From NCBI GenBank assembly GCA_902564235.1, contig CACFAG010000001.1, forward strand, positions 62,001-126,000: a stretch of 64,000 nucleotides of DNA, in the 5' to 3' direction. Below the pieces are notes generated by a model. The model did not search any database. It had not been told where the DNA came from and worked only from the letters and a program-made list of their open reading frames with translations. Each line of letters starts with the position of its first letter. Position 1 is the first letter of the stretch. The DNA comes from an uncultured Prochlorococcus sp. (lineage in GTDB: Bacteria > Cyanobacteriota > Cyanobacteriia > PCC-6307 > Cyanobiaceae). Positions 1 to 64,000 of this stretch are shown here, piece by piece. Both the position numbers and the translations under genes were made by a program.

Positions 1-1
1 A

Positions 2-118
2 GATTCTATTAATTCATATTTTGAGTGTATTACTGAATGCAGTATTGTGGATGGTCATCAAGAATGTATTACTCGATGTTTAGAAATTCATTTAAAGGGA
101 GGTGATCAAAATGGATAA
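2..118 (+). CDS. C-terminal end of a small Cys-rich protein (partial)
   Basis: Only the last 38 codons are inside the window; the reading frame is open from base 2 to a TAA at 116-118. The visible part has two C-x3-C pairs separated by eight residues (CITEC then CITRC), a pattern seen in small disulfide or metal-binding proteins. The end (HLKGGDQNG) is hydrophilic. It overlaps the next small gene by 8 bases, so the two are probably translated from one mRNA. I do not recognise the family. The C-x8-C-x3-C spacing resembles that of the CP12-like proteins further on, but the rest of the sequence does not. Confidence 0.55.
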   Translation, partial: DSINSYFECITECSIVDGHQECITRCLEIHLKGGDQNG

Positions 119-263
119 AAAAAATTCTCCACAAAGGAAAACAACTTTAAAATGGAACTCGAATGGAGAGCTTTCAGAAATTGATATGTTAAGAATTTTA
201 GAAAAGATAGCATCTAATGATCTTAATCAATGTGAATTAACATGCGATTCGGATCAAATCTAA
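111..263 (+). CDS. small hypothetical protein, 50 aa
   Basis: ATG at 111 lies 6-7 bases after a good Shine-Dalgarno sequence (GGGAGGTGAT at 98-107) inside the end of the preceding gene, so the start is well supported. The product is soluble and hydrophilic: a Lys-rich N-terminus (MDKKNSPQRK), a central stretch LSEIDMLRILEKI that would form an amphipathic helix, and two Cys near the end (CELTCDSD). There is no membrane segment or signal peptide. Function is unknown; the overlap with the Cys-rich gene before it suggests the pair works or is regulated together. Confidence 0.55.
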   Translation: MDKKNSPQRKTTLKWNSNGELSEIDMLRILEKIASNDLNQCELTCDSDQI

Positions 264-553
264 AAATTATTTCTGGAACTTTTTAAAGTATTAATTTCCC
301 AAATAAATTTGATCTTAATAACCAATTAAAAAGAATTTTAGTATTTAATTTTAAGATTAATAATATAATTTTTACATTCCATTTTTAAAACTCTAAAGTA
401 AGACTAGATTTGAATATTTATTTTTCAGTATTTTATCCATACTGCTAATTAATGAGCATAATTGGTTTTTGCAAAATACAAATTTTAATTAATCAGATTT
501 TTAATCAAGATTTAAAACTTTTGCATAATATCTTAGTTTTATTCTAAAAAAAA

Positions 554-691
554 TTAATTTTTGGAACTACTTTTTTTTAAGAATGTTTTACTAATTTCTT
601 TTTTTGTTAGTTGAATCGGCTCTAATAACCTTGGTTCGCCATGAGTAGGGCAATAATAGGTCATAAGCATCCACTTTTTTTCTTCATCCAT
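554..691 (-). CDS. small hypothetical protein, 45 aa
   Basis: An open frame on the minus strand from ATG at 691 to TAA at 554-556. The peptide begins MDEEKKWMLM, continues TYYCPTHGEPRLLEPIQL and ends with a Lys/Ser-rich tail. The sequence looks protein-like rather than random AT-rich translation: it has Trp, Cys, His, Pro and a CPTHGEP segment that could bind a metal. It lies alone between plus-strand genes, so it must have its own promoter. No family recognised. Confidence 0.45.
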   Translation of the reverse strand: MDEEKKWMLMTYYCPTHGEPRLLEPIQLTKKEISKTFLKKSSSKN

Positions 692-884
692 GAATAATAA
701 ATTTTTTTTAAATATTTGTTTAAATTAATAGGACGATTAGTTAAATTTTTTATGTTTTTTAATCTTTTTTTCTTTTTTACTTAATAATTTATAAAAATTT
801 TGAATCTATTCTCGCTAAATAGATATAAATACGCATGACTTTTAAAATAAATCCTGCTATTTATTAGTAAGTTCAAAATTATTC

Positions 885-1016
885 ATGTCTCTAGAATCTA
901 TATTGATGGTAGTTGCCCCAATATGTGTTTTTACGGTAGGAGTTATTGCGTTGCCTATTTTAGTAAAACCACGTAAACAATCTGGTCTACCCAAGAGGTA
1001 TATACGCGGTCTTTAA
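885..1016 (+). CDS. small single-span membrane protein, 43 aa
   Basis: ATG at 885 opens a 43-residue frame ending TAA at 1014. Residues 5-27 (SILMVVAPICVF... to LPILV) form one clear transmembrane helix, followed by a basic tail rich in Lys and Arg (KPRKQSGLPKRYIRGL) that by the positive-inside rule would face the cytoplasm or stroma side. The size and layout are like small photosystem or NDH subunits, but it does not match one I can name. It stands alone, about 230 bases before the desaturase gene on the same strand. Confidence 0.5.
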   Translation: MSLESILMVVAPICVFTVGVIALPILVKPRKQSGLPKRYIRGL

Positions 1017-1244
1017 ATTTAATAAGATTTAAGGAAGAGGAAAGACAATCACAAAAAAAATTTAATCCATAAAGAAAGAGGTTGTGATAAAAGAAGAAAC
1101 TCAAAAATTTTCAGTTCAAATTAATGTTTTTTGATGTTAAATTTTATCGAAAAAACAATTATAAATTCTTTCATAATGAGAGCCTGTGATAGATAATAGA
1201 ATATATGAATTAACTTTTCTTTTACAAAATTCTTTACCAAAAAT

Positions 1245-2411
1245 TTGAGTAATATAAAACTTTCAGGTCTTAAAGGCCAAGCGCTTGAAATAAAGGATAA
1301 AGATATTCCAAGCATAAAAGAATTTCGGGATGTTATTCCAAATAACTACTTTCAGAGCAATACCAAAACTTCTTTGAGATATCTTTTACAATCAGCTTTA
1401 ATCCAATCATTAGTAATTGCGATAGGTTTATCAATTCCATTTAACCCAAAAATGATTCCAATTTGGATTATTTACGCATTACTTTCAGGCACCACTGCGA
1501 TGGGATTTTGGGTAATTGCCCATGAATGTGGACATGGAGCATTCTCTAAAAATAAGACATTGGAAACTATAGTTGGTTATTTACTACATTCATTACTTTT
1601 AGTTCCTTATTTTTCTTGGCAGCGTTCTCATGCAATTCATCATCGATTCACTAATAACATAACCAATGGAGAAACGCACGTCCCTTTAGTCATTAAAGGG
1701 AATGGAGTTACAGAAAAAGTTGGTGGAGAAAAAGAATTACATTTTTCAAATTCCTTGGGTAAGAAAAATTACGGAATTCTTCAACTTGTTTTACATCTAA
1801 TATTTGGCTGGCCTGCTTATTTACTTACGGGAAGTACCGGAGGAATTAAATATGGAACTTCAAATCATTTTTGGCCAATCAAACCATTTTCTAAAACATT
1901 ATGGCCCTCAATTTGGACTAAGAAAGTTTGGATATCAGATATTGGTGTAGGTTTGACATTATTTGGCATTTTTTATTTAGTTTTCAAGTGTGGATTATTT
2001 CCAGTAATTGCTCTCTATGTTGGTCCTTTATTAGTGGTTAATTGTTGGTTAGTCATTTATACATGGCTTCATCATACAGATTCAGATGTACCTCATCTTT
2101 CAAATACTGAATTTTCCTTTATGAAAGGAGCATTTCTATCTATTGACAGGCCTTACGGTAGATTACTGAATTTTCTTCACCATAATATAGGTTCTAGCCA
2201 TGTCGTTCATCATGTATGTCCAACGATCCCTCATTATCATGCAAAAAAGGCAACTTGCTTAATTAAAAAAGCCTTTAATAAAGCATATCTTTTTAATCCT
2301 GATCCAATACAAAAGGCTCTCTGGAATATTGCTTGCAATTGCGTTGCTGTTAAGTCAGAAATCAAGAGCGGGAGATATATATGGCAATCTGCATACAAAA
2401 TAGTGGATTAA
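1245..2411 (+). CDS. membrane fatty acid desaturase, FAD2-like histidine boxes
   Basis: A di-iron integral-membrane desaturase that would insert a double bond in acyl chains of membrane lipids. The three histidine boxes are all present: HECGH at about residues 94-98, HAIHH at about 129-133 and HVVHH at about 319-323, the last followed by PHYHA. Hydrophobic spans lie between them. The box sequences (AHECGHGAFS, GETHVP, HVVHH..PTIPHYHA) look more like plant and fungal delta-12/omega-3 enzymes than the classical cyanobacterial DesA boxes; regioselectivity cannot be read from sequence. The start is a TTG; no in-frame ATG lies in the first 80 codons and an in-frame stop lies upstream at 1206, so TTG at 1245 is the longest possible start. 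Confidence 0.85.
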   Translation: MSNIKLSGLKGQALEIKDKDIPSIKEFRDVIPNNYFQSNTKTSLRYLLQSALIQSLVIAIGLSIPFNPKMIPIWIIYALLSGTTAMGFWVIAHECGHGAFSKNKTLETIVGYLLHSLLLVPYFSWQRSHAIHHRFTNNITNGETHVPLVIKGNGVTEKVGGEKELHFSNSLGKKNYGILQLVLHLIFGWPAYLLTGSTGGIKYGTSNHFWPIKPFSKTLWPSIWTKKVWISDIGVGLTLFGIFYLVFKCGLFPVIALYVGPLLVVNCWLVIYTWLHHTDSDVPHLSNTEFSFMKGAFLSIDRPYGRLLNFLHHNIGSSHVVHHVCPTIPHYHAKKATCLIKKAFNKAYLFNPDPIQKALWNIACNCVAVKSEIKSGRYIWQSAYKIVD

Positions 2412-2527
2412 AAAATAATAGGTATCAATTTTTATCACATTAATTTACGCAAATCTGAAAAGAATATAAAAGAATTAGCATCAACATTATTTTCGTCTTA
2501 GAAAGTTATTTAAATTATTTTGATTCT

Positions 2528-2689
2528 ATGAGTGGTGACAATTTGCATGGTGAGCAACCTATTAAATTTTATTCGGAAAAATTAACAATTACAAAAGTTG
2601 AACTATTAGAAAGACGCTTAAGTTTAGGCGAAAAAATTTCAGACTTAGATGAGAAGCATAAAGAATGGAGCAAAAAACTATCAGGTTAA
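2528..2689 (+). CDS. small hypothetical protein, 53 aa
   Basis: ATG at 2528 to TAA at 2687-2689. The N-terminus MSGDNLHGEQ is followed by a long charged helix-forming stretch (TKVELLERRLSLGEKISDLDEKHKEWSKK) with leucines at heptad-like spacing, so a short coiled coil is likely. No Cys and no membrane segment. It stands between the desaturase and a convergent methyltransferase gene. I do not recognise the family, but the composition is that of a real soluble protein rather than spurious AT-rich translation. Confidence 0.5.
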   Translation: MSGDNLHGEQPIKFYSEKLTITKVELLERRLSLGEKISDLDEKHKEWSKKLSG

Positions 2690-2739
2690 TCATCCAATAT
2701 TATGCATTTACATAACTAATTAATTTTTTATTTGATTTA

Positions 2740-3357
2740 TCAAGAAACTTTTCTGAAAATTATAGAAAAATTATTTGCAGGCATAGTTATGATCTCTGCT
2801 TGAGAAAAACCATTTTTCTTACCCTCATCACAAACTTCCTCAAGATTTTTAATACCCCAAAGATCATTTTGCATTTTCAATGAATGATCGAAAAAATAAT
2901 TACTTTGACTGGTATGATTATTAGAAATTTTAAATGGCCCATACAGTATCAAAAATTGTCCTTTTTTAAGTAATTTTCCTGACTCTTTAAAGAGTGCTAT
3001 GGTGCAAGACCACTTTGCTACATGAATCATATTTATAGAGACTATTCCTTGCAAAGAACGAGCTAGTCTCAATGGAATTTTCCAAGGAACTTTTTCTACA
3101 TCAATCTCAAGAGGCTGGGGCATTTTCTTAGTTAAGTCTTCATATTCAATCCAAGAACTGATACTTTTTCTATGCACTAATTCTGGATCACTTGTTTGCC
3201 AAATTATTTCAGGGAAGCGTTTTTGAAAAACCACTCCGTGCTCGCCGCTACCACTCCCGATTTCTAATACTGAACCTTTTTTTATAATTTTTGATAGTAC
3301 ATCAAAAATGTAGTCTCTATTTCTTGTAGTAGCCGAAAAATAAAGTCTATTATCCAA
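2740..3357 (-). CDS. DUF938-family SAM-dependent methyltransferase
   Basis: A 205-residue class I methyltransferase-fold protein. The SAM-binding motif I is visible as VLEIGSGSGEHGV at about residues 31-43, followed by the family hallmark of a WQTSDPE segment around 54-60 where motif II acidic residues sit. The N-terminus (FSATTRNRDYIFDVL) and the whole length match the DUF938 family, whose substrate is unknown. Later elements include SINMIHVAKW and LYGPFK, also typical of the family. It is a single gene, convergent with the gene before it. The family call is good; the methylated substrate is not known. Confidence 0.8.
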   Translation of the reverse strand: MDNRLYFSATTRNRDYIFDVLSKIIKKGSVLEIGSGSGEHGVVFQKRFPEIIWQTSDPELVHRKSISSWIEYEDLTKKMPQPLEIDVEKVPWKIPLRLARSLQGIVSINMIHVAKWSCTIALFKESGKLLKKGQFLILYGPFKISNNHTSQSNYFFDHSLKMQNDLWGIKNLEEVCDEGKKNGFSQAEIITMPANNFSIIFRKVS

Positions 3358-3408
3358 AATTAAAAATAATTGGGCATTTAAGTAAAAAGAATAATTCTAA
3401 ACCCTTTA

Positions 3409-3573
3409 TTATTTAACCTTTCTCAAGGTAGGAGTCTTGAAAAACATTATTTTGAGGCTAAAGAATAATATTGAAATTGTGAGAGCAGGCAAAATATAAA
3501 GTATTAAATCAGAACTAATTAGGGAAGGAATTCTTCCAAAAATTAAATGCATGTAATAAGTAGCAAATGACAT
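3409..3573 (-). CDS. small membrane protein, 54 aa (tentative)
   Basis: An open frame from ATG at 3573 to TAA at 3409. The N-terminal part (MSFATYYMHLIFGRIPSL) is followed by a strongly hydrophobic span (DLILYILPALTISILFF) and a basic end (FKTPTLRKVK). One transmembrane helix with a positive tail is plausible. In this base composition a frame of this size can occur by chance, and hydrophobic translations are common in AT-rich DNA, so the call rests on the ordered layout only. It lies downstream of a hairpin that would end a minus-strand transcript coming from the right. Confidence 0.3.
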   Translation of the reverse strand: MSFATYYMHLIFGRIPSLISSDLILYILPALTISILFFSLKIMFFKTPTLRKVK

Positions 3574-3654
3574 AAATTGATATATTTCTAATTTATTAAT
3601 AGCAATTTCTTGAATTATAAAAACTTCTTTTTGTAAAAAACTTAAAATTCACAT

Positions 3655-3760
3655 AAAAAAGAGTCAGCCTGTATCCCTACTAGCTGACTCTAATAATATA
3701 ATAATTTAAACTACCTCCAAAAGAGGATTTAATTCTAAAAGAAAAAGATATTACATTTTT
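3655..3760 (-). ncRNA. candidate small RNA ending in a minus-strand terminator
   Basis: The 355 bases between 3574 and 3928 hold no convincing protein gene. They contain an 8-bp perfect stem GAGTCAGC (3661-3668) / GCTGACTC (3683-3690) with a 14-base loop; read on the minus strand it is followed by a run of T (complement of AAAAAA at 3655-3660), which is a standard Rho-independent terminator. Just upstream on that strand lies a second small hairpin with stem CCTC/GAGG around a TTTT loop (3718-3730). A terminator with no minus-strand gene to the right, before the plus-strand hli genes, points to a short RNA. The 5' end is a guess. Confidence 0.35.
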
Positions 3761-3928
3761 TTTCAAATTTAAAAATTATCGACATAAGAATAAAACACCA
3801 AGAAGGTATATTTAGACACATTTATGTAGCATTTTTAAATTTTTTTTGATAAATAAAAGAAAAATATCTAATTTTCTTTACATTTATAAATAAATATGTT
3901 ATATTTGTTAACAAATTATTAAAAAAAA

Positions 3929-4036
3929 ATGACTCCAGAAGCAGAACGTTTTAACGGTTGGGCAGCAATGTTAGGTTTCGTTGCAGCAGTTGGTGCCTAT
4001 GTAACTACAGGCCAAATCATTCCAGGTTGGTTTTAA
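3929..4036 (+). CDS. hli: high-light-inducible protein, minimal 35-aa form
   Basis: A one-helix chlorophyll-binding-type protein of the Hli/Scp family, which protects the photosystems under excess light by binding pigment in the thylakoid membrane. This is almost only the core helix: AERFNGWAAMLGF carries the ExxNGxxAMxGF motif (Glu, Asn, Gly, Met), followed by the helix and the end VTTGQIIPGWF. Usual family length is 40-100 residues, so it lacks an N-terminal extension. The stop codon overlaps the ATG of a second hli gene (TAATG at 4034-4038), so the two are translationally coupled. Confidence 0.85.
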   Translation: MTPEAERFNGWAAMLGFVAAVGAYVTTGQIIPGWF

Positions 4037-4176
4037 TGAAAAATAACGAACCAAAAAAAGTAGAAAAAGAAAAAATCGTTGCTGAAAAACTAAACGGTAG
4101 ATTTGCAATGATAGGCTTTATCGCTCTTGTCGGAGCATATTTAACAACGGGACAAATTATTCCTGGTTTTATCTAA
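4036..4176 (+). CDS. hli: high-light-inducible protein, 46 aa
   Basis: Second member of the tandem hli pair. ATG at 4036 shares one base with the preceding stop. A charged N-terminal stretch (MKNNEPKKVEKEKIV) leads into the chlorophyll-binding helix EKLNGRFAMIGF, with the Glu, Asn, Arg and Met of the motif in place, and ends with LTTGQIIPGFI. It will sit in the thylakoid membrane like its partner; Hli proteins often pair as dimers, so the two products of this mRNA could form a heterodimer (inference). A longer open frame reaching back to 3958 exists but is only overlap with the first hli gene. A strong terminator follows. Confidence 0.85.
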   Translation: MKNNEPKKVEKEKIVAEKLNGRFAMIGFIALVGAYLTTGQIIPGFI

Positions 4177-4199
4177 AATAAAATTTTTTTTAATACTTT

Positions 4200-4238
4200 A
4201 AGAGCCTTTTTAAAAACTAAATTAGGCTCTTTTTTTTA
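4200..4238 (+). terminator. Rho-independent terminator of the hli pair
   Basis: Stem AGAGCCT (4201-4207) / AGGCTCT (4224-4230) followed by eight T, 24 bases after the second hli stop. Confidence 0.85.
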
Positions 4239-4625
4239 TGATTTTTTTTATTGATAATAAATTTACTTTATTAATTTCAGATTGAGAAATCCTGTTTCTA
4301 AAAGAACAATATTTTAAGTATCAGCATGGGAATACTGTCTTTTTTCTAAAAATTAGTTTTTAGTACTGTTTATTTCAGGAACATTACATTTAGAATCCTG
4401 CTTGGTTAGGGATTTTGGCTAATTTTACTAAACTAAATTGACTGAATAAGTACTTAAACTAAGAAAGTTTGTAAGCAACAATCTTAAAGAATTACATTAT
4501 CCTACTGGAAAGAAGAAGATGGAGGATTAAGAGTATTTAAAAACATTTTTAGGAGAATATTTATTTTATTATTTAATTTTATTTGTTAATTGATGCTATC
4601 TTAATCAAGATAATTAGATGATTTA
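4239..4625. other. gene-free spacer
   Basis: 387 bases without a convincing open frame on either strand. I see only AT-rich sequence with a short imperfect hairpin near 4598-4618. Part of it must carry the promoter for the small gene at 4626. Confidence 0.4.
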
Positions 4626-4754
4626 ATGAGAGTAAAACTTGAACCAGAGACAGCATTTATTGGTAAAAAATTTGCTTATGTATTCTTTGCAATAATATTT
4701 TGCTTAAATTTTATAACGTTCGTTTGGTTTTTCCTATTATCAAATGTAAAGTAG
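4626..4754 (+). CDS. small single-span membrane protein, 42 aa
   Basis: ATG at 4626 to TAG at 4752. The first 15 residues are polar (MRVKLEPETAFIGKK), then a long hydrophobic span with many Phe (about residues 16-39, FAYVFFAIIFCLNFITFVWFF) and a short end LLSNVK. One transmembrane helix with the N-terminus carrying positive charge. It lies between two hli loci, so a role near the thylakoid membrane or in stress response is possible but only suggested by position. Family not recognised. Confidence 0.5.
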   Translation: MRVKLEPETAFIGKKFAYVFFAIIFCLNFITFVWFFLLSNVK

Positions 4755-4853
4755 TAATACCTTAATAGGATTTATTTATTTAAATTGATTGTTTAACAAA
4801 GTATTATTTTCTACCTCTAACAGAAGAGTTTATAAAAGAAAGTAATTTAATTA

Positions 4854-5060
4854 CTAAAATATTCCTGGAATAATTTGCCCCGTTGTTACATAAGCACCAA
4901 GTAGTGCAACAAAACCCACCATAGCCCATCTACCATTTACTTTTTCTGCGTTCTGAGGATACCCATCGTAGGATACAGTTTCATCAATATAAGGCCTAGT
5001 TTCTGATGGGAACATATTCTGTCTTCCACCTGATTCTGTTGTAACTCCAGATTTTGTCAT
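4854..5060 (-). CDS. hli: high-light-inducible protein, 68 aa
   Basis: Third hli gene of the region, divergent from the pair at 3929-4176. The N-terminal 40 residues are polar (MTKSGVTTESGGRQN, then RPYIDETVSYDGYPQ) and the C-terminal helix carries the pigment-binding motif EKVNGRWAMVGF and the multicopy-hli ending VTTGQIIPGIF. Expected location is the thylakoid membrane, in high-light and nutrient-stress protection. The ATG at 5060 is preceded by about 450 bases free of clear genes, part of which must be its promoter. Confidence 0.9.
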   Translation of the reverse strand: MTKSGVTTESGGRQNMFPSETRPYIDETVSYDGYPQNAEKVNGRWAMVGFVALLGAYVTTGQIIPGIF

Positions 5061-5225
5061 TTAAATATAGTAATTGTAAACTAATGTAACATGAATATTA
5101 ACTTATGTAAACCAAAGCCTCTTATCATTTTCCTTTGATTATTTGTGGGTCAATATGAGAGATTTATGGTTGATAAAATTAACAGTTCAAAATTTTTAAA
5201 CCAAATAATATTACATTATCCAATT

Positions 5226-5390
5226 TGCTCGTAAATCGCTACGAATGAGCATTTATACTCACAGTAAGTAATTTTACTTAGTAAAATAAATTCAGCATTT
5301 AGGAAGTGCTTAGCTGGTTAAAGTCATTAAATCTGATTTAACTAGTTCGTCATGAGCTTGCCTGTGGGATACTTGCAAGCTCTTTCAATT
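5226..5390 (+). ncRNA. candidate structured RNA upstream of hli/LptF region
   Basis: Between the hli gene and the next small frame (5061-5509) there is no convincing protein gene, but the plus strand has a chain of hairpins: TGCTC..GAGCA with an inner GTA/TAC pair (about 5227-5252), a palindrome TAAATC/GATTTA near 5328-5341, and an 8-bp perfect stem GAGCTTGC (5354-5361) / GCAAGCTC (5375-5382) followed by TTTCAATTT. The last would act as a weak terminator. The arrangement suggests a small RNA of 150-170 bases; the ends are estimates. Confidence 0.3.
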
Positions 5391-5509
5391 TAAAGAACAA
5401 TTAAGTGAGGTTAATAAATAAATAATAATTTTTAATTAATTTAATTTTAATTATCTAGAAATGTCAATAAAGAAATTTATTGCTAAAAAAAAATAGAGTT
5501 CGAAAAGTT

Positions 5510-5611
5510 ATGTCTTTAGATTTTATTCTCATACCTTCTTGTATTTTTATTATACTTTTTCTTTTAAATAGAGAAAATATTATCTATAAAAAAAATCAAA
5601 AGGCAAAGTAA
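5510..5611 (+). CDS. tiny membrane peptide, 33 aa (tentative)
   Basis: ATG at 5510 to TAA at 5609. The peptide MSLDFILIPSCIFIILFLL forms one transmembrane helix and is followed by a basic tail (NRENIIYKKNQKAK). The layout (short, single span, positive end) is like many real small cyanobacterial membrane peptides, but such frames also arise by chance in AT-rich DNA. No clear Shine-Dalgarno. Family unknown. Confidence 0.3.
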   Translation: MSLDFILIPSCIFIILFLLNRENIIYKKNQKAK

Positions 5612-5844
5612 TTGCAATATATTACATGAGGATTAAAGTTAAGGATCATAAAAATTATTATCATTTACCAAAAATAGTTTTTTAAACAAACTAAAGTGTA
5701 TCCATTACCTTACTAATTATTTAGAGACTAATTTTTTTAAATTGGTAAATTAAAATTTTCTTTCTACAAAAAATTTATATTGGATTGTAAAACATTCATA
5801 TTTTATAATGCGGGAAATGTCAGTACAAATTAAATAAATTTCTT

Positions 5845-7050
5845 TTGAAACTTTCAAATCAAACACTAATAAAAAAAACTATCAATAAAATAATTACGCC
5901 TTGGTATTCAATACCTTTAATGGATAGATGGTTATTAGGTCAAATTATACCTCCAATGATATTTGCAATTTCTGCTTTTACTGTTATTTCATTATCTGTT
6001 GGGGTAATGTTCGATCTAATAAGAAAAATTGTCGAATTTGGTTTACCCCTATTTTTAGCCTTAAAAGTTCTTTTTTTCAGTTTGCCAAGCTTTTTAGTTT
6101 TATCATTTCCAATGGCAGTTTTGCTTTCTACATTATTAGCCTATGGGAAATTATCAAGCAATTCAGAATTATTAGCGTTGAAATCTTTAGGAATAAAAAC
6201 CTCCAGAATTATTTCTCCAGCCATTGCTCTTTCAATATTTATGACGGGTTTAACCTTCTATTTTAATGATAATTTAGTTCCAGCAAGTAACAAATTGGCA
6301 GAGGTAACATTAAGATCAGGAATTGGTAGTTCATTTAGTAGTGAAACAGGTAAAGATAACATTATGTTTTCTAGATATGGCTCTAGAATAGATCCTTCGA
6401 GTAATAAACCAACAAAACATAACAACTACCTAACCCATATATTTTATGCATCTTGGTTTGAGAATAACATTATGGAGGGAGTTACTGTTTTAGATTTCTC
6501 GAGGGAAGATATACAACAAATCCTAAAAGCGGAAAGTGCAACATTTGATAAAAAAAATTCTTCTTGGAATTTTATAAATGGAAGTATGGTAACTATTGAT
6601 CAAAATGGTCAAACTGGCAATATTCAATTTAAAAAATATATATACCCATTTATAGAGGGACCCTTGGATTTAGCAGAAGTGCCTAAAGATGCTAATGAAA
6701 TGACTTTAAAGCAGGCTATAAAAGCAGAAAAGATTTATAAAAAAACTGGAAACTTGAAGGAGTTAAGAAGAATTAAAGTCCGCATTCAAGAAAAATTTAC
6801 TCTACCTTTTGCATGTTTGGTCTTTGGTTTAATAGGAAGCAGTTTGGGATCTAAATCTAATTTAAGATCTTCAAAAAGTCAGGGATTTGGATTAAGCGTA
6901 ATTCTTATATTAATTTATTATGTAATGTCATTTATATTTAGTTCATTTGGAGTCAAAGGTATCTTACCTCCTGTTTTTTCTGCATGGTTACCTGTTTTAA
7001 TTTCTCTAGCAGGTGGAACTTATTTATTAAGAAAATCAAGTTCTTTTTAA
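5845..7050 (+). CDS. LptF/LptG-family permease (YjgP/YjgQ)
   Basis: An inner-membrane permease of the LptF/LptG family, which in Gram-negatives extracts lipopolysaccharide from the membrane together with the LptB ATPase. Topology fits: an N-terminal membrane block (about residues 30-130, including MDRWLLGQIIPP and FSLPSFLVLSFPMAVLLSTLLAY), a soluble periplasmic beta domain (about 140-300) and a C-terminal block of three spans (about 310-400) with LPFACLVFGLIGSSLG. SNSELLALKSLGI matches the family's conserved cytoplasmic loop. Cyanobacteria usually have a single such protein rather than a LptF plus LptG pair. The longest frame starts with TTG at 5845; an ATG at 5920 (MDRWLLGQ) is an alternative start that keeps all family features. 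Confidence 0.85.
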   Translation: MKLSNQTLIKKTINKIITPWYSIPLMDRWLLGQIIPPMIFAISAFTVISLSVGVMFDLIRKIVEFGLPLFLALKVLFFSLPSFLVLSFPMAVLLSTLLAYGKLSSNSELLALKSLGIKTSRIISPAIALSIFMTGLTFYFNDNLVPASNKLAEVTLRSGIGSSFSSETGKDNIMFSRYGSRIDPSSNKPTKHNNYLTHIFYASWFENNIMEGVTVLDFSREDIQQILKAESATFDKKNSSWNFINGSMVTIDQNGQTGNIQFKKYIYPFIEGPLDLAEVPKDANEMTLKQAIKAEKIYKKTGNLKELRRIKVRIQEKFTLPFACLVFGLIGSSLGSKSNLRSSKSQGFGLSVILILIYYVMSFIFSSFGVKGILPPVFSAWLPVLISLAGGTYLLRKSSSF

Positions 7051-7116
7051 GACTTTAGAAAAAAAATATAAATATAATTTGGAGAATTTTTTTTCAAGCT
7101 TTATATTTTTGGATCT

Positions 7117-7701
7117 CTATATCCCTTCTATTTTTTGATAACCATACCAATCAGGATAATTGTTTTCTTCAATTAAATAATTATGAGGGGTTAATTCTAT
7201 TTCCCAGTTACCTATCTTTTTTATTAATTCACAATCATCACAACTAAATAACATTTCTAGAGAAGAAATATCATCTTTATGCTTCTTTTTAGAGCCAATA
7301 AGCCATTTAGATTTAGCTATATTTTCAGCCTCTAATTTAGTTGAAGCTGTGACTAATCCAAACTCATGTTTTTCCTGCATAGAAGTTGGATCATAGCCTC
7401 CAAGATTGACAAACCATAAATATTTTTTGGCCTTATTTTTTTTAACTAGTTGCTTTTTATTTACTTTATCCTTTTCAAAATTTTTTAAATTAATCTTAAA
7501 GCCATCTATATATTTTATTTTTTTATAGCTATCAATATGCAAACCTTTTGGAGATCCAAACCAATCATTTCTTAAAGTATCGTATGTATCTTCAATTCTG
7601 GATCCAACAACCCATCTAACATCATGTAATTCAATATTAGCTTTCTGAGCTCTACCCCCAAGTACAACCAAAAAAAGAAAATTATTTTCTAATTTTTTCA
7701 C
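7117..7701 (-). CDS. DUF1543 protein with two repeats
   Basis: A 194-residue protein of the DUF1543 family. The first repeat is visible as LVVLGGRAQKANIELHDVRWV (family hallmark LGGRAxxANIELHDxxxVVG) followed by YDTLRNDWFG and GLHIDSYKKI. A second, more diverged copy starts near residue 95 (LWFVNLGGYDP, HEFGLVTASTKLEAENIAKSKW). No catalytic motif is known for the family and the function is undefined. The start ATG at 7701 fits the family N-terminus. It is convergent with the LptF/G gene, with 66 bases between stops. Confidence 0.8.
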   Translation of the reverse strand: MKKLENNFLFLVVLGGRAQKANIELHDVRWVVGSRIEDTYDTLRNDWFGSPKGLHIDSYKKIKYIDGFKINLKNFEKDKVNKKQLVKKNKAKKYLWFVNLGGYDPTSMQEKHEFGLVTASTKLEAENIAKSKWLIGSKKKHKDDISSLEMLFSCDDCELIKKIGNWEIELTPHNYLIEENNYPDWYGYQKIEGI

Positions 7702-7785
7702 TTTTAATAAATAAAGTTAACTTTAACTTTAATCTAAATTATCAAGATTTACATTGCAGATAAATTTACTAAAATAAACGACTAC

Positions 7786-7929
7786 TTAATTAAACCAACC
7801 TTTTTTCTTTGCTTTAACTTTTGGTAAAGTCTGAATCTTTGGCGCTTCATCTACTCTACCTTTAATAATCATTAAAGGAACAATTGCAAATAGAGCTAAA
7901 AATAATATCCAAAATAGATAAACGTTCAT
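7786..7929 (-). CDS. small single-span membrane protein, 47 aa
   Basis: ATG at 7929 to TAA at 7786. Residues 3-24 (VYLFWILFLALFAIVPLMII) are one transmembrane helix, followed by a mostly basic soluble tail with GRVDEAPKIQTLPKVKAKKKGWFN. The ordered structure (helix at once after Met, long Lys-rich tail ending in GWFN) is typical of real small cyanobacterial membrane proteins. It lies 84 bases upstream of the DUF1543 gene on the same strand and could share a transcript with it. Function unknown. Confidence 0.55.
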   Translation of the reverse strand: MNVYLFWILFLALFAIVPLMIIKGRVDEAPKIQTLPKVKAKKKGWFN

Positions 7930-8135
7930 AGTATTGAATTAATAAGAATAATATTAAAATCATTTAAATAAAATTCGTGAGTTTCTTTTTAAAGTACTAA
8001 CTTGGATGTATAATTACGATCTTTTAATTATGGCTAAATATCATGCTTGAGAAATATTATCTATAAATGAAAGAAGTCACCTTCAGTATTATAAAATTCC
8101 AAAATATGAAATTATTTTATTAACCAACTTAAAAT

Positions 8136-8186
8136 AATTGCACTCAACATGACACTGCTTTGCTTTAGTAATTATGGAGTGCAATT
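8136..8186. repeat. 10-bp inverted repeat with 31-base loop
   Basis: AATTGCACTC (8136-8145) and GAGTGCAATT (8177-8186) are perfect inverted copies. Short T-containing sequence follows on both strands, so it could be a weak two-way terminator. It is the only notable feature in the 344 bases without a gene between 7930 and 8273. Confidence 0.4.
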
Positions 8187-8273
8187 TTATAATGACACGC
8201 CTAAGAACTTTTCGTGAATGTTTTAAATCATACTTCTGCTTATCTAAAATTTATTTAGCAAAGTTAAAAATAA

Positions 8274-8429
8274 ATGAAAAAATGTGATTTATGTCATAAG
8301 CCAGATAAAATTCATTATAGAGTTAAATCAATAATTCATAAAAACTGGATTTTTTGTTGTGAAGAATGCTGGAATGTTATTTCTAAACATATTAATTATT
8401 CCTACGGTGGCACAAGAAAGTCAAAATAA
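8274..8429 (+). CDS. small zinc-ribbon-like protein, 51 aa
   Basis: ATG at 8274 to TAA at 8427. The sequence has a CxxCH pair at the N-terminus (MKKCDLCHKP) and a second Cys cluster CCEECW at residues 28-33, separated by about 21 residues including a basic segment. Two Cys pairs at this spacing are the pattern of a treble-clef or zinc-ribbon fold, so zinc binding is likely and nucleic acid or protein binding is possible. The rest is basic (NYSYGGTRKSK). It stands alone on this strand. Family name not known to me. Confidence 0.6.
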   Translation: MKKCDLCHKPDKIHYRVKSIIHKNWIFCCEECWNVISKHINYSYGGTRKSK

Positions 8430-8713
8430 TAAATTTCCTGAAAAACTTACTGGGAAAAAAATTCAAATAATTACAAGCTTAGAAATCTAAAAAATTACTT
8501 TAAGTAAGTAGTTGACAATTAATGATGATTTATGAAATTAACCAATAAAAAAACTTTATTTTTTATTGAATTTATCCTTTAAATTTACTTTTTTATAATA
8601 GAGTTTAGCCTTATTTTGCTAAACAAACTTTATAGTTTACAAAGAATGTTTTGATAGGTGGATTATTATTATTGAATAAAGGAAGCCAACATAATTAACT
8701 TAATCAATTAAAC

Positions 8714-8914
8714 CTAAATATTTTTTTTCTCTCTTAATTCTGGAAAGCATTTTGCAATATGAATTAATTCATAAACTTCTTTACTATCATATTTCTTGTA
8801 AGGGACACCGCTTCCTACTTTTATTCCTAATACTTTCATTTTTTTTAAGATTAATCCTTGTCTTTCATTACTAGACATTGACTTGAATAGTTTTATTCTT
8901 TCTTCTTTATTCAC
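8714..8914 (-). CDS. small hypothetical protein, 66 aa
   Basis: ATG at 8914 to stop at 8714. It is a soluble, basic, mostly helical protein: MNKEERIKLFKSMSSNERQ, then a Gly-containing turn (KVLGIKVGSGVPYKKYD), then KEVYELIHIAKCFPELREKK. The KMKVLGIKVGSGVPYKKY segment with evenly spaced basic residues could contact nucleic acid. No known family recognised. It lies next to the decayed gene at 9163-9583, on the opposite strand. Confidence 0.5.
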   Translation of the reverse strand: MNKEERIKLFKSMSSNERQGLILKKMKVLGIKVGSGVPYKKYDSKEVYELIHIAKCFPELREKKNI

Positions 8915-9162
8915 TATAAATTTATTTAATTAGGTTTTTTTATGAAGAAAATATCATTTATTGATTCATTAAATAAGTAAGAAAACCAGTAAATGTGAGT
9001 ATTTTAAATCCAATAAAAAAAGGCAAATATTTTTTTAACTTTTTGCCAAAAGGTAGTAATCTATTTGATGAATTCACAATAGTTTGCATTAGGAATTTTT
9101 TGAATATACTAACGAATTTTTTTAAATTTTCAAAGTAACTAACAATACATTTGAAATAGTAG

Positions 9163-9583
9163 ATCTCAAATTGGAATGATAACTCCTCTATTTTTATAAA
9201 TGATAAAGAAACAATAATTTCATTATTAAATGAGTTTGCCGATAAAAAAAATGGCTTCATTTTTTGTTGGCAATGCAACTCCCGATTTTTTTATTCATAA
9301 GACTAAGCGGTAATCCATTAAATTCAGAAGGGTTTGAACAAATGATTTCTGGGAATATAGTTCAAGAAAAGGCAGAAATAACAAAATTTACCGATTCGAA
9401 TTTTTAAGTGAAAATATAGTAATGTGTATTTTTACATTAGGTTTAAAATTTACTTATAAAGGGTCACCGGATGATTACCAACATTTAAATCTATTTTTAA
9501 AAATAAATAATGTTTGGAAAATTCGCTGGATGCAAAGATCTACAGGAAATTCGGATTTAGATTTATGGGATTGGATAAGTTAA
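9163..9583 (+). pseudogene. decayed SnoaL/NTF2-like (DUF3804-type) gene
   Basis: Three reading frames of the plus strand join into one plausible protein. Frame A (9163 to about 9290) gives NEFADKKNGFIFCWQCNSRFF and then hits TAA. Frame B (from about 9298) gives GNPLNSEGFEQMISGNIVQE and stops at 9405. Frame C (from about 9389) gives FEFLSENIVMCIFTLG, then KINNVWKIRWMQRSTGNSDL, ending at TAA 9581. A product of roughly 130 residues with a C-terminal beta-rich half fits the small SnoaL/NTF2-like fold; naming it DUF3804 is from memory of similar Prochlorococcus proteins. At least two single-base frame changes show the gene is dead unless the sequence is wrong. The open frame on the minus strand here (8958-9278) is its shadow. 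Confidence 0.6.
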
Positions 9584-9729
9584 TAACACTTTTAATGGTC
9601 CTTTTAATTTTAGGTAGCTCTTTTTTTTGAGTAAGTTACTTATTTTATAAAATAAAATGGAAAGAAAATGATAATACCTCATGCCTATTTCTTTTTTTTA
9701 TTAAAAAATACTTCTTTTTTGCTTGGTAA
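9565..9729 (+). pseudogene. possible broken small membrane-protein gene
   Basis: From ATG 9565, overlapping the end of the decayed gene in another frame, translation gives MGLDKLITLLMVLLILGSSFF, a membrane helix, then TGA at 9628, after which the same frame continues VSYLFYKIKWKENDNTSC to TAA at 9727. The join SSFF-x-VSYLFYKIKWKE reads like one small single-span protein in which a Trp codon became TGA. It may equally be chance. Confidence 0.25.
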
Positions 9730-10250
9730 TTTGATTATCAGGTAAAAATGTAAACTTTGGAAAGGCTAACACCTATATCTAAAGCTAACAAAGCAATTAG
9801 TAACTTACTCATTTTTAGAGCTCTCAACGATTTTTTTGTAAAGTTCTTCAGAAATAGGTTGCATAACCTTTTAAAAATCTAATTTCAAATTAGTTATTTT
9901 TACATTTATTTCCAGTTACAAAATATACGAATATATGAATTATTAAATAGGCAAAAAATATCTTCACAATAAGTTTTTCTTATAACGTATTAAAAATTAC
10001 TGAATTTAAAAACTTCAATAAATACCAAATTTTTTTAAAAAGTATTTGATTAGTTATAAAATTATCTAGTTTTTCTTAAGTTTAATTTCTCTTCTAATCT
10101 CTAAAAATAATAACAACAATACACATATTCATTAAAAATATATCTAATGGCATTAGTAATAAAAGTCTTTATATTATTTAATAACATCAATTTAATAGAG
10201 GAGACTTATAAAAACCACGGTTACTAGATATCTAAAAAAAATTAGAAATC
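9730..10250. other. gene-poor spacer
   Basis: No convincing gene. On the minus strand two very short overlapping frames (9805-9864, MQPISEELYKKIVESSKNE; 9738-9812, starting MSKLLIALLALDIGV, joined as ATGA) could be a micro-operon but are too short to support. Otherwise AT-rich sequence. Confidence 0.3.
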
Positions 10251-10352
10251 TTATTTCGAGTAACTGGATCCTCTATAAATAAGTTTAATTGACTTTACTT
10301 CTTGTTTTCTACAATATACGAATGACTTTCCGTTAAAATACATGTTTACCAT
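10251..10352 (-). CDS. DUF4278-like mini-protein, 33 aa
   Basis: ATG at 10352 to TAA at 10251. The peptide ends KSIKLIYRGSSYSK, which matches the KLxYRGxxY signature at the core of DUF4278, a short cyanobacterial domain of unknown function. The first half (MVNMYFNGKSFVYCRKQEV) is a little longer than the motif alone. The frame was missed by ordinary length limits. Family members are usually 40-100 residues, so this is a small one. The motif match is the only evidence. Confidence 0.45.
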   Translation of the reverse strand: MVNMYFNGKSFVYCRKQEVKSIKLIYRGSSYSK

Positions 10353-10954
10353 AATGCAGCTCCTAAACTTGCTCAAGTCCCCGTCCTATGGCTTGAGTCG
10401 TACTGCGGTCTATCAGATGGTAGATCGGACGATTTTGTAGTTTTTGCTACACTCTATTTATAAAGTATTTATACTTAAAAGTCAACTCTTAAGCGAAACC
10501 GTAATTCAATTTAAGCTTGTATTCTTTTTTCACAAACTCTCTAAAAAGAATAAAGAACATATAACTACGAGAGACTCCAACAAATAAGGAAATAAATGAT
10601 AGGACTACACAAATATAACAATGTGGAAATCCCATTATTAATTTTCCAATATAAATTTCAATTGAGTCTCTGCACTCAGAATATCAATTCTTCTTTTGAA
10701 TAATTTCAAGAATTTGATTATGCTTTTCAAAATTAAACCTCATTTAGAATTTAATAATATTATTCCAAGAATTAAAATATCAATAAGCAAAAATACTGAA
10801 TCTATTGATATGACTAGTGTTTTGGTACATGTTTATACAATAATAATCACTAAAATATAATGAGATGCCTTTTGTAATTAACCAATGAGGCTAATTCAGA
10901 ATCAAATATAGTAATTAGCGATCTAAATTCATTGCAGTGCAATTTTTTTTTTGC
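10353..10954. other. gene-poor spacer with a GC-richer structured patch
   Basis: The patch 10375-10460 is clearly less AT-rich than its surroundings and holds an 8-bp hairpin GGTCTATC/GGTAGATC (with G-T pairs) around 10407-10426, plus CTCAAG/CTTGAG around 10380-10400 and TGTAG/CTACA near 10437-10452. It may be part of the 5' leader of the minus-strand gene at 10251-10352. The rest is AT-rich; an open frame at 10720-10860 (46 codons) is not convincing. Confidence 0.3.
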
Positions 10955-11006
10955 TAAAAAAATAGAGCGGGCTAAAGTCCAATGCTCCACGAGGATTTAG
11001 TCCGCT
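10955..11006 (-). terminator. strong minus-strand terminator-like hairpin
   Basis: Left arm AGCGGGCTAAAGTCC (10966-10980) pairs with GGATTTAGTCCGCT (10993-11006) with one G-T pair and one bulge, among the most stable hairpins in the window. On the minus strand it is followed by a T-rich run (complement of AAAAAAATA at 10956-10964). No minus-strand gene lies directly to the right. Confidence 0.55.
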
Positions 11007-11029
11007 TTCAAAAGCTTTAATATGAACCC

Positions 11030-11166
11030 TTTTAAAAAAGCCGCATAAATTGTTAATCTTGATTTTGTTAATTTGTTTAACTTTGCAGCTTTCAGAGTAA
11101 GATTTTAATGGTGTTTCTTTGGAAGAGTTTCACCAAGAGGGGCCAATTTTTGGCCCCTTCTTTGCG
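11030..11166 (+). ncRNA. candidate small RNA with strong 3' terminator
   Basis: The sequence ends in a very stable hairpin, GGGGCCAA (11139-11146) / TTGGCCCC (11150-11157), extended outward by AAGA/TCTT with a bulge and followed by TTCTTT, a classic plus-strand terminator. No plus-strand protein gene lies in the 1.4 kb before it, and none in the 130 bases directly upstream. A terminator this strong needs a transcript to end, so a small RNA of 100-200 bases is the simplest reading. The 5' end shown is a guess; I cannot tie it to a named Yfr RNA. Confidence 0.4.
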
Positions 11167-11394
11167 GAGATATTTTTTAATTGAAACTCGTTCTAAAATA
11201 AAAGTAATACTTTCCTAGAAGGCGAAAGTGACGTAAATCTTTTGTTTAGATTTTTTTATGACTACTTAATGAAAACCCTATATCTTCAAATAATTCATCT
11301 TATTAAAAAAACAAAAGTTTTAGCTCATGGACCATATACCTAAATTTATGGAATTTTTTTCAACAATTATAAATTTTTTCATTTGCGATTTTTA

Positions 11395-11598
11395 ATGGCT
11401 TCACCTACAAGTTGGGGATTTTACAAAGAAGTTGAAAGTAAGATTTTATGGGTGAATATTTGTGCCAAAGATTTAGAAGGAGTAGCTATTTCGATCAATA
11501 AATGGTGGAAGACAAGATATCCAGCATACAAAATTAGAATAGTTTCTAAAAAAGAATTTGAACTAGTAAAAATGCAAGCTGAGAAAAAGAAGCAATAA
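11395..11598 (+). CDS. small conserved-looking protein, 67 aa
   Basis: ATG at 11395 (an upstream in-frame TTG at 11383 is less likely). The product is soluble and basic: MASPTSWGFYKEVESKILW, VNICAKDLEGVAISINKWW, KTRYPAYKIRIVSKKEFE, and a Lys-rich end. The pattern of a beta strand, helix, strand with conserved-looking Trp pairs (NKWWKTRYP) suggests a small alpha/beta fold. A 15-codon frame (ATG 11348) ends in TAATG overlapping this start (11393-11397), so there could be a leader peptide. No family recognised. Confidence 0.55.
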   Translation: MASPTSWGFYKEVESKILWVNICAKDLEGVAISINKWWKTRYPAYKIRIVSKKEFELVKMQAEKKKQ

Positions 11599-11674
11599 AA
11601 TTATTATTTGGTAAATATTGATGCTGAATATTTAATTTTTGCGGGTATTATAAGCTCATTAAATTAAGAAACAA

Positions 11675-11830
11675 ATGAACTCTGCATTTGCAAAAGTCTC
11701 AAATTTGAAGGTTAACAGGGCTTCTAAAATAGCTATTACTCTCGCATCATCAACTTTCTTTTTGTATGCCTTGGGTCAAACCCCAATTTTTAAAAATATT
11801 CTTGCAGGTGCCTTCTCTTGCTCTGGCTAA
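11675..11830 (+). CDS. small hypothetical protein, 51 aa
   Basis: ATG at 11675 to TAA at 11828. A basic N-terminal stretch (MNSAFAKVSNLKVNRASK) leads into a hydrophobic segment (IAITLASSTFFLYALG, about residues 19-34) and a C-terminal part QTPIFKNILAGAFSCSG. It could be a single-span membrane protein or an exported peptide with an uncleaved signal. A terminator hairpin lies 72 bases after the stop. Family unknown. Confidence 0.45.
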   Translation: MNSAFAKVSNLKVNRASKIAITLASSTFFLYALGQTPIFKNILAGAFSCSG

Positions 11831-11901
11831 ATAAATACTATTTTTTTTAAAGAGAAGCTAAAAAGCTAAAATAGATAGTGATTGACAGTCGATCTAAACT
11901 T

Positions 11902-11924
11902 AGAGGGATAAACCCCTCTTTTTA
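11902..11924 (+). terminator. Rho-independent terminator
   Basis: AGAGGG (11902-11907) / CCCTCT (11914-11919) followed by TTTTTAA (T at 11919-11923), downstream of the 51-aa gene. Confidence 0.65.
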
Positions 11925-11983
11925 ATGTTTAATAGATTTATTTATGAAAAGATAATGACTCTTCTTATCTCTCTTTTCTGCTG

Positions 11984-12100
11984 ATGAATATTTCCCCGCA
12001 CCTATTAATTGATGCTTTGATATTAATCGCTGCCCTTACGATAACTTTGGTATTAAGATCAAAAGGTAATGCTGCAAGAGAAGAAAAAGAAAATAAATGA
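11984..12100 (+). CDS. micro-protein 1 of a 4-gene cluster, 38 aa, membrane
   Basis: ATG at 11984 to TGA at 12098. Residues 6-24 (HLLIDALILIAALTITLVL) make one transmembrane helix, followed by a charged soluble tail (RSKGNAAREEKENK). The stop overlaps the next gene's start (ATGA, 12097-12100), so the two are translationally coupled. It is first in a cluster of four micro-genes on the same strand. Function unknown; the regular layout of the cluster argues these are real. Confidence 0.6.
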   Translation: MNISPHLLIDALILIAALTITLVLRSKGNAAREEKENK

Positions 12101-12237
12101 TTACTAAAGGGGAAAAAAAAGAATTTAAAAAACCTAAATTATATAGATTTTGGAACTTTCTTATTTATGGAAGTTTCATTGCCATTGGAGTTTTCTTAGT
12201 TTATTTATATTCTGCTTATGTCTTCATAAATAAATGA
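12097..12237 (+). CDS. micro-protein 2 of the cluster, 46 aa, membrane
   Basis: ATG at 12097, inside the stop of the preceding gene. A basic N-terminus (MITKGEKKEFKKPKLYRFW) precedes one transmembrane helix (NFLIYGSFIAIGVFLVYLY, about residues 20-38) and a short end SAYVFINK. Its stop overlaps the next start (ATGA, 12234-12237). The opposite charge layout to its neighbours suggests the cluster's products may insert with differing orientation and pack together (inference). Confidence 0.6.
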   Translation: MITKGEKKEFKKPKLYRFWNFLIYGSFIAIGVFLVYLYSAYVFINK

Positions 12238-12329
12238 CCTACATGTACGGCATAGCGATTACTTATGGAGTTGTGAGTCTTTTATTGCTTGGTGGGTTTG
12301 CATACTTTACTTTTAAAATGAAACGCTAA
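12234..12329 (+). CDS. micro-protein 3 of the cluster, 31 aa, membrane
   Basis: ATG at 12234, overlapping the preceding stop by four bases. The peptide is little more than one transmembrane helix: MTYMYGIAITYGVVSLLLLG, then GFAYFTFKMKR with a basic end. It resembles in size the smallest photosystem, cytochrome b6f and NDH subunits but does not match one I can name with confidence. Six bases separate it from the next gene. Confidence 0.55.
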   Translation: MTYMYGIAITYGVVSLLLLGGFAYFTFKMKR

Positions 12330-12334
12330 TTTTT

Positions 12335-12460
12335 ATGTCCTCTTCAATGAAAGATTTCTTAGATAAATTTTTTGATTTATGTAGAGAATATCAACAAGAA
12401 ATTCCACCTCAGAAGATGGCTGAGATTTTAAGACAATATGCAGATAGATTAGATGAATGA
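12335..12460 (+). CDS. micro-protein 4 of the cluster, 41 aa, soluble
   Basis: ATG at 12335, six bases after the preceding stop. Unlike the three membrane peptides before it, this one is soluble and helical: MSSSMKDFLDKFFDLCREY, QQEIPPQKMAEILRQYADRLDE. The amphipathic helix pair around an IPP turn and the acidic end look like a conserved cyanobacterial protein that could bind the membrane partners (inference). I see no terminator directly after it. Function unknown. Confidence 0.6.
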   Translation: MSSSMKDFLDKFFDLCREYQQEIPPQKMAEILRQYADRLDE

Positions 12461-12695
12461 TTGATACTAGCAGACCTAAGAAGGTATTAAGTGAATATAA
12501 TTTCTAGCAAAATTTACACAAAATTTTCAAAAGTGGAATAAATTTTTGAGGATCTTTTCCTTACAATTATTCACAATTTGAGATTTTTTTTTGATCCTTA
12601 ACCCGTATAATTTTGTTCCTCTAACCGCACACATTAAACTTGAAATTTACCATTCAAATGAACTAGAACATAGGTGTAGTCAAGAGGTAAGTCTT

Positions 12696-12848
12696 ATGAA
12701 ACTAAATGACACATTTACTATCCAAGAAATTAATTTGGATAAAAAAAACCTTTCATATGAAAATAAGCTTAAAGAAATTGAAGCTTATTGGAATAACGAA
12801 TGTGCAGAACATCCTAGTAACAACCATTGCAAGATTTTTTGTGATTAA
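12696..12848 (+). CDS. CP12-like mini-protein, 50 aa
   Basis: I place the start at ATG 12696 because AGAGG at 12683-12687 is a good ribosome site and because the N-terminus then lines up with its two paralogs; a longer open frame back to a TTG at 12591 exists. Sequence begins MKLNDTFTIQEINLDKKNLSY and ends ECAEHPSNNHCKIFCD. The C-x8-C-x3-C end with Pro four residues after the first Cys matches the C-terminal redox loop of CP12 (C-DDNP-x4-C-RVY), the small protein that ties GAPDH and phosphoribulokinase together in the dark. The N-terminal CP12 half is missing, so it may bind only one partner. Paralogs: 13051-13197 and 24007-24147. Confidence 0.65.
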   Translation: MKLNDTFTIQEINLDKKNLSYENKLKEIEAYWNNECAEHPSNNHCKIFCD

Positions 12849-12933
12849 AATTTTAATTTTTAGGTATTCTTACGCTTGATTTTTACATAATACCCGTACT
12901 AAAGAATAATCAGACAGAAAGGAGGCCAAGCAA

Positions 12934-13035
12934 ATGACTAATTTAGGAATAGAAATTTTATTTTGGACAATTTTAATTTCTTATCTGGGATTAAGGTTTT
13001 CTCAAACTTGGAATGGATTCAAAAAACAGTATTAA
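12934..13035 (+). CDS. micro membrane protein, 33 aa
   Basis: ATG at 12934, eight bases after one of the strongest ribosome-binding sites in the window (AAAGGAGG at 12918-12925). The peptide MTNLGIEILFWTILISYLGL is one transmembrane helix, followed by RFSQTWNGFKKQY. It lies between two CP12-like genes on the same strand, 15 bases before the second, so it is almost certainly on the same mRNA. The strong ribosome site supports that this tiny frame is translated. Function unknown. Confidence 0.6.
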   Translation: MTNLGIEILFWTILISYLGLRFSQTWNGFKKQY

Positions 13036-13050
13036 TTAGGAGAATAGAAA

Positions 13051-13197
13051 ATGAAACTACAAACTCAGTTTACGGTTCCAAAAAAAGAATTAAAAGATCT
13101 TGATTATGTTAAGAAAGTAGATTTCTTAGAAGAAACTTTAAACAAAGAATGTATAGATTATCCAAATCAAGAAGATTGCTCGGTTTGTTGCAATTAA
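13051..13197 (+). CDS. CP12-like mini-protein, 48 aa
   Basis: ATG at 13051, with TAGGAGA nine bases upstream. The product starts MKLQTQFTVPKKELKDLDYV and ends KECIDYPNQEDCSVCCN. The final C-x8-C-x3-C with Pro at position four of the spacer is shared with 12696-12848 and 24007-24147 and is like the CP12 C-terminal loop that forms a disulfide under oxidising (dark) conditions and binds GAPDH. The N-terminal MKLxxxFT..K..LKDLDY part is shared with the third paralog and is not CP12. Likely a redox-responsive regulator; the partner enzyme is unknown. Confidence 0.7.
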   Translation: MKLQTQFTVPKKELKDLDYVKKVDFLEETLNKECIDYPNQEDCSVCCN

Positions 13198-13276
13198 AAA
13201 TCAAAAAATAGCTGCTTTTTAAAAGTAAATAAATTTTTATTTGTATTTATAAATTTTATAAAAGGGAGTTAGCACT

Positions 13277-13795
13277 ATGGAATTAAGATTCTTCCCAATA
13301 AATATTTTTAGAGAGACTCCAAAAGTCACATTCTTTGATGCAGGCATAGATAGTTCTAATGGCTCTGATGTTGTGATCCATTCTGGGGAAGCTATATCTC
13401 CCCCAAATGATTTAAAAGATGAGCAATATTACGTTCACAATCATCAAATTGACCATAATTTAGTTATCACTGGAGAAAGGACATTTGTTTTAATAAATCC
13501 TTCCTGGGATGAACCTCATCATGTGATTTATCTAAATAGATCTATGGGAGCATTAGAAATTCCTATAGGAACTTATCACAGATCTATCTCAGGGAAAGAA
13601 GGTAGTATTGTTTTAAACCAACCCAAAAGAGATAAATTTTTTGATCCTGCTAAAGAATTTATCCCTCAAAAATTAGACAAAATTAATTTAATTAAAGCAA
13701 AAAAAAGTCCACCTGTTTTTTGGATTTACGAAAATAACAAAATCAAAAGAGTCTATTTTAATCCTCTAGAAAGAAAAGTTAAAACTCTTGTTTGA
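13277..13795 (+). CDS. cupin-type protein, 172 aa
   Basis: A beta-rich soluble protein with a single cupin-like core. HNHQIDHNLVITGERTFVL (about 55-73) holds the first cupin motif with His residues and the Gly, and EPHHVIYLNRSMGALEIPIGTYHR the second, with IPxGxYH typical of a metal- or sugar-binding cupin. The beginning (MELRFFPINIFRETPKV) resembles the N-terminus of sugar-nucleotide epimerase-like cupins. Start ATG 13277 follows AAAGGGAG. The next gene starts one base after this stop. The substrate is unknown; the catalytic His/Tyr pair of RmlC is not clear, so I do not call it an epimerase. Confidence 0.6.
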   Translation: MELRFFPINIFRETPKVTFFDAGIDSSNGSDVVIHSGEAISPPNDLKDEQYYVHNHQIDHNLVITGERTFVLINPSWDEPHHVIYLNRSMGALEIPIGTYHRSISGKEGSIVLNQPKRDKFFDPAKEFIPQKLDKINLIKAKKSPPVFWIYENNKIKRVYFNPLERKVKTLV

Positions 13796-13796
13796 A

Positions 13797-14663
13797 ATGA
13801 AAAAAACGAAAAAGCATATGTCGCCTAAAATAAATAATTTAAAAAACCTGAATTTAATTATCAATTCTGATACTTATAAATTGGCTCAAGAAGATATAGG
13901 TTTACTTAGCCGAAATGAAATGCGTGGAGTCAGAATGCTTCTTGAAATTACTAAACCAGATTTAATTCTTGAAGAAAATAAAATTCTTTCAACCATAATT
14001 ATTTTTGGAGGCGCAAGTATTACGGAAGAATTAAATACAAAAAAGAGAATTAAAAATATAGAAGAGTTAATTAAAAAAAATCCTAAATCAATACTTCTAA
14101 AAAGAAATTTAAAGAGATTAGAGAATTTGCTATCAATGAGTCATTACTATCAATCCGCAAGTGAATTTTCAAAACTTGCTTCAATTAGTAATCAAAAAAA
14201 TAACTATAATTCTCACGTGATTGTTACAGGTGGTGGGCCAGGAATTATGGAAGCTGCTAATAGAGGTGCTTTTGAAGCAAATTGTAAATCTATAGGGTTA
14301 AATATCAGCCTCCCTAATGAACAAATTCCAAATGCTTTTATAACTCCAGGTCTTTGCTTTAAATTTAATTATTTTGCATTAAGAAAGATCCATTTTGTAA
14401 TGCGATCAGTAGCTGCTGTATTTTTTCCTGGAGGTTTTGGAACATTGGATGAATTATTTGAACTATTGACACTTTGTCAAACAGGCATGAAAACTAAAAT
14501 CCCAATCATACTTTTTGGTAGAGAGTATTGGAATAAGATAATTAACTTCAATTATCTTGCTGATCTTGGATTAATTGAAGATGAACATTTAAATCTTTTT
14601 CAATATGCAGACACTGCATCAGAAGCATGGGAAATTATCAAATCATCAAAAATCTCGGATTAA
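13797..14663 (+). CDS. LOG-family nucleoside-monophosphate phosphoribohydrolase-like
   Basis: A Rossmann-fold protein of the LOG/YgdH family (once annotated lysine decarboxylase). The hallmark PGGFGTLDEL is at about residues 220-229, and TGGGPGIMEAANRGA at about 145-159 is the nucleotide-binding loop. LOG enzymes split cytokinin-type nucleoside 5'-monophosphates, or in bacteria other NMPs, into base and ribose 5-phosphate. An N-terminal extension of about 100 residues is longer than in plant LOG and like the larger bacterial PpnN branch, though it lacks its full flanking domains. ATG 13797 is preferred to the TTG at 13788 that overlaps the cupin gene. The two genes are probably one operon. 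Confidence 0.8.
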   Translation: MKKTKKHMSPKINNLKNLNLIINSDTYKLAQEDIGLLSRNEMRGVRMLLEITKPDLILEENKILSTIIIFGGASITEELNTKKRIKNIEELIKKNPKSILLKRNLKRLENLLSMSHYYQSASEFSKLASISNQKNNYNSHVIVTGGGPGIMEAANRGAFEANCKSIGLNISLPNEQIPNAFITPGLCFKFNYFALRKIHFVMRSVAAVFFPGGFGTLDELFELLTLCQTGMKTKIPIILFGREYWNKIINFNYLADLGLIEDEHLNLFQYADTASEAWEIIKSSKISD

Positions 14664-14691
14664 AAGTAAGCTAATTATTTTTAAATAACTT

Positions 14692-15009
14692 TTAATTAAT
14701 TAATTTATAATTTGTTTTAACAGTTTTTATTATTGAATCTCGTGGTTCTTCACTTGGGAAACAATTAATAATCCTATATTTGCCTCCTTTTTTATCAGTC
14801 TCAACAACTGTAAATTCAACGTATTTACCAATTCCATCTCTTAAATCCTTTACTTTAGTATTTATTATCTCTTCTTTATCATTTTCGATGATACGAGATT
14901 TACCTCCGCAACTTAACAAAGCGTTCCTCTCAGTGAGAAAAAAATCTTTGTCATTACTGCAAGAAGATAGGAAAGATAAAGAGACTATTATTAATATAAA
15001 ATTTTTCAT
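14692..15009 (-). CDS. small lipoprotein, 105 aa
   Basis: ATG at 15009 starts a signal peptide MKNFILIIVSLSFLSSC with the lipobox LSSC, so Cys17 should be lipid-modified and the protein anchored to a membrane on the periplasmic side. The mature part is soluble with two further Cys (LLSCGGKSRII and RIINCFPSEEP, likely a disulfide) and a beta-rich middle (GKYVEFTVVETDKKGGKY). No known domain recognised. It is convergent with the LOG-family gene. A TTG two codons upstream (15015) could extend it but is less likely. Confidence 0.6.
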   Translation of the reverse strand: MKNFILIIVSLSFLSSCSNDKDFFLTERNALLSCGGKSRIIENDKEEIINTKVKDLRDGIGKYVEFTVVETDKKGGKYRIINCFPSEEPRDSIIKTVKTNYKLIN

Positions 15010-15122
15010 AATCAACTTTTTGTAATTAACTCTATTATCAATAAGGCTTATTAAATATATAGTTAAATCGCTACCAAATTAAAACTTTATTAATAATATC
15101 AGTGCACTAAATAGAAATTATG

Positions 15123-16145
15123 TTAGAAAAAAATACCCGATGCATTTAGAAAATCTTTATAAATAATTTGCCAGTGTATAATCCTTTGTTCAAGTCTATT
15201 AGGCGGACCAAGTTTAAAATCTTCCAGATAAGACTTATGAACTGATTCGACAATAACTTTATCTTCTCCAAGAAATTCTAAGATACTTTTTTTCCAATTT
15301 TCCAAATCATTTTCACATAAAGAAGCAGAGGCTAATTTAATTTCAATAATACACTGATCAATATTTTTAGGAAGATAATTTATTAAAACAATCCCTTTAC
15401 TAGGCCAGATTATTAGATGGGTCCATGGGAGTAATCCAAAGGTATATAGATTTCCTTCACTACTAAGAGGGGTAACAAGTACATTACAAAATTCACTGAA
15501 GAAATACCTGTAGTTTTTAATTGGACCTTGTTCTTTATGTAAGGTATCTTTATGAGCTATTGCTACATGATAATCATCCAGTGTATTATCATGGGCAATT
15601 TTCCAATTGCAATTTAAAGTATCAGAAAATTCAGAAAAAATGCTGTAATTTATATTCCATTCATCATTACATTTTCTTCCAACAAGCTCAATTTGATCAT
15701 CTATAGATATTGGTTTTTTACTGAAATTAATCCAAATTAAAGGTCCATTTATTAAAGAGTTAACTTTTTCTAAAAAATAATCCTCTGTTTCTATTTTTGT
15801 CTCAAAATCGTACTTTAATGGCAAGGATTTAAGTTTGCCAAAACTATCAAAAGTCCAGCCATGGTAAGGACAAAAAATATTTTTAGAAGTATTTAATTGT
15901 GTTTTTGGCAAACACAATTTTGACCCACGATGAGGGCATCTATTTTTAAAAACAGTTATTAAATTATTTTCTGAACGCGAGATTAATAATGATTGATTAA
16001 GGAATTTTTTTTCCAATATTTCGCCAGGTTTAATTTCTCCTATGAAAATCAATGGGTGCCAATAATTTTTTGAATATTTATCTAATTCAAGTTCAAATAT
16101 TTTTTGGTCGTTATAAAGCCAAGTAGGCAAAAAGCTATTTGACAT
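15123..16145 (-). CDS. Rieske non-heme iron oxygenase, last gene of guanidine operon
   Basis: Alpha-subunit-type Rieske oxygenase, 340 aa. The Rieske [2Fe-2S] site is complete: Cys70 and His72 in CPHRG, Cys92 and His95 in CPYHGW. The catalytic domain has NWKIAHDNTLDDYHVAIAH with iron ligands His193 and His198, bridging Asp190/191, and a likely third ligand Asp295. Such enzymes hydroxylate or N/O-demethylate small molecules with O2 and electrons from a ferredoxin or reductase; no reductase is encoded beside it. It overlaps the ATPase gene by 11 bases, so it belongs to the guanidine hydrolase/ABC importer operon. A reasonable guess is oxidative release of guanidine from a methylated or substituted guanidine. 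That function is inference. Confidence 0.85.
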   Translation of the reverse strand: MSNSFLPTWLYNDQKIFELELDKYSKNYWHPLIFIGEIKPGEILEKKFLNQSLLISRSENNLITVFKNRCPHRGSKLCLPKTQLNTSKNIFCPYHGWTFDSFGKLKSLPLKYDFETKIETEDYFLEKVNSLINGPLIWINFSKKPISIDDQIELVGRKCNDEWNINYSIFSEFSDTLNCNWKIAHDNTLDDYHVAIAHKDTLHKEQGPIKNYRYFFSEFCNVLVTPLSSEGNLYTFGLLPWTHLIIWPSKGIVLINYLPKNIDQCIIEIKLASASLCENDLENWKKSILEFLGEDKVIVESVHKSYLEDFKLGPPNRLEQRIIHWQIIYKDFLNASGIFF

Positions 16146-16908
16146 TATTTTTTTTTTGGAGGCCTCTTAAAAAATCAGATAACTCATATCTTAATTTTGC
16201 AAAATCCGAATCAAGTTTCAATTTATCTAAATCTCCTTTTTGTAGATCTACCCTAACTTCTTTTATAATTCTTCCAGGATTAGGTGCCAAAATACATATT
16301 TGCTGAGAGAGAGCTAATGCTTCTTCAATATCATGGGTTATAAGTAAAACTGTCAATGAAGTTTTTTTCCATAATTCATAGAGAAATTTCTGCATAGATT
16401 CTCTTATCTGTAAGTCCAATGCTCCAAAAGGTTCATCTAAAAGTAGAATTTTAGGGTTAGTCGCTAGAGCTCTTGCAATTGCAATCCTTTGTTGCATTCC
16501 CCCAGATAATTCTTTTGGATACTTATTTCCAGAATCCTCAAGACCTACTACTTCTAATAAATAAGATGTCCTATATTTTATTTCTTTCAACTTGTAAGAA
16601 TTTAAATTCATTCCAAATGCAATATTCTCAGATGCAGTGAGCCAAGGGAAAAGACTATATTTCTGAAAAACCATTCCTCTATCCAATCCTGGTCCACTAA
16701 CTATTTTCCCATCGACTTTTACGTTCCCTTTGGATGGACTTTCAAGTCCAGCAATAATTCTCAATATAGTACTTTTACCTGATCCAGAGCTCCCAACAAG
16801 AGTTTTAAATTCGCCAGAGCTTATTGAAAAGTTTATTCCCTCAATTGCCTTTTTTCTATTTGAACCTTCCCCAAAATATTTTGAAATATTATTAACATCT
16901 AATTGCAT
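16135..16908 (-). CDS. NitT/TauT-type ABC importer ATPase
   Basis: Nucleotide-binding subunit of an ABC importer, 257 aa. Walker A GSSGSGKST at about 39-47, signature LSGGMQQR at about 134-141, Walker B ILLLDEPFGALD at about 153-164, and the H-loop in LLITHDIEEAL. Its closest general relatives are SsuB/TauB/NrtD-type ATPases, with no extra C-terminal domain. It follows the permease gene with one base between and runs into the Rieske gene. It powers uptake by the permease (16910-17728) and binding protein (17745-18743). Given the operon, guanidine or a guanidino compound is the likely substrate. Confidence 0.9.
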   Translation of the reverse strand: MQLDVNNISKYFGEGSNRKKAIEGINFSISSGEFKTLVGSSGSGKSTILRIIAGLESPSKGNVKVDGKIVSGPGLDRGMVFQKYSLFPWLTASENIAFGMNLNSYKLKEIKYRTSYLLEVVGLEDSGNKYPKELSGGMQQRIAIARALATNPKILLLDEPFGALDLQIRESMQKFLYELWKKTSLTVLLITHDIEEALALSQQICILAPNPGRIIKEVRVDLQKGDLDKLKLDSDFAKLRYELSDFLRGLQKKNNVK

Positions 16909-16909
16909 T

Positions 16910-17728
16910 TTATACAGCCCATTTACACGTACGTCTTAGTAGAAATCTAAAACTCATATCCAAAGCAAAACCAATTAATCCAAGAACTATTAATTCTGCA
17001 AATATTTGATCTGTACGGAAAAATCTTTGAGCCAGTTGAATCCTTTTACCTAAACCAACTTCTGCTGCAATTAACTCTGCAACAATAACTAAATTCCATG
17101 ATGTGGCAATATTAATCCTTAAAGTATCAATAATACTTGGCAATGAATATCTGGATATTACTCTGATCAATAAATCTTTTGAATTTCCTCCTAAAGTAAG
17201 CGTTGTTTCAATGAGCTCTTTGGGTACAAATTTCACTGAATCCATAACCATCAAAACATTAAAGTAAACGGTCCCAATGAATATTAATGCGATCTTTGGA
17301 GCCTCTTCAATGCCTAAATAAATGATAAGCAAAGGAGAAAAAGCAGCTGCAGGCATATATCTAAGCATTGCAATTAATGGTTCAAATAAAGCACAAAAAG
17401 AAGGGAAAGAACCCATTAAAATTCCTAAAGGAACTGAAAAAATTGTCGCAATTATAAAACCCGCAAATACCCTACCAGTACTAGCAAAGATATCTTCAAA
17501 TAATATTCCACTTTCAGCCATATCTAAAAGAGAATAAAAGACCGCTAAAGGCGATGGTAAAAACATTTCACTCACAAGTTTTAATTGACACACTATTGTC
17601 CAAATTAAAAGTGGTAACAAAAGTGAGGATATTTGAAGAAAAATTTTATTTAATTTTTTCGGTTCTCTACCAAATGAAAAGAGGGATAAAAAATATTTAT
17701 CCCTCTTGATTAATTTCAAACTAACCAT
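16910..17728 (-). CDS. NitT/TauT-type ABC importer permease
   Basis: Membrane subunit of the importer, 272 aa, with about six transmembrane segments (hydrophobic blocks near residues 32-50, 85-110, 115-160, 205-225 and 240-262). The cytoplasmic EAA-like loop that contacts the ATPase is visible as ETTLTLGGNSKDLLIRVISRYSLP around 190-213. Part of the family core is seen in LIAAEVGLGKRIQLAQRF. It lies 16 bases after the binding-protein gene and one base before the ATPase gene, giving a complete binding protein-permease-ATPase set. Confidence 0.9.
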   Translation of the reverse strand: MVSLKLIKRDKYFLSLFSFGREPKKLNKIFLQISSLLLPLLIWTIVCQLKLVSEMFLPSPLAVFYSLLDMAESGILFEDIFASTGRVFAGFIIATIFSVPLGILMGSFPSFCALFEPLIAMLRYMPAAAFSPLLIIYLGIEEAPKIALIFIGTVYFNVLMVMDSVKFVPKELIETTLTLGGNSKDLLIRVISRYSLPSIIDTLRINIATSWNLVIVAELIAAEVGLGKRIQLAQRFFRTDQIFAELIVLGLIGFALDMSFRFLLRRTCKWAV

Positions 17729-17744
17729 TTTAATTTTATATTAA

Positions 17745-18743
17745 TTAACTAATGTTTTTAACAAACGAAGAGTCAAATAATTTACTCATATCAGGTTTTT
17801 CAGGAATAAACCCAACCTTCACCATAAAGTCTGCCATTTGTTTGGCTGCATATGGCATATGTTTCATCCCGAACCCATCACTAAAAGCTTCTAAATTTTC
17901 TTCCAAAGAAAAGAACCTAGTTCCACCCTTATATTGTTTGTATTCGCGTGTTGGGATCCCAGCTCGCTTTGCCATAATCTTTTCAGATTTTCTTGGATTT
18001 TTCTCCATGAATTCTCTTACATCCCACCATGTTTTAACAATTTTCTGAACATCATCTGGTCTTTCAGAAATCAAATCTCCGCTTACAGCTAATAAATCAG
18101 GGATTGCGCCGGGATAATCTTTTGAACTAGCAATAACTCTTGCTCCAGGCCTTTTCATTGCAGTTCCTGTAAATGGAGGGAATGCACCAACTGCATCAAC
18201 TTTGCCTGCCGCAAATGCAGTTGCTGCCTGATCAGTTGGAAGACCTTTAATAACTACATCATCTCTAGTTAATCCAACATCATTCAGAGCTAAAACAAGT
18301 AAAAAATCATCCACAACACCCTCTTCTACTGCTACTGTTTTACCTTTTAAATCAGCAACACTTTTAATTGATTTATCTGCAATTATTTGGTCATTACCTG
18401 CAGAATTGTCATTAACTAAAACAACTACTTCCCCTCCATTCTCTCCGGGCAAAAACGAAATAGTATCATTCAAAGTCTGCGAATTTCCATCGATTTTTCC
18501 AGCAGCAAAAGTTTCCATGGATTGAACATATCCATCAAACCATTTCATCTGAACATTCACTCCATTTTTTTCAAACATTTTTTGGTCAACAGCTATCGCC
18601 CAAGGCCACCATCCTGCCCAGTTACTGTATCCCAAAGTGATAGGTTCACCTTTTGGAGCGGCAGGACTTGATAATGTACTTAATGAAATCGCTAATATCA
18701 GAGCCAACAAAGATGTAACAAAAACTCTCAATTTTTTAAACAT
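17745..18743 (-). CDS. NitT/TauT-type substrate-binding protein
   Basis: Periplasmic binding protein of the importer, 332 aa. I use ATG 18743 (MFKKLRVFVTSLLALILAISLS), which gives a normal signal peptide ending near SSPAA; a TTG nine codons upstream is the alternative. The mature part starts ITLGYSNWAGWWPWAIAVDQK, typical of the SsuA/NrtA-like fold (IxxGYxxWxG), with DLKGKTVAVEEG and FPPFTGTAMKRPGA further on. Trp-rich and acidic residues in the N-lobe would suit a flat cation such as guanidinium (inference). 98 bases separate it from the HypB-like gene. Confidence 0.88.
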   Translation of the reverse strand: MFKKLRVFVTSLLALILAISLSTLSSPAAPKGEPITLGYSNWAGWWPWAIAVDQKMFEKNGVNVQMKWFDGYVQSMETFAAGKIDGNSQTLNDTISFLPGENGGEVVVLVNDNSAGNDQIIADKSIKSVADLKGKTVAVEEGVVDDFLLVLALNDVGLTRDDVVIKGLPTDQAATAFAAGKVDAVGAFPPFTGTAMKRPGARVIASSKDYPGAIPDLLAVSGDLISERPDDVQKIVKTWWDVREFMEKNPRKSEKIMAKRAGIPTREYKQYKGGTRFFSLEENLEAFSDGFGMKHMPYAAKQMADFMVKVGFIPEKPDMSKLFDSSFVKNIS

Positions 18744-18841
18744 TTTTGAAAAAATATTACGTACTATCAATATTTAAGAAAAAGTAAATCTAAAGTTGTA
18801 ATGACTGATACTTTTAAGAGATTACTTTTACTTAATCGATA

Positions 18842-19525
18842 TTACTTATTTTTAAATTTCAGAATCTTTTTACTAATCCAATCTTGCCATAAAACGAATC
18901 CAGATTTGGTTATCGAAGAAATTTCTATCACATCTGCCTTCGGATTAGTTGATGCTATATTCGATTTTAATTCGTTAATATCAAAATTCAAATGTGGCAA
19001 CAAATCAACTTTAGTAATTAAAATTAAATCTGCTTCTCTAAACATTATTGGATATTTTAAAGGTTTATCCTCTCCTTCAGTAATACTTAAAAGTGCAACT
19101 TTAAAATGTTCTCCAATCTCAAATTCTGCAGGACAAACTAAATTCCCTACATTTTCCACTAACAAGATATCTAGTGAATCAGGATTTATTTTTTTTTCTA
19201 GTAATTTCAAACCTCCACTAACCATATTTGCATCAAGATGGCATGCTCTTCCAGTTGTGATTGGTACTACTGGAATATTTAATTTTTCTAATCTTGCCGC
19301 ATCAAGGTTAGTAGTCATATCTCCCTCTAAAACAGCACTTTGAAATTCTTTTGAAAGATCTTCTAAAGTTATTTCAAGTAATCTCGTTTTTCCTGCACCT
19401 GGGCTACTCATTATATTCAAGCAAAGCAAATTATAATTATTGAACTTAACTTTATTTTTCTCAGCTTGGTGACTATTTTGATGAAGAATATTTAATTCAA
19501 TTTTGTCTGAAATTGGTAAATGCAT
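18842..19525 (-). CDS. ghaB: HypB-like GTPase, nickel insertion for guanidine hydrolase
   Basis: A SIMIBI-class GTPase of the HypB family, 227 aa. P-loop SSPGAGKT at about 40-47, ENVGNLVCP at about 122-130 and TKVDLLP at about 171-177 (base recognition NKxD-like). The intersubunit metal site of HypB is present: Cys and His in GRACHLDA and Cys in NLVCP. The N-terminal His-rich tail of some HypB proteins is absent. In Synechocystis the homologous gene next to gdmH was shown to be a nickel-loading factor (GhaB) for guanidine hydrolase. No hydrogenase or hypC-F gene is in the window, which supports that role here. Confidence 0.85.
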   Translation of the reverse strand: MHLPISDKIELNILHQNSHQAEKNKVKFNNYNLLCLNIMSSPGAGKTRLLEITLEDLSKEFQSAVLEGDMTTNLDAARLEKLNIPVVPITTGRACHLDANMVSGGLKLLEKKINPDSLDILLVENVGNLVCPAEFEIGEHFKVALLSITEGEDKPLKYPIMFREADLILITKVDLLPHLNFDINELKSNIASTNPKADVIEISSITKSGFVLWQDWISKKILKFKNK

Positions 19526-19565
19526 TTATATTTGAAAAAACATTTTTATTCTAGATACTAAATTT

Positions 19566-19922
19566 CTACTTTTCCTTAAAGTCAATAGATGCGATTTTTA
19601 ATTCCCTCCCGCTAATAATTTCCTCTAAATTAAAATTACAACATGGAGATTTATATCCATTTTCTTTCTTAGGAAAATACGATCTATTGCATTGAGAGCA
19701 TTTTCCTTCAAAAGGTATTGTCTCAATAGTAATTTCAGAGGAATCTAACCAAGAGCCCAATACTGCTGCATTAAAAGTATTTATTAATGATATTGGTTCA
19801 ACGCAAGTAAATTCGCCAATTTTAAGATTAATCTTTTCAACAACTATTTTTTCTTTATTTTTTTTCTCTGCCCACTCTTCCAAAGAAAGTATGAGGCATT
19901 TTGTCATATCTACTTCATGCAA
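19566..19922 (-). CDS. ghaA: HypA-like nickel chaperone for guanidine hydrolase
   Basis: A HypA-family metallochaperone, 118 aa. The start is a TTG at 19922, which gives the N-terminal Met-His-Glu that binds nickel in HypA, so it is the right start. The zinc domain has CSQC at about 75-78; the second pair, usually CPxC, reads SPCC at about 90-93, so one expected Cys is Ser and an additional Cys follows. The rest (VVEKINLKIGEFTCVEP, then IETIPFEGKC) fits HypA well. It starts six bases after the hydrolase gene and, with the HypB-like gene, should load Ni into it (GhaA role in Synechocystis). Confidence 0.85.
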   Translation of the reverse strand: MHEVDMTKCLILSLEEWAEKKNKEKIVVEKINLKIGEFTCVEPISLINTFNAAVLGSWLDSSEITIETIPFEGKCSQCNRSYFPKKENGYKSPCCNFNLEEIISGRELKIASIDFKEK

Positions 19923-19928
19923 AAGAAA

Positions 19929-21119
19929 CTATCTCCATTTTTGATCAACTGACATATTGCATTTATCTGAAATCCATTCTGGTTTTGATTTTCTTGGGAG
20001 CTGACCACTTACTACAAGATGTGCAATTGAATCACAAATAACTCTAGTAGCTAATAAGGCTGTCATATCGCTTACATCATATGGAGGCGAAACCTCAACA
20101 AGCTCAATTCCACATACATTTACTTTTCTGATAATGTACTCCAAAAGTTTTAATGCCTCTCGGGGTAATAAACCCCCAGGTTCAGGCCAACCAGTTCCAG
20201 GGACAAATCCAGCATCAATACAATCAATATCAAAAGAAATATATACACAGTCAGTTCCATCAGTTGCTTTTTCTATAGCAAAATCAGCAGCCTCTTTTAA
20301 CCCCATTTCACAGATATCAGTAACTGTTAAAACATTTGTACTTCGTTCTCTACAAATTTTTACTCCTTCTCTTGGTACTTGCCAACCTCCAATTCCTAAT
20401 TGAACAAGATTTTTTGCAGGTGCATTTTTCATATTAGTTGCATGAAACCATGGACAGGTATGCATTCTTTCATCTAGATCTGTTTCTTGAGTATCTACAT
20501 GCCTATCAAAGTGAATGATCCCTACTTTTTTATCTCCTAAGTGGCGACAAACTCCTCTAACTGTAGGAAAACCTATTGAATGATCTCCACCTAAAATAAT
20601 TGGGAATGCACCACTAGCAAAAATATGAGCAACCCCCTTTGAAATTTGATCAAAACTTTTTTCATTATTAGCTGGAATTGTAAAAATATCTCCTACATCA
20701 CAAATAGATATCTGTTCTCTCAGATCCACTCCCATTTCATAATTATAAGGAGTATAAAGAGCAGAAATTTTTCTTATTCCTTGAGGTCCGAATCTTGTCC
20801 CTGGTCTATAAGTAGTTCCAGAATCATGAGGAACACCAACGATCGCTACATCATAATTTCCTACTTCATTTACGTTTTCAACATATGGAGCTTTCATGAA
20901 AGTATTGATACCTGCAAAATGGGGTAATTCTCCTCTTGAAAATGTAGATATTTTTCTATCAACAATACTTTTAGCTGCTTCTAAACCATATTCCTTTGCT
21001 CGAGTAACTTCTTTTTCCCAACCTTTTAGTGGTATTTTTGATTCTTTTTCTAAAGCATCCATTCCTTCGCTGGGATGCTTCCTTATAAAATCTGGATTTT
21101 GAGATGATTCTGTAGTCAC
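19929..21119 (-). CDS. gdmH: Ni-dependent guanidine hydrolase (ureohydrolase family)
   Basis: Hydrolyses guanidine to urea and ammonia, giving the cell nitrogen. A ureohydrolase of 396 aa with all six metal ligands: His180 in GGDHS, Asp205/His207/Asp209 in HFDRHVDT, and Asp297/Asp299 in SFDIDC. It has the long N-terminal extension (about 80 residues) and the unusual Arg in HFDRHVDTQETD, with HTCPWFHAT and GTGWPEPGG nearby, all features of the Synechocystis guanidine hydrolase rather than agmatinase. Neighbouring HypA/HypB genes and an ABC importer match that locus. Start is GTG at 21119; the first ATG (codon 20) would cut the conserved extension. First gene of a seven-gene operon. Confidence 0.9.
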   Translation of the reverse strand: MTTESSQNPDFIRKHPSEGMDALEKESKIPLKGWEKEVTRAKEYGLEAAKSIVDRKISTFSRGELPHFAGINTFMKAPYVENVNEVGNYDVAIVGVPHDSGTTYRPGTRFGPQGIRKISALYTPYNYEMGVDLREQISICDVGDIFTIPANNEKSFDQISKGVAHIFASGAFPIILGGDHSIGFPTVRGVCRHLGDKKVGIIHFDRHVDTQETDLDERMHTCPWFHATNMKNAPAKNLVQLGIGGWQVPREGVKICRERSTNVLTVTDICEMGLKEAADFAIEKATDGTDCVYISFDIDCIDAGFVPGTGWPEPGGLLPREALKLLEYIIRKVNVCGIELVEVSPPYDVSDMTALLATRVICDSIAHLVVSGQLPRKSKPEWISDKCNMSVDQKWR

Positions 21120-21266
21120 AATCTTAAAATTCTTTTTTGATCACTTATTTCAATATTGTCAATAAAAATAAAAATGAACCATAAAGTAACTCAAAAAAAA
21201 CTACGTTTGAAATTTTTATATAAAAAATATTTACAAGCATGGATAAATAAATTCATCAAAAAAGGT

Positions 21267-21282
21267 TGTCATACACTAAACA
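21267..21282. promoter_or_regulatory. weak NtcA-like site upstream of the guanidine operon
   Basis: TGTC-N8-AACA read on the plus strand, 148 bases before the gdmH start. It keeps the TGT-N10-ACA outer half-sites of the NtcA box but not the full GTA-N8-TAC core, so it is a weak match. Nitrogen control would make sense for a guanidine operon. No guanidine riboswitch was recognised in 21120-21358. Confidence 0.2.
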
Positions 21283-21358
21283 GAAAAATCTAAATATCTT
21301 CTATTAGGTATTTTCTACGATGTTTTTCTTTGAGATTCTTATTTGAATTAGATTAGTT

Positions 21359-21478
21359 ATGGATCTTATTATGGAAAAATCATTTCTAAATTTCATGTAT
21401 TGGATCTTATTAAAGTCAGCTGAAAGCTACTATGGCGACTCAATGAAAACAGAAATTCCCTACACTCCTTATTTTTAG
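21359..21478 (+). CDS. small hypothetical protein, 39 aa
   Basis: ATG at 21359 to TAG at 21476, divergent from gdmH. The product MDLIMEKSFLNFMYWILLKSAESYYGDSMKTEIPYTPYF has a hydrophobic N-terminal helix and a C-terminal part with Tyr, Gly, Asp and Pro that looks selected rather than random (SYYGD, IPYTPYF). It ends 58 bases before the convergent 102-aa gene. Family unknown. Confidence 0.4.
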   Translation: MDLIMEKSFLNFMYWILLKSAESYYGDSMKTEIPYTPYF

Positions 21479-21536
21479 ATTTACTGGAGTTTATATTTAT
21501 TATTGAGACTATACTTAAAGCCTTATTAATTTAGAT

Positions 21537-21845
21537 CTAACTTCTTCTCACCCAATCAGGAGATCCACTAAACCAATCAGCAAGATCATCATTTTTGGGA
21601 TCAAAATGATTTTCGGTTTCTAAACCATCAAGCCCAAGATTCTGAATTAGTCCATTTATTCCATCAGATTTTTGCTTCCCATATCTCCTCAAACTGTTAG
21701 CTTTCTTAAGCCATGTCCATATAGTTGAATTATGTTTTGAAATCTTTTCTATATAAATTCTTTCCTCCAATGAAACAGGTTTATCTTGTGAAATTCTCTT
21801 AACAATATCCTGAATTTTTAGACGAGTTTTGTTTGTTAGAAACAT
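21537..21845 (-). CDS. hypothetical protein, 102 aa
   Basis: I place the start at ATG 21845 (MFLTNKTRLKIQDIV); an open frame 15 codons longer begins with low-quality AT-rich sequence. The protein is helical and basic in the first two thirds (KPVSLEERIYIEKISKHNS, TIWTWLKKANSLRRYGKQ) and acidic at the end (LGLDGLETENHFDPKNDDL, ADWFSGSPDWVRRS). No membrane segment. The Trp-rich, well-ordered sequence supports a conserved protein of the lineage; I recall similar Prochlorococcus hypotheticals but no domain name. Confidence 0.65.
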   Translation of the reverse strand: MFLTNKTRLKIQDIVKRISQDKPVSLEERIYIEKISKHNSTIWTWLKKANSLRRYGKQKSDGINGLIQNLGLDGLETENHFDPKNDDLADWFSGSPDWVRRS

Positions 21846-22160
21846 ATTTATAAAAGAAGTTAATGTTTTATAGAAGTTTTTTTTATACATGTCTTGTCAA
21901 TGTTTATTTCAAGAAAAAACGTGTTTTAAAGGGTTTTCAAGGCGAAAAATATGCATTTAAAGACAGATATATTCAATTGGTAAAAAAGACTACTTTTGTT
22001 GATTTATATAACTTATACATAAACCACTCCTATATAAGTTTCTCTACTTAATTTAAGATTTAATTTACAAAAAAGAATAAGGAAAAATTTACATTAACAA
22101 TTAATTTAAAATTAGACTCATAAAAACTTTTTTCTTACAATAATTTTTTACTGAAAACAA

Positions 22161-22889
22161 ATGAAAGGGGAATGGACAACCATTTATAATGCAGAGTTAC
22201 CTCTTAGATCTTGGTGGGTAGATTCTGGGAATAAATCTGAATATGTATCCATAGTTTTACCAGAGGTATTTGGAATAAATAATTGGATAAGAAGTTTTTC
22301 TGAGAAATTAGCATCACAAAATGTACCTGTTTTAGCATTACCTCTATACGGAAGAACAGCTCCAATATTAGATTTGGGATATGGCGAAAAAGACTTGAAA
22401 TTTGGGAGATATCATAAAAATTTAACCACTTCAAAAAATATTATTGAAGATGTTTCTGCAGCCATAAATTGGGTTAAAGAAAAGTATCCAAAAAAGAAAA
22501 TCTCAATTATTGGATTTTGTTTTGGGGGTCATGCAGCACTTATTGCTTCTTCATTAAAAGGAATAGAAAGTTCATTTTGTTTTTATGGAGCTGGAGTCAC
22601 AGCGCTAAGAACCGATACTAATTTTGCTCCTATAGACTTGCTTAAAAAAGTTTCTGGAAAATTAAATTTCATTTGCGGTTCTTTAGATGGTTTAATTCCA
22701 CTAGAAGATAGATTAGAAATTAAAAAAAGATTTAAAGAAGTAGATCCATTAGAAGAGAAGTTTATTTATGTTGAAGTTGAAGGAGCTGATCATGGCTTTA
22801 TGTGTAATGAAAGAGAATCCTTCAATAAAGATGCATCTTTAATTGGTTGGAATTTATTGATGAAAGAATTCAACCAACAAAATTCTTAA
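22161..22889 (+). CDS. dienelactone hydrolase family protein
   Basis: An alpha/beta hydrolase of the dienelactone hydrolase family, 242 aa. The triad is Cys120 in GFCFGGH (nucleophile elbow with Cys, the family feature), Asp176 in CGSLDGLIP and His211 in ADHGF. Family elements VLPEVFGINNWIRSF (about 32-46) and the length also agree. In heterotrophs such enzymes open lactones of aromatic breakdown; in cyanobacteria the substrate is not known. Single gene, with AT-rich sequence on each side. Confidence 0.85.
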   Translation: MKGEWTTIYNAELPLRSWWVDSGNKSEYVSIVLPEVFGINNWIRSFSEKLASQNVPVLALPLYGRTAPILDLGYGEKDLKFGRYHKNLTTSKNIIEDVSAAINWVKEKYPKKKISIIGFCFGGHAALIASSLKGIESSFCFYGAGVTALRTDTNFAPIDLLKKVSGKLNFICGSLDGLIPLEDRLEIKKRFKEVDPLEEKFIYVEVEGADHGFMCNERESFNKDASLIGWNLLMKEFNQQNS

Positions 22890-23056
22890 GAAATATTTTT
22901 ATCAGTTTCTGCATTTACTAATTTATATACTTTCAATGGTAAAACTTTTTAGTAATTGCTTGTCGATAAAAATACCTTAAGAAGTTGAATCAAATACTGA
23001 CAGATATTTAAAAAATAAATACTATGAGACTAAACAATTTTTAGAAATTCAAATTC

Positions 23057-23482
23057 ATGATCAAAAATTTATTCATCGCATTAGCTTTTGCAATGATGCT
23101 TATCAATCCAAGCATTTCTATAGCTTCAGAATCTCCTGTTGAAGTACAAGAAATCTTCACCTCTTCAGAAAATATTGATGGAGATAATTTTAAGTATCCA
23201 AAAGGAAAAGCTGAACTGCGTTTGATTAGAGTAGAGGTTGAAAATGGAGCAACTATACCAATGCATTCTCATCCTGTACCTTTGTTAGGTCATATTGAAA
23301 GTGGTGAATTAACACTTGCTGAAAAAACAGGAATTAGTAAAACCTTTAAGGAAGGGGATTCATTTGTTCTCTCAGCAAATACTCCTGCGCATACAATGGC
23401 TAATAGTGGTGATTCTTCAGCAGTTATGTGGGTTGCCGTGGCATCAGCAGAAGGTGTACCTACATTAAATCCTGAAGAATAA
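23057..23482 (+). CDS. exported cupin protein, 141 aa
   Basis: ATG at 23057 starts a signal peptide (MIKNLFIALAFAMMLINPSISIASE) with a likely cleavage after ISIAS. The mature part is one cupin domain: PMHSHPVPLLGHIESGELTL (His54-region motif 1 with two His and Gly-Glu) and SVFLS-type motif 2 seen as FVLSANTPAHTMANSGD (His). Three His and one Glu would bind a metal. It should act in the periplasm or outer compartments. Substrate unknown; similar exported cupins are common in marine cyanobacteria. Confidence 0.8.
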   Translation: MIKNLFIALAFAMMLINPSISIASESPVEVQEIFTSSENIDGDNFKYPKGKAELRLIRVEVENGATIPMHSHPVPLLGHIESGELTLAEKTGISKTFKEGDSFVLSANTPAHTMANSGDSSAVMWVAVASAEGVPTLNPEE

Positions 23483-23588
23483 ATCAACCTTGATGGATAC
23501 TCATTCAAAAATGGATTTGTGATTATTTACTGTCATAAGGAAGCTCAAAGGACATAAGTTTTCAGACTGTACATAAACTTTATATTCA

Positions 23589-23789
23589 ATGTGTACAACA
23601 TTTATCGAGAATCATATCTTGAGAGGCATTGATGGTTATTTATTAGCTCGTATATATAGCAACTCAGTAGCAAAAATCATGCAGATTTACGAAAGGATAG
23701 GCATCCGAAAGAGGACTAAGAAACTAACCAATATTGAGTTCGATTCGAAGAAAGAGAACCCAGAAACTATCAGCCTCTTTGACGAATAA
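23589..23789 (+). CDS. hypothetical protein, 66 aa
   Basis: ATG at 23589 to TAA at 23787. Helical, mixed-charge protein: MCTTFIENHILRGIDGYLLA, RIYSNSVAKIMQIYERIGIR, then a basic and acidic tail (KRTKKLTNIEFDSKKENPE). It lies directly before the broken gene at 23798, with eight bases between, and may have been part of one operon with it. No domain recognised. Confidence 0.5.
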   Translation: MCTTFIENHILRGIDGYLLARIYSNSVAKIMQIYERIGIRKRTKKLTNIEFDSKKENPETISLFDE

Positions 23790-23797
23790 TCCTTTAA

Positions 23798-24010
23798 ATG
23801 AAAAAGACACAAAGGACGAAAGCTACATTAAGCAGCAAACTAAGTGTCTTAGAAGAGATCTTCATTAATGAAAAAGGTTTTTGTACTCGTGTGTAGGAGC
23901 GCGGAGTTAACCTTGAAACCGCTAGGTTCAAGTCCTTACGAAAAGGACAAGTCCTTAGACCATTTATACCTAACTTATTGCTCTTATGAAAGAGGGGCAT
24001 GACTATCTAA
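23798..24010 (+). pseudogene. small gene interrupted by two in-frame stops
   Basis: From ATG 23798 the frame reads MKKTQRTKATLSSKLSVLEE, then IFINEKGFCTRV and a TAG at 23894; continuing in the same frame gives ERGVNLETARFKSLRKGQV and LRPFIPNLLLL, a TGA at 23987, and KRGMTI with TAA at 24008. The text after the TAG looks like genuine basic protein, so this was probably a ~70-residue gene in which CAG became TAG. Either segment could still be translated. The end overlaps the convergent CP12-like gene by four bases. I considered and rejected a tRNA remnant at 23920-23940. Confidence 0.4.
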
Positions 24011-24147
24011 TCACAATAGACTAAACAATGGGGATTAGTAAGAGGTTCTTCGCATTCTCTAGTCAAGTAATTAACCTTATTTTTCTTAGCGTAATCAAGG
24101 TCTTTTAAATTCTTTTTGAGGATAGTGAATTGATTGAATAATTTCAT
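24007..24147 (-). CDS. CP12-like mini-protein, 46 aa
   Basis: ATG at 24147 follows a strong ribosome site, AGGAGGTC (minus strand, about 24152-24160). The product MKLFNQFTILKKNLKDLDYA.. ends RECEEPLTNPHCLVYCD. It is a clear paralog of 13051-13197 (shared MKL..FT..KK.LKDLDY..K and C-x8-C-x3-C) and of 12696-12848. The ending HCLVYCD is close to the CRVYxD end of CP12, which binds GAPDH. It is located far from its paralogs and on the other strand, in a stretch of remnants, so the family seems to be mobile or duplicated. An 18-codon frame (24144-24200) overlaps its start as ATGA. Confidence 0.65.
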   Translation of the reverse strand: MKLFNQFTILKKNLKDLDYAKKNKVNYLTRECEEPLTNPHCLVYCD

Positions 24148-24281
24148 TTAGACCTCCTAGATCCATCCCTATATTGTCTTCTTATCGCCTTGAAATTCAT
24201 AGGTCGGTTTAGGGAACTATTAGGGACAGGAAGAGTTATATATTTGGAATCAATAACTCCAGAAGAAATACCTTTTAATTA

Positions 24282-24377
24282 ATGTTGCGACTTCTTCCGT
24301 TACCGATTTTTATTTGCATTTATCTATTTTTTGGTGGAGATGTAAAAAAAATATTATCACTAGCGATAAGCAACTAA
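24282..24377 (+). CDS. tiny hydrophobic peptide, 31 aa (tentative)
   Basis: ATG at 24282 to TAA at 24375: MLRLLPLPIFICIYLFFGG, then DVKKILSLAISN. One membrane helix with a short tail. No ribosome site of note, and it overlaps another open frame, so support is weak. Confidence 0.2.
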   Translation: MLRLLPLPIFICIYLFFGGDVKKILSLAISN

Positions 24378-24600
24378 AACCTTGCATTGATTGGGCATAT
24401 ATAAAAAATTTACCTCTCCCACCAAAACCTTCATTTGTCGAGTTTTATGTTGTTTATGTCTCTTCTTTTTTTAAATTTCCCTTTGGGATAATTATTTAAA
24501 AACTACCTTTTGCAAAGAAAGTAAGATACTACGAAATGGAAATGAAACTAATATTTGATAAATGTAATCTAGAAAAAATTAAAAAAAATAATTAACTAAT

Positions 24601-24714
24601 TTATTGATATGTCTTGAGTAAAGATATATAAATTCCTAATAATACAAATATTGCTACACCTATTCCCATGACTGTAGTGGGTTGATTATTCCAAATATTA
24701 GTTAAAAATTCCAT
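24601..24714 (-). CDS. small single-span membrane protein, 37 aa
   Basis: ATG at 24714 to TAA at 24601. The N-terminus MEFLTNIWNNQPTTVMG is polar, then one transmembrane helix (IGVAIFVLLGIYISLL, about residues 18-33) and the short end KTYQ. The clean layout resembles small subunits of thylakoid complexes, but I cannot match it to one. Twelve bases separate it from the gene upstream on the same strand (24727-24852), so the two are probably cotranscribed. Confidence 0.5.
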   Translation of the reverse strand: MEFLTNIWNNQPTTVMGIGVAIFVLLGIYISLLKTYQ

Positions 24715-24726
24715 TGAATGGGAAAT

Positions 24727-24852
24727 TTAAATTTTTTTAGCTTTATCAGCTCTATTCATTACTTTTCTAAAAATATTATTTTTAATTGATAAATCAGAAA
24801 TACAATAAAGAGTTAAAAACAAAACTACTTTTGCAAAAAAAGAGATTTGCAT
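24727..24852 (-). CDS. small hypothetical protein, 41 aa
   Basis: I use ATG 24852 (MQISFFAKVVLFLTLYCISD) rather than the longer open frame, whose extra N-terminal part is random-looking. One hydrophobic helix at the N-terminus is followed by a basic tail (LSIKNNIFRKVMNRADKAKKI). It precedes the 37-aa membrane protein by 12 bases and may form a two-gene unit with it. Function unknown. Confidence 0.4.
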   Translation of the reverse strand: MQISFFAKVVLFLTLYCISDLSIKNNIFRKVMNRADKAKKI

Positions 24853-25178
24853 AATAAAAATAACTCTACATACATAAAAGCAAATTAAATTTAAATCGCC
24901 AATTTTTTTGAAGACTTCATAGTAGGTATGTTTAATAATTAACAATCGATACACAATTTGGATTCAGCACTCCCGCTATAGAAGCCCGCATTCAATACCT
25001 ATCTATTAAATTAGTCAGATCAAATATTTTGATAGCAATTTATAAAATCATATATAGGTATAAGTAAGGACAATTACCCTCCCCCCTCCATACCACCCTA
25101 GAAATCCTTATTTTAAAACTTGTTGACTCTTACTCTTTTCAGTTGTTATGACTATTAGTACATTTATACTATATATTT

Positions 25179-25364
25179 ATGGAGCACTGGAAGGGATGGG
25201 ATTATCTAGAGGACGAAATATTATTAAGAAAACGACGGAAGACTTGTATTACTTGCAATCACTTTAGGTACAGCACGACAAATTCTTGTGTCACCATCCT
25301 TACTTGTCCCTTTCATCAAAAGCTTATTCCTCAAGGTGATCATCTAATTAAAGGATTCAGATAA
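25179..25364 (+). CDS. small Cys-rich protein, 61 aa, possible zinc binding
   Basis: ATG at 25179. The N-terminal part (MEHWKGWDYLEDEILLRKRR) is charged and helical; the second half has KTCITCNHFRYSTTNSC, then VTILTCPFHQKLIPQGDHLI. Four Cys in CxxC..C..C with nearby His (CNHF, CPFHQ) suggest one zinc site. The CxxCxHF..LTCPxHxxLIPxGxHL pattern is one I associate with a conserved cyanobacterial small protein of unknown function. It lies in an accessory-like stretch with higher GC than the surroundings. Confidence 0.6.
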   Translation: MEHWKGWDYLEDEILLRKRRKTCITCNHFRYSTTNSCVTILTCPFHQKLIPQGDHLIKGFR

Positions 25365-25698
25365 TGGAGAGAGAGCAGCAGAATATTTGCTACAGAAGCA
25401 GCTTAAGCTTCGGGTTTGTGGTTTGTATAGGACGTTATTAAAAATTATCATATGCTGACTTCTTTCCTAGTGGTGCGGACAGAAGAAATAAGAATCAAGG
25501 TATAAATTGGTTTTTGAATATCTATAGATTAATGAGAATAAATAAAAAAGTATCTCTCAAGCGATCTGTAACTATATACTTTTAGGTTTAAATTATTTAC
25601 GATAAATTAGATCAAAGGAATAGGCTCAAATGCCTCAGGGAAAGTGAGCTCCTTCCACACCCCGTCCACACTTTGTAATAATCTTCTAACTGATAACT
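25365..25698. other. spacer without a clear gene
   Basis: 334 bases of slightly higher GC than neighbouring spacers. A short frame at 25374 onward (GERAAEYLLQKQLKLRVCGL in one phase) may be a remnant but is not supported. The last 90 bases must contain the promoter of the EVE-domain gene. Confidence 0.3.
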
Positions 25699-26157
25699 AT
25701 GACCGAGATAAACTACTGGCTAATGAAAAGTGAGCCTGATGCTTACAGCATTGATAATTTAAAAAATGACGGGATAACTTTATGGGACGGGATAAGAAAT
25801 TATCAAGCTCGAAATTTCATGAGAAAAATGAATAAAGGAGATAAGGCTTTTTTTTATCATTCAAACTGTAAACCCCCAGGTATTGTTGGACTTATGGAGG
25901 TGATAAATCTAAATATTGTCGATCCCACCCAATTTGATAAGAATTCAAAGTATTTTGATCCAAAATCTAAACCTGAAAATCCAAAATGGGATTGTGTAAA
26001 AGTAAAATACTTGTCTAAATCAAATAAAATGCTTAGTTTACCTGAATTGAAGATTTTATTTAACGATGATGAATTATTAGTTGTAAAAAAAGGAAATAGG
26101 TTATCTATACTACCTGTACGAAATGATATAGCAAAAAAATTACTAGAAAAAATATAA
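25699..26157 (+). CDS. EVE-domain protein (THYN1-like)
   Basis: A single EVE domain of 152 residues, structurally related to PUA and YTH domains that read modified bases. Family motifs are clear: YWLMKSEPDAYSIDNL (about 6-21), WDGIRNYQARNFMR (about 29-42), GDKAFFYHSNCKPPGIVG (about 47-64) and FDPKS..ENPKWDCVKV (about 86-103). Bacterial and human THYN1-type EVE proteins are thought to bind modified cytosines or modified RNA; the ligand here is unknown. It is convergent with the DUF2811 gene. Confidence 0.9.
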   Translation: MTEINYWLMKSEPDAYSIDNLKNDGITLWDGIRNYQARNFMRKMNKGDKAFFYHSNCKPPGIVGLMEVINLNIVDPTQFDKNSKYFDPKSKPENPKWDCVKVKYLSKSNKMLSLPELKILFNDDELLVVKKGNRLSILPVRNDIAKKLLEKI

Positions 26158-26164
26158 AAAATTT

Positions 26165-26416
26165 TTAGTCCTTAAAATTCATTGAAAACATATTTCCTAC
26201 ATAAAGTCTCGTTAAATCTCTATTTTGAAATCCTTTTTGCATCAAAAATCCTGCAATAGCGGCTTGTAATATCCTGTATTGATCCCAGTTGGGGTGTTCC
26301 TCAACAAATTTTTTCATTGCATTTTGAAGATTTTCCTGAAGTTCACATTTAAAACTAATTACTTCATCTTTCTGATTTAAGACTATTGGATTTTTGTCGT
26401 AATTTAACTCTTGCAT
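26165..26416 (-). CDS. DUF2811 protein, 83 aa
   Basis: A small cyanobacterial protein family. The central stretch LQNAMKKFVEEHPNWDQY, RILQAAIAGFLMQKGFQNRD, LTRLYVGNMF matches DUF2811 (LQEAMxxFIExHPNWDQYRLxQAALAGFLxQxG). All helical, soluble. Function unknown in the family. Start ATG 26416 fits the usual length. It is convergent with the EVE gene (8 bases between stops). Confidence 0.85.
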   Translation of the reverse strand: MQELNYDKNPIVLNQKDEVISFKCELQENLQNAMKKFVEEHPNWDQYRILQAAIAGFLMQKGFQNRDLTRLYVGNMFSMNFKD

Positions 26417-26608
26417 CTTAAAAAACTTTTTGAAAATTAAATCTAAAATTAGTTTTCTTCAAAAATACTAAATCGTCAACAAGTTTAATTAAGTAACAGT
26501 CTCATTTCATAGAATTATGAGAATCCTGTCATAAAGAGGGGGGTCATATAAATTAATTTTAAAAAATTAATTCTTACTGAAATATAAAGATTTATATAAA
26601 ATCAGAAG

Positions 26609-26661
26609 TTTTCCACATGCTATAGAGCATCAGATATTTCTTAAAAAAAATTTGTGGAAAA
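26609..26661. promoter_or_regulatory. pair of inverted DnaA boxes
   Basis: TTTTCCACA at 26609-26617 and its inverse TGTGGAAAA at 26653-26661, 35 bases apart, with a further half-match GTTGTGAAAA just after. TTTTCCACA is the preferred cyanobacterial DnaA box. They sit in a 308-base AT-rich spacer (26417-26724) between two minus-strand genes. This may be a DnaA-titration or DnaA-regulated promoter site, or near a replication origin; nothing else origin-like (dnaA, dnaN) is in the window. Confidence 0.45.
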
Positions 26662-26724
26662 GTTGTGAAAAAATCTTTTTTGCTAGGGGAAATATTTTCT
26701 AAAATTTCCAATTTTATTTATCTT

Positions 26725-27096
26725 TTAATCCATTGATTCCCACATCTTTTTTATTTCATAAAATAAATTTTGTGCTATTGGTATCGGCCAATACATTTCG
26801 AAAGATCTAGTTTGGTCTTGACTTTGAAAAACAAACCTTAAACTCCATTCATTCTTTTTCCCTTCTAACTCAATATACCAAGGTGGTTTTTCTAATTCTA
26901 AAGTAATAGACTCTTCTTCCATTAGTTCATTCTTGATAACTAATAGTTGTTCATTAATTCTTGAAAGTAAAATATATAGTGAATAAAATTCGCTTTTTTG
27001 TAACTCAATTGACCAATTATCAACACCAATCAAAAAGCAAAATTTGCCTTTTTTTAAATCTCTAAGTAATCTCCATCTTTTTTGGTCTCTTACCAA
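26725..27096 (-). CDS. DUF1818 protein, 123 aa
   Basis: A cyanobacterial conserved protein. Features of DUF1818: GKFCFLIGVDNWSIELQKSEF near residues 17-37 (LxGxxxWxxELTxxE), central helix LYILLSRINEQL, EEESITLELE, and LELEKPPWYIELEGKKNEWSLRF. The fold resembles an NTF2 or Whirly-like single-strand binding domain in predictions, but function is unknown. It lies two bases after the rpoZ stop, so the two genes form an operon. Confidence 0.85.
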   Translation of the reverse strand: MVRDQKRWRLLRDLKKGKFCFLIGVDNWSIELQKSEFYSLYILLSRINEQLLVIKNELMEEESITLELEKPPWYIELEGKKNEWSLRFVFQSQDQTRSFEMYWPIPIAQNLFYEIKKMWESMD

Positions 27097-27098
27097 AA

Positions 27099-27335
27099 TT
27101 ATCCAGGAAGTAAATCCGGTTGGTCTTGTTCATCGCTTAGTTCAATGATAGACCTTTGAACGGGTTTAATAGTTGACTCTTCTAACAATCCATCAAAATC
27201 ATCAAAACGTCTTTGTTTAGCTCTGAAAGCAATTTTCACTGTAGTTAAGTATCTATTGGTTGATTTTCTTATTAAGCTCTCTCCTCTCTTTGCAAGGTCA
27301 TTAGAATTAATTCCTGGATTATTTGATATGTTCAT
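27099..27335 (-). CDS. rpoZ: RNA polymerase omega subunit
   Basis: The cyanobacterial omega subunit, 78 aa, which stabilises the beta' subunit and affects sigma binding. Features: [21 protein letters not shown] (RxxxLxxxxxNRYxxTVxIAxRAK pattern) and [17 protein letters not shown] place the start at ATG 27335 ([16 protein letters not shown]); an open frame three codons longer starts with TTG. It is first in a two-gene operon with DUF1818. The Hsp70-like gene is divergent. Confidence 0.85.
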
Positions 27336-27434
27336 TAAAAACAATTTTTTACTTTAAAATATATTTTACAGCTTATTCGACCGTTTCAAAACATAAATTA
27401 CAAAAACAACTTAATTTTACTAAAAAAAATTTAT

Positions 27435-29004
27435 ATGAAAAATAATTTATCTGGAACACTTGCAATTGATCTTGGAAATACTAATACTGTAATAGCTTTT
27501 CAAGATCAAAAAGATATAAACTCTATTTTAATTGAAATACCGAATATAACTTCATCTCCAGGAGTTATTCCTACAGCAGTTTGGTTCGAGGAATCTTCAA
27601 AGATCCCTAAAATTGGTATTAGTGCTCTAAAGATGAGGAATAAATATAATTCTGATTTATTTTTTCATTCGAATTTTAAAAGATTAATTGGAAATCCTAT
27701 TGAAAAATTTAACCAAAAAAATATTTTAAATCCTATTGAATGTGGAGAAAAATTTTTTAAATTTTTGTTGGCAAGCATTCCACAAAAATATGTGATCAAA
27801 AGACTTGTTTTAACTGCTCCGATTGATACATACAAAGGTTACAGAGAATGGTTAGTCAATCTTTGCAAAGAAATAACAGTAGATGAAATAGCACTAGTTG
27901 ATGAGCCTACTGCCGCAAGTTTAGGAATTAATGTTCCATTTGGCTCAAAAATTATGACATTAGATATCGGAGGGAGCACAATCGATATGAATATAGTCAA
28001 AATAGAAGGAGGAGAAGGGAAATCTGGCCCAATAGCTGAGCTATTAAAATTTAAAGGAAATGATGTAAGCTCAATTTCAAAACAAAAAATAAGGTGTGCT
28101 GAAATAATCGGAAAAACAGGCTCAAAATTTGGTGGGAAAGATATTGATCAATGGATAGTTGATTATTTTATTCCAGATAATAAATTTGCTATTAACATTT
28201 CAAGGGGGGAAGAAATAAAATGTAAACTGAGCTCATCTGCAATCAAAAATGAAAATAAATATCCAACAAAATTATTTACTGAACAATCTCAAGAAAAAGT
28301 ATTTTATTTAAGTAAAGAGATATTTGAAAAAATACTCATTGAAAATTGTCTTCTTAATCATCTTAATTCTCTGCTCAAAGATTTATTAAATCAAGCAAGA
28401 GGAAAATTTTGCACAGTTGATGACTTAAATGCAATTATTTTGGTTGGAGGGGGGACTCAAATACCATTAATTAAAGAATGGATAACAAAAAAGATTCCAA
28501 AAGTTGAAATAAAGTCGCCCCCCCCCCATTGAAGCTATAGCTCTGGGAGCTTTAGCAATGACTCCAGGGGTACAAATTAAAGACATATTAACAAGAGGAT
28601 TATCTATAAGATTATTTAATAAAAGAGAACAAAAACATTTCTGGCATCCAATATTTTGCAAAGGTCAAACATGGCCAACTGAAAATTCATTTAAACTAAT
28701 TCTTCAAGCCAGTAAAAATAATCAGAAAGTGTTCGAAATAATAATAGGAGAAACAAACAAAGAAAGAGCATATGATGTGATTTTTGAAAATGGATTACCA
28801 AAGTTATCAGAAGTTCAAAATGAAGAAGAAATTAAAAAATGGGACAAAAAACCACTTCAAATAAAACTAAAGAATAAATCTAATATTGGAAAAGACAACT
28901 TGAAACTTTTTTTTAAAATCACCAAAAGTGCTGATTTATTAGTTGACTGTTTTGATATTAAAGATGAATTTTTAGGAGAATATAATTTAGGAAATATCTT
29001 CTAA
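27435..29004 (+). pseudogene. Hsp70/DnaK-family protein, frameshifted at a C10 tract
   Basis: An actin-fold Hsp70-type ATPase, about 522 aa after repair, shorter than DnaK (about 630). Phosphate-1 loop AIDLGNTNTVIAF at residues 9-21, LVDEPTAASLGI, and phosphate-2 LDIGGSTIDMNIV are clear, then ILVGGGTQIPLIK near the end of the ATPase domain. At 28518-28527 ten C break the frame: with ten the first part stops at 28532; with nine it would read SPPPIEAIALGALAMTPGV and go on to 29004 as a short substrate-binding-like part (LSIRLFNKREQKHFWHPIF). The downstream frame has no start of its own at the join. So it is a real frameshift, slippage site or sequence error. Divergent from rpoZ. Confidence 0.8.
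28518..28527. repeat. C10 homopolymer inside the Hsp70-like gene
   Basis: Ten consecutive C in an AT-rich genome. Nine would restore the reading frame of the gene around it. Confidence 0.9.
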
Positions 29005-29011
29005 AAACAAG

Positions 29012-29548
29012 CTATTCAAGAAAAACTCCTTCTTCATTATCAACATTATTCAAACGTAAACTGATACTTTCATTTTTACTAGTTGAAACTTTTTTACCAC
29101 AAAAATCTGGGTGAATAGGTAATTCTCTATGACCTCTATCTACCATTACCAATAACATTACTCTTTGAGGTCTGCCCCATGAATATAAAGCATCCATTGC
29201 AGCTCTAATTGTTCTTCCTGTATAAATTACATCATCTATTAAAAGAATTTCTTTTTTCTCAATAGGAGTTGGAATATCAGTCGCTTTTATTAGGCGAGTT
29301 CCCACTCTATTTTGGTCATCTCTATAAAAAGTTGGATCAATTATTCCTTTTCTAATTGTTAAACCTGTTCTAGATAATAATTCCTTTGCTAGCACTTCAG
29401 TCAGATCAATTCCTCTTGTAGGGATACCAACCAAAAGAAGGTTGTCTAGATTTTTTACTTTTTCAATAATTTCGGAAGTTAAACGTGAAAGAGTTTTTCT
29501 AAGCTCAACTTCATTAAGTATTACGATCTTTTTTGTTTTATTGGACAT
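29012..29548 (-). CDS. pyrR: bifunctional pyr regulator/uracil phosphoribosyltransferase PyrR
   Basis: A PRTase-fold protein, 178 aa. The PRPP loop LLIDDVIYTGRTIRAAMDAL (about 98-117, VxxDDVxxTGxT) is the type I PRTase hallmark; IPTRGIDL near 43-50 and DRGHRELPI near 136-144 are PyrR-specific and the latter binds RNA in Gram-positive PyrR. In Bacillus it attenuates the pyr operon by binding its leader RNA; in cyanobacteria the regulatory role is uncertain but the UPRT activity is likely. Start ATG 29548. It is convergent with the Hsp70-like gene. Confidence 0.9.
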   Translation of the reverse strand: MSNKTKKIVILNEVELRKTLSRLTSEIIEKVKNLDNLLLVGIPTRGIDLTEVLAKELLSRTGLTIRKGIIDPTFYRDDQNRVGTRLIKATDIPTPIEKKEILLIDDVIYTGRTIRAAMDALYSWGRPQRVMLLVMVDRGHRELPIHPDFCGKKVSTSKNESISLRLNNVDNEEGVFLE

Positions 29549-29686
29549 AATTTATAAATAAATAAAATTCGTTCAATATCTTCATAAATTAGCAAAAGCT
29601 AACTATATTTAAATAAAAATTGTTAAAGAGTAGGATTTAAAGCTAGATTTAAGATTGGATCGATTAACAATGAATTTGATCTAAAT

Positions 29687-31309
29687 ATGTCAAATATTAG
29701 CAGCAAAAATATAAAAAGGTTAAGTGTTCCTCAGAGCCCTGTAGTTCTTGCAATTCTTGATGGATGGGGATATCGAAAAGAAACACCCGATAATGCTATA
29801 AAAAGTGCCAACACACCAATCATGGACTCATTATGGCATGCTTATCCACACACTCTAATCAGCGCTAGTGGATCTGATGTCGGTTTACCAGATGGTCAAA
29901 TGGGTAATTCAGAGGTGGGACATCTTACCATTGGTTCGGGAAGGATAATACAACAAGAACTTGTAAGGATTTCAAATATTGTAAAAAATAATCATCTAGG
30001 CTCGGTTAATCAGTTAAAAGAGATGGCTGATTCATTAAAGAATAATAATTCTACTTTGCATATCATGGGACTATGTTCTGATGGAGGAGTACATAGTCAT
30101 ATTGATCATTTATTAGGTTTGATAAAATGGGCCTCTGATAATTCCATCAAAAAAGTTGCAATTCATATTATTACGGATGGAAGGGATACTCCTGCAAAAA
30201 GTGCATCCAAGTATCTTAACCAAATAGAATCATGCATAAAAAAATACAATACTGGCGAGATCGCATCTATTTGCGGAAGATACTGGATAATGGATAGAAA
30301 TCTTTTATGGGATAGAACAGAAAAAGCATATGCTAATTTGACTGATCCAAATATTAAAGTAACGAATATTTCTCCTAAAGATTACCTTGAAAAAAGTTAT
30401 CACAAAAACATAACCGATGAATTTATAGAGCCTATAAGAATATCTGAAAAATATCTTAAAGATGGAGATAGTTTAATTTTCTTTAACTTTCGTCCAGACA
30501 GAGCAAGACAAATAGTCAAATCGCTTTCAGTAAAAGAATTCTCGGACTTTCAAAGAAAAAATATGCCTAATTTAGATTTTGTTACTTTTACTCAATATGA
30601 TCCCCACTTTCCCGTTAAAGTTGCATTCCCACCTGAATCACTCAATAATTTTATAGGCCAAATTGTTTCAGAAAATGGTCTCAAGCAGTATAGAACAGCA
30701 GAAACAGAAAAATATCCTCACGTAACATACTTTTTCAATGGAGGTGTAGAAATACCATTACCTGGAGAAGAAAGACATTTAATTCCATCCCCAAGAGTCG
30801 CAACTTATGATATGGAACCGGAAATGTCCGCTGAAGAATTAACTAAAAGTTGCTCTAAAGCAATTAAAAGTGGAAACTATTCTTTTGTTGTAATCAATTT
30901 TGCCAATCCTGATATGGTGGGTCACACAGGAAACATGAATGCAACAATTAAAGCTATAGAGACTGTAGATAAATGTATAGGTCAAATAGTTAACGCTACT
31001 GGAGAAATGGGTGGAAGCATTCTTATAACAGCTGATCATGGTAACGCAGAGTTAATGAAAGGACCTACTGGAGAACCATGGACAGCTCACACTATTAATA
31101 AAGTCCCATTAATTTTGATTGAAGGTGAAAAAAGAAAAATTCCAAATATGGGAAATGAAATTAATTTAAGAGATAATGCTGGCTTGGCAGATATTGCTCC
31201 GACTTTATTGCAATTATTAAATCTCCCAATACCAAGAGAAATGACAGGAAAATCTCTTATTAAAGAAATCGAATTGAAGGGTTATAATAAGGTAGTACAA
31301 CCCGTTTAA
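29687..31309 (+). CDS. gpmI: 2,3-bisphosphoglycerate-independent phosphoglycerate mutase
   Basis: Interconverts 3- and 2-phosphoglycerate in glycolysis, 540 aa. Alkaline-phosphatase superfamily metal and Ser motifs are in place: [10 protein letters not shown] (about 23-32), [13 protein letters not shown] with the phosphoserine Ser (about 68-80), [17 protein letters not shown] (about 264-280) and [20 protein letters not shown] near the end (about 445-478). Length and order match the family. Secretion gene secG follows after 22 bases and could be in the same transcript. Start ATG 29687. Confidence 0.95.
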
Positions 31310-31331
31310 AGTTAATAAGAGTTTTTTTGCA

Positions 31332-31559
31332 ATGATTCAAATTTTTAGTTGGATATGGGTATTTTCTGGAGTTCTTCTTATTGTTTTAGTTTTACTTCAT
31401 AGTCCTAAAGGTGATGGAATGGGAGGAATAGCTGCAAGTGGTAGCTCTATGTTCAACAGTGCAAGCAGTGCAGAAGCATCTCTAAATAAAATAACTTGGA
31501 CTTTTTTAGTGATATTTTTGTCTCTAGCCATTATTCTCAGCGCTGGTTGGATTTCATAA
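31332..31559 (+). CDS. secG: SecG, preprotein translocase subunit
   Basis: 75 aa with two membrane helices (about 4-22 and 53-72) and the conserved loop HSPKGDGMGGIAASGSSMFN between them, which is the SecG signature (GxGxxF-like) around the SecYEG channel. Helps SecYE/SecA move unfolded proteins across plasma and thylakoid membranes. It lies just downstream of gpmI and is followed by a terminator. Confidence 0.9.
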   Translation: MIQIFSWIWVFSGVLLIVLVLLHSPKGDGMGGIAASGSSMFNSASSAEASLNKITWTFLVIFLSLAIILSAGWIS

Positions 31560-31571
31560 AAGCTGAATAAA

Positions 31572-31600
31572 AAAGGGATCATTTTTAATGATCCCTTTAA
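31572..31600. terminator. bidirectional terminator between secG and groEL
   Basis: Stem AAAGGGATCAT (31572-31582) / ATGATCCCTTT (31588-31598), 11 perfect pairs with a 5-base loop, T-rich on both strands (TTTAAAAAT downstream; TTTTTTATTC on the minus strand). It can serve secG and the convergent groESL operon. Confidence 0.85.
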
Positions 31601-31626
31601 AAATAACTCTTAAATTATTAATTTAG

Positions 31627-33291
<1,665 letters not shown>

Positions 33292-33315
33292 TTAATAATT
33301 TTTGAAACAAATATT

Positions 33316-33627
33316 TTAACCGACAACAGCTAAAATATCTTTTTCTGAGAGTAAGACATATTCATCTCCTCCCAATTTAATGTCTGTACCGGCATATTTG
33401 CTGTACAAGACTTTATCGCCAATACTCACTTCTGGAGTTTGTCGAGAACCATCGTCATTAAGTTTCCCAGGTCCCACCTGAGCAACTTCTCCAACCTGTG
33501 GTTTTTCTTTGGCTGAATCAGGCAAAAGGATGCCCCCAGCAGTTTTTTCCTCAGATGCGGAAACTTTAATAAATATTCTATCTCCCAGTGGTTTTACTGT
33601 AGAGACTGTAAGTGAAACAGCTGCCAT
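33316..33627 (-). CDS. groES: co-chaperonin GroES
   Basis: 103 aa lid protein for GroEL. Clear motifs: [29 protein letters not shown] with the mobile loop (about 12-40), [12 protein letters not shown] and [18 protein letters not shown]. First gene of groESL. I looked for a CIRCE operator (TTAGCACTC-N9-GAGTGCTAA) between its start and atpD and saw none, so heat control here may work another way. Divergent from atpD. Confidence 0.96.
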
Positions 33628-33816
33628 AGATTAATGGAGGATCATGATTGGGACGCATTGCGTCATAAAAAATGGAAAGAGAAGCTCTCTATCCGTATCA
33701 TCAACAACATAATCTGTGAAGCAGCAATTAAACCATACTTAAACTGTGCGGGTGGCCGAACCCATTTAACGAATCTACCCATTAAGTGGTAGTATTTTCG
33801 GATTATGAGCTGTTAA

Positions 33817-35307
<1,491 letters not shown>

Positions 35308-35350
35308 ATATATAAGTTCATCAAAAGTAAACCCTGCATAATTTTAAAAA

Positions 35351-35755
35351 ATGGCAATTTCTCTTAAAGTTTTAGCTCCTAATAAAAATGTTTATCAAGG
35401 CGAAGCCGAGGAAGTTATCCTTCCGAGCACTACTGGCCAACTAGGTGTGTTACCTGGACATATTTCTTTGGTTACAGCTATTGATATTGGTGTTTTAAGG
35501 CTAAGGATGAATTCTCAGTGGAAATCTATAGCTTTAATGGGAGGATTTGCTGAGATTGAATCAGATGAAGTTATAGTTTTAGTTAACAATGCTGAAATTG
35601 GATCTGAAATTGATGTTCCAAATGCTGAGCAAGATCTTAAAGATGCAAAATTAGTAATTAGTAAATTCTCTGAAAATGAAAAAAATCCAGAGAGAATAAA
35701 AGCTTTGAAAGAGATTTCTAAAGCTGAGGCTAGGATACAAGCTGCAAAGAATTAA
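35351..35755 (+). CDS. atpC: ATP synthase F1 subunit epsilon
   Basis: 134 aa. N-terminal beta-barrel with [22 protein letters not shown] (about 25-46), then [22 protein letters not shown], and a C-terminal helix pair ([18 protein letters not shown]..). In cyanobacteria the C-terminal helices can inhibit ATP hydrolysis in the dark. Follows atpD by 43 bases in the same operon. Confidence 0.95.
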
Positions 35756-35757
35756 TT

Positions 35758-36234
35758 CTAAGCAGTTCCACAAAAAGTTACTTCGGGAAACTTTAATTTA
35801 GCTTCTTCTAATTTTTTTGTTTTACCCTCCTCTTGCCAATAGTTTATTACTTCAGTAGCTTTGTTCAATATTTCAACCCTTTCATTATCTGTAATCCAAG
35901 CTTTATTCTCAAGTTCACTTTTTAATTTTTCCCAAGCATCATCTCTCGGCCAAAAATAATAAGCAGTTAGAGGGCTTGGACCTCCCCCTACAATTTGATC
36001 AACAGCTAAAGCAACATTATCAGGTAACCACAATACCTTAATGATGAACCTTCCTTCATCAGGTTTGGGAGTATAGCCAGTAGGAACTCCATCCTCATCA
36101 ATTGTAGCGGCGGCTAATACAGCTGTTGCACCCATCATTCCTGAATTAGGAGTAGGACTTTTAGATTTAGGATAATCATTAGTTTTTTCTTTTTTTTCAA
36201 TTGAATTTTGATTTAACTTATCTGATGAGGTCAT
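35758..36234 (-). CDS. plastid/cyanobacterial-specific ribosomal protein PSRP-3 (Ycf65)
   Basis: 158 aa. The core [61 protein letters not shown] is the PSRP-3/Ycf65 hallmark, a 30S subunit protein (cS23) of cyanobacteria and chloroplasts. The first 55 residues are a variable polar extension not usual for the domain, with [20 protein letters not shown] before the core. It may help fix the 30S head. The C-terminus ([11 protein letters not shown]) has one Cys. Convergent with atpC, two bases apart. Confidence 0.85.
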
Positions 36235-36339
36235 TCAATTATTTATGTTTAATAAATAATTTATCAGTTGATGGTCACATTTTGATTGATTTGTTCAAAA
36301 TTTCATGAATTTTGTGATTGATACTTGTAAACAAAATTT

Positions 36340-36492
36340 TTATTTATCATGAGATACCTTATAAAAATCATAAATTGTAGCTTCTAATGAGTCCCATAGA
36401 TCTTTAGGAATATCGTTTTCTTCCGCAAACATTCCAAGCTGACTAGCTAAGCATCTTGCTTGAGATAGTTTTGAATCATATGAATCTGGCAT
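36340..36492 (-). CDS. small soluble protein, 50 aa
   Basis: ATG at 36492 to TAA at 36340. An all-helical acidic protein: MPDSYDSKLSQARCLASQLG, MFAEENDIPKDLWDSLEATI, YDFYKVSHDK. The sequence looks like a real conserved small protein (a helix-turn-helix of about 20+20 residues with one Cys and DIPKDLWDSLE). It lies between pepP and PSRP-3 on the same strand. No family recognised. Confidence 0.6.
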   Translation of the reverse strand: MPDSYDSKLSQARCLASQLGMFAEENDIPKDLWDSLEATIYDFYKVSHDK

Positions 36493-36549
36493 ACTAATTT
36501 TGAATTTTAAACTTTATAAAAATAAATCTATTGATTAAATAAGTCAAAT

Positions 36550-37875
36550 TTAAAATTCTAAATCTGAAATTTCTTTTAGTGCAGCAGAACTTAAAACTTC
36601 TGGGTTTGTATCATTAACCAGAACATCATCTTCTATTCTTATCCCAATACCTTTCCATTTCTCATCAATGAGAGGTTGCCCCTCGGGGACTGGGATCCTA
36701 TCACTTATGTAGATCCCAGGTTCTACAGTAAGAATCATTCCATTCTTTAATGGCACTTCATAGTCTCCCATTCTGTATGCTCCAACATCATGAACATCTA
36801 AGCCTAGCCAATGCCCAGTTCTATGCATATAAAGATGTCTATAAGATTGATTCTCTATTATTTCCTCAGTACTTCCAGCCAATAAACCAATTTCCTTCAA
36901 TCCTTCTATTAGAATTTTTAAAGCAGCACTATGAACATTACTAGAATTCGATCCGGTTACGGCACTTTTTATTGCATTTTTCTGCGCACTTAATACAATT
37001 TCGTAGATAATTCTTTGTTCTTTAGAAAATTTTCCACCTATAGGAATAGTTCTTGTTATGTCTCCATTGTAATAATCAATTAGTGAGCAACCAGCATCTA
37101 CCAATAATAAATCTTTCTTATTCAAGGGTGAGTTATTTGAAGTGTAATGCAAAATACATGCATTATCTCCTGAAGCAATAATAGAGTTATAAGCAGGTCC
37201 CCTAGCACCTTTTTCTAAAAAGAATCCTTCTATAAGACCCTGAATTTGTCTTTCATTTTTCTTAGATGAGATAGAATTTCTCACTAGTTCATGGGCTTCT
37301 GCTGAAATTTGTGTAGCTTCTCTCATTCTCTTAATTTCAAATTCACTTTTAATTAATCTCATCTCATTTAAATATATTTCAGGAGATTTTATAGAATTTG
37401 CACCAATCCCTAACCTCGAGCGTTTTTCAAGTTGTTGTGAAAATATCTCTAGAACTATTTTCTCAATTAATGGATGCTTACCAATTGAAAAAACAAGTTC
37501 ATCAGAACCGTTTATGTAATCTGGAAGTAAATCTCTTAATTCGGTTATTGAGTGAGCCTTATCAGCCTTAAACTCTTTTTCAGCACCGTCTAATCCCCAT
37601 CTAAAGCCATGCCAGACTTCACTCATAACATCTTTAGGAGCAACAAACATAATAAATCTCTCTCCTTTTGGCTTGTGAGATAAGAAAAGAGCAATTGCAT
37701 CCGGCTCATCAAAGCCAGTTAAATACCAAAAATTACTATCTTGCCTAAAAGGATATTCACAATCGGCATGATGCTTTACAAGATTAGACCCGGGAATAAT
37801 AGCAGCTCTTCCACCTAATTTGTTTAAGAAAATTTCTCTTCTATCTTTAAAAACTTTATTGTCAGGTTTAAACAT
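36550..37875 (-). CDS. pepP: Xaa-Pro aminopeptidase
   Basis: Metallopeptidase of family M24B, 441 aa, removing N-terminal residues before proline. N-terminal domain with YPFRQDSNFWYLTGFDEPDA; catalytic pita-bread domain with metal ligands in LLVDAGCSLIDYYNGDITRT (two Asp), HRTGHWLGLDVHDVG (His), LTVEPGIY (Glu) and GIRIEDDVLV (Glu). All five ligands are visible. Cytoplasmic. Single gene, divergent from the DUF21 protein gene with 74 bases between. Confidence 0.92.
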   Translation of the reverse strand: MFKPDNKVFKDRREIFLNKLGGRAAIIPGSNLVKHHADCEYPFRQDSNFWYLTGFDEPDAIALFLSHKPKGERFIMFVAPKDVMSEVWHGFRWGLDGAEKEFKADKAHSITELRDLLPDYINGSDELVFSIGKHPLIEKIVLEIFSQQLEKRSRLGIGANSIKSPEIYLNEMRLIKSEFEIKRMREATQISAEAHELVRNSISSKKNERQIQGLIEGFFLEKGARGPAYNSIIASGDNACILHYTSNNSPLNKKDLLLVDAGCSLIDYYNGDITRTIPIGGKFSKEQRIIYEIVLSAQKNAIKSAVTGSNSSNVHSAALKILIEGLKEIGLLAGSTEEIIENQSYRHLYMHRTGHWLGLDVHDVGAYRMGDYEVPLKNGMILTVEPGIYISDRIPVPEGQPLIDEKWKGIGIRIEDDVLVNDTNPEVLSSAALKEISDLEF

Positions 37876-37949
37876 AAATTGTGTATTGGCGTGATTAAAA
37901 AAAAAATGGAAGAATGAATTAATACAGATTTTATATCGAATCTATTTTA

Positions 37950-38927
37950 ATGGAACCAAGTGTTTACGGATTAATTTTACTTATCATTATTATCTTAATT
38001 GGGTCAGCATGTTGTTCGGGAGTAGAAGCGGCTTTTTTAGCTGTAAATTCATTAAGAATTCTTGAAATAGCGTCAAAACAAAAGCCAAAAAGTTCTGCGA
38101 ATCAACTCCTTAAACTTAGAAAGCATCTTGGAAGAACGTTAACTGTAATTACCATTACTAACAATGGATTTAACATAATTGGAAGTCTCATTTTAGGTGT
38201 GTATGGAGCATTGGTAATTAATAGTAGTTATGGTTTAACCCTTTTTTCAATTGCTTTCTACATAATTGTTGTTTTAGTCGGAGAAGTACTACCAAAAGCT
38301 CTTGGCACGAGATTTTCAGTTCAAATTGCATTATTGTCAGTTCCCATATTGAGAATATTAAATGCTGTAATGAGACCATTTTTAATATTGATAGAACAAA
38401 TATTTCCAGTTATTACTGCAGAAAATGAAATTTCAACTGATGAAGAAGAAATTAGACAAATGGCAAAAATTGGAAGCCAGAAAGGTTTGATAGAGGCTGA
38501 TGAAGCAGCAATGATATATAAAGTTTTTCAATTAAACGATTTAAAAGCTAGAGATTTAATGATTCCTAGGGTATCAGTCCCATGTCTTGATGGATCTTCG
38601 AATCTTGAAGAAATTTCGAAACTAATACTATCTGACAATTCTCCATGGTGGGTAATTTTGGGAGATAAAGTTGACAAAATACATGGGGTGGTAGAGCGTG
38701 AGAGAATGTTAGTAGAATTAATTAATGGAGAAAATAAAAAATTATTATCAGAAATTTGCGAACCTGTTGACTACATTCCCGAAATGATTAAGGCAGATCA
38801 ATTATTAACAAGATTTGACAAGAACCATAAAGGAGTGAAAGTAGTAGTAGATGAATTTGGGGGATTCGTGGGAATTATTGGTGCAGAAGCTGTTTTATCT
38901 GTGTTAGCTGGCTGGTGGAGAAAATAA
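37950..38927 (+). CDS. CNNM/DUF21 and CBS-domain protein
   Basis: 325 aa. N-terminal CNNM/DUF21 domain with three to four helices (about 5-30, 70-95, 100-125), GSACCSGVEAAFLAVNSLRI being its hallmark, and VVLVGEVLPKALG. From about 170 a pair of CBS domains (DLMIPRVSVPCLDGSSNLEE, WWVILGDKVDKIHGVVERERM). The CorC/HlyC C-terminal domain of many relatives is missing, giving a short form. CNNM proteins are linked to Mg2+ efflux. Start ATG 37950. The GTPase gene follows by three bases. Confidence 0.85.
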   Translation: MEPSVYGLILLIIIILIGSACCSGVEAAFLAVNSLRILEIASKQKPKSSANQLLKLRKHLGRTLTVITITNNGFNIIGSLILGVYGALVINSSYGLTLFSIAFYIIVVLVGEVLPKALGTRFSVQIALLSVPILRILNAVMRPFLILIEQIFPVITAENEISTDEEEIRQMAKIGSQKGLIEADEAAMIYKVFQLNDLKARDLMIPRVSVPCLDGSSNLEEISKLILSDNSPWWVILGDKVDKIHGVVERERMLVELINGENKKLLSEICEPVDYIPEMIKADQLLTRFDKNHKGVKVVVDEFGGFVGIIGAEAVLSVLAGWWRK

Positions 38928-38930
38928 ATT

Positions 38931-40172
38931 ATGAAAGAAGTGAAAATTAATAAAAATTATTTACTTTTGAAAAATTGGTGGGAGACTATTGATCTTACCA
39001 ACTATGAAAAAAGTATTTTTAATAGAGAAATAATTTCTTTTAATCAACAACTTTTTAGGCTAAAAGAAAAAAAAATAAGAATTGGCGCATATGGCAAATC
39101 TGGCGTGGGAAAATCCACTGTTTTAAATTCTTTATTAAAAGAAGATATATTCAAAACAGATATTATCAATGGGACCACAAGAGAAATACAAGCTGAAGAA
39201 TGGAATATTATGGATCACTTACTCAACAGTGTAGAGTTACTAGATTCACCAGGCTTTGATTTCTGTGATAATAAATTCCCAGATAAAGTTTACTCGTGTA
39301 TAAATCACTCAGATATTATTTTATTTATAGTCTCAGGAGATTTAAATAGAAATGAATTAAGCGAAATCAGTTCCTTGATTAAAGATGGGAAAAAAATTAT
39401 TGTAACTTTAAATAAAATCGATCTTTTCAATAAAATTGAATTAAAAGAGATAATAGAAAGTATAAAGTTTAAGCTTCCAAAAGATTTAAATATTCCCATA
39501 ATTATTAATTATGAAAACAATCTTAAAAACTATATGACAAACATAATAAATCAACATGGTGAGATATTTTTAACACTCAATTCTCTCCAATCAGCTGACA
39601 AATTGTTTCTGAAGATAAAAGAGCAAAGATTGAAAAGAAGGCAGAAATTAGCGCAGTCAACTATTGGTAAATTTTCGACCATAAAGGCATCAACAGTTGC
39701 TCTTAATCCTTTTCTTCTGTTCGATATTGCTGGTAGTTTTGCGCTAGATACTGCATTGATTAGCGAATTAAGTAAGATTTACGGCTTAAATTTAAAGGGT
39801 GAATCCACCAGAACAATCTTTAAAAAGATATCCATTAATAATTTATTTTTGGGCGTCACTCAAGTCGGAATAAATACATCTTTCAACCTTGTTAGGAAAG
39901 TAATTTTATTAACAGCACCTTTCACTAACGGGCTATCATTATTACCCTATGGGCCCATAGCAATTATTCAGGCAGCAATAGCAGTTTATTCTACAAAAAT
40001 CCTTGGAAAATTAGCAGCCAAAGAGATATTTAAAAAAAGCAAAGCTTCGTTTATAGAACCTTACATAATGCTTCAAAATATTAATTTTAATGAACCAGAG
40101 ATTTTTAAACACATAAATATATATTTAACAAAAAGAAATTTAAATAAAAATTTTGTTAGTTTTCTACCTTAA
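38931..40172 (+). CDS. GTPase of Era/EngA type with membrane-like C-terminus
   Basis: 413 aa. A TRAFAC GTPase domain: G1 GAYGKSGVGKST (about 51-62), G3 LLDSPGFD (about 101-108) and G4 TLNKIDLF (about 160-167). The C-terminal half resembles YcjF/DUF697 proteins: ALNPFLLFDIAGSFALDTAL, SELSKIYGLNL, and PFTNGLSLLPYGPIAIIQAAIAVYSTKIL, suggesting membrane contact. These GTPases occur in cyanobacteria and plastids; function unknown. It starts three bases after the DUF21 gene and is followed by nadD after 12 bases, so a five-gene run (DUF21-GTPase-nadD-nadE) is likely one operon. Confidence 0.8.
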   Translation: MKEVKINKNYLLLKNWWETIDLTNYEKSIFNREIISFNQQLFRLKEKKIRIGAYGKSGVGKSTVLNSLLKEDIFKTDIINGTTREIQAEEWNIMDHLLNSVELLDSPGFDFCDNKFPDKVYSCINHSDIILFIVSGDLNRNELSEISSLIKDGKKIIVTLNKIDLFNKIELKEIIESIKFKLPKDLNIPIIINYENNLKNYMTNIINQHGEIFLTLNSLQSADKLFLKIKEQRLKRRQKLAQSTIGKFSTIKASTVALNPFLLFDIAGSFALDTALISELSKIYGLNLKGESTRTIFKKISINNLFLGVTQVGINTSFNLVRKVILLTAPFTNGLSLLPYGPIAIIQAAIAVYSTKILGKLAAKEIFKKSKASFIEPYIMLQNINFNEPEIFKHINIYLTKRNLNKNFVSFLP

Positions 40173-40184
40173 TAAAAACTTAAA

Positions 40185-40754
40185 ATGGGAAAAAACATTG
40201 CATTATTTGGTACTAGTGCAGATCCACCTACCATGGGACATAAAAAAATACTTGAAGAATTATCAAAAATTTATGCTTTTACGATTAGCTATGTGAGCAA
40301 TAACCCCAAAAAAAAGCACATAGAGGATATATCAATACGTAGCCATTTATTAAAAACTCTTATTAAAGATTTAGATAATCCTAAAATTTTATTTAATCAA
40401 AGTGTTAGTAGCCAGTGGGCAGTAGAGTCAATCAAAAAATGTAAAGAAATTTATGAATTTAATAATTTAGATTTTGTTATTGGGAGTGATTTAATTAAAG
40501 ATATTTTCTACTGGAAAAATTTTGAGAAGATTATTTTAGAGGTAAGTTTCTTTATAATTTTAAGAGAGGGATATCCTATTGAATCAAGTACTCTTAAAAT
40601 GTTAAAAACTTATAAAGTGAAATTTAAGATTTCGACCATTAAAATCCCAGAAACTTCAAGTTCTAATTTTAGATTAAATCTTAATTGTTCTAATTTACCA
40701 ACGTCATTAATAGATATAGTTAAGAAGAATAATTTATATGAATCTACAAATTAG
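40185..40754 (+). CDS. nadD: nicotinate-nucleotide adenylyltransferase
   Basis: 189 aa. Makes nicotinate adenine dinucleotide from NaMN and ATP, the step before NAD synthetase. N-terminal nucleotidyltransferase motif GTSADPPTMGHKKI (GTFDPxHxGH class) with His; later TSSSNFRLN corresponds to the SxxxR motif (ISSTxIR) that binds ATP. Directly upstream of nadE (4 bases), so the two consecutive NAD steps are encoded together. Short for the family but complete. Confidence 0.85.
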   Translation: MGKNIALFGTSADPPTMGHKKILEELSKIYAFTISYVSNNPKKKHIEDISIRSHLLKTLIKDLDNPKILFNQSVSSQWAVESIKKCKEIYEFNNLDFVIGSDLIKDIFYWKNFEKIILEVSFFIILREGYPIESSTLKMLKTYKVKFKISTIKIPETSSSNFRLNLNCSNLPTSLIDIVKKNNLYESTN

Positions 40755-40758
40755 TTGA

Positions 40759-42456
40759 ATGAAGTTTTTACTTGCTCAAATAAATCCAGTTGTTGGAGAT
40801 TTAGAGGGCAATGCAAAAAAAATACTATATATTGCTTCGAAAGCTTGCTCAATTTCTGCTGATTTTGTTCTTACTCCAGAATTGTCATTATGGGGATATC
40901 CTGCAAATGACTTACTATTAAAAAATAATTTAATCAAAAATCAATACCAAATAATTGATCAATTAGCATTAGATATACATAAAAAATATGGAAATTTAAG
41001 TGTCGCAGTAGGGATAGCTGAGAAAATAGATGATTCTTTTTTCCCAAACCTTTATAATTCTATTGCGTTGCTAGAGGGCGGCGAATGGAAAATAATTGCT
41101 CGTAAAATTATACTTCCCACTTACGAAGTATTTGATGAGAAAAGATACTTTAGATCCGAAGAAAAAGTTTCCGTCTTAGAAAAAAAAATTAGGAATAAAA
41201 CTTGGCGACTTGGCTTTACTATATGTGAGGATTTGTGGGTCAACAAAGATATAGAGGGCAGAGGAATTCATAAAAAAAATCCTATTATTGATTTAAAGAA
41301 AAAAAAAGTTGATATTTTAATAAATTTATCAGCCTCCCCATATACTTTCAAAAAGTTAGAGCTAAGATCCAAAGTTTGCAGTTTTGCTGCTCAATATCTT
41401 CAAGTACCTCTGATTTATGTAAACCAGATTGGAGCAAATGATAATTTAATTTTTGATGGAAGTAGTTTTATCCTTGATAAGTATGGATCTAAAATTAAAC
41501 AACTTAAATCTTTTTCAGAAGAGCTCTCCAGTTGGGAAATTGATCAAACAAAACCTGAAAAAAATAAATTTGAAAACTCTGAGATGTCATCAATTTTTGA
41601 TGCATTAGTCCTTGGTGTTAAAGATTATGCAAAAAAATGTGGATTTAAAACAGCTTTAATTGGATTAAGCGGTGGCATTGATTCAGCACTTGTTTCGTCA
41701 ATTGCAACTGCTGCTCTTGGAAGTGATAATATTTACTGCGTCTCAATGCCGTCTAAATGGAGCTCATCTCATTCAAAGAGTGATGCAAAAGATTTAGCAA
41801 GAAGGTTAAATATAAATTTCAACAGCATCCCAATTGAAAACTTGATGACCTCTTTTGAAGAGTCTTTTATAAAAACCCTAGATTTCGAAATGGCTGAAAT
41901 AACAAATCAAAATATTCAGTCAAGGATAAGAGGAACGCTTCTTATGGCTTTAGCAAATCAAGAAAAGCATTTATTACTTTCAACAGGAAATAAATCAGAG
42001 CTAGCAGTAGGATATTGCACACTTTATGGTGATATGAATGGAGGATTATCGGTAATTGGGGATTTATATAAAACTAATGTTTTTAAATTATGCAATTGGC
42101 TTGATAGTGAAGATTCAATTAATCATAGAAAATCATATATGTTAGATATTAATGTAGAGATAATTGGAGAAAATATACGCAAAAAAGCTCCAAGTGCCGA
42201 ATTAGGTCCTGATCAATTAGATACTGATTCTCTCCCACCTTATTCCATTTTAGATGATATTCTTAAAGGAATTATTGAAGAGAAAAAGGATTTACTACAA
42301 CTAGAAAAAGATGGTTATAAAAAAGATTTAATTTTAAAAATTATCTCACTCATAAAAAAAGCTGAATTTAAAAGAAAGCAGGCTCCTCCAATCCTAAAAC
42401 TAAGCAGTCAATCATTAGGGAGTGACTGGAGAGTCCCTATAGCAATAACTTATTAA
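40759..42456 (+). CDS. nadE: glutamine-dependent NAD+ synthetase
   Basis: 565 aa with an N-terminal nitrilase-fold glutaminase domain and a C-terminal ATP-pyrophosphatase synthetase domain. Catalytic Glu of ELSLWGYPANDLL region, Lys in KIILPTYEVFDEKRYF, Cys in FTICEDLW; P-loop-like LSGGIDSALVS at about 304-314 and the NAD-synthase STGNKSELAVGY at about 413-424. Uses Gln as the ammonia source. Follows nadD; convergent with the DUF3326 gene, with a 4-base overlap of the ends. Confidence 0.93.
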   Translation: MKFLLAQINPVVGDLEGNAKKILYIASKACSISADFVLTPELSLWGYPANDLLLKNNLIKNQYQIIDQLALDIHKKYGNLSVAVGIAEKIDDSFFPNLYNSIALLEGGEWKIIARKIILPTYEVFDEKRYFRSEEKVSVLEKKIRNKTWRLGFTICEDLWVNKDIEGRGIHKKNPIIDLKKKKVDILINLSASPYTFKKLELRSKVCSFAAQYLQVPLIYVNQIGANDNLIFDGSSFILDKYGSKIKQLKSFSEELSSWEIDQTKPEKNKFENSEMSSIFDALVLGVKDYAKKCGFKTALIGLSGGIDSALVSSIATAALGSDNIYCVSMPSKWSSSHSKSDAKDLARRLNINFNSIPIENLMTSFEESFIKTLDFEMAEITNQNIQSRIRGTLLMALANQEKHLLLSTGNKSELAVGYCTLYGDMNGGLSVIGDLYKTNVFKLCNWLDSEDSINHRKSYMLDINVEIIGENIRKKAPSAELGPDQLDTDSLPPYSILDDILKGIIEEKKDLLQLEKDGYKKDLILKIISLIKKAEFKRKQAPPILKLSSQSLGSDWRVPIAITY

Positions 42457-43511
42457 TCGCTATAAAAACACTGTTGAATTTTTTTTAAAGGCCGTTTAAC
42501 TGAATCAAGGTTTATCCCTTTTTTGATCGCAAGAATTATGCCTGCAGCTTCTAAATAATTATCCACTTCAAAAAGATTGGGATAATCATAAAACTCATTT
42601 GTCACTTTTAATATATTTTGATTTTTTACAGAGATAATATTTAAACCTTTTTCAATCCCTGCTAGTACTGCTTCTCCACCTAATGCTCCATTAGGAACAA
42701 CAATAGATTCAATCTGATCAGGGTGTAGTGATATTGATTCATTTTTAGCGGGCAATTCAACAATGTCAGGTGCATTGCTTAACCCAATCAGTACTGAGGG
42801 TAAAAAGGTGAATCCTATTTCTTCTGCAGCTGCACGAGGATCTAAATTTTCATTCAACTCAATTGGATTTAAAGCAGGCGCGTGAGCACAGGGAACTTTT
42901 AAAAATTTGCTTATTAAATGACTTATAACTGCTTCGACTCCAGAAATAGGATCTACCCCGTTCCCCTCTCGATAGATATTTGTCTCTAAAGTATTTGAAT
43001 CATCTGGAAATTTTGCCACAATTGCTATTGCAGTAACTCCTTTTTCTATTAAAAATTTCCCCGCATCAATTAGAGCATCAGGATTTTCAATTGTGCCACC
43101 ACTGATTTTTGAAGAATCAGAATCAATAACTATGTTTAATGGCTTTTTTGTTATCACATAAGAATGAACATTAATCCCTAAAGTAGAAACACATGCATCA
43201 GCAACTTGTAAATGTCTTACTAATATTTCTTTTTCAATGGCTGAATCAAAAATTATCCCAATTTTCTGTTGCTTTACCCTTTTTAAAGCGATTTCTCCTT
43301 TAGCAAGTCGGTCTAAACTATAACCCTCAACATAAAAAATATTTTTATCTTTTTCAGAAAGAGTACCGCCATTCATAACATTTGGATGAGTAATTAAACA
43401 TCCACTTGCAGATGCTAATAATTTAGCGGTAGGAAGTGCATCCCCAGCAAAACCTCCTACTTCACAACCAATACCAGTTGGAACAATGAATATTGTTGGT
43501 GAATTTTCCAT
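42453..43511 (-). CDS. DUF3326 protein, 352 aa
   Basis: A cyanobacterial/plant conserved protein family. Family traits: IVPTGIGCEVGGFAGDALPT (about 6-25), ITHPNVMNGGTLSE (about 40-53), FYVEGYSLDRLAKGEIAL, and PALNPIELNENLDPRAAAEE. The fold is unknown; the conserved Gly-rich N-terminus suggests an enzyme. Start ATG 43511. Last of a co-directional set including ferredoxin and the atp operon. Function unknown. Confidence 0.75.
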   Translation of the reverse strand: MENSPTIFIVPTGIGCEVGGFAGDALPTAKLLASASGCLITHPNVMNGGTLSEKDKNIFYVEGYSLDRLAKGEIALKRVKQQKIGIIFDSAIEKEILVRHLQVADACVSTLGINVHSYVITKKPLNIVIDSDSSKISGGTIENPDALIDAGKFLIEKGVTAIAIVAKFPDDSNTLETNIYREGNGVDPISGVEAVISHLISKFLKVPCAHAPALNPIELNENLDPRAAAEEIGFTFLPSVLIGLSNAPDIVELPAKNESISLHPDQIESIVVPNGALGGEAVLAGIEKGLNIISVKNQNILKVTNEFYDYPNLFEVDNYLEAAGIILAIKKGINLDSVKRPLKKIQQCFYSD

Positions 43512-43538
43512 TATTAAAAATATTTCAATTTATATTTT

Positions 43539-43730
43539 TTAATTAGCTATGACAGCTTTAATTTTAAGTTTTTTTGTTCCAAAAGAGTCTACAGAATTTT
43601 GAATATCAACAATTGACCATCGAATTACATCACCTTTTTTTTCTAAATTTGTAATAATGAAATCCCTTAAATTTTTACATTTTATTGAAACTGGCCAATC
43701 TAAATAATAATCAACTGAACTTAATTTCAT
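43539..43730 (-). CDS. hypothetical protein paired with ferredoxin, 63 aa
   Basis: 63 aa, soluble, alpha/beta: MKLSSVDYYLDWPVSIKCKN, LRDFIITNLEKKGDVIRWSI, VDIQNSVDSFGTKKLKIKAV. It starts inside the ferredoxin stop (4-base overlap), so the two are made from the same mRNA and may act together, for example as a partner or assembly factor of this ferredoxin (inference). One Cys only. Unknown family. Confidence 0.6.
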   Translation of the reverse strand: MKLSSVDYYLDWPVSIKCKNLRDFIITNLEKKGDVIRWSIVDIQNSVDSFGTKKLKIKAVIAN

Positions 43731-44053
43731 TTTTGATATTTACCAAATTGATCATTATATAAATCATCTTCGACTTCTTTACCAATAACAATATTCAAAT
43801 CTGACTTTGGGTATGCTACACACAAAAGTGCAAAGCCCTTTTCCCGTAAATCATCATTTAATCCCATAGCATCTTCCTGATCTACGGATCCTTCCAATAT
43901 CATGGATGCACAATCTGTACAAACTCCTGAACAACAACTACTTGGCAAATCTATTCCATTCATTTTTGCTGCTGAAATAATATCTTGATCCTCAGAACAT
44001 AAAAAACTAAAAGTCTTTTGCTCAAATTGAACTTTGATATTATATTCAGGCAT
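43727..44053 (-). CDS. plant-type [2Fe-2S] ferredoxin
   Basis: 108 aa. The cluster loop is LPSSCCSGVCTDCASMILEG: Cys ligands in CCSGVCTDC (C-x4-C-x2-C) at about 37-45, with a further Cys in FALLCVAYP (about 76) completing the four ligands. The N- and C-terminal extensions are longer than in photosynthetic PetF (97-99 aa), so it is a separate ferredoxin, perhaps for a special oxygenase or biosynthesis reaction. It follows atpG (gamma) by 17 bases and overlaps the next gene. A possible electron donor for the Rieske enzyme here is only a speculation. Confidence 0.88.
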   Translation of the reverse strand: MPEYNIKVQFEQKTFSFLCSEDQDIISAAKMNGIDLPSSCCSGVCTDCASMILEGSVDQEDAMGLNDDLREKGFALLCVAYPKSDLNIVIGKEVEDDLYNDQFGKYQK

Positions 44054-44069
44054 ATCCTAAATCTTATTG

Positions 44070-45020
44070 CTAAACTGCTGAACCTCCTACAACTTCTAAT
44101 ATTTCTTGTGTAATAGCTGCTTGTCTGGCTTTGTTATAGGTTAGATTCAAAGTACTTGCTAATTCTTTAGCATTATCACTTGCATTATTCATAGCAGTCA
44201 TCCTGCAAGCGAGTTCTGAAGCTGCCGACTCTTGAAGAGCTCTTAGTACCTGATTCTGTAAATATAATGGTAATAAAGAATCTAATAGTTGATCAGGACT
44301 TTGTTCAAAAACAATATCTGATGGCAACTTCTCTGAATCACTTTTTTCAATATTTGATTTTTCAACAAGTAACTTACTATCTTTTGTAGTCAACCTAAAA
44401 ATTTCATCATTTTCCTCAGCGATTCCTTGAGGGTCAAGTGGCAATAGTGTTTGCACGACAGGGGCACAGCTAACTAAAGTGATGAATTTCGTGTAAATAA
44501 TTTCCACCCTATCAGAATTTTCTGAAAGAAATTCGGCTAAAATCTCATTTGTTACACCTTCAGAATCCTTTACTGTGGGTACCTGTTCTAGTTCTTTGAA
44601 AGTACTTTTAATTACATATCTATCCTTTCTATTTTGAAAATATCCAATAGCTTTCTTCCCCACCAAAATTAAATTTGGCTGATACCCTTGTTTGACTAAT
44701 TCTGCGTATCTTATTTCTACCTTTTTTATAATATTTGTATTGTAACCACCGCATAAACCTCTATCCGCAGTTATACAAACCAAGGAGATACTCTTTACTT
44801 CTCTCTTGGATAATAGAGGAGAGTCGACAGCCTCAAATTGTACTCTAGATTGAATATTTTCTAAGACTCGTGCAAGTTTATCTGCAAAAGGTCTACTCTT
44901 AAGAACTTGATCTTGAGCTCTCCTAACTTTTGCAGCTGCAACAAGTCTCATGGCCTCCGTTATTTTTCTTGTATTTTTAACGGAAACGATTCGATCTCTA
45001 ATCTCTTTAAGATTTGCCAT
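44070..45020 (-). CDS. atpG: ATP synthase F1 subunit gamma
   Basis: 316 aa central rotor subunit. N-terminal helix [29 protein letters not shown] and C-terminal helix with [35 protein letters not shown] are the two coiled-coil arms, hallmark of gamma. Cyanobacterial gamma has a middle insertion relative to bacteria; here residues about 190-240 ([20 protein letters not shown]..) fit that. Named atpC in some cyanobacterial schemes. Follows atpA by 18 bases. Confidence 0.96.
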
Positions 45021-45038
45021 AGTATCTCCTAAATAAAT

Positions 45039-46568
<1,530 letters not shown>

Positions 46569-46586
46569 TTAAGGTTGATTTAAAAG

Positions 46587-47129
46587 TTACTTGGAAAGGG
46601 ATAAGCCAAGTTTTCTTATTTGTGAAGCAAGAGAAGCATCAATTACTTTTGATCCTACACTGGCGACGAAACCACCAATAAGAGATGGGTCGATTTTAGT
46701 TACAAGTTCTAATTTTTCTGTTCCAGCAATATTGATGATCTTTTTAGTAATTAAACCTTTCTGTTCATCAGTAAGCTCGACTGCAGAAGTAACAGTTGCC
46801 AAAGCAATATTACTATTTTCTCGGTAAATCTCTAAAAACCTATCAAGAATTGAAATAAGAATTCCAATTCTTTGCCTATCGGCCAATAATTTTAAGAAAT
46901 TCAATAAAGAAGAATTAACCTTTTTTGAAAAAATTTCATTAATGATTTTCTTCTTAGCATCTGTTTCTAAAATGGGAGAGGATAATGCCTTCTCCAGTTC
47001 AGGGGAATCATTTATTAATTCCAAGAGTTGTTTAACTTCAGAAACCATTTCCTCAGTTTGCGAATTTTCATTCACAACTTGAAGTAATGCCTCTGCGTAT
47101 GGTGTAGTAACTGAATTTAAAAGTGGCAT
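46587..47129 (-). CDS. atpH: ATP synthase F1 subunit delta (OSCP)
   Basis: 180 aa. N-terminal helical domain with TPYAEALLQVVNE and the C-terminal domain with ATVTSAVELTDEQKGLITKKI and IDPSLIGGFVASVGSKVIDASLASQI (Gly-rich conserved loop GGxxxxxGxxxxDxS). Joins F1 to the b subunits. One-base overlap with atpF. Confidence 0.94.
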   Translation of the reverse strand: MPLLNSVTTPYAEALLQVVNENSQTEEMVSEVKQLLELINDSPELEKALSSPILETDAKKKIINEIFSKKVNSSLLNFLKLLADRQRIGILISILDRFLEIYRENSNIALATVTSAVELTDEQKGLITKKIINIAGTEKLELVTKIDPSLIGGFVASVGSKVIDASLASQIRKLGLSLSK

Positions 47130-47641
47130 TAGTTTACCTCAATATTGTTAATTGATTGAGTTACCAAATTTTCTTGGGTTGTTTTATCAAGTCGATTTGG
47201 AAGGGAATCTAAAGCTTTATTAATAGCCAGTTCTACAGCTTCTTTTCGAAGTTGAGAAATTGCTCTGGATGCTTCAGAGCTCTCATCAGAGATTGCACTT
47301 TGTTTAATTCGTGCCATCTCCTCTATCGCTTTTTTCTCACTTTCCATTCTGATTGATTCAGATCTTTTAAGGGAATCTGCTTTTATTTGAGAAGCTTTTT
47401 CTTCTGCTGAAGATAAATCTTTCTTCGCCTTTTCTAAAGCTTGAGTTGCATTTAGGAGTCTATCTTCAGCATCTTTTAATTCAAGAAGGATACCTTCTCT
47501 CCTTTTTTGAAGCATTTTACCTAGGAAACCAGGCAAAAATTTATAAAGACCGAAAACTACTACAGCCCAATTAAGGATATTGGTTTCGAATAAATTGAAG
47601 TTCAATCCAAAACCTTCTGTAGCTAAAAGAGTTAAATTCAT
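47129..47641 (-). CDS. atpF: ATP synthase F0 subunit b
   Basis: 170 aa. N-terminal membrane helix ([25 protein letters not shown]) and a long helical stalk rich in Glu, Lys, Ala and Ser ([22 protein letters not shown]..). Forms the outer stalk as a heterodimer with b'. Overlaps the b' gene start by four bases. Confidence 0.94.
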
Positions 47642-48099
47642 TTTTCTAGAATCAATCTATTAACAATAAGTTCGCTTAGATCATCAGCCTGTTTAGAAAG
47701 TTGATCACGAGCAGCAGACGTCTGACTTTCAATTTCTAGTCTTGCTTTTTCTTTTGAAGCATTTGCTTCATTGTTGGCAAGTTCTAGTGCTTCTTTATAA
47801 AGCTTGTCAGACTCATTCTCAGCTTCGCTCACAATTCTTTGGGCTTCTGTACGAGCACTTTGAAGCTGAGTTAATAAATCAGCTTCTAATTTTTTAACCT
47901 CAGAAAGTTTATTTTTGGCCTCAATAATATTATTACTAACAAACTTTTCTCTTTTTTCTACAACATTGCCAACAGGCTTAAAAAAGAGAGAATTTAATAT
48001 GTAAGTAAGCGCAACTACTTGTATCGCCATTAGTGGCAAAGTGGCATTTATGTCAAACAATCCACCTTCTGTAGCACCAAAAAAATTAAAGGCCAACAT
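47638..48099 (-). CDS. atpF2: ATP synthase F0 subunit b'
   Basis: 153 aa. N-terminal helix ([29 protein letters not shown]) and an acidic/basic stalk helix ([22 protein letters not shown]..). Photosynthetic organisms have two b-type subunits; this is the shorter b' (atpG in older cyanobacterial naming). It lies just after the c-ring gene. Confidence 0.93.
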
Positions 48100-48167
48100 A
48101 TGATTCAGTTGAAGTTAAAAAATTAAATTTAAATATTGCTAATAAGGATTAGAAGCAATATTAACTT

Positions 48168-48476
<309 letters not shown>

Positions 48477-48578
48477 TTATAACTTAAGAATGGGTCTGAT
48501 ATATTCAGACCTACGCGATTAGATATTTTGCCAGATTACAGACTCTTTGTAAAAGCGTCTGAATATATTGGAAGACAG

Positions 48579-49304
48579 CTAATGATGTTCTTCAACAGCT
48601 TCTCCAATGTAATAGGCCGCCAAAGTTGCAAAAATCAATGCCTGAATTGCACTAGTAAACAATCCTAGGAACATAACAGGTATTGGGAGAATTAGCGGGA
48701 CTAAAAAGACTAGAACACCAACAACAAGTTCATCAGCCAAAATATTTCCAAATAGCCTGAAAGAGAGTGATAAAGGTTTCGTAAAATCCTCTAGAATTTT
48801 GAAAGGAAGCATAATCGGAGTCGGGTGAACATAGTATTCGAAGTATCTCCAACCCTTATTGCTTAAACCTGCATAGAAATAAGAAAGTGAAACCAATAAA
48901 GCCAAGGCTATAGTTGTATTGATATCAGCAGTAGGTGCTCCTAATTCTCCACTTGGTAACTTAATCAATCTCCAAGGAATTAAAGCTCCTCCCCAATTAC
49001 TAACAAAGACGAATAAAAATAAAGTACCTATAAATGGCATCCAATCTCTATAAACTTTTTCACCTATTTGAGTCCTAGCAAGATCTCTTATGTAATCCCA
49101 GAGAAACTCAAGCAAGTTTTGCAGGCCTTTAGGATCATTTTCCATCTTTTTAGTTCCTAAAGAAATAAAAACTAATAACGCTCCTAATAAAATCCAAGAT
49201 GTTAAAAATACCTGCCCATGTAGTCTGATATTTCCAATTTGCCAATAAAGATGTTGACCAACTTCTAATGCAGCAAAATTTGTTAGCAAGGAATTAAAAA
49301 ACAT
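48579..49304 (-). CDS. atpB: ATP synthase F0 subunit a
   Basis: 241 aa, five to six membrane helices. The conserved helix [20 protein letters not shown] carries the essential Arg (FRLFGN) facing the c-ring. [20 protein letters not shown] forms the end. Named atpI in some cyanobacterial schemes. It lies between the atpI-like gene and atpE. Confidence 0.95.
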
Positions 49305-49327
49305 TTGTTTTGAATAAAAAAATTTAC

Positions 49328-49804
49328 TTAAGAACGTGAAAAATAAAGAATGAGTGAAGGCTTATAAATGAAAAAACCTATCATTGCAGGAAAAATATCC
49401 AAAGATCCTAGCTTGCTCGCAAAAATAAAGAGGCAAACTGGAACTAATAGTTGCAATTTTGATACACCTGATGATTCTTTACCAAGTTTCCCTATACTTT
49501 TGGCAAGTAAACGTAGGTAAAAAATACCGGCTATTGCACCTATAAAAATACTGAAACCAAAAGTAAGTCCTAGAAAAATTCCAGTTATTGACGCTAATAA
49601 AATAGAAACAATAAAAGTAATTCCAAAAATTGTTAATTGCAATTTTGTGTATTCATCATTTTCAGAAAGCAAATTATCTATTTGATTGGCAATGCCAGAT
49701 TTACTTTCTTTGATGATTGAATTATTCAGGGATCGAGGAAATTGAACATTCTCATTAGAGGGATGCTCAATTTTTTTTCTTTTTGAGTCCACTGATGTGA
49801 ACAT
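49328..49804 (-). CDS. atpI: ATP synthase accessory protein AtpI (Atp1)
   Basis: 158 aa. A polar N-terminal half ([20 protein letters not shown]..) and four membrane spans after about residue 50 ([67 protein letters not shown]). It is the first gene of the atp operon and helps c-ring assembly in other bacteria (not essential). Divergent from ftsW, with 265 bases between holding both promoters. Confidence 0.85.
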
Positions 49805-50069
49805 AGTTTAAAACCCTCTCTGAATGGTTTGAAATAAGTATATAAACTCACGGAATCTATCACGGAGAGGTACCTTTTAGCTAGTTTTTTTTTATAAAAA
49901 ATTAATTCTTAAGATTTACGATGTATCTCTGGTCCTTTTTTTACTTTGTTCTTCAAAAATAAAACTTTTGAAAATTCGTCTTTTTTATTGCTTTAACACT
50001 TTAAAACGTTAATAATGACTTGGCAAAATCTCAATTAAACGTCTCAATAGTACATATACATCTAAAAAA

Positions 50070-51305
50070 TTGGAGATAAGTCAAGAAAAAATAAAATACA
50101 AAAGAATTTCTAAAAGAAAAAAAACCTTTAATTCTAATTACAAAAAAAATCTAAGCAATTTAACAGAGTCTATATTTCCCTTACCTTGGACAATATGGCC
50201 TTATGAGGCAAAAATCCTCGTTGTTCTCATTGGGATTTGGTCAATATTAGGAATATGCATTCTTGCATCATCAAGTTGGTGGGTAGCTAGTAGGGAAATG
50301 GGAAATTGGGCTTACTTCTTAAAAAAACAAATTATTTGGACAATTCCAGGAATTAGTCTATTTTATTTTGTTCTGAATACAAACATTAGAAATCTTCTAA
50401 AGTTTTCAAGAATTATTTTTTCTATTTTATTTTTTCTAATATTACTAACCAATATTACTGGAATTACAGTTAACGGATCTTCAAGATGGCTAGTACTAGG
50501 AAATTTACGTCTACAGCCATCTGAATTAATTAAGCCTTTTCTAATTCTAGAAGCTTCTAATCTTTTCGCACATTGGAATCTAGTAAAGAATGATAAAAAA
50601 TTAATTTCAATATTCTCTTTTGGATTATTAATTTTATTAATACTAAAGCAGCCTAATTTAAGTACTGCATCATTAACTGGAATTCTTTTTTGGGTAATGG
50701 GTTTATGTGGAGGCGTAAAACTAAGTTCTCTCTGCTCATTTGCCTCATTAGGATTTATTACTGGTTGTATTAGTATCCTCAATAACGAATATCAAAAACT
50801 TAGGATTACTTCATTTATTAATCCTTGGAAAGATCAACAGGAAAGTGGATTTCAATTGGTTCAAAGTTTATTAGCTATAGGTTCTGGTGGTTTATTCGGT
50901 CAAGGTTTTGGCTTGTCTACACAAAAATTACAGTACCTACCTTTTATGTACACAGATTTTATTTTTGCCATTTTTGCTGAAGAATTTGGTTTGTTAGGGT
51001 GCACTTTATTTCTAGGTTTTCTAGCAGTTTTCTCTTATATAACTGTAAGAATTGCTCTAAAGTGCAGGAACAACTACACAAAATTAGTTTCTATTGGATG
51101 TGGAGTATTGTTGATAGGTCAATCAATAATGCATATTGCTGTAGCAACAGGCTCTATGCCTACTACTGGCTTACCATTACCTTTCATTAGTTATGGTGGG
51201 AATTCATTAATCGCATCATTTTTTATTGCAGGGATGTTACTGAGATGTTCATTAGAATCTACAGGCTTCATAGGACTGATTAGTACACGAAAGACTCTTA
51301 ATTAG
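50070..51305 (+). CDS. ftsW: FtsW/RodA/SpoVE-family septal glycan polymerase
   Basis: 411 aa, about ten membrane spans. SEDS glycosyltransferase motifs: GSSRWLVLGNLRLQPSELIKP (about 136-156, with the Asp replaced by the QPSE segment common to FtsW), and late GLPLPFISYGGNSLIA with the SYGG signature at about 376-379. The start is a TTG at 50070; the first 50 residues are basic and cytoplasmic. Builds septal peptidoglycan with a class b PBP. ccdA follows after 82 bases. Confidence 0.9.
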   Translation: MEISQEKIKYKRISKRKKTFNSNYKKNLSNLTESIFPLPWTIWPYEAKILVVLIGIWSILGICILASSSWWVASREMGNWAYFLKKQIIWTIPGISLFYFVLNTNIRNLLKFSRIIFSILFFLILLTNITGITVNGSSRWLVLGNLRLQPSELIKPFLILEASNLFAHWNLVKNDKKLISIFSFGLLILLILKQPNLSTASLTGILFWVMGLCGGVKLSSLCSFASLGFITGCISILNNEYQKLRITSFINPWKDQQESGFQLVQSLLAIGSGGLFGQGFGLSTQKLQYLPFMYTDFIFAIFAEEFGLLGCTLFLGFLAVFSYITVRIALKCRNNYTKLVSIGCGVLLIGQSIMHIAVATGSMPTTGLPLPFISYGGNSLIASFFIAGMLLRCSLESTGFIGLISTRKTLN

Positions 51306-51387
51306 TTAGAATTTACAAGATTTAAGTCAAGCTATCGAATCATTTAATTTAGTTATTTCAGAATTATCTCAAAAGGGTAATCTGCTT

Positions 51388-52044
51388 ATGCAAAATGGCC
51401 TTAATAATCCTGGACCATTTACTATATTTTTGGTTTTCAGCGCAGGACTTTTAACTAGTCTTGGCCCATGCTCATTATCATTACTACCAATCACTATTGC
51501 TTATATAGGAGGAACAGAGAAAAATAAATTTAAACTTATTAGTTTTTCAGGAGGAGTCGTTTTTTCACTCGTTGCGCTTGGTGCTGCCAGTGGATTCTTA
51601 GGCAGGATATATGGGCAAATCCCATCTTTTTACACTTCGATCGTTGCCTTAATAGCAATAATAATGGGTTTAAATTTACTAGGTTTTATAAAGTTTCAGT
51701 TCCCTAATGGACCTGATTTAAAAATAATTGAAGATAAAATACCAACATTTATAGCACCTTTTGCTGTAGGGACTACTTTTGGACTAGCTTCTTCACCTTG
51801 CATTACTCCAGTTTTAGCAACTCTTCTAGCTTGGGTATCGCAAGCTAAAAATCCAACAATATCTATTATTTTTTTATTTTTCTTTGGGATAGGACAAGTT
51901 ACCCCATTAATCGTTGCAGGAGCTACTGCAGAAAACTTAAAACAATTTTTAGCTCTTAGAAAATTTAGTCAAATAATTCCGACTTTAAGTGGGATATTTT
52001 TAGTTTCACTAGGGATATTAAATTTATTATCAAATTGGATTTGA
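51388..52044 (+). CDS. ccdA: thiol-disulfide transport protein CcdA
   Basis: 218 aa, six spans. The redox pair Cys are in SLGPCSLSLLP (about 25-35) and SSPCITPVLA (about 128-137), as in the CcdA/DsbD core. It moves reducing power across the thylakoid membrane to keep apocytochrome c Cys reduced. ccs1 starts directly at its stop. Start ATG 51388. Confidence 0.92.
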   Translation: MQNGLNNPGPFTIFLVFSAGLLTSLGPCSLSLLPITIAYIGGTEKNKFKLISFSGGVVFSLVALGAASGFLGRIYGQIPSFYTSIVALIAIIMGLNLLGFIKFQFPNGPDLKIIEDKIPTFIAPFAVGTTFGLASSPCITPVLATLLAWVSQAKNPTISIIFLFFFGIGQVTPLIVAGATAENLKQFLALRKFSQIIPTLSGIFLVSLGILNLLSNWI

Positions 52045-53331
52045 ATGATTATTTTTAAGAATCTAATATTAAAAATATCAAATTTAAGATTCGCCATATC
52101 ACTTATAGTCTTCATAGCTATTACAAGCGGCATAGGGACTTTCATACCTCAAGGTAGTAGTAATAAATTTTATATTGATAATTTCGATAATGCTCCCATT
52201 TTTGGATTTTTAGATGGAGAAAAAGTCCTAAAACTTCAATTGGATCACATATATACAAGCTTTTGGTTTTTATTTGCATTAATTCTTCTTTGCATTTCCC
52301 TAGCAGCTTGTAGTTTCAGGAGGCAAATCCCATCATTAAAAGCTTCATTAAAATGGATTGAATACAACAGCGAAAAAAAATTTAGCAAACTGCAACTAAC
52401 TACAAGTCATCCAATCAATCAAGATGGAGAACAAATATCAAAAGTAGATTTATTACTTAAAAAAAGAGGATGGAAAACATACAAATTTAAAAATCATATT
52501 TCTGCAAGAAGGGGTTTAATAGGAAAAATCGGTCCTTTAGTTGTACATATCGGATTAATAGTCTTACTCATAGGTTCAGCATATGGAAGTTTTACAAGTC
52601 AATCAAAAGAACAATATTTACTGCCTGGTGAAACTTTGGATCTTGTTAATGAGAGCACAAAATCAAAAGCCAATGTAAAATTAGTCGATTTTTCTATAGA
52701 ACGAGAAAGTGACGGTGTTCCGAAACAGTTTATTTCAAAATTAAATTTTTCTTCTGAAGATCTAAATTTGAATGAAATAAAAACAACCAAAGTCAATCAT
52801 CCAATCAGGTTTAAAGGATTAACTATTTATCAAGCAGATTGGGCAATATCAAATGTTGTTTTAGAAATAGATAATATCCTTTATCAATTACAATTAAAGG
52901 AGATTCCCGAAATCGGCAATCAAGTTTGGGGAGTTTTAGTTGAATTAGGATCGGAGACTAAAAAAAATTTCCTTTTAACAATAGATAATGAAAATGGTCC
53001 ACTTAAAATTTCAAATATAGAAAATTTTTCCGGGAATAATCTCTATATCAATGACAATCCTTTAGTAGTTAATTCTTCAAAAGTATCTTTGAAAAAAATA
53101 ATCCCCAGCAGTGGTTTAATAATTAAAAATGATCCGTCTATACCATTTATTTACTTTTCTTTTATTTTAATAATTTTTGGAACAATAATAAGTCTTATAC
53201 CAACTAACCAATTATGGATTCTGGTAAATAAAGAATCAAAAAAATTATCTATTGGAGGCCTTAGTAATAAAAATCTAGTTGGTTTTAAAAAAGAATTTTT
53301 TAAATTATCAGAAGAAATAAAAAAATTTTAA
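52045..53331 (+). CDS. ccs1: cytochrome c biogenesis protein Ccs1/CcsB (ResB)
   Basis: 428 aa. N-terminal spans ([26 protein letters not shown] with the family IGTFIPQ, about 11-36; 74-95), a large soluble domain with a span at about 165-185 ([22 protein letters not shown]) and a final span near 370-392. System II cytochrome c synthesis works with CcsA (not in window). Encoded as ccdA-ccs1 operon, matching their joint role. Convergent with queF, overlapping by four bases. Confidence 0.9.
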
Positions 53332-53738
53332 TTTTTTTTCTGCCCACTAAAAATATCTAACTGCATAGAAACATTCCCTCTTGGGTTAAATGCAGCGTTT
53401 AAATGTATCCAGTGAGGTGAACCTTCATTCACTAAATCATCCATAATTCTATTCACAACTTCCTCATGTGATATTTTTATATCTCTAAAATTATTAATAT
53501 AGAGTTTTAAAGACTTCAACTCATAGACTCTCAAATTAGGTTGATAAATAATATTTAGCTTTGCAAAATCTGGATAACCAGAAAAGGGACATTTACATGT
53601 AAATTCAGGTAACTGAATAGAAATTTCATAAATTCTTTTCTTGTTTGGATTATCAAAACAAATTATTTTTGATTCTTCAATAATTCTTTCACCATATAGC
53701 GGTCTTTGAGTCGAATCTTCTAATTTAGCTGAACTCAT
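53328..53738 (-). CDS. queF: NADPH-dependent 7-cyano-7-deazaguanine reductase
   Basis: 136 aa, tunnel-fold enzyme that reduces preQ0 to preQ1 for the queuosine tRNA modification. The catalytic segment [17 protein letters not shown] contains the Cys (in CPFSGxPD); Cys54-type nucleophile and Asp61-type acid lie here at about residues 48-58. [11 protein letters not shown] near the end is a family match. Single-domain (YkvM-type) length. Convergent with ccs1. Confidence 0.92.
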
Positions 53739-53859
53739 TTTTAGTAGAACTTTTTATTAAACCTATATAAAAACTATATATAAAGATAAAAATTCGCAAA
53801 AGTATCAATAAATCTAAGTATTACAATTGACTAAGTCAAAGCTGTTAAATCTTATTTTT

Positions 53860-53902
53860 GTATCAATAGTAACATTCATAATGTCTGCCAAAAGGTTTAT
53901 AT
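53860..53902 (+). promoter_or_regulatory. NtcA-type promoter of the glnB operon
   Basis: GTA at 53860-53862, eight bases, AAC at 53871-53873: GTA-N8-TAC with one mismatch. Twenty-three bases later TTATAT (53897-53902) is a fair -10 element, spacing right for an NtcA-activated class II promoter. It lies 24 bases before the first gene of the pair, which includes PII. Confidence 0.5.
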
Positions 53903-53925
53903 GTGTTTAGTTCAATTAAAAATTA

Positions 53926-54171
53926 ATGGACATTTGTTTGATAACAATTGATAACAACTTAAATAAATCCCTTCTACCAAAAACCGCGATTGGAATGTTA
54001 TGGCTTCAAACACACTTTGAGAATGATCAGTGGGAAGCCTTGTCAAATAGTACAGTAATAATTTCTGAAGAAAATTCCCAACTATTAATTGAAGACGCCA
54101 AGAATGCAGGCCTTAATGTTGAATGTTTTTCTGATATTTCAATGTTGGATGTTTTCCCAAAAAACAATTAA
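53926..54171 (+). CDS. hypothetical protein, first gene of glnB operon, 81 aa
   Basis: ATG at 53926. A small alpha/beta protein: MDICLITIDNNLNKSLLPKT, AIGMLWLQTHFENDQWEAL, NSTVIISEENSQLLIEDAKN, then AGLNVECFSDISMLDVFPKN. The beta-alpha-beta rhythm and one Cys suggest a compact regulatory or enzyme fold. It lies 24 bases before glnB and has an NtcA-like site upstream, so it is probably nitrogen regulated. Function unknown. Confidence 0.6.
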   Translation: MDICLITIDNNLNKSLLPKTAIGMLWLQTHFENDQWEALSNSTVIISEENSQLLIEDAKNAGLNVECFSDISMLDVFPKNN

Positions 54172-54534
<363 letters not shown>

Positions 54535-55347
54535 TTACAGAGTTTTTTTTACTAAATTTTGTATATACTCACTATTAATCCTTGTATTTGATTGACTTCC
54601 TAAGGTCATCCAAGCTAAATATTCATGATTTCCAGCAGGACCTACTAGAGGAGAAGCGATCAAATTCTTTATATTCCATTGGAAATTCTTAGCAGCATAA
54701 ATAACAGACTCTATAGCCTCAGTATGGAATATAGGATTACGAACAACACCGCCTTTACTGACTTTATCTTTGCCCACCTCAAATTGGGGTTTAATTAAAA
54801 ATATTCCCTCAATACAATCACCTTCTAATAAATTACCAATAGATTTAAAAACTAACTTTAATGAAATAAAAGACAAATCAGCAACCACAAAATTTGGCAA
54901 TTCATTACTTCTAGATAAAAGATCATTAGGTTTTAAATTTCGAATATTAGTTCGTTCAAAAAGTATAACTTTTGGGTTATTTCTAATCTTCCATGCAGTC
55001 TGTCCATAACCAACATCTATCCCATACACTAACTTTGCTCCTTGTTGCAATAAGCAATCAGTAAATCCCCCAGTAGAGATTCCTGCATCAATACATATTT
55101 TATCTTTTACTTTAATTTCAAGTTTATTAAATGCCTCCATTAATTTTTCGCCACCTCTTGATACAAACATAGGTTCGGAATCAATAAAAAATTCAGATCC
55201 AATTAATACTTGTTGTCCAGGTTTATCCCATACTTTTCCATTGATATCTCTAACCTTGCCCGCAAGAATCAAACCTTGGGCTTTTTGACGAGTTTCACAT
55301 AAGCCACTTTTTAGAAGATAAAGGTCTAATCTACTTTTTTTAATCAT
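54535..55347 (-). CDS. tlyA: TlyA-type 23S/16S rRNA 2'-O-methyltransferase
   Basis: 270 aa. N-terminal S4 RNA-binding domain (about 5-65, with SRLDLYLLKSGLCETRQKAQ) and an FtsJ-type methyltransferase domain; SAM loop DAGISTGGFTDCLLQQGA at about 84-101. Called hemolysin A in old annotations; true role is rRNA ribose methylation. I use ATG 55347 (MIKKSRLDLY). It abuts the glnB stop on the opposite strand. Confidence 0.88.
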   Translation of the reverse strand: MIKKSRLDLYLLKSGLCETRQKAQGLILAGKVRDINGKVWDKPGQQVLIGSEFFIDSEPMFVSRGGEKLMEAFNKLEIKVKDKICIDAGISTGGFTDCLLQQGAKLVYGIDVGYGQTAWKIRNNPKVILFERTNIRNLKPNDLLSRSNELPNFVVADLSFISLKLVFKSIGNLLEGDCIEGIFLIKPQFEVGKDKVSKGGVVRNPIFHTEAIESVIYAAKNFQWNIKNLIASPLVGPAGNHEYLAWMTLGSQSNTRINSEYIQNLVKKTL

Positions 55348-55619
55348 CAATTAATCAATAAAAAAAGATTGAATAATGAACCTTTGCAGGATTAAGATCC
55401 AAATTCTTTAATACCCTCCAATTTTAAATAAGAACTAAAAAATTACCTATTATTAACGATAGGAATAAATGCAAACATTTTATATTTAAGCTTTCTTAAT
55501 TAGCGAGAAAAATGTTACATAAGAAAATAATAGCCAGACAAATATGTTCAATGGCAAGTACATCTTTAAGGTATAGAGCAATAATTCGATTTTGGTTATA
55601 AAGTTTAAATTGATAATTA

Positions 55620-56924
55620 ATGAAAATTGTGATCGAGCGTTACACATTACCCGAAATGGGGAAAATCTGGACTGATAGCGCAAAATTCCAGAGTTGGCTT
55701 AAGGTTGAAATAGCTGCATGTGAAGCAAATTTTTCCCTGGGGAAAATTCCTGAGAATGCCATGAAAGAGATACGTTCAAATGCAAAGTTTGATGAATCTA
55801 GAATTATAGAAATTGAGAAAGAAGTTAAACATGATGTCATTGCATTTCTTACAAGCGTTAATGAATTTGTGGGAGATTCTGGAAGATACATACATGTTGG
55901 TATGACCAGTAGTGATGTTCTTGATACTGGCTTATCTCTTCAGTTAAAAGACTCTTGCGAATTGTTATTAGAAGAAATTGAGAAATTAGAAAATGAAGTC
56001 AGATCATTAGCAAGGAAGCATAAAAATACATTGATGATTGGCAGATCGCATGCAATTCATGGGGAGCCAATTTCCTTCGGTTTTAAACTTGCTGGATGGT
56101 TAGCGGAAATAATAAGGAACAAAAAAAGATTGTTAACACTCAAAGAATCTGTAGCAATTGGACAAATAAGTGGTGCGATGGGAACTTACGCTAATACGAA
56201 TCCCAAAGTAGAACAAATAACTTGTGATTTACTAGGCTTAAAACCAGATACAGCAAGTACGCAGGTTATATCGAGAGACAGACATGCAGAATATGTGCAA
56301 ACTATTGCACTAGTTGGCGCTTCTTTAGATAGATTCGCAACTGAAATAAGAAATTTACAAAGAACGGATGTTTTAGAGGTTGAGGAGGGCTTTACAAAAG
56401 GGCAAAAAGGAAGTTCTGCCATGCCTCATAAAAGAAATCCTATTCGAAGTGAAAGGATAAGCGGTTTAGCAAGAATTTTGAGGAGTTACGTCTTAACAGC
56501 ACTGGAAAATGTTCCACTTTGGCACGAAAGAGATATAAGCCATAGTTCTAATGAACGTATCATGTTACCTGACGTTTCAATCTGCTTACATTTTATGCTC
56601 AGGGAAATGAAAGATATAGTAAGCAATTTGGAAGTTTATCCAAAAAATATGCTCAAAAATTTAAATATATATGGTGGTGTAATCTTTAGTCAGAAAGTTT
56701 TACTTTTGCTTGTAGAAAAGGGCTTGTCTAGAGAAAAAGCTTATAGCTTAGTACAAAAAAATGCGCATCAGGCCTGGAATACTCAGAATGGGAATTTCAA
56801 ACAAAATATAGAGAGAGATAATGAATTAATGGATTTTATTGATCAAAGTGAATTAGAAGAATGTTTTAATCCTTCAATTCATCTCAATAATTTAAGTGTA
56901 ATATGGGAAAAGTTAGGTATCTAG
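55620..56924 (+). CDS. purB: adenylosuccinate lyase
   Basis: 434 aa. Two steps of purine synthesis (SAICAR to AICAR; succinyl-AMP to AMP). Features: IERYTLPEMGKIW at the start (about 4-16), HVGMTSSDVLDTGLSLQL (about 92-109), and the catalytic Ser loop KGSSAMPHKRNPIRSERI (about 263-280, SSxMPxKxNP). Start ATG 55620; homologs often begin a few residues later, at MIERYT, so GTG 55629 is an alternative. Confidence 0.95.
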   Translation: MKIVIERYTLPEMGKIWTDSAKFQSWLKVEIAACEANFSLGKIPENAMKEIRSNAKFDESRIIEIEKEVKHDVIAFLTSVNEFVGDSGRYIHVGMTSSDVLDTGLSLQLKDSCELLLEEIEKLENEVRSLARKHKNTLMIGRSHAIHGEPISFGFKLAGWLAEIIRNKKRLLTLKESVAIGQISGAMGTYANTNPKVEQITCDLLGLKPDTASTQVISRDRHAEYVQTIALVGASLDRFATEIRNLQRTDVLEVEEGFTKGQKGSSAMPHKRNPIRSERISGLARILRSYVLTALENVPLWHERDISHSSNERIMLPDVSICLHFMLREMKDIVSNLEVYPKNMLKNLNIYGGVIFSQKVLLLLVEKGLSREKAYSLVQKNAHQAWNTQNGNFKQNIERDNELMDFIDQSELEECFNPSIHLNNLSVIWEKLGI

Positions 56925-56972
56925 GATTACTGAAAACCTTATCTAAGTTAAACCAGAGTTTTCAGAGGAATA

Positions 56973-58358
56973 ATGACAAAAAACTTTAGGATTGAAAAAG
57001 ATAGTATGGGAACAATAGAGGTTCCCATTGAAGCTTTGTGGGGTGCTCAAACACAAAGATCGATAATAAATTTTTCTATTGGAGAAGAATTAATTCCAAT
57101 TGAGTTAATTTATTCACTCACCCTCATAAAAAAAGCTGCTTCAATTGCGAATTTCAATCTAGGCTTAATAGATAAAAGGAAAAAAGATTTGATAGTAGAG
57201 GCATGTACGGAAATACTTGATGGGCTTCACGATTCACAGTTTCCCTTAAAGGTTTGGCAAACAGGTAGTGGTACGCAAACAAATATGAATGTAAATGAGG
57301 TAATTTCAAATATTGCAGCTTTAAAAACTAATTCAGAGCTTGGTAGTCATCAACCAATTCATCCGAATGATGATGTAAATAAATCTCAGTCAACTAATGA
57401 CGCTTTTCCTGCTGCTATTCAAATATCTGTTGTTAATGAAATAATCAAAAATTTAGTTCCAATGATCAGAGAACTTACTAAGATCCTTGATAAAAAAAGT
57501 GAAGAATGGAAAGACCTTATAAAAATAGGAAGAACCCATTTTCAAGATGCAGTTCCCCTTACTTTTGGGCAAGAAATATCAGGATGGTCAGAGCAACTTA
57601 AAGATGCTGAGAATGCAATTATTATGAGTCTGAATGAATTGTATTTCCTACCTCTGGGAGGCACTGCAGTTGGTACAGGGATTAATTGTCCAAAAGGATT
57701 TTGTGAAGAGTCTATAAAAATAATTTCCGAGGATACTAATCTAATGTTCTATAAATCAAAAAATAATTTTTCTATCATGGCCTCGCATGATCGCCTTGCT
57801 CAAGTAATGAGTCAGATAAAAATATTAGCAGGTGCATTATTTAAAATTTCAAATGATATAAAAATTCTATCTTCCGGTCCAAGATCAGGAATATATGAAC
57901 TTATTATTCCTCAAAATGAACCTGGAAGTTCTATCATGCCGGGTAAAGTGAATCCAACTCAATGCGAAGCTTTATCAATGGTTTGTACCCAGATAATGGG
58001 TCTTGAATATGCAGTTTCAATGGCAAATTCTAGCGGCACTTTACAGATGAATGAATATAAGCCTCTTATTGGATTTAATATTCTGACAAGTTTAAAATTA
58101 CTTAAAAATGTAATAGAAAACTTCAGAATAAAATTAGTTGATGGGATGGAACCTAATCAAAAAAAAATGAAGTTAAATTTAGAAAATTCACTAATGTTGG
58201 TTACAGCCATAGTTCCAAAAGTTGGTTATGAAAAAGCAGCTGAAATTGCAAACCTTGCCTTTAAAGAATCATTAAATTTAAAAGAGGCAACACTTAAACT
58301 CGGTTATTTAAACGAAGATGAATTTGATGAAGCAATGAATATTAATTCAATGATTTGA
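56973..58358 (+). CDS. fumC: class II fumarate hydratase
   Basis: 461 aa, reversible hydration of fumarate. The family shares the fold of purB: GSGTQTNMNVNEVI (about 97-110), GRTHFQDAVPLTFGQE (about 187-202), and the signature GSSIMPGKVNPTQCEA (about 318-333). ATG 56973 gives the family N-terminus (RIEKDSMGTIEVP). Follows purB after 48 bases; the two paralogous-fold lyases are side by side. Confidence 0.95.
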   Translation: MTKNFRIEKDSMGTIEVPIEALWGAQTQRSIINFSIGEELIPIELIYSLTLIKKAASIANFNLGLIDKRKKDLIVEACTEILDGLHDSQFPLKVWQTGSGTQTNMNVNEVISNIAALKTNSELGSHQPIHPNDDVNKSQSTNDAFPAAIQISVVNEIIKNLVPMIRELTKILDKKSEEWKDLIKIGRTHFQDAVPLTFGQEISGWSEQLKDAENAIIMSLNELYFLPLGGTAVGTGINCPKGFCEESIKIISEDTNLMFYKSKNNFSIMASHDRLAQVMSQIKILAGALFKISNDIKILSSGPRSGIYELIIPQNEPGSSIMPGKVNPTQCEALSMVCTQIMGLEYAVSMANSSGTLQMNEYKPLIGFNILTSLKLLKNVIENFRIKLVDGMEPNQKKMKLNLENSLMLVTAIVPKVGYEKAAEIANLAFKESLNLKEATLKLGYLNEDEFDEAMNINSMI

Positions 58359-58368
58359 TTAAACAAAT

Positions 58369-61095
58369 TCATGAATTATTGTCAATTCTCTTTGTTGCAG
58401 GATTAATATCTTCAGAAACTTTTATAAGATCATTAGATTCAGAAACGGGAAAACGATTAATAGCTTTTAATGCTAGCTTGGCTTTGCTCTTTAATTTATT
58501 ACTAACACCAATACAGTATTGCACTTGAGAAAGAACATCAATTGATCTTCTAATAATCCTAACCACATCACCTTCGTCTAATGAAGTATTAAAAACCAAA
58601 TCTTTCCATTTTTTTCCTCTTGCCCATTCAGAAATAATTCCAGTCAACTCTGTTTCTAAATAGATAGGAATTTCAATATGAAACTTATTTTGTTGAAAAG
58701 AGACTAATTTTCTCAAACCATCTAATTCATTAAAAACATCTATTACCTTTAAAGAAGGCTTGAAATTGCACCAAAGATTAGGCCTCCTTACATCAACACA
58801 TATAGCTTGAATAATTGCAGCTAACTCAGGAGGATCTAAATCGTCTAAATAACCACTAACTAAAACAAGACCAATCCATAATTCATTTTCACTTCTTATT
58901 GCACCAACTGTTTGTCCAACTTCTGTCAATTCCAAATCATTTAAACAACCAAAATGATTCAAAATTTTAATCAAATCGGTAAAAGTTCTCCAGTTATGAT
59001 TTTCTTTATCCTCAAGAAGTTTTTTTCTAATATTTATTTCTTGCTCAACATCAATAATTCTTTTTCTATATTTCTTTAATTTCTTGGAGTCTCCAAATCT
59101 ATGTGCAGGATGATCAGTAACTGTTTTTTCTAAGTTATTAATTTGTTGCTGTTGTGCCAAAACTTCTGTTGTTAAATCATATTGTGGAGTTTGTAAATCA
59201 ATTTTTTTAGAAACTTCTAAAATTCGATCCGCATAACACTGCGACATATCATCTCCCCTAAAGACCTCTCCAGAAAAATACATCTTTGGTGCTTCAAGTC
59301 CTAAGACATCAATTGGATCCGAATCATTAAAAATACTTACTATGTATGAGGGTTTTATAACAATAAATAAATTATCAATTGTCAAACACAATAAACTCTT
59401 AATTTTTTGGGATTCATATATTTTCTTACAAATTAATCCTGGAACAATTTTTCTTTTAATTTGAGGTGCTTTGATTGAAATTAAGCTTCCATCTTTAATA
59501 TATGGGAGTGCATTAGTTATCTCTTCTGATAATTTCTCTGCTGCTTGTTTTTCTAAAATTTTCAAGAGTCTTCTCTCTTCTTTAAGACGATTCTTTAAAT
59601 TTTCATATGCATCAAAATCTTTCCATGAAACGTTAGATGTAATTTTTTTTAATTCAACTAAATCTTTATCTAAATTTTCAAGAATTATATTCTCTCCTGA
59701 GGATTCACCTAAATATAAAAAACTACCAAAACTTCTTTTAATTAATTCTTTAGACTTCTCTAAAGTATAACTTTGCAAAAGATTAAGTACCATTCCATAA
59801 CTTGGAGTGAATTGACTTTCTAGAGAATTTGGTTTACTAATAGCCAGTGCACTAGCTTCTTTGGCACCTTCGAATCTTGTTTGTAATGTAACAACATATC
59901 CTTGGTTATCTTTTCCTCTTCTTCCAGCTCTTCCTGACATTTGCAAAAATTCACTGCTAAATAATAATCTATGCCCATCATCTGTCCTTTTTGATAAAGA
60001 AGAAATAACAGTTGTTCTTGCGGGCATATTTATTCCTGCAGCAAGAGTTTCAGTTGCAAAAACAACTTTTATTAAACCTTGCTGAAATAATTCCTCAACC
60101 AATTCTTTCCATGCAGGCAATAATCCAGCATGATGAGATGCAATACCGCGTTTTAATGCCTCGCATTGAGATTTATCTTTAATTGCTTCCTGATTATTTT
60201 TAAGATAAAAATCTAATTTTTGAGATATCATACTTGCTTCAGAATAACTTACTAAAGTTAAATCTTTTATATTCTCAATAGCCTTGTCACATCCTCTTCT
60301 ACTAAAAATAAAATAGATAGCTGGCAACATATTTCGTTCAGCTAGTTTCGAGATCACAAAGCCAATTGAGGGAGACTTTGGTTGCATTATCCTGCCCACT
60401 TTTCCTCTTATTTTCTGCCCTTTAGGAGCTCTCCAAATCTTACAGTTTGGATGAATTCCATTACCCTTATTATTTAAAAGTGGATGGAGGCCTTTAACAC
60501 TACAAAAAATAAAATCAAGTGGGACTGGTCTCTTATCACTATTAATTAATACTGTTGGGCCATGAACTTTTTCTATCCAATTTTGTAATTGATCTGCATT
60601 GGCTATTGTTGCTGATAAAGCTATTATTTGAGTTCTGGTGGGGCAATGGATTATAGTTTCTTCCCAAACTGTGCCTCTTTGAGGGTCATTCATATAATGA
60701 CATTCATCAAGAATCACAGATTCTAAATTTTCTAAGGGATCATCAAATTCATCAAATTCGCCATAAAGCATGTTCCTAAAAATCTCAGTCGTCATAACTA
60801 AGATTGGTGCTTCTCTATTTATACTTATATCTCCAGTTAAAAGACCAATTTTATTCTTACCATATTGATTAGCAAAATCTCTATACTTTTGGTTTGATAA
60901 GGCTTTTAAAGGTGTTGTATAAAAAACTCTGCTGTCATGAGATAACCCTCTATAAATAGCAAATTCACCTATCAATGTTTTACCCGAACCTGTTGGTGCC
61001 GTTAAAACAACAGAATTTCCGCTATTAATAGCTCGTATTGCTTCTAATTGGAAATCATCTAGCGGAAAGGGGAAATATTCCTCTAAATTAAGCAA
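58369..61095 (-). CDS. Ski2/Mtr4-like DExH RNA helicase with DSHCT domain
   Basis: 908 aa superfamily 2 helicase. Walker A LTAPTGSGKTLIGEF (about 33-47), DECHYMND (Walker B as DExH variant DECH, about 130-137), SATIANADQL motif III (about 159-168), and HHAGLLPAWKEL with QMSGRAGRRGKDNQG motif VI (about 385-399). The C-terminal third fits the DSHCT domain of Ski2/Mtr4 helicases. Likely works in RNA processing or decay. Found in cyanobacteria and plastids. Convergent with fumC, divergent from bioF. Confidence 0.9.
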   Translation of the reverse strand: MLNLEEYFPFPLDDFQLEAIRAINSGNSVVLTAPTGSGKTLIGEFAIYRGLSHDSRVFYTTPLKALSNQKYRDFANQYGKNKIGLLTGDISINREAPILVMTTEIFRNMLYGEFDEFDDPLENLESVILDECHYMNDPQRGTVWEETIIHCPTRTQIIALSATIANADQLQNWIEKVHGPTVLINSDKRPVPLDFIFCSVKGLHPLLNNKGNGIHPNCKIWRAPKGQKIRGKVGRIMQPKSPSIGFVISKLAERNMLPAIYFIFSRRGCDKAIENIKDLTLVSYSEASMISQKLDFYLKNNQEAIKDKSQCEALKRGIASHHAGLLPAWKELVEELFQQGLIKVVFATETLAAGINMPARTTVISSLSKRTDDGHRLLFSSEFLQMSGRAGRRGKDNQGYVVTLQTRFEGAKEASALAISKPNSLESQFTPSYGMVLNLLQSYTLEKSKELIKRSFGSFLYLGESSGENIILENLDKDLVELKKITSNVSWKDFDAYENLKNRLKEERRLLKILEKQAAEKLSEEITNALPYIKDGSLISIKAPQIKRKIVPGLICKKIYESQKIKSLLCLTIDNLFIVIKPSYIVSIFNDSDPIDVLGLEAPKMYFSGEVFRGDDMSQCYADRILEVSKKIDLQTPQYDLTTEVLAQQQQINNLEKTVTDHPAHRFGDSKKLKKYRKRIIDVEQEINIRKKLLEDKENHNWRTFTDLIKILNHFGCLNDLELTEVGQTVGAIRSENELWIGLVLVSGYLDDLDPPELAAIIQAICVDVRRPNLWCNFKPSLKVIDVFNELDGLRKLVSFQQNKFHIEIPIYLETELTGIISEWARGKKWKDLVFNTSLDEGDVVRIIRRSIDVLSQVQYCIGVSNKLKSKAKLALKAINRFPVSESNDLIKVSEDINPATKRIDNNS

Positions 61096-61234
61096 TAATT
61101 GTGATTGAAGAGAGGATGAGTTAACTTCTTAATATATTATCTATATAGATATTAATAAACAAAAAATGCCTTGCAAACTTTAATAGTAAATCTAAATCTT
61201 TTTAATTAATTTCACTATATTTTATTTTACCAAA

Positions 61235-62374
61235 ATGAAAAAAGTAAAAATTCCTAAAAATAGAATCCGCAAATTAAAAACATTTTCTTTAGGCAAAAAA
61301 TCATTCGAACTTTTAAGTTTAAATTCGCAAAATAAAAAACTTATAGACTTGTGCAGTAATGATTATTTTGGATTAAGTAGGGATAAGGATTTAATAAAAG
61401 CTGCTTACGAAATAAGCTTGTTAGAAGGTATTGGTTCAGGAAGCTCTAGGTTTATTACAGGTTCAAGACCAATACATAAATTATTAGAAACAGAACTTGC
61501 CAAGTGGCTTGATCAAGAGAAAGTATTACTTTTCCCAAGTGGATTTCAAGCCAATATAGCCGCTATCCAGGCTTTAGCAAACAGAAATAGTATCGTAATA
61601 GCAGATAAATTGATTCATAACTCTTTATTGGTTGGAGTCAAAGCTGCTCAAGCAAAACTGGTTCGATTTTCACACAATAATTTAAAAGATTTAGAAGACA
61701 AAATTATTAAATCTAACCCCACAAAAAATTCCATTTTAGTTGTTGTTGAATCTCTTTATAGCATGGAGGGATCAATTGCTCCGCTCAGAGAAATAACGGA
61801 AATTTGCAAAAAAAATAGTGTTCAATTATTAGTTGACGAAGCTCATGCAATTGGGATCTTGGGCCCTGAAGGTAAGGGTTTAAGTTTTAATTGCCGTTCA
61901 GATATAACTATGATCACTGGAACTTTTGGAAAAGCATTTGGAAGCGGTGGAGCTTTCATAGCTTCTAATTCAGAAATTGGTGAATATATTATCCAAACAA
62001 GTGGTGCATTTAGGTACACAACCGCTCTTGCGCCATCTTTAGCCGCTGGAGCGCTAGAAGGTTTAAAAAAAATTTTTAAAAATAAAGAATGGGGTAATGA
62101 TCTGTTATCTTCTGCGAAGATATGGAAAGATGAAATGATTAAAAATTTTAGTTTTCCAGTTCAGGGAGATTCTCACATTTTATCAATTATTGTTGGCCCA
62201 GAAGAGAAGGCAATTTATCTACAAAAATATCTCGAAGAAAATGGGTTTTTAGCAATTGCGATAAGACCTCCAACTGTTCCAGTGGGGCAATCAAGAATCA
62301 GAATAACAATACGAAGAAACTTAGATTTTAATCTGCTAAAAAATTTCATTGCAGTATTAAAAGAGTTTAAATGA
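61235..62374 (+). CDS. bioF: 8-amino-7-oxononanoate synthase
   Basis: 379 aa PLP enzyme joining pimeloyl-ACP and alanine in biotin synthesis. LIDLCSNDYFGLS (about 36-48), SGSSRFITGSRPIHKLLET (about 69-87), DEAHAIGILGPEGKG (about 198-212) and the PLP-Lys segment TGTFGKAFGSGGAFI (about 228-242). First of the biotin operon; overlaps bioK by four bases. Confidence 0.94.
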   Translation: MKKVKIPKNRIRKLKTFSLGKKSFELLSLNSQNKKLIDLCSNDYFGLSRDKDLIKAAYEISLLEGIGSGSSRFITGSRPIHKLLETELAKWLDQEKVLLFPSGFQANIAAIQALANRNSIVIADKLIHNSLLVGVKAAQAKLVRFSHNNLKDLEDKIIKSNPTKNSILVVVESLYSMEGSIAPLREITEICKKNSVQLLVDEAHAIGILGPEGKGLSFNCRSDITMITGTFGKAFGSGGAFIASNSEIGEYIIQTSGAFRYTTALAPSLAAGALEGLKKIFKNKEWGNDLLSSAKIWKDEMIKNFSFPVQGDSHILSIIVGPEEKAIYLQKYLEENGFLAIAIRPPTVPVGQSRIRITIRRNLDFNLLKNFIAVLKEFK

Positions 62375-63075
62375 AACAAATTATTACTCAACATGGGTGG
62401 GGACTAAATAAATATTTCTGGGATGATTATAAAATTGATTTTTTAAATAATAATTGGAATTGGCAAGATAATGAAAGGGGCTATTTTTCAACAAATAATT
62501 ATCAAGCAAAATGGATTAAAAGCAAATCTAAAAAGGAAATCAGAATGACTTTATGCCATTCATTTGGTTTTCATTTAATGCAAAAAAAAATTTTAAAAGA
62601 AGCAACTCATATTGTTCTTATAAATTCTTTTAATAATTTTCTTCCTTTAAGTGATAAGAGAAACTTTATTTTGAGGTCTCTAAAAAGAATGGAAACAAAA
62701 ATCATAAAAGATGAACCTAAGGATATGTTGAAAGAGTTTATACATAGATCATTTATGCCAAATGATATGAATAATAGTTTTAAAAATATCTTTTATAAAA
62801 GTTTAGAAAATTTAAATAAAACTCTTCTTTTAAGTGATTTAAAACAACTTTACATAAATAGAGATTTTCCAATATTTTTAAGAAAAGATTGCAAAATTAT
62901 CTTTATCAAATCAGAAAATGATTTGATTCTAGACAACGAATCAAATAATAACTTTTTAGATTCCTTAAATAAAAAACTTGATAGGAAGCCAATTTTAATT
63001 AAATTAGCTCAACAAGGTCATTGCTTGAATAATTTAAATTTTTACGAGATCTTACTTAATACACTTAATGATTGA
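62371..63075 (+). CDS. bioK: pimeloyl-ACP methyl ester esterase, BioK-type
   Basis: 234 aa alpha/beta-hydrolase-like protein. Nucleophile Ser in TLCHSFGFHLM (G/C-H-S-x-G type, about 62-66) and His in LAQQGHCLNNL near the end. It is unlike BioH and BioG; cyanobacterial BioK fills this slot by cutting the methyl ester that BioC makes. Operon place between bioF and bioC (4- and 8-base overlaps) supports it. Its sequence is very basic and AT-drifted (many Lys, Asn), so family recognition rests partly on context. Confidence 0.75.
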   Translation: MKQIITQHGWGLNKYFWDDYKIDFLNNNWNWQDNERGYFSTNNYQAKWIKSKSKKEIRMTLCHSFGFHLMQKKILKEATHIVLINSFNNFLPLSDKRNFILRSLKRMETKIIKDEPKDMLKEFIHRSFMPNDMNNSFKNIFYKSLENLNKTLLLSDLKQLYINRDFPIFLRKDCKIIFIKSENDLILDNESNNNFLDSLNKKLDRKPILIKLAQQGHCLNNLNFYEILLNTLND

Positions 63076-63838
63076 AATGGATAGTAAAAAGTGGAATGAG
63101 AAAATAAAAAATAATTTCAATGATGCTGCATATCATTATTTAGAGCATTCTAATATTCAGAAATTTTTTGCAAAAAAGATTGTTCAATTTATCAAAGAAT
63201 TAAATCCCCAAAAAAAAGGTGAATGGATAGATCTAGGATCAGGACCAGGACTATTAGCAGATGAAATAGAAAAAAAATTTCCTTCCCAAGAAGTATCCAG
63301 AATTGATTTCAGCAAAAAAATGCTTCTTGAGAATAAATTATCTAGAAAAAAAATCTTATGGGATTTGAATAATGATTTACCTCCTGAAATAAATAAATGT
63401 TCTCTATTAACATCTAACTTTTGCATACATTGGTTAAACAACCCAGAAAAGATAATAAAAAATTGGTTTAGCAAATTAACAACTGGAGGTTTTTTAATCA
63501 TTTCATATCCAACAAAAGATTGTTTTCCTGAATGGAAAGATACCTGTAAAAAAATTGATATTGAATATAGCGGTCTTAATTTCCTTTGCTCTAAAGAATT
63601 ATTAAAAGATTTCAAATCAACTGAAATACATAATTCAAAGCAGTTTAATTATCTTGAAAATTTTGAAGATGTATATAAGCTTTTTAGAAGCATTAAAAAT
63701 GTAGGAGCACAATCAACAAATTATAAACGCAAAACAGTGAAGGAGTTAAAAGAAATTCAAAAGTTTTGGCCAAAGAATTACAATAATACAGTTAACCTTT
63801 CATGGCAAATTGAGATTCAAATCATAAAAAAATTATGA
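63068..63838 (+). CDS. bioC: malonyl-ACP O-methyltransferase BioC
   Basis: 256 aa SAM methyltransferase that caps malonyl-ACP to start pimelate synthesis. N-terminal NFNDAAYHYLEHSNIQ and motif I WIDLGSGPGLLADEIEKKFP (about 54-73), then LTSNFCIHWLNNPEKII (BioC-like N..xHW, about 116-132). Overlaps both neighbours: bioK before and bioD after (ATGA, 63835-63838). ATG 63068 is one option; a second Met at codon 4 is also possible. Confidence 0.88.
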   Translation: MIEMDSKKWNEKIKNNFNDAAYHYLEHSNIQKFFAKKIVQFIKELNPQKKGEWIDLGSGPGLLADEIEKKFPSQEVSRIDFSKKMLLENKLSRKKILWDLNNDLPPEINKCSLLTSNFCIHWLNNPEKIIKNWFSKLTTGGFLIISYPTKDCFPEWKDTCKKIDIEYSGLNFLCSKELLKDFKSTEIHNSKQFNYLENFEDVYKLFRSIKNVGAQSTNYKRKTVKELKEIQKFWPKNYNNTVNLSWQIEIQIIKKL

Positions 63839-64000
63839 GTAATCACGATAATATTTTCAAATTTATAATTTGTGGAACAGATACTGATATTGGGAAAACT
63901 TTAATAAGCTCTTTTTTCGTTAAAGGATTAAATTCCTTTTATTGGAAGCCTATTCAAAGTGGTATTGAATCGCAAACTGATAGTCAAACTGTTGAAAAAC
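63835..64000 (+). CDS. bioD: dethiobiotin synthetase, 5' part (cut by window end)
   Basis: ATG at 63835 overlaps the bioC stop. The first 55 codons give the P-loop ICGTDTDIGKTLISS (GTDTxxGKT of BioD, about 14-28) and YWKPIQSGIESQTDSQTV (YWKPIQSG, substrate Lys, about 41-58). The gene runs off the window. In other cyanobacteria bioA follows. Complete set expected: bioF-K-C-D-A. Confidence 0.93.
   Translation, partial: MSNHDNIFKFIICGTDTDIGKTLISSFFVKGLNSFYWKPIQSGIESQTDSQTVEK

Follow-up and report, generated by a model that had tools for sequence, protein, structure and literature searches.

The interruption of an Hsp70-like gene of Prochlorococcus at a run of ten C is most likely not a real biological feature. 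Analysis of the window (the whole stretch of DNA under study, 64,000 nucleotides in length) and of its relatives across the genus suggests, with a probability of about 0.85, that the break is a technical error in the length of a C tract that is itself real and lies in an intact core gene. The gene itself most likely encodes an ordinary Hsp70-like ATPase and is an intact member of the Prochlorococcus core gene set.

The split gene and its C tract

The N-terminal part of the gene is located at positions 27435..28532 on the + strand and belongs, according to the ORF list, Pfam and its orthologues, to a gene for an actin-like ATPase of the Hsp70/MreB type. Its 365-aa ORF begins with the ATG at 27435 and runs to a stop at 28532, a TGA situated just past the C run. 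The C-terminal part (28531..29004, + strand) lies in another frame, which is open from 28531 up to the stop ending at 29004, and encodes the final portion of the ATPase domain (EAIALGALAM), after which comes a C-terminal region assigned to no Pfam family. The run of ten C (28518..28527, + strand) lies where relatives have three conserved proline codons, as seen from the sequence, from the alignment of relatives and from a census of C/G runs of at least nine. The sequence-only reading had placed the frame break exactly at this run, and the sequence and ORF coordinates confirm it; its arithmetic, by which nine C would join both parts, is right as well. It was also right in calling such a tract unusual in a gene of an AT-rich genome, as a model based on the composition of the window predicts 0.0064 C/G runs of at least ten per 64 kb and 0.12 per 1.2 Mb. 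The tract is the sole C run longer than six in the 64-kb window, the next longest being six, and the entire draft genome contains just one other C/G run of at least nine, which lies in the rpsK-rpoA spacer.

An isolate-like relative served as reference, and of its 43 ORFs with a match in the window, the Hsp70-like gene alone is split over two frames. The check flagged two further ORFs, one of them a weak 50.8% match with stops and the other cut by the end of the window. A generally poor assembly was rejected because no other gene of the window is split in this comparison of 43 reference ORFs. As the rest of the window is without a second split gene, an error would have to be specific to this tract, which counts against a technical origin.

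The N-terminal part matches the Pfam families HSP70 (8e-17) and MreB_Mbl (3e-14), the score for HSP70 (PF00012) being 61.1 bits against a gathering cut-off of 20.6. No Pfam match is present in the C-terminal part (28531-29001), and some of the DnaK alignments reach residue 442 of the orthologue. The break site directly precedes the segment matched to the end of the DnaK ATPase domain (pppiesialgal versus npdevvaiga), and a protein ending at the C run would, on this alignment, have an incomplete ATPase domain. Judging from their sequences, the neighbouring genes are putatively pyrR, gpmI, secG, groEL, groES and atpD.

Comparison with eight relatives gives dN of 0.06-0.08 and dS of 0.35-0.53 for the N-terminal part, and dN of 0.05-0.10 and dS of 0.35-0.74 for the C-terminal part, which is 82-90% identical to them (a ninth relative, L114, gave no usable frame). 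Neither half contains further stops, and the identities to the relatives are like those found among the intact relatives. The undecayed state of both halves implies that the lesion is either very young or not real.

The gene and the tract site in relatives

The N-terminal part was matched in 265 of the 266 genomes of the genus, although some of these matches are distant (E ~1e-4 to 1e-8), come mostly from incomplete drafts and presumably represent other DnaK genes. The gene was found in all isolate-like genomes of the genus, with a best E of <1e-143 in each. Among the matches listed, the orthologue frames are ~524-529 codons long, some longer, and free of stops; shorter orthologues besides that of the window occur in four genomes (G134, G225, G229 and G237), where they lie at or near contig ends, and three of these four also appear as named loci running into a contig end. 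The nearest genome among the matches found shows 88% protein identity.

Of 80 named loci, 74 were read through by script. Among the other six, two are intact (L093 and L116), three hit contig ends (L069, L070 and L103) and L114 is cut, with an apparent chimeric end. The protein at the tract site (SPPPIES-ALGAL) is conserved in the named relatives but the DNA is not, its proline codons being CCT, CCC, CCA or CCG. The homologous site was checked for a C run in other strains, as the sequence-only reading had proposed, and the longest C run there spans only 2-5 bases in 73 of the 74 intact named relatives and ten in the remaining one, AG-355-A18. Within the 246 listed genomes (G000-G245), at least nine C are present at the site in two, the genome of the window and G156, the latter corresponding to AG-355-A18.

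The ten C of AG-355-A18 (positions 4082-4091 of locus L066) occupy the same site and are in frame (TCC CCC CCC CCG), which means that ten C at this site need not break the frame. This tract is of independent synonymous origin. The conserved protein site, the varied third bases of the proline codons and the in-frame tract of AG-355-A18 together show that such a tract arises by synonymous change. When viral contigs were searched for the tract along with its left flank, three matches appeared, all in unrelated contexts.

Three single-cell contigs (L069, L070 and L103, out of the 80 named loci) stop 2-84 bases past the tract site. Contig ends of this kind exceed the expectation from even spacing, and it is possible that the site is a weak spot for amplification or assembly. 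In the contig of AG-916-B09 (CACJUL010000027.1; L114, 4230-4472), the Hsp70-like gene continues, close to the end of the contig, into a piece of gpmI in inverted orientation, a junction that looks like an amplification chimera.

Long C/G runs across the genus

Runs of at least nine C/G are present in 186 of the 266 genomes of the genus. We classified 150 runs, a part of the genus total that includes 60 chosen by hand from the run list, according to whether they are crossed by a long frame, interrupt one, or do neither. The isolate-like genomes contribute 43 runs (15 in frame, 0 broken, 12 intergenic or unclear and 16 in the rpsK-rpoA spacer) and the single-cell-like drafts 107 (24 in frame, 20 broken, 26 intergenic or unclear and 37 in the rpsK-rpoA spacer). 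Genic runs thus break the frame in 0 of 15 cases in isolate-like genomes versus 20 of 44 in single-cell-like drafts (Fisher p=0.001), under a grouping that is our own and was set after the first run table had been seen. When only one run per genome is retained, the corresponding figures are 0/7 versus 10/24 (p=0.066). The sense of the shift equals that of the window in 16 of the 20 breaks.

Ten of the broken genes were joined and compared with NCBIfam. In seven of them a single family spans the break (ribosomal protein L6, GlmS, ChlD, phosphoglycerate kinase, glutamate synthase, L-aspartate oxidase and a metal P-type ATPase), and three match no family at 1e-10. A living phototroph cannot do without L6, ChlD or phosphoglycerate kinase. 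The breaks in these essential genes are therefore technical. Two genomes, at loci L250 and L265, share a run of ten C with nearly identical flanks near base 1500; one of them reads through it in frame, and the frame of the other breaks there.

These results call for caution with similar data. Nearly half of the classified genic C/G runs of at least nine in the single-cell-like drafts of Prochlorococcus break the frame (20/44), and frameshifts at such runs should not be taken for pseudogenes or switches until reads have been consulted. At proline- and glycine-rich sites, such drafts may make gene loss look more frequent than it is.

The second long run in the genome of the window, at positions 195808-195816 of its contig C1 (genome G000; 1501-1509 of L004), is located in the rpsK-rpoA spacer, outside the window. 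This spacer holds 53 of the 150 classified runs, in isolate-like and single-cell-like genomes alike. Across many genomes, the C tract of the spacer measures 9-16 bases and ends 22-34 bases before the start of rpoA (38 of 40 rows measured). A looser pattern, consisting of six C and the end of the spacer, matched 151 of 266 genomes; no genome matched when it was reversed as a control. The C9-C16 tract in the leader of rpoA, the gene for RNA polymerase alpha, is conserved and variable in length. It is a better lead than the ten C of the Hsp70-like gene. Among the papers covered by our literature search, none contains Prochlorococcus, rpoA and rpsK together.

Origin of the frame break and comparison with known systems

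The draft assembly of the window's genome (1.2 Mb in 43 contigs, 68% complete) is probably a single-cell amplified genome, judging from its contig count and completeness. In this lineage, synonymous change has turned all three proline codons into CCC, which gave a long C tract that is most likely real. In a technical origin of the break, the length of this tract would then have been misjudged, as may happen at about nine C/G, during single-cell amplification, library PCR, Illumina reading or assembly, and the printed length would be off by a frame-breaking step. We infer that the break in the window belongs to the same class as those in the essential genes of similar drafts. The occurrence of this class of break in single-cell-like drafts, essential genes included, and its absence from the 15 genic runs of isolate-like genomes favour such an error. 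Of the three readings that the sequence-only reading had offered, sequencing error is therefore the best supported (20/44 versus 0/15 genic runs), widened here to amplification, sequencing or assembly.

Published descriptions bear on this in both directions. The main single-cell data set of Prochlorococcus was produced by MDA or WGA-X, Illumina sequencing and SPAdes, with a benchmark mean of 3.0 indels per 100 kb (PMC6122165). The single-cell workflow cited there used NextSeq 500, and the tendency of its P. marinus assemblies to the fewest indels counts against an error (PMC5519541). NextSeq 2000 and MGI instruments are described in another report as under-detecting homopolymers of eight already (PMC11140927), and discrepancies in 454 homopolymer length are named in an early single-cell study of Prochlorococcus (PMC2731171). 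In our literature search on Prochlorococcus homopolymers, single-cell genomes, amplification frameshifts, phase variation and Hsp70/DnaK, nothing on this gene was present among the matches listed.

A genuine and very recent slippage mutation in one cell, by which a real tract was lengthened in the wild and the gene inactivated there, is unlikely, though it deserves more weight than the other alternatives. Long C tracts are naturally prone to slippage, each single-cell genome represents an individual cell, and the dN of 0.05-0.10 against dS of 0.35-0.74 across the two halves is what a very young lesion would show. However, most breaks of this kind appear to be technical, given the essential genes hit in single-cell-like drafts and the unbroken genic runs of the isolate-like genomes, and the gene is kept in every isolate-like genome of the genus. 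The earlier suggestion of a young mutation thus agrees with the undecayed halves, but a technical error is better supported.

The proposal of a slippage-based switch, in which phase switching or programmed slippage would yield a long and a short protein and cells of the lineage would differ in making the full ATPase, found no support and is very improbable. The tract does lie within the coding frame, and ten C occur at the site in a second lineage, that of AG-355-A18; however, that lone relative is in frame, the other 73 intact named relatives carry short runs, so that it is the protein site and not the C run that is conserved, and the short form would be without the end of its ATPase domain by the alignment with DnaK. 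The switch was rejected on these two grounds, the unconserved run and the incomplete domain, and the literature matches listed contained nothing on phase variation by homopolymers in Prochlorococcus. Least credible of all is a fixed pseudogene of the lineage. The frame is broken as printed, but a second lesion is missing and the identity of both halves to the relatives is that of intact genes; this possibility was rejected because neither half has decayed.

With DnaK and Hsp70, the gene shares an ATPase domain that aligns over up to about residues 9-385 of the 522-residue orthologue. It differs from them in being distant, the intact orthologue of G031 reaching a best E of 2e-12 with DnaK structures, and its short C-terminal part contains no domain that Pfam recognises.

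Neisseria provides one case of phase-variable genes with poly-C or poly-G tracts. Such genes are also described for Campylobacter and Bordetella (PMC8808543), and the window resembles them in having a homopolymeric C tract inside a reading frame. In contrast to these genes, the tract of the window is not conserved among relatives and length variants of one lineage were not seen, and the gene is a core ATPase that appears to be without any sign of a surface role.

A further likeness is to the homopolymer-length errors of amplified short-read assemblies. In common with such errors, the break of the window coincides precisely with a C/G run of about nine and occurs in one kind of draft genome, in which such breaks affect essential genes too.
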